Source of the DNA: Candidatus Altarchaeota archaeon
GTDB taxonomy: Archaea; Altiarchaeota; Altiarchaeia; IMC4; QMZM01
Length of the DNA stretch: 33,540 bases
Direction: 5' to 3'
NCBI GenBank assembly: GCA_016931955.1
Contig: JAFGDV010000025.1
Span: forward strand, 1 to 33,540
The position numbers were made by a program, and so were the translations under genes. Below, piece after piece: positions 1-33,540 of this stretch; the stretch's first letter is position 1, and each line of letters starts with the position of its first letter. The notes beneath the pieces were generated by a model. That model was not told the origin of the DNA and searched no databases. It was given only the letters and a program-made list of their open reading frames with translations.

Positions 1-2
1 AA

Positions 3-3000
3 GACCAGAATCTAAACTACACGAACATTTCAGTCTACGAAAACTTCGGATGCTACGACAACCAAACACAAATACTGACAAGAGAAGGATGGAAACACTT
101 CCAAGAACTAGAAGACGAAGAAGTGGCGACACTGAATCCGGAAAAAGGCTTAGAATGGCATAAACCAACAGAACACCAAACCTACGACTATAACGGAGAA
201 ATGTATGAGATCACACTAGAAGACAACACATCCCTACTAGTTTCACCAGAACATAGAGTCTATAGTAGAATAGAAGATCAGATTAATCTAAACAATTTCA
301 GCAATTCTTCGGTAGTATACACTTTGATTCCATACTTCTCCAATGCCTTTAATCTCCTCTCCTTAGACCAAAGCCCAACTGAAAGTTCAGAACTCTTAAA
401 CCAGAAACACAGAGCAGTATATGGAACATCCTTAACATGCGAAGACAATATATCAGCTGCTTTAGAACTGAAATCCTTGAATTTTTCTTCTTCGACAACC
501 TCCACAAACAAATTTAAGTGCTCTAGTACCTCATCAAATTCCCCCTCCGAGATCCTCGATTTCAAACAGATTTCTCCCTTGTGTTTAATTAATTCTTTAA
601 TACAAAGTGAAGGCGTATACAATTCAAATACTTCAAATGATGTTATTAACTGCCTTGTCGTGGACTCTCTCTTAAAGAATGAGAATAAAACATTCATATC
701 CACAACAAGTCTCATCTACAGCCACCCTTGCCTCTTCCACTCACTAATAATCTCCCCCTCAGCAGATCTAGAAAGCTTCGAACACTGTTCATCAGTTAAC
801 TCCGACTTCTCCAGTAACTTATCCACTCTCTTCAGAATCAGATCTCTCGTCAATCTAAGCCTCACCAATGACTTAATATCCGCCCGCAACTCAGATGCTG
901 TTGCCTTATCTAATCTAACACCCGGTAGCTTAACAACAATCTCCGCCATAAATACTAATACACAGAACAACTATTTAAATAAATTCACACTAATGAAGGT
1001 CTCCGAGATTTATGGAACCGATAAGCAGCTACTATTCTTAGACGGAAACCTGAACACTATAAAAGTCACAAAAATAGAGAAAACCTTATACTCTGGCAGA
1101 ATCTACGACGTCACCGTACGAAACCACATCATACTCATAAAAAGAGACGGCAAACCAATATGGAGCGGTAACTCCTACAGTTTAGTGAATTCAACAGTGA
1201 CCACCCAAAACGGAACATTCACAGTAACATTGGGCGTGCTGGCAGACGGCAACTATAACATCACCGCAACAACATACGACAACGCAACAAATTCTAACTC
1301 AGATTCTGTTATCGTAGCAGCAGACACCATAGCACCAACCACAAACGCAACAGCAATCAAAGATGATTCTTCTCCGTATACATTCAACACGTGGACGAAC
1401 TCATCCTATATCAACATAACACTGACATGCGACGACGGACTAGGAACAGGCTGTGATATGACACTCTACTGTATTGACGCAAGCAACTCCTGCGAACCCG
1501 ATAAAGCATATATGATTTCATGGGATTACAGGCAGCCAATCTCTTTCCTGAACACTGCAGGAAACCAGACAGATTATCAGGTGAAGATAAACCTAAATTC
1601 TTCAAATGTCGGCTCGAACTGGAACTGGACAAACAACGGAGACGACATAAGATTCACTTACTATAATTCCTCAAGCGACACAGAAGGATTAATCCCGTAC
1701 TGGATCGAGTCCTGGAACTCCACAACCAATATAACGCTAATCTGGGTGAACGTGCCTTTCATGGAGAACAACACAAACACAACAATCTATATGTACTATG
1801 GAAACCCATCGGCTGTTTCTATGAATGACGGCAACGCTACTTTCGTTTTCTTCGACGACTTCGCTGACGATGATATCTTAGATTGGGGAAAGGGAGGGGA
1901 TACATCCACTATCTCAGTTTCGGGAGGTGTCGTTACCATAAACGATCCCTCATCAGTTACATCCATCACTCACTCATTTAACGCTCTCTCCAGCGTTCGT
2001 CTGAGAGGTAGCTTCAAGACAAACATTGGCTGGGTTAGTCTTTCAACATCTGGAGACTGCTATGCTGTAGGCTACTGCTCTGGAGGAGGATGCGATGGCG
2101 GCCCAAACACAATCAACTACTACGGCTCAGATCTATTCTACCACTTAGTCGGTCCAGCGCCATACAACATCTTCCACACAGTTGAGATAAGGGATGCTAC
2201 TCCAAATGTCCAAAATACAGCTGATTACTCCGTCGACTTAACTGAGGTAACCAACAAAGATCAAGCCTCATTGACAGCGTCTGTGAACCAAGTCAGATTC
2301 CAAGCTAGCAACCTAAATGATCCCACAGCATATTTGGATTGGATCCTTATTGCAAAATATGGCTCACCCGAACCCGTAGCTTCCCTTGGCAGTGAAGAAA
2401 ACCAAACACCAGTAATCCAAGTCACGGCTGACGGAGTCTCTTACATCCGATTCAAATCCAATGATGTTGTAGAAAACACTGAATACACAAAGAACAAAAC
2501 AATAAAGATCGACTACACTCCGCCGAACATCACAATAGTGAATCCCACAAATAATACAAACCTCTCAGATGGTATAAGTTGGACCTGGATCAATATTTCC
2601 ACAGATGAAAACGCATCCTGCAGATACAACCTATCAGTCGCAGACTTCGACTACGCTACTCAGGGAACAACCTTCACCAACACCGGCGGAACAACACACT
2701 CATTCAACTACAGCGGGTTAACGGACGGACAAAACTACACCCTCTACTATAAATGCAATGATTCTACATTGGGCAACATTAATCCATCGTCGGTGATGCA
2801 TACTTTCGGAGTGAACCAGACTCTCGCAAACAACCCGCCAACTAAACCTTCTCTGAACAGCCCAGACAACGCATCCTACGTGAACAAAAACTATGCCATC
2901 CTGAATTGGACCTGCCTTGACTCAGACGGAGACAACATGACAGCATACGTCTACGGAGACAATTCTACGGCGACAACACTCATAAATACAACCACAAACT

Positions 3001-6000
3001 GCCAAAACGGCACATCATACACTTACAACTGGACCAACCTCAACGAAACCACCTACTACTGGAAAGTCACATGCAACGACAGCAGCCTAGCGAACACATC
3101 AGACACATACCAGTTCACGGCAGACTGGACTCCTCCGACCACCAATGTCTCGGCGATGGAAGACGACTCCTCCACTTATACATTCAACACATGGACAAAC
3201 TCCAGTTATGTAAACGTGACACTAAACTGCACTGATCCAGACTGCGACACAACACAATACTGCACAGAGCTTGTGAACGGTTGCGTGCCAAACACAGTCT
3301 ATTCTGTGCCAGTGCAGGTTGCAGCAGAAGGAACCACTTATATAAAGTTCAGAAGCAACGACAGCGCTGGTAATCTAGAAGACATAAAGAATAAGACGAT
3401 AAGAATAGACTCAACAGCTCCAACCACTAACGCCACAGCGGTCAAAGACGACGGCTCACCTTACACCTTCGACACATGGACGAATTCAAGTTATGTAGGC
3501 ATAAATCTAAACTGTTCCGATAGTTCAGGAGCTGGCTGTGATAAAACACTATACTGCATAGATAACAACAACAGCTGTGACCCAGGTATAGACCGGGATT
3601 ATTGGAACTCTTGGGGATATAAGAAGATTATCGTAATCTCAGAAACAGATAACGCAGACAGAACAAAAAGACCGATTGAAGTCAACGTAACCGGCCTTAA
3701 ACTTCTTACTGATAATTGCACCAAAGAGATAAGAGTTGTTGATGAAAATAACAAAGAAGTGCCTTCCCAAGTTATTGATTCAGGAGGCCAAACGCTACCA
3801 GAAGGAAGTCAGTGGTGTAAGATAGCATTTTTAGTCGATGTTTCGGCAAATTCCCGTACAAGCTACTCCGTCTACTACGCTAATTCAGAAGCTACAGCAC
3901 CCAACTACACTTCATCCAGTGATCTAAGTATCAATGAAGGCAGTGGAACTCTTACAGCAGAAACAGCTTATTACCGATTAAGACTTCAGTCAAACGGCAT
4001 GTATGGAGACACGTGGTACGATAAATCCCATGCAGAGAATATCCTAACAGTTTCTAATTTAGGAGAAGGCACACCAAGGGAGTTTTATACAAATGTTGGA
4101 GGAGCTGATGATGTAGAACCCTACGTTAACAACTACATAACAGGCGCGTATTCCTGTAACTTAGAGAGAGGCGCGCTAAGAACAGTTTACACTTGCTCGA
4201 TCACAGACTACAACGTAGCAGGCATGAAAGTGAACAATACAAAGACGTTCATTTTCTGGACGAACCAGAGCTACTTCGAGTACAAAAACGAGCTCTGGTG
4301 CAATCAAACCAACTGTAATGGAACCTTAATCACGGCACATCTGGATTGGCCAGCAGATTGTAATAACGAACAATTTTACAACGGAACGTATGTATCCAGC
4401 GGCGGAAATAACGAGGTCACAAACAATCCATCCGAAGGATTAATCTGCACTTGGATCCATTGCAGAGAACAATATGCATGCCTATGGGCCCCTCCAAGAT
4501 ATTCAAACGACCTGCATTGGTTAAGATTCGGCTATAATAGTGACGCAGACACCACTGTTTGGTGGTCCCAGCACATGCACTCCAAGTGGATTTCAAACAC
4601 GAATAAGGTCGAAGCCAGAGTCGCGTTGTGGGTTGAATATAATGATTCCCAGCCATCTCTTCTAGACTACCAGAACATTGTAGACCCAGAATTTAAAGAA
4701 TACGCCAAAAATTTAAGCGTAGAAATCAGTAATGAAATGGATTCTTCAGTTATACAAATCACTCAAGAAGGGGCCTCATATATCCGATACAGAAGCAACG
4801 ACACTCTGGGGAACCTGGAAACAACGCAGTCAAAGACTATCAGGATAGACTATAGTCCGCCACAGATCACTTTAGTGTACCCCATAAACAACACCAACCT
4901 GTCAGCTGGGACCACGTGGACGTGGATAAACATAAGCACAGACGAGAACGCAGTCTGCAAATACAACCTAACAACTGCAGCATTCGACTACGGAACACAG
5001 GGGACACAGTTCACGACAACTGGAGGAACAACTCACTCATTCAATTATCTTGGACTAAGCGACGGACAAAACTACACCCTCTACTATAAATGCAATGATT
5101 CAACAGTAGGGAACATAAATCCAAGTTCAATAATGCACGCCTTCGGAGTGAACCCAACACCAAATAGACCACCCAACAAACCCTCTCTCAACAGCCCAGC
5201 GAACGGAGCAGGAAACCAGAATCTTTCACCGACACTGAATGTCACAGTAACAGACCCAGACGCAGACCAGATGAACGTATTATTCTACAACAACGCGACT
5301 GGAACACAGATAGGGATAACACAAGTAAATGTGGCAAATGGAAGCACGGCAACAGTGACATGGTTGAATCTGAACTATGGAACAACCTATGGATGGTATG
5401 CGAATGCCACAGACGGAGAATACATGAACAAAAGCGACGTGTGGAGTTTCACGACAAGGTCTGCGCCAGGCTTCACAGTAAACCTGAACACACCAGAAAA
5501 CCAGACCAAGACAAACGATAATACAACCGACTTCAACTTCAATGTTACGGGGACAGAAACCATATACAATTGCACGCTGAAAGTAGACAACATAGACAGA
5601 GGAAACAACGACTCAGTGCAGAACAATACTCCCACGACGATTACTTCAACACCGCTCACAGACGGAGCACACAACTGGCACATAAACTGCACCACAGGTG
5701 GACTAACAAACAAGAGCGAGATACGGCAGATAACAGTAGACACTCAGCCGCCGAATGTGACCTTGCAGTCTCCATTTAATGGAAGCACGGACCTGGATGG
5801 GAACCTGACGTTCACCTACCATGTGAGAGATAATCTGGCAAACAACCTAAACTGCACACTATATACAGATATTAATGGTCCATGGCAGCCCAACCAAAGC
5901 CAGAATACAACGAATAACAGCGTAGACACATTCACATTGAATAACACAGGAGACGGCGTCTACGAGTGGAACATACGATGCAGTGACGGAGTGAATCAAG

Positions 6001-8534
6001 CATATGCGCCGGCGAACTATGAAATAACAGTGGATACGGGAACGCCTGAACTGACCCTCAGCTCAACAGATATTGTCTTCTCCAACCCAACACCTCAAAC
6101 AGGGCAGACGATAACGATAACAATAACGGCACACAACCTTGGAGGAATAACGGCGAACAACTATACAGTAGAATTCCTATTAAATGGAATCACACAAGCG
6201 AACAAGACACTGACAACAAGAGCGTATTCGACAAACACGACAACCTTCCAGTGGAACACGACACTTGGAACACACACAATAATGATGGCATTAGACCCGG
6301 AAGACAACATAGCAGAAGTGGATGAAACAAACAACAATGCAACACAGCAGATCACAGTATCTAACCCAGCACCTCCACCCAAGGAATACCTGCACATCTC
6401 TACTTCAGGGAACTGCGTGAACAAGCAGGTAACGATAACGGTAGAAGACGACGACAGCGCCCCAGTACCCAGTGTGAGCGTAGACGTCTACTTCGATGGC
6501 TCAAAAATAGAAAGCAAGACAACCGGATCAAACGGACAAACAACATTCATACCAGAAAACACTGGAACACACACGATAAAGGCAGAGAAGTCAGGGTATG
6601 AACCAGATGAGAAAGACATAACTATATCTTCATGTGAGTCATGCACTGACGGAATAAAGAACCAGGATGAATCAGACACAGACTGCGGAGGCTCTTGCCC
6701 GAAATGCGGGGACGGGAAAAACTGCTCAACAGATGTGGACTGCAGCTCAAGATGGTGCTACAACGGAGTATGCACAACCTCAACCTGCTTCGACGGAATA
6801 CAGGGTCCCGGAGAACTTGGGATAGACTGCGGCGGACCATGCACGCCATGCCCAAGCTGCAACGACAGCATCCTGAACCAGGATGAATCAGACGTGGACT
6901 GCGGAGGTTCTTGTCCGAAATGCGGGGACGGGAAAAACTGCTCAACAGATGTGGACTGCAGCTCAGGATGGTGCTACAATGGTGTGTGCACGACACCCAG
7001 CTGCTTCGACGGCGTCATGAACCAGGACGAGACAAGCATAGACTGCGGCGGAGTCTGCCATGGATGCACGGAAGGAGAACCCTGTTTGATAGATAGGGAC
7101 TGCCTGAGCGGATGGTGCTATAATGGAACATGCACAATACCCACATGCTTCGACGGATTACTGAACCAGAATGAGACAGGAGTGGACTGCGGAGGGCCTT
7201 GTATAGAATGCCACTGCCTGAATGGGGTGTTAGACGAAAACGAAACCGAGGTGGACTGCGGAGGAAGCTGTCCACCATGCGGCTGCATGAACAGGGTAAT
7301 GGATGGAAATGAGACAGATATTGACTGCGGGGGAGAATGCCCTAAATGCACGGAAGGAAGAAGCTGTCTGATAGATGGAGACTGCACCACAGGGTGGTGC
7401 TACAACGGAATATGCTCCATCTCAAGCTGCAACGACAGGATACAGGGGCCAGGAGAGGGAGGGATAGACTGCGGCGGACCATGCACGCCATGCCACTGCC
7501 TCGACAACACGCAAAACGAGGGAGAGGAAGGCGTGGACTGCGGCGGAGAATGCCCCCCATGCAGGCTCATAAGGATCACAACAAACGAAACAGAAACAGG
7601 GGAAATCACCACCATACTCTACAACGCCTCAAGCGTCTGCCTGAACAACAAAAAAGATGCTGGAGAAACAGACATAGACTGCGGAGGACACTGTCCCCCA
7701 TGTAAGGCGAACAAGACCTGTCTAAACAACACAGACTGCCTCTCAGGATGGTGCTATGAAGGCATCTGTAGGATCACCAGATGCGACGACCATATAAAAG
7801 GACCTAGAGAAAACAAAACAGACTGCGGTGGACCATGCGCAGAATGCCCATGGATAAAATTAGACACCCGATGCTACTTGGGAGAAAACCTCACAATAGT
7901 AGTAATAAACCCAATGAAAGAACTACTCCTCACAATAAAAACACCCAAAGGGGAGACACTGGAATACAATATGAGTAAGAGGGGGTTGGAAACCTATCAG
8001 GTGATAACCTACGAACCCAAAGAGGAGGGACTGCATCTGCTGGAGATACAAGAATACGACCAAAGATACGTCAATGTGAGGAGGAAACCGCTAATACCAA
8101 TCCTAGAAGACATACCAGAGGAAGTGAAAAGCCTCTTCATCCCACTGCTACTGATGGGGTTATTCACGTACTGGTGGAGGAAAAGACGGACGGCTATCGT
8201 AATAGATGAATCCGTAATCAAAAAGCTCACAGAAGACCCCACATTAGCCAAAAAATACAGGAGGATTTACACAGCCACAGAAACATGGAAAGACCTAACA
8301 GAGATAAAAGAATTAGTCTTCATAGAACTCACAGAAGCTGAGATAGACGAAGCAGAGAACCTATCGGACAGATATGGGATACTAGTCAAGGACGCGAGAA
8401 CATTGATGCTATGCAGGAGGCTGAGGGCTAAGAAACTCATAACCGGAACAGAATTCCCGGAGGAGATCAGGGAAAACTTTGAAGGCACAAAGATAACAAA
8501 CATAGAAAAAGAACTAAAACAGAAAAGACTATAA
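3..8534 (+). CDS. Giant modular surface protein (5' end outside window): intein-interrupted N-terminal region, Ig-like repeats, DUF2341-like module, CARDB-like domain, Cys-rich repeat array, one C-terminal TM helix and a cytoplasmic PIN-like tail
   Basis: Frame open from nt 3 (DQNLNYTNISVYENFG|CYDNQTQ...) to the stop at 8534. Repeated 'APTTNATAxKDDxSPYTFxTWTNSSY...IRFKSND' units, many N-x-S/T sequons, CARDB-like stretch 'VFSNPTPQTGQTITITITAHNLGG...EVDETNN', TM 'SLFIPLLLMGLFTYWW' followed by RKRR. Confidence 0.9.
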   Translation, partial: DQNLNYTNISVYENFGCYDNQTQILTREGWKHFQELEDEEVATLNPEKGLEWHKPTEHQTYDYNGEMYEITLEDNTSLLVSPEHRVYSRIEDQINLNNFSNSSVVYTLIPYFSNAFNLLSLDQSPTESSELLNQKHRAVYGTSLTCEDNISAALELKSLNFSSSTTSTNKFKCSSTSSNSPSEILDFKQISPLCLINSLIQSEGVYNSNTSNDVINCLVVDSLLKNENKTFISTTSLIYSHPCLFHSLIISPSADLESFEHCSSVNSDFSSNLSTLFRIRSLVNLSLTNDLISARNSDAVALSNLTPGSLTTISAINTNTQNNYLNKFTLMKVSEIYGTDKQLLFLDGNLNTIKVTKIEKTLYSGRIYDVTVRNHIILIKRDGKPIWSGNSYSLVNSTVTTQNGTFTVTLGVLADGNYNITATTYDNATNSNSDSVIVAADTIAPTTNATAIKDDSSPYTFNTWTNSSYINITLTCDDGLGTGCDMTLYCIDASNSCEPDKAYMISWDYRQPISFLNTAGNQTDYQVKINLNSSNVGSNWNWTNNGDDIRFTYYNSSSDTEGLIPYWIESWNSTTNITLIWVNVPFMENNTNTTIYMYYGNPSAVSMNDGNATFVFFDDFADDDILDWGKGGDTSTISVSGGVVTINDPSSVTSITHSFNALSSVRLRGSFKTNIGWVSLSTSGDCYAVGYCSGGGCDGGPNTINYYGSDLFYHLVGPAPYNIFHTVEIRDATPNVQNTADYSVDLTEVTNKDQASLTASVNQVRFQASNLNDPTAYLDWILIAKYGSPEPVASLGSEENQTPVIQVTADGVSYIRFKSNDVVENTEYTKNKTIKIDYTPPNITIVNPTNNTNLSDGISWTWINISTDENASCRYNLSVADFDYATQGTTFTNTGGTTHSFNYSGLTDGQNYTLYYKCNDSTLGNINPSSVMHTFGVNQTLANNPPTKPSLNSPDNASYVNKNYAILNWTCLDSDGDNMTAYVYGDNSTATTLINTTTNCQNGTSYTYNWTNLNETTYYWKVTCNDSSLANTSDTYQFTADWTPPTTNVSAMEDDSSTYTFNTWTNSSYVNVTLNCTDPDCDTTQYCTELVNGCVPNTVYSVPVQVAAEGTTYIKFRSNDSAGNLEDIKNKTIRIDSTAPTTNATAVKDDGSPYTFDTWTNSSYVGINLNCSDSSGAGCDKTLYCIDNNNSCDPGIDRDYWNSWGYKKIIVISETDNADRTKRPIEVNVTGLKLLTDNCTKEIRVVDENNKEVPSQVIDSGGQTLPEGSQWCKIAFLVDVSANSRTSYSVYYANSEATAPNYTSSSDLSINEGSGTLTAETAYYRLRLQSNGMYGDTWYDKSHAENILTVSNLGEGTPREFYTNVGGADDVEPYVNNYITGAYSCNLERGALRTVYTCSITDYNVAGMKVNNTKTFIFWTNQSYFEYKNELWCNQTNCNGTLITAHLDWPADCNNEQFYNGTYVSSGGNNEVTNNPSEGLICTWIHCREQYACLWAPPRYSNDLHWLRFGYNSDADTTVWWSQHMHSKWISNTNKVEARVALWVEYNDSQPSLLDYQNIVDPEFKEYAKNLSVEISNEMDSSVIQITQEGASYIRYRSNDTLGNLETTQSKTIRIDYSPPQITLVYPINNTNLSAGTTWTWINISTDENAVCKYNLTTAAFDYGTQGTQFTTTGGTTHSFNYLGLSDGQNYTLYYKCNDSTVGNINPSSIMHAFGVNPTPNRPPNKPSLNSPANGAGNQNLSPTLNVTVTDPDADQMNVLFYNNATGTQIGITQVNVANGSTATVTWLNLNYGTTYGWYANATDGEYMNKSDVWSFTTRSAPGFTVNLNTPENQTKTNDNTTDFNFNVTGTETIYNCTLKVDNIDRGNNDSVQNNTPTTITSTPLTDGAHNWHINCTTGGLTNKSEIRQITVDTQPPNVTLQSPFNGSTDLDGNLTFTYHVRDNLANNLNCTLYTDINGPWQPNQSQNTTNNSVDTFTLNNTGDGVYEWNIRCSDGVNQAYAPANYEITVDTGTPELTLSSTDIVFSNPTPQTGQTITITITAHNLGGITANNYTVEFLLNGITQANKTLTTRAYSTNTTTFQWNTTLGTHTIMMALDPEDNIAEVDETNNNATQQITVSNPAPPPKEYLHISTSGNCVNKQVTITVEDDDSAPVPSVSVDVYFDGSKIESKTTGSNGQTTFIPENTGTHTIKAEKSGYEPDEKDITISSCESCTDGIKNQDESDTDCGGSCPKCGDGKNCSTDVDCSSRWCYNGVCTTSTCFDGIQGPGELGIDCGGPCTPCPSCNDSILNQDESDVDCGGSCPKCGDGKNCSTDVDCSSGWCYNGVCTTPSCFDGVMNQDETSIDCGGVCHGCTEGEPCLIDRDCLSGWCYNGTCTIPTCFDGLLNQNETGVDCGGPCIECHCLNGVLDENETEVDCGGSCPPCGCMNRVMDGNETDIDCGGECPKCTEGRSCLIDGDCTTGWCYNGICSISSCNDRIQGPGEGGIDCGGPCTPCHCLDNTQNEGEEGVDCGGECPPCRLIRITTNETETGEITTILYNASSVCLNNKKDAGETDIDCGGHCPPCKANKTCLNNTDCLSGWCYEGICRITRCDDHIKGPRENKTDCGGPCAECPWIKLDTRCYLGENLTIVVINPMKELLLTIKTPKGETLEYNMSKRGLETYQVITYEPKEEGLHLLEIQEYDQRYVNVRRKPLIPILEDIPEEVKSLFIPLLLMGLFTYWWRKRRTAIVIDESVIKKLTEDPTLAKKYRRIYTATETWKDLTEIKELVFIELTEAEIDEAENLSDRYGILVKDARTLMLCRRLRAKKLITGTEFPEEIRENFEGTKITNIEKELKQKRL
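278..715 (-). CDS. PIN-domain ribonuclease toxin (VapC-like), antisense inside the intein
   Basis: MRLVVDMNVLFSFFK...LYTPSLCIKELIKHKGEI...HVKDVPYTALCFW...LWSKERRLKALEKYGIKVYTTEELL: PIN motifs (N-terminal VVDxN, mid KEL, KDVPYTAL, WSKxxRL). ATG directly abuts the antitoxin TAG. Confidence 0.87.
   Translation of the reverse strand: MRLVVDMNVLFSFFKRESTTRQLITSFEVFELYTPSLCIKELIKHKGEICLKSRISEGEFDEVLEHLNLFVEVVEEEKFKDFSSKAADILSSHVKDVPYTALCFWFKSSELSVGLWSKERRLKALEKYGIKVYTTEELLKLFRLI
716..949 (-). CDS. VapB-like antitoxin, antisense inside the intein (start at MAEIVV; the ORF track extends to 970)
   Basis: MAEIVVKLPGVRLDKATASELRADIKSLVRLRLTRDLILKRVDKLLEKSELTDEQCSKLSRSAEGEIISEWKRQGWL. C-terminal 'KSELTDEQCSKLSR' resembles archaeal VapB tails; immediately upstream of and same strand as the PIN toxin. 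Confidence 0.75.
   Translation of the reverse strand: MAEIVVKLPGVRLDKATASELRADIKSLVRLRLTRDLILKRVDKLLEKSELTDEQCSKLSRSAEGEIISEWKRQGWL
972..985 (-). promoter_or_regulatory. Archaeal TATA box for the antitoxin-toxin operon (leaderless type)
   Basis: Minus strand reads ...GAATTTATTTAAATAGTTG..., centred about 29 nt upstream of the antitoxin ATG (949), the expected spacing for a leaderless archaeal transcript. Confidence 0.6.
6630..7850 (+). repeat. Cys-rich tandem repeats within the surface protein (CxDGixNxdExdxDCGGxCpxC ... CxxdxDCxsgWCYNGxC)
   Basis: About ten copies of 'DCGG' with alternating 'GWCYNG' units in the translated frame; near-identical nucleotide repeats around 6700 and 6915. Confidence 0.85.
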
Positions 8535-9614
8535 GACCCTGCCCATCTCCCTCTCGAGCAGAGCCATCTCTTTTTCGCTGAGAGCCTGCGGATTAATCGG
8601 GATTATAAGCCTGCAGTCCTTCAACTCTACCTTATCCTTCATCCCCTGAACGAAGCGCAGAACCTGCTCAAAGTTGGCGTGACTTATCAGGTATTCTAAG
8701 CCATCTAGGAGGATCACCGTCTTCTTGTTCTTCTCGATGAAGTCGCTTATGAGAGCAAAAAGCTGGTCTGGTTCAGGTGAAATACATTTACCGGTGCTTA
8801 ATGAGTCAGTAAGCCAGTAGATTGATATGGATTCACACAGCAACTGGAAGTCAACGTCTGCGATGTGCTCCTTCTCAATCTGCTCCGGGTTTGTTCGGGA
8901 GATGTAAAGACCCTTACATAGGGAGTTAACCGTTTTAAGAAACAAGGCAAAGCTTTTATCTGGCTTATACTCCTTAACCAAGTAGGTATGTCTTCCCTCC
9001 AATTCCTCGACCTCCTCTGTGCTGGGCATAACCTCCCCCTCCTTCAATTCCATGAACGTTTCAACCGTCTTCATCAGATCCCTGACGTCATTGTTCAATG
9101 GTGTGCCAATCCTCACAGACGGCGCCCCCTTCACCGAGATCTTTAATCTGCCCAACAGGGATAAAACGGATCTGGTAAAGTATAAGAAGGCTGCGAGGGG
9201 CAATACAATAGCCAGTAGATTGAATACGGTCTCTGGTAGGATGGCTGAGATGATTCCCGACAACTCAGGCACGTTTTCTTCAAAAAAAGAAAACACCGAC
9301 GTTATCACACCCTTGGAGTCTTCAGATTTCAAATACCCGTAGATCGAGGCCGCAAGCAGGGCTAAGGACTTAAAGATCAAGTCCCATGGAATGTAGACGT
9401 GGTGTTCTATGTTCGCTATATTCTTATAGGCTATGGGTATGAATGCCTTAGGGAACCTTCTCACAAAGATGATTCTTTTATTTGTCGCCACGGCCTTATG
9501 GAAACCAACTGTGAACTCCTGAATAGGCTCCTCCCCCTTAGTCAGATACTTGAGGTACTTAGACTTCAGATAGCCTTTTCTTATCGCATCCATATCTTTC
9601 CCCAATGGTTCCAT
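8529..9614 (-). CDS. Membrane protein: PH-like N-terminal region, TM segments, C-terminal DUF835-like domain
   Basis: 'FTVGFHKAVATNKRIIFVRRF...IAYKNIANIEH' PH-like; C-terminal 'GLYISRTNPEQI...TVILLDGLEYLISHANFEQVLRFVQGMKDKVELKDCRLIIPINPQALSEKEMALLERE' matches the DUF835 pattern. Confidence 0.7.
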   Translation of the reverse strand: MEPLGKDMDAIRKGYLKSKYLKYLTKGEEPIQEFTVGFHKAVATNKRIIFVRRFPKAFIPIAYKNIANIEHHVYIPWDLIFKSLALLAASIYGYLKSEDSKGVITSVFSFFEENVPELSGIISAILPETVFNLLAIVLPLAAFLYFTRSVLSLLGRLKISVKGAPSVRIGTPLNNDVRDLMKTVETFMELKEGEVMPSTEEVEELEGRHTYLVKEYKPDKSFALFLKTVNSLCKGLYISRTNPEQIEKEHIADVDFQLLCESISIYWLTDSLSTGKCISPEPDQLFALISDFIEKNKKTVILLDGLEYLISHANFEQVLRFVQGMKDKVELKDCRLIIPINPQALSEKEMALLEREMGRVL

Positions 9615-9708
9615 GGCCTTATGTCACCACCTTTTTAAGTATATATATGACAAAGTATATATATGTAGTGTAATAAACAGCTAGATATCCATCTCTGGAG
9701 GCAACAAA

Positions 9709-10113
9709 GTGAGGTATTCCACAATATCAGACGAGGAGATACATGAGATCAAGAAGATGTACGAGTCAATAATGTCCAAATCAAGTCATGGATTGTTTCA
9801 TTCAACTGGGAAGATAATAGGACAACACATAATCAAAGAAATCACTGACAGGGATAGATTCTTCGAAGAGGCCTCCAGGATACTAAAGGATAGGGATATC
9901 GTGCGGGATATATCCTTTGAAGAGAAGACGATAACGGTGAGGGGCTCTATAGAGGTAACCACCAGCGAATCCAACACCTGCGACATATTGAGGGGAATAA
10001 TCGCCGCCCTTTACAGGGGATACTACGATAAGAAGATATACTGCGAAGAAAAGGAATGTGAGAGTAAGGGCGCTGATGCCTGCAGATTCGAGATCATGGA
10101 GGAGGTAGTCTAG
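9709..10113 (+). CDS. V4R-domain protein
   Basis: 'RGIIAALYRGYYDKKIYCEEKECESKGADACRFEI', the V4R C-terminal Cys pattern. Confidence 0.7.
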   Translation: MRYSTISDEEIHEIKKMYESIMSKSSHGLFHSTGKIIGQHIIKEITDRDRFFEEASRILKDRDIVRDISFEEKTITVRGSIEVTTSESNTCDILRGIIAALYRGYYDKKIYCEEKECESKGADACRFEIMEEVV

Positions 10114-10788
10114 ATGGAAAGACTGGAAACCGGCATCCATGGCCTAGACGAGATGACTGCCGGAGGATTCGCGCTGCCCTCAATGATTCTTGTTGGGGGT
10201 GAGCCAGGAACAGGGAAAACGACATTTGCCATGCAAAGCCTCTTCTATGGTGCGGAAAAAGGCGAACGCGGACTTTACCTGACCGCAATATCCGAACCAG
10301 TATGGGTCGTACAGAAGTTCCTGGGCAACTTCTCCTTCTATTCGGATAAGGCTATTGAGACAGAGAGGCTCGTATTCAAGGACATCGGTGCCGTCCTCTC
10401 GGAAAACCCGGACAGCATCCTGCAAGCGATACAGAAGAACGTCGAAAAATATGAGCCGAAGAGGGTTGTTATCGACCCCGTCACCGCAGTGATGAACAGC
10501 CTAGACGACGTAGTCAAATACAGGAGGTTCATGCATGACCTAACGACCTACATGAAGAGCCAAGCATGTGTAGCGATCCTGACTTCGGAGTACTCCTACG
10601 CTGATCTCCCGCATTCAGTGGACGCGTACATGGTCGACGCCCTGATCATTCTCTCTTATATGGAGATCGAGAACGCGAGAAAGAAATACCTCGAGGTCTT
10701 GAAGATGAGGGGGACAAAACACATAACAGGTAGAAGATCCCTCATACTGTCAGAGGAGGGGCTGCGCGTCCAACCAGAACTGAGGTAG
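10114..10788 (+). CDS. KaiC/RadA-like RecA-fold ATPase
   Basis: 'LETGIHGLDEMTAGGFALPSMILVGGEPGTGKTTFAMQSL' Walker A; 'RVVIDPVTAVM' Walker B. ATG directly follows the TAG of the V4R gene. Confidence 0.85.
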   Translation: MERLETGIHGLDEMTAGGFALPSMILVGGEPGTGKTTFAMQSLFYGAEKGERGLYLTAISEPVWVVQKFLGNFSFYSDKAIETERLVFKDIGAVLSENPDSILQAIQKNVEKYEPKRVVIDPVTAVMNSLDDVVKYRRFMHDLTTYMKSQACVAILTSEYSYADLPHSVDAYMVDALIILSYMEIENARKKYLEVLKMRGTKHITGRRSLILSEEGLRVQPELR

Positions 10789-10791
10789 GGT

Positions 10792-11391
10792 TTATGCACC
10801 GCCCCTTGATTCCCCAAGAACAATTCCCGTGGCTATCAGATGCGCGACCCTGATCGGCTCCGGGATAAGGCTCCTAGTTGCTGAAAGCCTGACTATGTCC
10901 TCTGCATCAGAGAAATCAATACCCCTGCACTGTATGTGGATGAACTTTCCCGGCTTCGTCTCCACCTTCCTCGGCCTTCCAGCCGTCTCTATGCACCTCC
11001 GATAGAATTCCCTGTTTTTCAGTTTTTTTATGGCTTCACCTATGGATTCAAAATCCGGCATCCGTCTGACAACGACGATGACAGGCAGCTTCGTCTCCTT
11101 GAAGAGCCGTTCTATGTCGACCAGGTTAAACCCCGCAAAACCCAAGCCATCAAGCATGATAACCCTCAAGTCCTTGTGTCTTGTATTCCTCATCATGTCT
11201 ATGATCCTGTCGGTGGAATCAATACCATCAACCTCGACCTCTGACTTCAAGACGCCGTCGAGGAAGCTACCCCCCCTGTAGACCACACCAACTATCATCG
11301 TCTTCTTATCTTTGTATAGATTAAAAGGCGCATCGTCTATCCCCACAATCCTGACCTCGTCCTTTATACTGTAGAAGCGGACCTCATCCAT
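10792..11391 (-). CDS. DUF99 family protein
   Basis: 'IVGIDDAPF...GVVYRGGSFLDGVL...MLDGLGFAGFNLVDIERLFKETKLPVIVVVRRMPD'. Confidence 0.8.
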   Translation of the reverse strand: MDEVRFYSIKDEVRIVGIDDAPFNLYKDKKTMIVGVVYRGGSFLDGVLKSEVEVDGIDSTDRIIDMMRNTRHKDLRVIMLDGLGFAGFNLVDIERLFKETKLPVIVVVRRMPDFESIGEAIKKLKNREFYRRCIETAGRPRKVETKPGKFIHIQCRGIDFSDAEDIVRLSATRSLIPEPIRVAHLIATGIVLGESRGGA

Positions 11392-11422
11392 TGCTTATAT
11401 CTCTAGAATCATAGATTTTTAT

Positions 11423-12829
11423 ATGAATTCCGCAGGCATGGTTGTGTCATCAGACGGTCAGGAGATCGAGATCCTAGTCAAAGATGAGGGGGTCCGGGTT
11501 GGAACAATAATCAAGATCGATGATTCATATGGGATAATAGCCCACATGGGTTATAGGGAGGATGAGAGGATAGGGTCAAAACAGAAGCTCTTGGCGAAGG
11601 CGCAGATCTTCGGCAGACTCGAAGACGGCAGGCTGACTAAGGTTAAGAAACCAATCGAGCCCTACAAGGACGTCCTCCTACCGGATGACAGTGAGCTGGA
11701 GATTCTGCTCGCGAGTGAGAGCAACCTGAGCCTTGGCTGCGTCTACGGTACAAAAGCTAGGGCTTTCCTCGATCCTGCAGAATACGATCGACATATGGCG
11801 ATTCTGGCAAGCACCGGAGCGGGTAAGAGCTACACAGCAGCCAACCTGATCAAAGAGTTCGCTTCATTAAGCCTCCCTGTGATATTAGTCGACACCCATG
11901 GAGAATACCAGAAACTCCTCTCCAAAGCGGTTGGGAAGGAAGTCGACATCGAGGTCTACACAGTAAAACACCCGAGGAAGGGCTACAAGGAATTGAAGAT
12001 ACCCGTATCTGAGCTTGAGACAGAGGATTTCACCCACTTCACCTCCCTGAATGAGACCCAGAAATCAGCCCTCAGCGTAATCCTGGACAGACTAGATGGG
12101 AGCGAATACACACTGAAGGAGATAATCGAAGGCTGTAACAAATTGGGAGAGGATGCCGCACATGAGGAGACCGCTAAGGCCTTGCGGAGGAGGCTCACGT
12201 CCCTGGACAGGATATTCAAGGGCGTATTCGACAAGTATGGCACAGACATCACGGCGCTTGTGAAACCCTACCAGGTAACGATAATCGACGTATCATACGC
12301 ACCTCAGGGAGTCAGGCAATCAGTGGTGTCCTACATATCAAAAGAGCTCCTGCAGGGCCGGATTAGAAAAGAAAACGAGATGCCTAATCCAATAGGCTAC
12401 AAGCTTCTCTTCGTCGTCGAGGAAGCCCACAACTATGCCGGATCAAGGCTCCCCCACTCCTGCAATTACCAGATTCAGAGGATAGCGTCAGAAGGCAGGA
12501 AATTCGGCATAGGCTTGTGCGTCATATCCCAGAAGCCAAGCAAGATCGACGAAGAAATCCTGTCACAGTGCAATACTGGGATGTATATGCACATAACCAA
12601 CCCAAACGATAAAGAGCATATCAAAAGATCCTTCGAAGCCATAAACGAGGAGATCGTTAGGGACTTAGACTCCCTTGATGTCGGAGAATGTATAATAGCT
12701 GGCGCAATGAGCAGGATACCCTTCGTCATGTGTAAGGTTGACAGAATCAGGGTAGAGAAAGAAAAAAAAGAGCTTCCAAGATACGAGAAACCAAAGAAGA
12801 TTGAGGTTTCAGGCTTTGATTACGTATGA
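11423..12829 (+). CDS. HerA-like (DUF87) ATPase; start may be 11438 (MVVSSDG)
   Basis: HAS-barrel-like N-terminus; 'MAILASTGAGKSYTAANLIKEF', 'ILVDTHGEYQKL', 'LLFVVEEAHNYAG', 'IASEGRKFGIGLCVISQKPSKIDEEILSQCNT'. Confidence 0.88.
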   Translation: MNSAGMVVSSDGQEIEILVKDEGVRVGTIIKIDDSYGIIAHMGYREDERIGSKQKLLAKAQIFGRLEDGRLTKVKKPIEPYKDVLLPDDSELEILLASESNLSLGCVYGTKARAFLDPAEYDRHMAILASTGAGKSYTAANLIKEFASLSLPVILVDTHGEYQKLLSKAVGKEVDIEVYTVKHPRKGYKELKIPVSELETEDFTHFTSLNETQKSALSVILDRLDGSEYTLKEIIEGCNKLGEDAAHEETAKALRRRLTSLDRIFKGVFDKYGTDITALVKPYQVTIIDVSYAPQGVRQSVVSYISKELLQGRIRKENEMPNPIGYKLLFVVEEAHNYAGSRLPHSCNYQIQRIASEGRKFGIGLCVISQKPSKIDEEILSQCNTGMYMHITNPNDKEHIKRSFEAINEEIVRDLDSLDVGECIIAGAMSRIPFVMCKVDRIRVEKEKKELPRYEKPKKIEVSGFDYV

Positions 12830-14310
12830 GAATGGACCTGCACCCCAACGAGATAAGGATCCTGAAGGTCTTGAAAGAGAAATCCTCGACGGACGAGATA
12901 GCGAAAGCAGCTCAACTAGACCCGGACGCAGTAAATAGGACCATCTCATGGCTTTCTACGAAAGGGCTTGTTAAGCTCGATGAAAAAGTCCTCGAAGAAG
13001 TCGCCTTAGGTGAGGAAGGCAGAGCTTATGCGGAAAAGGGCTTGCCTGAGAGGAGGATTGTTCAATTAATCGGTGATGGGGGAAACATCTCTAACTTGAG
13101 TGGTAGGCTCGACAGGGAGGAGATAAGCATCGGCTTGGGCTGGCTTAGGAAGAAGAACCTTGCAAGGATGGAAGACAAAGGCCAGATAGCTGTCTTGAAC
13201 AAGGGTGAAACCGAGGATGAAAGGCTCCTAGCACTGTTGAGGGATAAAAACAGGGTTGAAACCTCTGATCTGACCCCAGAACAAAAGAAGGCCCTGGATC
13301 TCCTAAAGAGCAGGAGGAACGTCGTAGATGTACTAGAGAGAAAGAGGGTGCTAGTTCATCCAACAGAGGAAGGGATCAGAATAGGAGAAACCATGGAGGT
13401 TGAGGAAAAGATCTCCCAGCTCACGCCGCAGATCATAAGATCAGGCAGCTGGAAACAAGGCTCCTTCCGCCCATATGATCACAGAATATTCGTGAAACCA
13501 GAGTATGCCGCGAAAAAACACCCCCTAAGGAGGCTCATAGACAGGATCAGCGACATCTTCATCGCCATGGGCTTCAAGGAGATAAAGGGTCCTCTGATAG
13601 AATCCGCCTTCTGGAATTTTGATGCCTTATTCGTGCCCCAAGACCATCCTGCAAGGGACATGCAGGATACGTTCTATCTGGAAAACCCCGAGGAGATCGA
13701 GATCCCGCTCCTCGATGAGTTCAAGGATAGGGTCAAGGAAACCCACGAAAAGGGTTGGACTACAGGCTCAACCGGTTGGGGCTACCAGTGGAGTGGAGAA
13801 CACTGTAAACCCCCCCTGCTTAGAACGCATACCACAGCAGTAACATGCAAGTACCTGACCTCCCTGAGCAAAGGGGACCTGCCTGCGAAGGTATTCTGCA
13901 TAGGCAAGACCTTCAGGAATGAAGCCATAGACTTCAAGCATCTGCCAGAGTTCTATCAGGTCGAAGGTATCGTAGTGGATGAGAACGCAAACTTCAGAAA
14001 CCTTTTAGGGATACTGGATGAATTCTACCGCGAAATGGGTTTCAAGGTAAGGTTCAGGCCCTCTTATTACCCATATACAGAGATGAGCGTCGACCCCGAG
14101 GTCTACATGGAAGGCAAAGGCTGGATTGAATTAGGCGGCTCGGGCATATTCCGCCCTGAGGTGGTCAAGCCCTTGCTGGGCTTCGAGTGCCCTGTACTAG
14201 CTTGGGGCCTCGGCCTAGATCGCGTCGTCGCTTTAAGCCTGGGCTTGGAGGATATCCGGGACCTGTACATATCAGACCTGGACTGGCTTAGGAAGAGCAG
14301 GGTATTCTAG
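12826..14310 (+). CDS. pheS: Phenylalanyl-tRNA synthetase alpha subunit
   Basis: Winged-helix N-terminus; 'HPLRRLIDRISDIFIAMGFKEIKGPLIESAFWNFDALFVPQDHPARDMQDTFYL', 'LLRTHTTAVTCKYL', 'GSGIFRPEVVKPLLG', 'AWGLGLDRVV'. Confidence 0.96.
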   Translation: MRMDLHPNEIRILKVLKEKSSTDEIAKAAQLDPDAVNRTISWLSTKGLVKLDEKVLEEVALGEEGRAYAEKGLPERRIVQLIGDGGNISNLSGRLDREEISIGLGWLRKKNLARMEDKGQIAVLNKGETEDERLLALLRDKNRVETSDLTPEQKKALDLLKSRRNVVDVLERKRVLVHPTEEGIRIGETMEVEEKISQLTPQIIRSGSWKQGSFRPYDHRIFVKPEYAAKKHPLRRLIDRISDIFIAMGFKEIKGPLIESAFWNFDALFVPQDHPARDMQDTFYLENPEEIEIPLLDEFKDRVKETHEKGWTTGSTGWGYQWSGEHCKPPLLRTHTTAVTCKYLTSLSKGDLPAKVFCIGKTFRNEAIDFKHLPEFYQVEGIVVDENANFRNLLGILDEFYREMGFKVRFRPSYYPYTEMSVDPEVYMEGKGWIELGGSGIFRPEVVKPLLGFECPVLAWGLGLDRVVALSLGLEDIRDLYISDLDWLRKSRVF

Positions 14311-14995
14311 GGCTCCGAGGACAGTTGATGCTTGTCGAATATTTCCTCCAGCTTTGCGATGAACTCGTGGTTTTTGTTTACGTATAACATAGCCATCGTC
14401 TGGTAACCCTTTGGCGTCTCCACGAGAAAAGGCTCATCCTATATCAACACAAAGGCCTCACTAAGACCCTTAAGAAGCAGAAACCCTATGCATTTTCCTC
14501 GGTCAGCCATCTGATAGCGACATTCTTATCATGTTTAACCGAGTCTATTCTCGGCCGCACATATTCACGCCATATGTCTTCAACGGATCTGTTAAGCAGA
14601 AAGACTATGTTCTTGGTGTGAGGATTCTCAAGTGCCGGCCTGAGCACATCATCAAAGCCCTCCTCCGTCCTTATCCTGCCGAGGGGGATATTAAAGAAAC
14701 ATACATCGCCTGTATTCTCCTCAAGCCTATCTTTTATGCACTTCAGTTCGTTGGATGTTATGATTTCCACACCGGTTCCATTTATCTCTTTCTCCAGTAT
14801 CTCAAAGTCTTCTTCGATTTTTTCCTCAGAACGTACTAACAGGGCTATGATATAAGCTAGGTATACCACGATAAGTGCGAGGATAAACTCTGTTGGTATA
14901 ACCTGGCCGAAAACCCTGACAGTGATTGGCATCAGCAATGCCAGGATAACGCCAACGACTATGATAACCTTCTTCTCTAGATCAGAAAACCTCAT
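14308..14995 (-). pseudogene. Membrane protein, N-terminal 169 aa intact; C-terminal continuation broken by a frameshift and an in-frame TAG
   Basis: ORF 14486-14995 ends ...IRWLTEENA*. Shifting one base at the GAAAATG run reads CIGFLLLKGLSEAFVLI*DEPFLVETPKGYQTMAMLYVNKNHEFIAKLEEIFDKHQLSSEP* down to about 14308. Confidence 0.55.
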
Positions 14996-15057
14996 CTCAC
15001 TATCTTATTGCTCCTTTCACCTATATATTTTTTTGCCTGTAAGGGCAATCATTAACA

Positions 15058-15723
15058 ATGAGTGAACTTTCTTGCGGAATCGACGAAGCAGGTCGTGGCC
15101 CTGTCATTGGTCCGCTTGTTATGGGCTGTGTTGTTCTCGACGACGAAGGCAGAGAGGAACTGAAGAGGCTGAATGTCAGGGACTCCAAGAAGGTTGCCCC
15201 CTCAAGGAGGCTGGCTCTTGAACCCTCGATAAAAGAGATAGCCGTCGAATGGAGTCTTGTGAAGATAACCCCATTAGAGATCGATCTATTAAGGAAGAAG
15301 CATTCACTGAACTTCATCGAGGCAATGAAGGTTGCTGAGATGATACTTGGTCTTAGATGCATTCCCCACAAGATCATAATCGATTCCGCGGATACCGTTC
15401 CCGAGGAATACAAGAGGAAGATAATCCATTGCATTACCTCGGGTAATGAAGATTTTGTTATCCCTGAGATCATATCAGAGCATAAGGCAGATGATCGATA
15501 CGTGGAGGTGAGCGCGGCATCGATTCTGGCAAAGGTTGAACGGGATAGGGAGATAGAAAAGCTGCGGGCAATACACGGCGAACTGGGCTCAGGTTATCCT
15601 GCTGACGAATTAACTAAGAGATTCATCCATGAGCTCATGAGAAGGGGCGAACTCCCTGATTTCGTAAGAAAGTCGTGGAATACCGTGGACAAATCAAAAC
15701 AAACAACGCTTTTTGAATTCTAG
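15058..15723 (+). CDS. rnhB: Ribonuclease HII
   Basis: 'GIDEAGRGPVIGPLVMGCVVLDD', 'DSKKVAPSRR', 'IIIDSADT', 'ASILAKVERDREIEKL', 'GSGYPADELTKRFI'. Confidence 0.95.
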   Translation: MSELSCGIDEAGRGPVIGPLVMGCVVLDDEGREELKRLNVRDSKKVAPSRRLALEPSIKEIAVEWSLVKITPLEIDLLRKKHSLNFIEAMKVAEMILGLRCIPHKIIIDSADTVPEEYKRKIIHCITSGNEDFVIPEIISEHKADDRYVEVSAASILAKVERDREIEKLRAIHGELGSGYPADELTKRFIHELMRRGELPDFVRKSWNTVDKSKQTTLFEF

Positions 15724-16298
15724 GTCAGGCTCAACGCCACAGCTACTGCACCATCCTCCGCCTTCGGGTAGTCTTCCGCGAAGGAGATGACAATAACATC
15801 GTTATCCTGCAGTTCTGGGCTGCTTAGAGCCTCCAACAGCCAGGGGAAATCGGACAAGCCTACTTCTGGGGTTGGGAACGTTAGCGTTTTTTTTGTGTAA
15901 ACCATGATCAGTACGCCGCGTGCCCCCATAGAGAATGCCGTATCCCTCTGTTCCATGCCGCTCTTTATCTCATCTGCGGCGTTGTGCACCACAACCAGGG
16001 AATGATGCATCCCCTCCGCGGTCAGGGATTCCATACCATCTAGCTCAAACGGCTCAGGAGGGGTAAAACCCCGCAGATAATCTTCTACCAGCTCTTCACC
16101 CTTTTTAGTAAGCCTGTGTCCCAGCTTACCTGAGGCTATTAAACCCTTCCCCATCAACCTCCCCAGTATTGTCCGAACAGAGCCTTCACCAACACCTAGC
16201 TCCTTTACCAGCTTTTTCCTACCAACCGCCTTACCCCTCAAGATAAACAGGGCTCTTACAACATGAACATCTGAAAAACTGGGGGCTGCTCCAACCAT
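15720..16298 (-). CDS. Winged-HTH protein, possibly DUF4443-like
   Basis: 'VHVVRALFILRGKAVGRKKLVKELGVGEGSVRTILGRLMGKGLIASGKLGHRLTKKGEEL' is a wHTH; divergent from rpl10e. Confidence 0.65.
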   Translation of the reverse strand: MVGAAPSFSDVHVVRALFILRGKAVGRKKLVKELGVGEGSVRTILGRLMGKGLIASGKLGHRLTKKGEELVEDYLRGFTPPEPFELDGMESLTAEGMHHSLVVVHNAADEIKSGMEQRDTAFSMGARGVLIMVYTKKTLTFPTPEVGLSDFPWLLEALSSPELQDNDVIVISFAEDYPKAEDGAVAVALSLT

Positions 16299-16350
16299 CC
16301 TCTTAACTATTGGAATTTTTATACATTAAATCTCAAATATTTGAATTAAA

Positions 16351-16878
16351 ATGGGACTTAGACCTGCGAAATGCTATAGATGGAACAGCCCCGCGTATAC
16401 GAGGGTTGCCAAGAACCCCCAGGACTCCTTTGTCACGGGGATCCCTGGATCGAAGATAACCCACTACAACACGGGCAACCTCAAGGCAAGTTTTGACACA
16501 GAGGTTTCCATAGTTGCTGAAGGGGACATCCAGGTTAGAAACAATGCCCTCGAGTCCGCCAGGATTGCAATAAATCAAATACTTGAGAACACACTAGGTG
16601 CGAACAACTATATGCTGAAGGTGAGGGTTTATCCACACCACATCATTCGGGAGAACGTGATGGCGACCGGCGCCGGCGCCGACCGAGTGCAGAGCGGTAT
16701 GAGGAATGCATTTGGTAAGCCCATAGGAACCGCTGCGAGAGTGCATAAGGACCAGGCAGTTATCACAGTCTACATCAACAAGAGCGATGAACGTCTTACA
16801 AACGCGAAAAAGGCCCTAAGAGTCGGCAAAATGAAGCTACCAGGGTCTATGAGGATATCAGTTAGAACACATAAGTAA
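16351..16878 (+). CDS. rpl10e: 50S ribosomal protein L10e (uL16)
   Basis: 'MGLRPAKCYRWNSPAYTRVAKNPQDSFVTGIPGSKITHYNTGN'. Confidence 0.96.
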   Translation: MGLRPAKCYRWNSPAYTRVAKNPQDSFVTGIPGSKITHYNTGNLKASFDTEVSIVAEGDIQVRNNALESARIAINQILENTLGANNYMLKVRVYPHHIIRENVMATGAGADRVQSGMRNAFGKPIGTAARVHKDQAVITVYINKSDERLTNAKKALRVGKMKLPGSMRISVRTHK

Positions 16879-16880
16879 AG

Positions 16881-17150
16881 ATGAAACTGAATGTCGCAGT
16901 AACCCTGAGGATAACGCCCAAAGACATTGACACAGACCTATCATCTATCGAAAACGAACTGTCGAAAATAGCCGAGAACTACGGCAGACTCCATAAATCC
17001 GAGATAAAGCCGATAGCCTTCGGATTAAGTTGCGTTGAAGCCATACTGCTCTTAGACGACAGCAGAGGAGGCACGGACGAGATAGAGGCCGAACTGAAGA
17101 AACTGGATAGTGTGAGTCAGGTGGACATTATTGACGTTAACAGGTTATAG
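16881..17150 (+). CDS. Elongation factor 1-beta (aEF1B)
   Basis: 'VAVTLRITPKDIDTDLSSIENEL...IKPIAFGLSCVEAILLLDDSRGGTDEIEAELKKLDSVSQVDIIDVNRL'. Confidence 0.9.
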   Translation: MKLNVAVTLRITPKDIDTDLSSIENELSKIAENYGRLHKSEIKPIAFGLSCVEAILLLDDSRGGTDEIEAELKKLDSVSQVDIIDVNRL

Positions 17151-17178
17151 TTTTTATTCTGAAATCAGAATATCTTAC

Positions 17179-19176
17179 ATGAGCCGCGAAAGACTGCTTG
17201 TCACCTCCGCGCTTCCTTACGCCAACGGCCCACTGCACGTGGGACACGCCATAGGCGCCTACATTCCTGCGGATGTGTATGTGAGATACCACCGGCTTAA
17301 AGGTAACGACGTGGTATTCATATGCGGCTCAGATGAACACGGCACCCCTATAACAGTAACCGCCGAAAAGGAGGGTATCCCACCCCAGGCCGTAGTGGAC
17401 AAATACCATAAAGCCATAAAAGAAGCCTTCAAGGACCTTGGGATCAGCTTCGACAACTACTCCAGGACGACAGAGGGAATACATTACAAAAATTCGCAGG
17501 AATTCTTCAAGAAGGTCATGGAGAACGGCTTCGTCTACAAGAAGACTGTGGAAAGGCCCTACTGCCCTCAATGCAGGCGATTTCTCCCAGACAGGTTCGT
17601 GAAGGGTATCTGCCCCTACTGCAACTCAGAGGATCAACGGGGGGATCAATGCGAGGCCTGCGGGAAACAGTTGGAGCCGCATGAGTTAAAGAACGCATAC
17701 TGCATCATCTGCAATGGTACACCAGAGCAGAGGGAGACCGAACACTGGTTCTTCAAGCTGAGCGAGTTTTCACATAAACTTAGAGAGTGGATCCTCTGCA
17801 ATAAACACTGGCCCGACAACGCAAGAAACTTCTCCCTGGGATGGATTTCTGAGGGCTTAGAGGATAGGGCCATCACAAGAGACCTGAGCTGGGGTGTTCC
17901 CGTGCCTTTGAAAGGAGCGGAGGATAAGGTCCTTTATGTATGGTTTGAGGCTCCAATAGGTTATATTTCCTCGACCCAGGAGTGGGCTGAAAAAAAAGGA
18001 AACCCTGGGGAGTGGCGGAAGTATTGGATTGAGGATTGCAAGATAATTCACTTCATAGGAAAAGACAACATACCATTCCACGCCATAATATGGCCTGCAA
18101 TGCTTATGGCTCACTCCGGATTTAATCTTCCTTGGCAGGTCTCAAGTAATGAGTACCTTACCCTTGAGGGTAGGAAGATGAGCACCAGCCGGGGATGGGT
18201 TCTTTGGTTGCATGACATCTTAAATGAATTCGACGCTGACCTTATAAGGTACTACCTGCTCAGCATTAATCCGGCGAAACATGACTCTGATTTCTCACTG
18301 AAGGAGTTCCAGCACAAAGTGAATAATGAACTTGTCGCTGCCTTCGGTAACTTCATCAACAGAAGCCTGACATTCATAGAAAAACAGGGTTCTATGATCC
18401 CAAAAGTGGAGGATTTCGACGAACTGGATGAACAGCTGCTCGAAAGGATCAGGGAGGCCCCTGAACATGTTGGAAGGCATATCGAGGAATTCAGGTTCCT
18501 TGAGGCCTTGAAGGAGTTGATGTCTCTTGCACACTTTGGCAACGAATACTTTCAGGGGAAGGAGCCATGGAGGAACGAAAACTCCACCACATTGTACCTG
18601 TGTGCGAATCTGACTAGGACGCTGGCAATACTTTCCGCGCCATTCCTGCCCCACTCTGCAGAGCGTATCTGGGGGATGCTCGGTCTTGAAGGCTCCGTCT
18701 TCGATGAATCTTGGAGTAGAGCGGCCGAGCTTGACATCAGAGAAAGGCATAGGATAGGCAGAATAACTCTTTTATACGACAAAATCGACGACAAACGGAT
18801 TGAAGGATTCGACAGGAGATATCTTAGAAAAGAAAAGGTGGTTGAAAAGATGGATTATGTTGAATTCCAAGACTTTGAGAAGCTTGGATTGAGGGTAGCT
18901 GAGATAAAGGAGGTCCGGGATCACCCAAGGGCGGATAAGCTTTACCTTTTGCAGGTCGACTTAGGTGATGAGGTGAGGCAACTGATTGCAGGTATCAAGG
19001 AGTCATACTCCAAGGAGGATTTGATCGGTAAGCAGATTATCGTAGCTACCAACCTTAAGCCGCGGGAGATCAGGGGCGAAACCTCTTATGGTATGCTGCT
19101 TGCAGTAGACGTTGAGGGAAAACCTGTCTTGTTGATGCCTGAAAAGAGGGTTACTTCTGGCTCTATGATACGGTAG
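17179..19176 (+). CDS. metG: Methionyl-tRNA synthetase with C-terminal tRNA-binding domain (ORF track begins 17131; start at MSRERLLVTSALPYANG)
   Basis: 'LLVTSALPYANGPLHVGHAIGAYIPADVYVRYHRLKGNDVVFICGSDEHGTP', zinc knuckles, 'EGRKMSTSRG', C-terminal OB fold. Confidence 0.97.
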   Translation: MSRERLLVTSALPYANGPLHVGHAIGAYIPADVYVRYHRLKGNDVVFICGSDEHGTPITVTAEKEGIPPQAVVDKYHKAIKEAFKDLGISFDNYSRTTEGIHYKNSQEFFKKVMENGFVYKKTVERPYCPQCRRFLPDRFVKGICPYCNSEDQRGDQCEACGKQLEPHELKNAYCIICNGTPEQRETEHWFFKLSEFSHKLREWILCNKHWPDNARNFSLGWISEGLEDRAITRDLSWGVPVPLKGAEDKVLYVWFEAPIGYISSTQEWAEKKGNPGEWRKYWIEDCKIIHFIGKDNIPFHAIIWPAMLMAHSGFNLPWQVSSNEYLTLEGRKMSTSRGWVLWLHDILNEFDADLIRYYLLSINPAKHDSDFSLKEFQHKVNNELVAAFGNFINRSLTFIEKQGSMIPKVEDFDELDEQLLERIREAPEHVGRHIEEFRFLEALKELMSLAHFGNEYFQGKEPWRNENSTTLYLCANLTRTLAILSAPFLPHSAERIWGMLGLEGSVFDESWSRAAELDIRERHRIGRITLLYDKIDDKRIEGFDRRYLRKEKVVEKMDYVEFQDFEKLGLRVAEIKEVRDHPRADKLYLLQVDLGDEVRQLIAGIKESYSKEDLIGKQIIVATNLKPREIRGETSYGMLLAVDVEGKPVLLMPEKRVTSGSMIR

Positions 19177-19186
19177 GTGTGGCCTC

Positions 19187-20335
19187 TTGAAATATGATGT
19201 GGTAGTCGTCGGCGCAGGTCCAGCGGGTTCCACCGCTGCAAGACAGTGCGCCTTGAAGGGCTTGAAGACATTGCTACTGGAAAAAGAGAAGCTTCCAAGA
19301 TACAAACCTTGCGGCGGCGCGGTTTCGGAGAAGTCTTTGTCGCTTCTGGATTTCAAGATCAATAAGGAATTGGTGGAGAGGGAATGCTACGGCGCCATCC
19401 TAAAGTACGGCAGATATGGGATCAAGGCTAGAAAACCATACAGGTTTGGTATTCTCACCTCAAGGGATAAATTTGACTTTTATCTGACAGAAAAGGCTGT
19501 CAATGCAGGTGTTGAGCTACATGACTCGGAAAAGGTTAGGTCCCTGAATGTGCTAGACTCTCACGTGGTTGTCAAAACAGACAAAACGTCATATAACGCA
19601 TCCTCTGTTATCGGAGCTGACGGAGTCAACAGCATTGTTTCCAGGCAGGTCAGGGACAGATTTGCTCCTGCAGAACTCGGCCTTTCGTTTGAGGCTGCGT
19701 TACCTTACGATGTGGATAACCTGGAAGACCCCGACCTTATAAGGACCTTCTTTGGCTGTGCCCCTGGAGGCTATGGTTGGGTTTTTCCTAAGAGAGAGCA
19801 TCTTTCTGTGGGGATTGTAGGGATATTGTCGCGTTTTAAGGAGCCTAAAAGGGCATTCACTGACTTCATGGAGAAACGAGGTCTTGACCCAAGCGTAAGA
19901 TTTCAGACACACTTGATTCCTTTAGGCGGTTATAAGAGGGAGACCTGCTCTGATCGTATTATCCTTGTAGGCGACGCCGCAGGTTATGCGGATCCCTTTT
20001 TATGGGAGGGGATCCAGTACGCTATCCATTCTGGCAAGATTGCTGCGGGGGTTATCTCAGGATCCTATGGGGGGGGTGATTTTTCTAATGATAGGTTGTC
20101 TATCTACAAAAAGGATTGCTTTAAGGCGTTCGGTGAGAATCTAGAGCATTCATTGGAATTTTCACGGCTGATACATCAGTATCCAAACATATTGATTAGA
20201 TTGGTTGCAAGCAATGAACCACTTATCAGTAGGTACTTGGACACCGCTGTTGGGCGATTAGGCTACAGGGCGTACAGGAATTGGCTTTTGCTTAGGGTGC
20301 CGTATTATCTATTACAGAACTTTATATGTAGATAA
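19187..20335 (+). CDS. Geranylgeranyl reductase family FAD-dependent oxidoreductase
   Basis: 'YDVVVVGAGPAGSTAARQCALKGLKTLLLEKEKLPRYKPCGGAVSEKS', 'RIILVGDAAGYADPFLWEGIQYAIHSGKIAA'. Confidence 0.9.
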   Translation: MKYDVVVVGAGPAGSTAARQCALKGLKTLLLEKEKLPRYKPCGGAVSEKSLSLLDFKINKELVERECYGAILKYGRYGIKARKPYRFGILTSRDKFDFYLTEKAVNAGVELHDSEKVRSLNVLDSHVVVKTDKTSYNASSVIGADGVNSIVSRQVRDRFAPAELGLSFEAALPYDVDNLEDPDLIRTFFGCAPGGYGWVFPKREHLSVGIVGILSRFKEPKRAFTDFMEKRGLDPSVRFQTHLIPLGGYKRETCSDRIILVGDAAGYADPFLWEGIQYAIHSGKIAAGVISGSYGGGDFSNDRLSIYKKDCFKAFGENLEHSLEFSRLIHQYPNILIRLVASNEPLISRYLDTAVGRLGYRAYRNWLLLRVPYYLLQNFICR

Positions 20336-20531
20336 TTCTTATTTTTTAGACATAATTCATTTTTATTGTTTAAAAGCTATATATTATACAATAGGGTAGA
20401 CATTATCGCGCGGGGATTACCCATAAATTGCATAAAAACCCTAATGATCGCGATATGATGTCCATATAACCATCAAAGGTTATATTTATTGAACATAATT
20501 CCTTATTATTATTAACCAGATCATATAAGAT

Positions 20532-21794
20532 ATGATAAGATACAAGATGTATCCCCCACGGTGGTTGGCTGAGACAGAAGGAAAAGACGTATTTCACCTA
20601 GAGTACAAACCAGAAAAAATAGCAGACAGGGTAGACTACCTCTTGGAAGGAACCAGAGAGGGTAAATTCTTATACTCAAACTTCCCTGCCATAAGAGAAA
20701 CCTGCATCAAAACACGTATAGACAGCGAACCCATCCGCCCGTGCCTTGGAGACCATGAACATGTGGCCTCGGCAGCCCTGAGGATATTCTCTTCCCTGTA
20801 CCTTTCACCACTATTCGCACACGAATTCTACAAACTCGGGAAGACAATCGGGCACTGTACTATCGCGGGATTGACTGGAACCCATAGCACCAAAGTCACC
20901 AAAAAAAGGGAGATAATAGAGGTCCAGCATATGTGCTGTAAACAAACCGGCATCGGTCACATAGAGGACATAGAAGTCGATGCCAGAAGGGGGTGGCTGA
21001 GATACACGATAAGCGAAAACACCAGCAACATTATGACAGTAGTGGATAGACAGCACTACATGGTGCCAACAAAGCCCAGCTGTTACATAGAGATCGGCAT
21101 ACTCTGCGGGCAAACGGAAGCCCTCTTAGGCGGTGTATGGGACGGCCTTGAAATAGGATACACCAGTAAGGGATACAAGAGCTTTGAGATAGGGCTCCAT
21201 CAACAAGAAAACAGGACGACGCCAAAAATAAACATGCTACCAAAGGAAGAATACGGCAGACTGCTGGACTGGAGCATAGACCTAGCCATAAACAGGAGAA
21301 CAAACATTGGAGAGGGGGATGTAGGCGACTACCAGATGATCTCACTATCGCAGTCTGTGAACTATCTGCTGCTTTCAGCATCCAAGGGTCATGTGGTACT
21401 ATCCAAGTGGGCGGGGAAAAAAGTGGGTGAGAGGATAATAGAGAGAATCAAGGCAAATAACCTCTTCGACGCCCTCGACTATTTAAAGAAGCTATTCCTC
21501 GAACTCAGAATCGGTATAATGGAGTACAAAGCAGACCCTGGCTCCATCAGGATAAAGGTGACTGAATCAGTTTATTCCTCTGGCGTCAATAATATACACA
21601 TGAAGCTGTGCATATTTTTGGCAGGCATTATCGAAGGCGGCATAAACAAATCAATGGAGAATGAGAGAACACTAAACGACGAACCTGAATGGATTGTCTT
21701 GGAAACAAAGTGCACTGCAAACGGCGACCCATGCTGTGAATTCAAATGCTTCCACAGGGATCAGGAAAAACTGAGGAACATACTCATAGGATGA
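20532..21794 (+). CDS. Protein with two V4R-like regions
   Basis: C-terminal 'WIVLETKCTANGDPCCEFKCF' V4R Cys motif; N-terminal half has a similar segment ending 'GYTSKGYKSFEIGLHQ'. Confidence 0.5.
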   Translation: MIRYKMYPPRWLAETEGKDVFHLEYKPEKIADRVDYLLEGTREGKFLYSNFPAIRETCIKTRIDSEPIRPCLGDHEHVASAALRIFSSLYLSPLFAHEFYKLGKTIGHCTIAGLTGTHSTKVTKKREIIEVQHMCCKQTGIGHIEDIEVDARRGWLRYTISENTSNIMTVVDRQHYMVPTKPSCYIEIGILCGQTEALLGGVWDGLEIGYTSKGYKSFEIGLHQQENRTTPKINMLPKEEYGRLLDWSIDLAINRRTNIGEGDVGDYQMISLSQSVNYLLLSASKGHVVLSKWAGKKVGERIIERIKANNLFDALDYLKKLFLELRIGIMEYKADPGSIRIKVTESVYSSGVNNIHMKLCIFLAGIIEGGINKSMENERTLNDEPEWIVLETKCTANGDPCCEFKCFHRDQEKLRNILIG

Positions 21795-22270
21795 AGACGA
21801 GAATCCTGGACACATCCGGTATACTGAGATCAGACCTTGATTTTTCAGAAGACAGATTTCTGATAACAAATGATGTCCTGATTGAACTTCAGGATGAAAC
21901 CGCCAAGATCGCGGTCGAATCCGCAATAATGAGGGGAAACATCCAAGTCAGAGACCCTGATGAGGAGTACATCAAAGAAATAAAACAAGCAGCTGAGGAG
22001 ACCGGCGACCTGGAGAAGCTATCCGACGCAGACATTGGCATCTTAGCCCTCGCCCTTGAAAAAAAACTCCCCATCATAACAGATGACTACAACATCCAGA
22101 ACGTGGCTTCAACGATTAACTTGGATTACGAGAAAAGCAGCCAGGAGGGCATAAAGAAAAAACTCAGATGGATTAAGGTCTGTGAAGGCTGCGGTAGTAA
22201 ACACTCAGATAACTCACTTATCTGTGGAGTCTGCGGCTCACCGTTGAGGAGAAAAGCCACCAGGATCTGA
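21791..22270 (+). CDS. nob1: NOB1-type PIN endonuclease with Zn ribbon
   Basis: 'TRILDTSGILRSDL', 'TNDVLIELQD', 'LSDADIGILALALEKKLPIITDDYNIQNVA', 'WIKVCEGCGSKHSDNSLICGVCGSPL'; ATGA overlap with the upstream stop. Confidence 0.92.
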   Translation: MKTRILDTSGILRSDLDFSEDRFLITNDVLIELQDETAKIAVESAIMRGNIQVRDPDEEYIKEIKQAAEETGDLEKLSDADIGILALALEKKLPIITDDYNIQNVASTINLDYEKSSQEGIKKKLRWIKVCEGCGSKHSDNSLICGVCGSPLRRKATRI

Positions 22271-22846
22271 CTTTTTGAGGCCTAAAAGGGCTGCGATTTC
22301 CTTGATGACTGCCATCTCACGTTTGCTACCGTAGATTAACAGGGGAATTGCCATCGAAATCGCTATCACACCAACAGGGGTTATGAGGTCCCTTGAGTAC
22401 TCCGCTAGGAGCAACCAGAATGTGTTCCCAAAGACCACTCCAATGGACATGCAGAGGATAGCCCTCTTCCTCTTGATCATCAGTATATAAGACAGGAGAG
22501 AAGCCCAGAGTATGCCGAAAACAAACGTGAATAATGCTATGGATAGGTAGAATCCTAGATGCCCTAGTCTTTGCTTGAACAACTCAGTTATTCTGTCGCC
22601 TTTATTCATTAGATCCGTTAGATCACCACCTGTAACCCTCGAAACCTTCTGTAGTATCCTCATCTGGTACAGGCTTCTATGTCTCCCCCCTAACTCAAAA
22701 AGCTTGAACAGGAGGGGTAGGGGGAGTATGTTGAGGAGGGACAAGAGGAGGAAGACCTCAAGGGGCGTCATTGAGAGTATATGTAAGCCATAGAATATCG
22801 TAGCCAACGGCCCCAGGGTATACGCCAGGATAACGAATTCAAGCAT
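22238..22846 (-). CDS. Multi-pass membrane protein (ORF track extends to 23143; likely start MLEFVILAY at 22846)
   Basis: Hydrophobic helices from MLEFVILAYTLGPLATIF onward. TATA-like GATATAAAAG (22870-22879, minus) about 29 nt upstream of 22846. The first 99 codons of the listed ORF are not coding-like and overlap a hairpin-dense region. Confidence 0.6.
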   Translation of the reverse strand: MLEFVILAYTLGPLATIFYGLHILSMTPLEVFLLLSLLNILPLPLLFKLFELGGRHRSLYQMRILQKVSRVTGGDLTDLMNKGDRITELFKQRLGHLGFYLSIALFTFVFGILWASLLSYILMIKRKRAILCMSIGVVFGNTFWLLLAEYSRDLITPVGVIAISMAIPLLIYGSKREMAVIKEIAALLGLKKSDPGGFSPQR

Positions 22847-22910
22847 GCTATTATCTATTATCCAACTGCTTTTATATCCTGGTTTATTACACCCTAATCC
22901 AATATCATAA

Positions 22911-23293
22911 TGCTTCCACGCGAAGGCTGCCTTGAACAGTGATAGGCAGGGCAAGATGGAAGCTACACTGCGCTGTACGCGGCCTTTGTATGAGGACCTT
23001 AGGGTCCCGAGGGGAGTGATGCCCTCTCGCGGAGTCGACACTCCAGCAATGATTACAAACCAACCACAGCGCAGAACAAACATATAGCCCTTTTCTTTAT
23101 AGGGGGCAAGGATTCCCTTATGTGGCGGACTGTCGTCCGACACATGTCAGAATTCTTCGATTCTGCACATCAACCCTAAGAATTCGCCAGTGGGCGAATT
23201 CCTTTGGGGTGATAGCCCTTTTCGAAAGGGCTATAAAGAAAGGGTTGGGGTTGATAAGGGCTGAGAGGGCGCCCTTAAAATGCCTTATTTTTT
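22911..23293 (+). ncRNA. Candidate structured non-coding RNA (about 380 nt), family unknown; strand uncertain
   Basis: GCTTCCA 22912-22918/TGGAAGC 22957-22963; CTGCGCTGT 22968-22976/ACAGCGCAG 23066-23074 enclosing TTTGTA/TACAAA and three hairpins (22994-23007, 23008-23029, 23031-23044); ATGTGgCGGAC-tgtc-GTCCGaCACAT 23120-23145; CAGAAT/ATTCTG 23148-23165; GAATTCGCC-agtg-GGCGAATTC 23180-23201; AGCCCTTT/AAAGGGCT 23214-23232; AAGGGC/GCCCTT 23256-23276, then a T6 run at 23288-23293. Confidence 0.55.
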
Positions 23294-23342
23294 AAGTCTT
23301 GAATTCCAAATAGTTTGATATCTTATGCTCGAGGAGGATAAA

Positions 23343-23651
23343 ATGGAATATGTTTATGGTGCATTGTTGTTGCATTCTGCGGGGAAGAAAGTAGATGAGA
23401 AAAACCTGAAGAAGGTTATGGAGGCTACTGGTGCCAAGGCGGACGACGTTAGGGTGAAGGCGCTTGTCTCTTCCCTTGAGGGGGTCAACATAGAGGAGGC
23501 TATAAAGACTGCGGCGCCTGTCGCGGTTGCTGCAGCCCCCGCGGCGGCCCCTGCAGCTGAGAAGAAGGAAGAGAAAAAGAAGGAAGAAAAGAAGATTGAG
23601 GAGAAAGGCGAGGAGGAAGCTGCTGCAGGACTTGCTTCGCTATTCGGTTGA
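23343..23651 (+). CDS. rpl12: 50S ribosomal protein P1/L12 (start at MEYVYGALL, after a GAGGAGG Shine-Dalgarno)
   Basis: '[54 protein letters not shown]...[21 protein letters not shown]...[13 protein letters not shown]'. Confidence 0.96.
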
Positions 23652-23655
23652 ACCC

Positions 23656-23817
23656 TTACTCCTTTAACTTCTTTATTACTTCAAGGAGGTCCTTTAACGA
23701 GTTATAGATTAAGAATGAGTTCCTCAGTTTCTCTGCGTCTGTGTCCCCTAACTCTTCAGAGTTCCTTAATGCAGAGTATTGGACTTCGTTAAGGGTTACC
23801 ATTATCTTCTTTTTCAT
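23656..23817 (-). CDS. Small 53-aa protein, possible ribbon-helix-helix fold (absent from the supplied ORF track)
   Basis: Minus strand: MKKKIMVTLNEVQYSALRNSEELGDTDAEKLRNSFLIYNSLKDLLEVIKKLKE*. Confidence 0.5.
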   Translation of the reverse strand: MKKKIMVTLNEVQYSALRNSEELGDTDAEKLRNSFLIYNSLKDLLEVIKKLKE

Positions 23818-23859
23818 TGTTTAATAATATTCATTGATTATATATTTAAAGGTGTTAAG

Positions 23860-24924
23860 ATGGCAAAGAAGCTGTTCATTCCAGGGCCGGTGGATGTCAG
23901 CCCGGACACTTTTGAGGCTATGTCTGTACCCATGATCAGTCACAGAGGGGCTGAGGTCTCCAAGCTCCTTGAGGAATGCAATGCAGGCCTTAATAGGCTC
24001 ATGCACACCAATAATACAGTCTTTATTTTCACGTCTTCCTCGACTGGGGCGATGGAGGCTGCTGTCAGGAACTGCGTCAAGGATAAGTGTTTAAGCATCT
24101 GTAACGGCGCATTCAGTGAGAGGTGGTATGGCATAGTCAAGGAGAACGGGAAAGAGGCTGATTCGCTGAATTTTGAATGGGGTGAGGCTCCTGACCCGAA
24201 GAGGATAGAAGAAAAGCTGTCTACGGGGGAATACGATGCCTTGACATTAGTGCACAATGAAACCTCCACTGGGGTTGCTGCACCCATCCAAGAGATTGCT
24301 AGAGTGGTGAGAAAGTATGATGTGAGCCTTCTGGTGGATACTGTCAGCTCTATGGGCGGTGTAAAGATCGAGGTGGACAAGCTTGGGATCGATGTCTGCC
24401 TTTTCGGCGTGCAGAAGTGTATGGCACTTCCTCCTGGGCTTGCAATATGCTCTGTTAGCGAACGCTCCCTTGAGAAGGCGAACACTATACCAGGTAGAGG
24501 CCACTACTTCGACTTTTTAGCCTACAAAAAGTACCTTGACAAGAAGCAAACTCCCACTACCCCCGCTGTCTCGATAATGCAGGGTCTAAGGTATAAGCTG
24601 AACAAGATCCTCAATGAGGAGGGTCTTGAGAACCGCTTCAGGCGGCATGAGGGTATGGCTGAGGTCACTAGGAGGTGGGCGAAAAAGAATTTCGAGCTCC
24701 TGCCTGAGGAGCAGTATTCTTCAAATACCGTATCCTGTATAAAAAATACCTTGAACATAGACTGCAACTCTTTGAAGACAAAATTGAGTGAACGAGGTTA
24801 TGTCTTCTCCACGGGCTACGGTAAGCTGGTTGATAAGACCTTTCGTATAGCTCACATGGGCGAACGCACCCCCGAAGAGCTTAGGGAGTATCTGAATACC
24901 ATAGACGACATACTGGGCCTCTAA
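23860..24924 (+). CDS. Class V PLP-dependent aminotransferase (alanine-glyoxylate / serine-pyruvate type); start MAKKLFIPGP
   Basis: 'LFIPGPVDVSPDTFEAMSVPMISHRGAEVSKLLEE', 'LVHNETSTGVAAPIQEIARV', 'LLVDTVSSMGGVKIEVDKLGIDVCLFGVQKCMALPPGLA'. Confidence 0.92.
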   Translation: MAKKLFIPGPVDVSPDTFEAMSVPMISHRGAEVSKLLEECNAGLNRLMHTNNTVFIFTSSSTGAMEAAVRNCVKDKCLSICNGAFSERWYGIVKENGKEADSLNFEWGEAPDPKRIEEKLSTGEYDALTLVHNETSTGVAAPIQEIARVVRKYDVSLLVDTVSSMGGVKIEVDKLGIDVCLFGVQKCMALPPGLAICSVSERSLEKANTIPGRGHYFDFLAYKKYLDKKQTPTTPAVSIMQGLRYKLNKILNEEGLENRFRRHEGMAEVTRRWAKKNFELLPEEQYSSNTVSCIKNTLNIDCNSLKTKLSERGYVFSTGYGKLVDKTFRIAHMGERTPEELREYLNTIDDILGL

Positions 24925-24945
24925 GCGCTTTTTTCCTTCTTGTCT

Positions 24946-24974
24946 AACCCTCACCTGTGAGGTCTTGGGTTTTT
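24946..24974 (+). terminator. Hairpin plus T-run after the aminotransferase
   Basis: AACCC-CTCAC-CT-GTGAG...GGGTT with TTTTT (AACCC/GGGTT and CTCAC/GTGAG arms). Confidence 0.5.
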
Positions 24975-24995
24975 CATAAGGATTTTTCACCTTGA

Positions 24996-25428
24996 TAAGA
25001 TATCTATTTTGATAGATATTTTTTAATTAGTCTATATTAAAAGATTCTTTATAAAAATCTCTTTCTGATAGTTCTTTTAATATAGCCTTTATTTTATATA
25101 TCTATTTTATAACATACTACTTAAAAACGCAAAGAATTTTTTCGTCGTATTTGTGCCACCTAAACGAAAAAATTTTCTTCGTATTATACCCCATACTTTG
25201 ACGAAGAAAAAACTTTCGTTTCTATTGTGACAATAGATAAAAGACCCTACCCCTCGGAGGGAAAACCCACATCCCATATATTGTAACAATATGGAATTAG
25301 TATTTTCGATGGTTTACCCATGATAAAACGATAAAAGTAGGCCAAAAAAATCGAAAATCCTTTTTTCACTTATTGCTACAATAGATTCTAGTGATTTTTA
25401 ACCCCCTCATGATAAAATCAATAGTAGC
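24996..25428. repeat. AT-rich intergenic region dense in inverted and direct repeats
   Basis: ATATCTAT/ATAGATAT 25000-25019; CTATATTAAAAGA 25032-25044 / TCTTTTAATATAG 25073-25085; AATTTTTTCGT 25135-25145 / ACGAAAAAATT 25164-25174; TTTTCTTCGT 25173-25182 / ACGAAGAAAA 25201-25210; ATTTTCGAT 25302-25310 / ATCGAAAAT 25350-25358; CATGATAAAA...AGTAG at 25319-25340 and 25408-25427. Confidence 0.75.
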
Positions 25429-25656
25429 ATGGGTGCAATGACCTTAACTAAAAAGGACGTCGAAAAGCTCAAAAAGATTCAGAGATCGATAGCAGAAGGC
25501 AACGCCTGCTCCTATGACAAAACTGAGTGCCTGACCTATTTAGACAGCATCCTGAACCCCAAATGCTGCGTCTGTAGGAAGCCTCTTGGGGATGAAATCG
25601 AGATCGTGCAGGACCATAAGATGCATCTTAAGTGCAGAAAAAAGTATCATGCGTAG
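25429..25656 (+). CDS. Small zinc-binding-type protein (CxxC...HxxH/C)
   Basis: 'LNPKCCVCRKPLGDEIEIVQDHKMHLKCRKKYHA'. Confidence 0.6.
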   Translation: MGAMTLTKKDVEKLKKIQRSIAEGNACSYDKTECLTYLDSILNPKCCVCRKPLGDEIEIVQDHKMHLKCRKKYHA

Positions 25657-25675
25657 CATTTTTGATTTTCCCTGC

Positions 25676-25740
25676 CTTTTTGCCCTCTGGGGGATATCCC
25701 CCAGAGCAAAAATAACCCTCTTTTGAGGGGGTTGGATCCT
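25676..25740 (+). terminator. Strong palindromic hairpin, probable terminator or processing element
   Basis: Perfect 22-nt palindrome CTCTGGGGGATATCCCCCAGAG (25685-25706) flanked by TTTTTGC and GCAAAAA, then CCCTC-TTTT-GAGGG. Confidence 0.5.
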
Positions 25741-25970
25741 AAAAAACAGGGTATTTCACTGAAATTAATATTATCCATAATAGATATATAATATTATACT
25801 TTTTATAAAGTATTTATAATATAAGATATTCTAAATTAGATTATTTTTTATAGATATTTCTTATTGTATCTACTAAAAAAGATATATTTAATATGACCAT
25901 TTTTCTTCGGTGAGAGTTCGTGTGGGGGATATATACCCATTTTTGAGTAATTCTTGTTTTTTAGGTATTT

Positions 25971-27035
25971 ATGCCCTTAATACCATATATAGCACACACG
26001 GTGATAATCAACACCTCGGTTCTTGCAGGAGAAGAATTTAATCTCCTAGAGGAAGCCCACCTCGTAGTAGAAGACGGCATGATCAGGGAAGTCAATGAAG
26101 GTTACGAAGCCGGCGGAATAGACCTGCAGGATTACCTTGCAATTCCTGGATTGATCAACGGGCACACGCACGTCGGCGACAGCTTCGCTAAGGAAGCCGC
26201 CCTAGGCCTCTCAGTGGATGATGCTGTTGGAAAAAACGGGTTAAAGTGGCAGCTCTATAAGGAAAGCAGACGGGAATCCAGGGTTAAAGCGATAAGGGAC
26301 TCCTTGGAGTACATGCTTCTCTCAGGAGTAACATGTTTCGCCGACTTCCGGGAGTTCGGCTGGGAGGGGATCGAAGAGCTGGAGGAAGCCTTAGACGATG
26401 TCCCGCTGAAGGCCGTGATATTGGGCCGAGACCTCCCTATTGAGGACGTCGACGGATTAGGATTGAATCTACATCAAGTAGACCAGATCCCGGAAAACAG
26501 GGAGGGGCGGATTATTGCATTGCATGCTGGGGAAGACTGTGAGGAGGTACCTAAGGCACTGGGATATGACCCGGACGTCATAGTACATTGCACTCATGCG
26601 ACAGATGAGGACTTAGAGGAAATCGCGAGGAAGAGGATCTCCGTCATCGTCTGTCCTAGGGCCAACGCCGCCTTAGGTGTTGGATTTCCCAGAGTTGATG
26701 ATATGCTTGATCTCGGCATCAATGTATGCATTGGAACGGACAACGTTATGACTAATTCGCCTAACATGTGGAGGGAGATGGAATTCCTGTCTAAGGCTTG
26801 CCGTCTTCCGCCAGCGAAGGCATTGATGATGTCTACATTGAATGCTGCGAAAGCCTTCCGTCTTGACTCGGGTTGCATCAAGGAAGGCTGTCGGGCTGAC
26901 ATCGTGTTCTTGGACAAAAACGCTATCAATCTCAGAGACAGTAGGAATCCTCTGGCTACGATAGTGTATAGATGCGAGCCTGAGAATGTGAGAAAGGTGT
27001 TGATCGACGGCAGATTCGTTGTCGACGGGGGCTGA
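25971..27035 (+). CDS. Amidohydrolase superfamily, deaminase-like (cytosine / SAH deaminase branch)
   Basis: 'IPGLINGHTHVGDS', 'IALHAGED', 'VIVHCTHATDEDLEEIARKRISVIVCPRANAALGVGFPRVDDMLDLGINVCIGTDNVMTNSPNMWREMEFL'. Confidence 0.88.
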   Translation: MPLIPYIAHTVIINTSVLAGEEFNLLEEAHLVVEDGMIREVNEGYEAGGIDLQDYLAIPGLINGHTHVGDSFAKEAALGLSVDDAVGKNGLKWQLYKESRRESRVKAIRDSLEYMLLSGVTCFADFREFGWEGIEELEEALDDVPLKAVILGRDLPIEDVDGLGLNLHQVDQIPENREGRIIALHAGEDCEEVPKALGYDPDVIVHCTHATDEDLEEIARKRISVIVCPRANAALGVGFPRVDDMLDLGINVCIGTDNVMTNSPNMWREMEFLSKACRLPPAKALMMSTLNAAKAFRLDSGCIKEGCRADIVFLDKNAINLRDSRNPLATIVYRCEPENVRKVLIDGRFVVDGG

Positions 27036-27036
27036 A

Positions 27037-27696
27037 ATGGCTGACATGTCAAAGAAAACATGGTGCGAACTTGAAGGGATGAGAGACAGAGGCATTATCA
27101 TACCAATTGGGAGTGTTGAACAGCATGGACCCCATCTTCCGTTGGAAACTGATTCCCTGCTAGTGGAAAGAATCGCTGGGGAGGTTGCTGAACGAATAGG
27201 TTGCTTGGTTGCCCCGACCCTCATCCTTGGAGTCTCCGAGGAGCACATGGATTTTGTGGGCACGATAACACTGAGCCCGGAAACGTTCAAGGGCGTGGTC
27301 TATGACGTCTGTAACAGCCTGAGTAGGCATGGTTTCAGTAAACTGCACATCATCAGCTACCATGGGGGTAACAAACAATATCTCGTTGAGCTGCTGCCCG
27401 AGATCAAGGACGCTGGGATAACGGCCACACTACACCGTGTCTTAGGCAGATTGGGTAAATTCGATCACGCTGGCGAAGTGGAGACGTCTTTGATGCTCTA
27501 TCTTTTCCCGGAACTGGTTAGGAAAGATAGGGTAGAGAGATTTCATTATAGGATTCCGGCAGGTTATGGGTGGAGGACGAAGGACTATTCAGAGAGTGGG
27601 GTCATAGGTGAGGCTGTGGAAGCGAGTCCTGCTAATGGCATTAAATACTTTAATCAGATAGTGGAGGCTATTGTGGAGGAGATAGAAGATGAGTAG
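27037..27696 (+). CDS. arfB: Creatininase-family protein, probable 2-amino-5-formylamino-6-ribosylaminopyrimidin-4(3H)-one 5'-phosphate deformylase
   Basis: 'GIIIPIGSVEQHGPHLPLETDSLLVERIAGEVAE', 'HIISYHGGNKQYLVEL', 'DHAGEVETSLMLYLFPELV'; next to ribB. Confidence 0.8.
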   Translation: MADMSKKTWCELEGMRDRGIIIPIGSVEQHGPHLPLETDSLLVERIAGEVAERIGCLVAPTLILGVSEEHMDFVGTITLSPETFKGVVYDVCNSLSRHGFSKLHIISYHGGNKQYLVELLPEIKDAGITATLHRVLGRLGKFDHAGEVETSLMLYLFPELVRKDRVERFHYRIPAGYGWRTKDYSESGVIGEAVEASPANGIKYFNQIVEAIVEEIEDE

Positions 27697-28390
27697 ACTG
27701 GATGATGCTTTAGAGGACCTTCGTAGGGGCAGGTTTGTTCTTGTTCATGACTTTGAGAGCAGGGAGGATGAGATAGATCTGGTGGTCGCCGCAGAATTTG
27801 TGAAACCGAAGCATGTGGCGAGGATGCGAACTGACGCTGGTGGATTGATTTGTTTGGCCGTTGACGGGGAATTGGCTGAAAAAATCGGTTTGCCTTTTAT
27901 GGTGGACGTCTATAGGTCGACGATGGATAACTTTCCCTTACTTACGCATCTGATGCCAAATGACATAAAATATGACAACAGGTCTTCTTTTTCCTTAACA
28001 ATAAACCATCGGAAAACGTATACTGGAATACCCGACATCGACAGAGCCCTCACGATCCAAGAACTGGGAGCATTCTGTAGAAACCTTCCTGAAAACACAG
28101 GTGAAGCATTCGGGGAAAAGTTCAGGTCGCCTGGGCATGTTCACCTGCTTATCTCCTCGGATCTTAAGAACAGGTTGGGTCATACGGAGCTGTCGACTGC
28201 TCTCTTGAGGATGGCCGGGCTTACGCCTGTTGCTGCGATCTGTGAGATGCTTGATTCCTGGACCCACCACGCCTTGCTTAAAACCGCAGCGATTAAATAT
28301 GCGAAAGAACATAATTTAATCTTGTTGGATGGGAACGAGGTGAAGAAGGCCTATGAGAAACTTCAGAAAGTTTCATCATCAGAACGAGGT

Positions 28391-28393
<3 letters not shown>
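27689..28393 (+). CDS. ribB: 3,4-dihydroxy-2-butanone 4-phosphate synthase
   Basis: 'LRRGRFVLVHDFESREDEIDLVVAAEFVKPKHVARMRTDAGGLICLAV', 'FRSPGHVHLLI', 'GHTELSTALLRMAGLTPVAAICEML'. Confidence 0.95.
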
Positions 28394-29181
<788 letters not shown>

Positions 29182-29185
29182 AAAA

Positions 29186-30493
29186 ATGTCAGTAAACAGC
29201 TTGTTTCGGGTGTTGTTTCATCCCTCTGACTCGTTTTTTTATGAAGGATCTGAGGCCTCCCTCGGAGGGGCTGTTAGGAACATCATGCTTGCTGTGATAC
29301 TGGTTTCGCTCATATGTGGTGGCCTGATCATAGTGCTGGTATTGGTCTTGGGCGTAGTTGCTTTCCCTTTTATGTTCGGGCAGACTGGTGCCTTGATTCC
29401 AAGCTTGTTGTTGGTCATCCCATACATGATACTTAGCATCCTCGTTGCCGGATTGCTTATGGTTATTATCTTGTTCATCGAATCCTTCATTCTCTTCGTA
29501 ACATCCCGGATCCTTGGCGGGGGCGGGGATTTTACGACGCAGACATATTATCTCTCAATGATCGAGGCCGTCTTCATACTTATTTCGCCGATAACCTCTA
29601 TTTTATCCCTTATACCCCTCCTTTCAATTATCGTTCTTCTCTACTATCTGTTCCTCATCACGATCGCTTTGAAGGAGGCTCACGGCTACGGTATTATCAG
29701 GGCTGCCTTGAGCTGGCTGATACCTGCAGCTGTGATGCTTGCTTTAGTCTTCTTCTTCATCTCATCCTTGATCATGATAATCAACAGTCAACTTGCTGAA
29801 ATGGATCTTGGGGGTATAGAGACTGCTGGTTTAGTGGAAACTGTGGTGGATTCCGGGATACCTCAACAACCCTCTGGCCTCCCATCTGGGACCCATCAGA
29901 CAATCTCTTCTCCGGGGTTCTCCTATGAACTGTATCTGCCCTGGAATTATTCTTCAGAAAGACAATATCCTCTGGTGATCTGTTTCTCCCCTAATGGCAA
30001 TGGGGCTGACTTTCAGGATTCAGTCTACCCTGTCACTAACGAATATGGGTATGTATTGGTTGGTTCCAACGACTTCAGGAACGACGTTGATTCCAGTATA
30101 TTCCTCCCAAGGATCTATGGGAGTTTAGCGGATATAAGATCTAGGGTTAATATCGACGGAAACCGGATCTATGCCTGCGGTTTCTCTGGTGGGGGCATGG
30201 CCTCCTATGTGGTCTCCTATTTTAAGCCGAACTACTTCCAGGGATTGATTGTCAACTCCGGGAGCATACATGGTAGCCTCTACAACAAAGAGGACCTTAG
30301 GAGGATGGGCGTCAGAAAGGTTGTGTTGATCTGCGGCAGAGGAGATGGCGTTGTCTCATGCGAGCATATGGAGAATGATGAGAGATGGCTCAATGCCTCT
30401 GGGATAGAGACATACTTTATAGAGTTTGATGGCGGGCACAGTATCGCCCCACAGGATAGCTATATCAAGGCTATTGAATGGCTGGAGACTTAA
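29186..30493 (+). CDS. N-terminal Yip1-like membrane domain fused to C-terminal alpha/beta hydrolase (esterase-like)
   Basis: N-terminal multi-TM 'LFRVLFHPSDSFFYEGSEASLGGAVRNIML'; C-terminal 'FSYELYLPWNYSSERQYPLVICF...IYACGFSGGGMASYV...LICGRGDGVV...FDGGHS'. Confidence 0.75.
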   Translation: MSVNSLFRVLFHPSDSFFYEGSEASLGGAVRNIMLAVILVSLICGGLIIVLVLVLGVVAFPFMFGQTGALIPSLLLVIPYMILSILVAGLLMVIILFIESFILFVTSRILGGGGDFTTQTYYLSMIEAVFILISPITSILSLIPLLSIIVLLYYLFLITIALKEAHGYGIIRAALSWLIPAAVMLALVFFFISSLIMIINSQLAEMDLGGIETAGLVETVVDSGIPQQPSGLPSGTHQTISSPGFSYELYLPWNYSSERQYPLVICFSPNGNGADFQDSVYPVTNEYGYVLVGSNDFRNDVDSSIFLPRIYGSLADIRSRVNIDGNRIYACGFSGGGMASYVVSYFKPNYFQGLIVNSGSIHGSLYNKEDLRRMGVRKVVLICGRGDGVVSCEHMENDERWLNASGIETYFIEFDGGHSIAPQDSYIKAIEWLET

Positions 30494-30512
30494 AATAAAA
30501 AAAGGTGATATG

Positions 30513-31013
30513 ATGGAGAAAATAAATCTAGGAATTGTTGCGGCGGAATTCAACTATGATATAACGTATGCCATGGTTGAATTGGCAAAGGAACATGCGA
30601 GGTTTCTTGACGTAGACGTTGAGGAAGTCGTTAGAGTTCCGGGTGTTTTTGACATGCCTTTGGCGGTGAAGATGCTCTTGGATAGGAATGACGTGGACTG
30701 CGTGGTCGCCCTCGGCGCCGTCATTGAGGGTCAGACGGAACACGATGAGATTGTTGCACAGCATGCTGCGAGAAAGATCGCTGATCTTGCTCTCGACTAT
30801 GGGAAGCCTATCGGTCTTGGGATAGCAGGTCCTGGTATGAGCAGGCTTGACGCACATAAGCGGATCGAGTATGCGAAGAGGGCTGTTGAAGCCGCCGTTA
30901 AGATGTGCAAGGTATTGAAGGGTTCCGGATTCCGTTCAAAGGGAGGGGACGAAGGGAAAGACGACAACTTCGACATTAACCCGAATGTGGGCAGGTTTTT
31001 GGAGATGGGTTAG
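30513..31013 (+). CDS. ribH: 6,7-dimethyl-8-ribityllumazine synthase
   Basis: 'NLGIVAAEFNYDITYAMVELAKEHA', 'VRVPGVFDMPLAVKMLLDRNDVDCVVALGAVIEGQTEHDEIVAQHAARKIADLALDYGKPIGLGIAGPGM'. Confidence 0.95.
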   Translation: MEKINLGIVAAEFNYDITYAMVELAKEHARFLDVDVEEVVRVPGVFDMPLAVKMLLDRNDVDCVVALGAVIEGQTEHDEIVAQHAARKIADLALDYGKPIGLGIAGPGMSRLDAHKRIEYAKRAVEAAVKMCKVLKGSGFRSKGGDEGKDDNFDINPNVGRFLEMG

Positions 31014-31342
31014 AGCAGCTTCAGTTTTCCCGTTATTTTGTCTATGTCTTCCTCGGGTGCGGGGCCTATGCCTACGCAGGTTACCGTGCCTGGGGGGATC
31101 TCTGTTCTTCCCGCGTCGCTTATTAGTGAAACTGGGAGCCCTGTCTTCTTCGCTTCCTCATAGATACCCATCAGTTCTTCAAGGTTGCTGCAGCCTAGCA
31201 CGGATTTCTTCTGCATGTCTCTCATCCATTCTTTCCTCCACTTGCTTTTTTCGGCTGCTTCGACGGCTGCATGCGCTACCTGCGCCGCCAGTTTTCCCTT
31301 GCTTAGCCTCAGGTCTTTTCTTACGACGATTACCTGCTTCAT
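31010..31342 (-). CDS. pth2: Peptidyl-tRNA hydrolase 2
   Basis: 'KQVIVVRKDLRLSKGKLAAQVAHAAVEAAEKS', 'LPVSLISDAGRTEIPPGTVTCVGIGPAPEEDIDKITGKLKLL'. Confidence 0.96.
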   Translation of the reverse strand: MKQVIVVRKDLRLSKGKLAAQVAHAAVEAAEKSKWRKEWMRDMQKKSVLGCSNLEELMGIYEEAKKTGLPVSLISDAGRTEIPPGTVTCVGIGPAPEEDIDKITGKLKLL

Positions 31343-31379
31343 CTCTTCTAATAAATATTGAAGTCTATATAGTTAAGGT

Positions 31380-32435
31380 ATGAAGGAGTTATGGGTGAGG
31401 GCTGACCAGAATCGGCCGTGGGATAATAGGAAGAAGTATGTCACATCTGCCCTGGAGAGTGGCGCAGATGCTGTCTTGGTGAAGGATGGGGAAGGCGTCA
31501 AGGTCAGGGAACTGGGCAGGATTAAAGTCGTTTCTGGAAGCGAAGACGCCGACGTCAGACTCTTTAAGTCCTTTGATGAACTTAGGGGTAAGGGTGTTAA
31601 GGCCTTCTATAAGGTCATCAAGTCTAAAGGGGATGAGGAGGAGATCGTCTCCGCCGGGGGGCGGGCTGAATATGTTGTCGTGAAGGCATCTGATTGGAAG
31701 GTCATCCCCTTGGAGAACTTAATCGCTGCTCTACGCGGTAAGGCGAGGATTATCGTGGAGGTTTCTTCATTGGATGAGGCGCGCCTGGCATTGGAGACCC
31801 TCGAAGTCGGATGTGAGGGTGTTCTAGCAGACGTTAAACCTGGGGACGTCAGCAGATTCAGGGACGTGGTGGATTCGGCTTCAACCGAGAAGCTGCCTCT
31901 TTCAGCTGCTGAGGTGTCTGATGTTAAGCAGGTTGGCATGGGCGACCGAGTCTGTGTTGATACTTGCTCTGTCTTTGAGGGCGCTGAGGGCATGCTAGTA
32001 GGCTCGCAGTCTAATGCCCTTTTTTTGGTTCACGCGGAGAACATCGAGACGCCTTATGTGGCGCAGAGGCCTTTCCGGGTTAATGCGGGTCCCGTGCACG
32101 CCTACACCAGGATGCCTGATGGGAAAACCAGGTATCTTAGTGAGTTGTCTGCTGGGGACTCTGTTCTCGCAGTCGATGCCGGAGGCAACACCCGTGGGAT
32201 GGTCGTCGGGCGTTTGAAGATTGAGAGGCGACCCTTGATTCTCGTGGAGGCTGTGTTTGAGGGTATCAGGTTTAAGACTATCTTGCAGAATGCTGAAACC
32301 ATTAGGTTGGTTTCGCCTAAGGGCGGGGCTTTGTCTGTCGCATCCCTTAAGAGGGGCGATAAGGTATTGGTCTATCTTGAGGACGGGGGCCGACACTTCG
32401 GCATGAAGGTCGAGGAGACCATAGAGGAGAAATAG
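31380..32435 (+). CDS. 3-dehydroquinate synthase II (archaeal AroB')
   Basis: 'KELWVRADQNRPWDNRKKYVTSALESGADAVLV', 'RVCVDTCSVFEGAEGMLVGSQSNALFLVHAENIETPYVAQRPFRVNAGPVHAYTRMPDGKTRYLSELSAGD'. Confidence 0.95.
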   Translation: MKELWVRADQNRPWDNRKKYVTSALESGADAVLVKDGEGVKVRELGRIKVVSGSEDADVRLFKSFDELRGKGVKAFYKVIKSKGDEEEIVSAGGRAEYVVVKASDWKVIPLENLIAALRGKARIIVEVSSLDEARLALETLEVGCEGVLADVKPGDVSRFRDVVDSASTEKLPLSAAEVSDVKQVGMGDRVCVDTCSVFEGAEGMLVGSQSNALFLVHAENIETPYVAQRPFRVNAGPVHAYTRMPDGKTRYLSELSAGDSVLAVDAGGNTRGMVVGRLKIERRPLILVEAVFEGIRFKTILQNAETIRLVSPKGGALSVASLKRGDKVLVYLEDGGRHFGMKVEETIEEK

Positions 32436-32459
32436 TATATAAGACTTGAGGAAAACTTT

Positions 32460-32824
32460 TTATTTGCTCATTTTTTCGGGGGTATTGTTTAGTCTTATTA
32501 TTGCTGTTGTCAGGTCTTCATAGACGTTCACGCCTTTTTGTATATTTGGTCGAATGTTGGGGAGTGAGGGAATAAACCGATATTGATTAGGTCTTTGACG
32601 TCTTCGGCGTCTTTTTTAAGTTATTCGATTAGGTTTTCTGTTATTTCTTGGTGGGCGCCTTCGGTGTCTTCTTTTTCTCCTTCTAGGACTTCTTCGACTC
32701 GGCCGTCTGGGAGATTGAAGGCGCCGCCTTTTTTAAATCCGCTGTGTATTGGGGCGGAGGTGATTTTTAGCCTGCAGCCTACGTGTTGTACATGTTCATC
32801 TGTTATGTGGAATAGGGCTTTCAT
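32460..32824 (-). pseudogene. Acylphosphatase-like gene with in-frame TAA and a frameshift
   Basis: MKALFHITDEHVQHVGCRLKI...GGAFNLPDGRVEEVLEGEKEDTEGAHQEITENLIE*LKKDAEDVKDLINIGLFPHSPTFDQIYKK/(frameshift at A-run)/GVNVYEDLTTAIIRLNNTPEKMSK*. Confidence 0.6.
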
Positions 32825-32957
32825 CTTTAATCAGACTCAATTAAGTATACGCTGGGGGGGATATATGGGGTTTACTCTGCTCCTGCGTGTCCGTTGTGAG
32901 GGATAGTTCATCTGGTTTCATTTAGTCTCAGATATTTGGGACTTATTGGAATGGGAA

Positions 32958-33410
32958 TCAATCTATCTTGTGGGCATATAGTCTTCCGGCGTCTGTTAGT
33001 TTTGCTTTGATGTTTCTTCCTTTTCGGCTGGTCTCTATTAGGCCGTCTTTTTTTAGGTCGCTTAGGTGGTAGCTTATTCTTGATCTCTCTGATTCGGTTT
33101 TTTCTTTCATGAGTTCTTCTAGTAGTGTCTCTGTGTTTTTGAGTTTGACTAGTATTTCTTTTTTCTCTTTTGATAGTTTTTTTAGGGGCAGCCTTGGTGC
33201 TTCTTTGACTGAGCGTATTCCTGTTATTTTTCCGTTCTTATATTCCGGTAATCCAATGTATGCCTTTGTTTCTGTGGTTTGGGCCGCCAGGTATGCTGCT
33301 ATTCCTGCTGTGCGCAGTGATCCGGATAGGTTTATTTTGACTTCGTTTTCTGCGGCCTGTTCTTTTCTTATCACGTCTATTAGTGTCAGCGCTGTCGCTG
33401 TGACGTCGTC
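32958..33410 (-). CDS. CARF-like plus winged-HTH regulator, apparently missing its N-terminal part (ORF track runs to 33515)
   Basis: 'DDVTATALTLIDVIRKEQAAENEVKINLSGSLRTAGIAAYLAAQTTETKAYIGL' CARF-like half; 'SERSRISYHLSDLKKDGLIETSRKGRNIKAKLTDAGRLYAHKID' wHTH. Confidence 0.6.
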   Translation of the reverse strand, partial: DDVTATALTLIDVIRKEQAAENEVKINLSGSLRTAGIAAYLAAQTTETKAYIGLPEYKNGKITGIRSVKEAPRLPLKKLSKEKKEILVKLKNTETLLEELMKEKTESERSRISYHLSDLKKDGLIETSRKGRNIKAKLTDAGRLYAHKID

Positions 33411-33540
33411 TAAATATATAAGACTAAAAAATGATTTCAGGGCGGAATCCAAGGACATTAAAAGATTCAATGAAAATACCGAAGACCTCCCATGCAAGAA
33501 AACAATAATCTTCAAGCACGGGAAGATGGGAGAATCAGTA

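Follow-up and report, generated by a model that had tools for sequence, protein, structure and literature searches.

According to the homing-cycle view, inteins without an endonuclease should disappear over time, and their persistence calls for an explanation. The window (the whole stretch of 33,540 nucleotides analysed here) raises this question directly, as its first 1.2 kb hold an intein with a toxin gene and a candidate antitoxin gene lying antisense between the two splicing halves. An earlier note on this DNA had proposed that such a pair could keep the intein in place by addiction. In this study, we asked whether the arrangement is genuine, whether it recurs and what could maintain it. 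The features of the locus are as follows.

3 to 50, plus strand: N-extein, the end of an Ig-like repeat (...NLNYTNISVYENFG), at the contig start.
51 to 278, plus strand: N-terminal splicing half of the intein, Hint blocks A and B (TIGR01445, PF14890, AlphaFold2).
51 to 53 and 252 to 254, plus strand: codons of Cys1 and of the block-B SPEH His.
278 to 715, minus strand: PIN_2 toxin gene, 145 aa (ATG 715-713, stop 280-278; PF10130).
716 to 949, minus strand: candidate antitoxin gene, 77 aa (ATG 949-947; its stop, 718-716, directly adjoins the toxin ATG).
972 to 979, minus strand: archaeal TATA box TTTAAATA, 30 bases upstream of the antitoxin ATG.
987 to 1172, plus strand: C-terminal splicing half of the intein, Hint blocks F and G (second half of PF14890, AlphaFold2).
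1170 to 1172, plus strand: codon of Asn374 (intein end ...IWSGN, then Ser).
1173 to 8534, plus strand: C-extein, the remainder of the giant surface protein, first residue Ser+1 (open frame, Pfam).

The host frame (3-8534, plus strand) was stop-free over 2843 aa, and because it runs in from the contig start, the protein is at least 2843 aa long. Pfam domains were of the surface type, with Ig-like, DUF2341, CARDB and Cys-rich repeats and a C-terminal hydrophobic segment. Downstream, the genes scanned at 8529-30493 were ordinary archaeal ones (DUF835, KaiC-like ATPase, HerA-like, Phe-type class II tRNA synthetase, L10e/L16, MetRS, aminotransferase V and amidohydrolase). The intein occupied 51-1172 of the plus strand, from Cys1 to Asn374, followed by Ser. 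The earlier note had put its Hint halves at 51 to about 277 and about 987-1172, with Cys1, the terminal Asn and Ser+1, and profile searches, AlphaFold2 and Foldseek all bore this out. TIGR01445 matched the N-terminal region above its cut-off (E 1.8e-6), and PF14890 covered both halves at E 4.6e-7, with 30.2 bits against a cut-off of 35.8. The Hint motifs were significant in profile searches. In the AlphaFold2 model, which was built from an alignment that included viral inteins, the pLDDT was about 85-95 for residues 1-70 and 75-93 for residues 331-374 (82-93 at 341-374), and it fell to about 30-60 across the greater part of the insert. Every Foldseek match of this model at E<=0.001 was an intein or a Hint relative, and the top structures were 7qsu (1e-6), PI-SceI and gp41-1. 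The N-half was 61-64% identical to those of L052, L053 and L056, and the C-half was 52-68% identical to those of its relatives with antisense cassettes. An alignment of 22 rows showed no variation at Cys1, the block-B His68 or the terminal Asn. At the penultimate position the intein has Gly in place of His, a trait shared by most of its relatives here. Protein splicing is predicted for this intein. Homologs of the host repeat without an intein (L221, L222 and L223, in genomes G002 and G008) align across the junction at 51, and these empty sites at the same domain position count in favor of a true intein with a toxin–antitoxin (TA) insert. Neither Pfam nor a custom LAGLIDADG-type HMM detected an endonuclease of the LAGLIDADG or HNH type between blocks B and F of the sense frame. 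The same-family relative L057 has a canonical LAGLIDADG endonuclease in its sense frame.

The minus-strand ORF 715-278, named a PIN toxin in the earlier note, was confirmed as PF10130 PIN_2 (E 2.8e-14). Its AlphaFold2 model had a pLDDT of 90.9, and the nearest solved structures found by Foldseek were PIN/VapC proteins. The toxin does not lack homologs: those in L022 and L005 were 65% and 57% identical, respectively. Among its candidate acidic active-site residues, Glu41 and Asp96 were invariant in a small alignment, and Asp6 was replaced by Asn in one relative. The name "VapB-like" given to ORF 949-716 found no support from profiles, as this ORF had no match in Pfam or NCBIfam, including the AbrB, RHH and PHD antitoxin types. 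The gene pair itself stood: the same partner precedes the homologous toxin in two other archaea, L005 (52% identity) and L022, and the antitoxin of L272 showed weak similarity in its C-terminal part. The label "antitoxin" follows from position and conservation, not from a profile, and the product of 949-716 would be expected to neutralise the toxin. The TATA box that had been noticed upstream of the antitoxin was found as the octamer listed above. L022, an Aenigmatarchaeota MAG, has an open frame of 3233 aa (2-9700, minus strand) antisense to a TA array of three PIN and one DUF433/DUF5615-like modules, together with two retropepsin-like ORFs and some small ORFs that resemble membrane proteins. 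Next to the toxin in L022 that is most closely related to that of the window, one stretch resembles a decayed intein N-half.

The first sign that the arrangement is shared was that a search with the host/intein protein matched one strand of the relatives and a search with the PIN protein matched the opposite strand. The genomes searched were 397 archaeal genomes, 380 of a second phylum and 187 of one family within that phylum. Only the N-half was used to discover inteins of this kind (hereafter TA-inteins), which means that an insert did not have to be open for its intein to be included; cassettes were assigned with Pfam, for representatives, and with our own profiles. The search that the earlier note had suggested, for other inteins with an antisense TA spacer, gave 27 TA-inteins with 34 antisense cassettes in 18 archaeal genomes of two phyla. 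There was one TA-intein each in the window, L052, L053, L024, L054, L056, L193, L194, L272, L278, L285, L330, L331, L332, L333, L336 and L339, and two each in L055, L270, L271, L329 and L334. The cassettes belonged to three superfamilies: PIN (16, namely 15 PIN_2 and one PF01850 PIN), ParE/RelE-like (12) and DUF433/DUF5615 (6). L330 holds two PIN cassettes in tandem, and L329 combines ParE with DUF433/DUF5615 within one intein. The endonuclease position proposed for the cassette proved to be the main site but not the sole one, as the block-A loop holds additional cassettes in L024, L055 and L270, and the loop between blocks F and G holds cassettes in L332, L334 and L339. Profiles made from the toxins found gave no match to either strand of 134 endonuclease-bearing inteins, nor did they detect a cassette in sense orientation anywhere. 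Recurrence in 27 inteins places the arrangement above chance.

Several individual loci deserve mention. In L055 (3024-3260 and 5640-5880, genome G008), the N-halves have frameshifts next to low-complexity TED/RLEW repeats, which could be decay or assembly error; with such frameshifts in some G008 inteins, not all of them may splice and they may be decaying. L052 (3800-4093) and L056 (1571-1855) both have an extra insertion of about 20 residues at an identical position, immediately ahead of block B in the splicing domain. An intein-like N-half in L179 (about 9336-10200) is followed by a large opposite-strand ORF with DUF559/Vsr-like nuclease and zinc-finger segments (E 7e-7), and L298 has a similar opposite-strand ORF, with a weaker match, at no more than about 1.2 kb from the HintN of its host strand; these are possibly antisense-encoded endonucleases in inteins. 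Large antisense ORFs in the viral inteins L131, L139, L168 and L183 were rejected as candidates, since they look like GC-rich noise over the endonuclease and match no toxin profile.

Constraint was found on both strands. We fixed the toxin and antitoxin proteins, redrew synonymous codons from same-genome or same-locus usage and counted stops in the sense frame. Over 17 cassettes, 0 stops were observed against about 49 expected, with a joint P of 1.5e-28. This value is not a strict probability, given the partial relatedness of the cassettes, the small size of the usage tables and some over-prediction by the method. The control of non-intein PIN genes had 23 stops where 35 were expected, or 23 against about 29.5 after removal of three L022 genes, which lie antisense in the 3233-aa frame. 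Permutation of codons within genes would be too weak as a stop test, because several toxins contain no TTA, CTA or TCA codons at all. Exact archaeal TATA boxes were present upstream of 12 of the 17 antitoxins, compared with 1.5% of the windows taken in antisense from the host gene flanking them, and several cassettes have GGTGAT upstream, a candidate ribosome-binding site. At the level of sequence, these results show that the sense frame is under selection for openness and that the promoter boxes are conserved; the refuting conditions that the earlier note had set for the sequence were tested and failed. Nor were the minus-strand ORFs disrupted in relatives: cassettes were kept or swapped, and 27 of the 28 lineage members have one. 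The structural reading in the earlier note was right and indeed understated, and our results support that the antisense cassette defines an intein lineage.

The history of this lineage was examined by trees of the splicing domain and of the PIN toxins. The splicing-domain tree is unrooted by inference and places the TA lineage among endonuclease inteins; in it, the TA-inteins and L277 formed one clade (SH-aLRT 99), separate from each of the 64 endonuclease inteins in the sample, with one change between TA and endonuclease cargo and at least 12 changes of cassette type inside the clade. The intein PIN toxins were polyphyletic and interleaved with non-intein PINs; supported branches force at least five changes, and a single clade of intein PINs was rejected (AU p 7e-40). 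This interleaving indicates that cassettes were captured repeatedly, and one Hint clade with polyphyletic PINs means that one intein lineage captured them many times. Sister species of genus g323 share the same host site (KDGTRLIAEFSNLTDNEYNKVYLT) and have different cassettes in different loops; L331 holds DUF433/DUF5615 in the endonuclease loop and L332 holds a ParE cassette in the F-G loop. The phylogenies thus show a single origin of the splicing lineage, with polyphyly and swapping of cassettes, and genome comparison establishes the anatomy, the recurrence and the repeated capture. Inter-phylum horizontal transfer of the intein was hinted at by a first Hint tree, but the larger tree gave no resolution on this point and G008, whose contigs are short, is possibly misbinned, so we do not propose it. 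ARAGORN predicted a tRNA-Leu(CAA) gene inside the intein, with the frame still open, in three genomes (L331:2072-2157, L277:778-862, L334:828-914); in G871, BLAST with this tRNA-Leu(CAA) returned the intein copy only.

We believe it quite probable that the endonuclease of this intein lineage was lost and that the lineage now persists, or is kept in place, by means of addiction modules that can be exchanged. The reason for this is that three unrelated toxin superfamilies, with only their toxin–antitoxin character in common, were recruited where a persistence module, the endonuclease, is expected. In the proposed mechanism, the endonuclease would have been lost and type II TA cassettes would have settled antisense in Hint loops, chiefly the former endonuclease loop. 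Translation of the host gene would run through the whole element, and the intein would presumably excise itself along with the Ser/Asn-rich spacer derived from the antisense strand. The cassette, with an archaeal promoter of its own on the opposite strand, would make antitoxin and toxin independently. When the intein is deleted, or replaced through recombination with an allele that lacks it, the supply of antitoxin would end and residual toxin would poison or arrest the cell, and with loss punished in this way the intein would be kept without homing. Cassettes have been taken repeatedly from TA pairs elsewhere and exchanged, and two are stacked in some inteins. Splicing, toxicity, killing on intein loss and retention as the selected function are the steps we infer. 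More broadly, we regard it as probable that these elements form a class of selfish element in which homing is replaced by addiction, with swappable antisense cassettes distributed over several splicing-fold loops, selection on both strands, at least three toxin superfamilies and two archaeal phyla. L277, the lineage member with a tRNA gene and no TA pair, counts against addiction, since it means that retention without a TA pair is possible.

The main rival holds that the TA cassettes are themselves the selfish units, and that the endonuclease-free, excised and tolerant loops are merely a harmless site for them, of no benefit to the intein. It would account for cassettes in the block-A and F-G loops, for the tRNA-Leu gene inside three elements of the lineage and for the repeated capture of PIN toxins from non-intein relatives. 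The cassettes of L022 also fit it: they lie antisense in a giant frame in which no intein can be recognised, and they show that the intein is not the only antisense harbor. However, the 134 endonuclease inteins have none despite comparable loops, the association is limited to one Hint clade in which nearly all members have a cassette, and passive insertion leaves the near-exclusive presence of TA pairs unexplained; we consider this rival unlikely, though deserving of attention.

It is also conceivable that the cassettes serve the cell, as stress or phage-defence modules or by antisense regulation of the surface-protein gene. Elsewhere, PIN, ParE and toxins related to them function in stress and defence, and the host gene would suffer interference from convergent transcription. 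Nevertheless, cassettes turn over fast at a conserved position, which selfish persistence fits better than a specific regulatory role, and no defence genes were found among the ten scanned neighbors of the window intein; this reading appears distinctly improbable. An artefact, be it chance ORF overlap or an assembly chimera joining a TA pair to an intein, is hardly credible: nearly all genomes are multi-contig drafts and some contigs are short, but recurrence refutes it (two of the 27 occurrences are in G002, a single-contig genome), and the open sense frames, significant toxin families and conserved promoter boxes speak against it, with chance overlap excluded by recurrence and the stop test.

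Addiction by a swappable cassette may be set against known systems. The components of the element are known families, and the composite is new within the open-access full-text literature covered, in which no report of a TA pair inside an intein was found. Compared with LAGLIDADG homing inteins (the archaeal and viral set used here, PI-SceI/TliVMA), TA-inteins have the same Hint fold, Cys1, terminal Asn and cargo position between blocks B and F, whereas their cargo lies on the opposite strand under its own promoter, has two or three genes, consists of a TA pair and is incapable of homing. Mini-inteins likewise have a splicing domain without an endonuclease; in them the gap is a short linker or nothing, while in TA-inteins, with Hint halves of about 75 and about 62 aa, interchangeable cassettes in antisense orientation occupy it. 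Type II TA loci (PIN_2/VapC-like, ParE/RelE-like, DUF433-DUF5615) share the toxin families, the antitoxin-first order, the abutting or overlapping genes and the own promoter, and non-intein homologs of the cassette pairs occur in L005, L060, L063 and L066; in contrast to such loci, the cassettes of TA-inteins are embedded antisense in a stop-free protein-coding frame. The lineage is also a large natural collection of overlapping antisense genes in which both strands are under constraint, and a clear case of cargo swapping inside a protein-splicing element. With plasmid addiction, or post-segregational killing, TA-inteins share the proposed logic that loss of the element removes the labile antitoxin, but what would be protected here is not a replicon; it is the intein allele of a chromosomal gene. 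In this respect, the TA-intein lineage offers a concrete and testable answer, addiction, to the persistence of endonuclease-free inteins.
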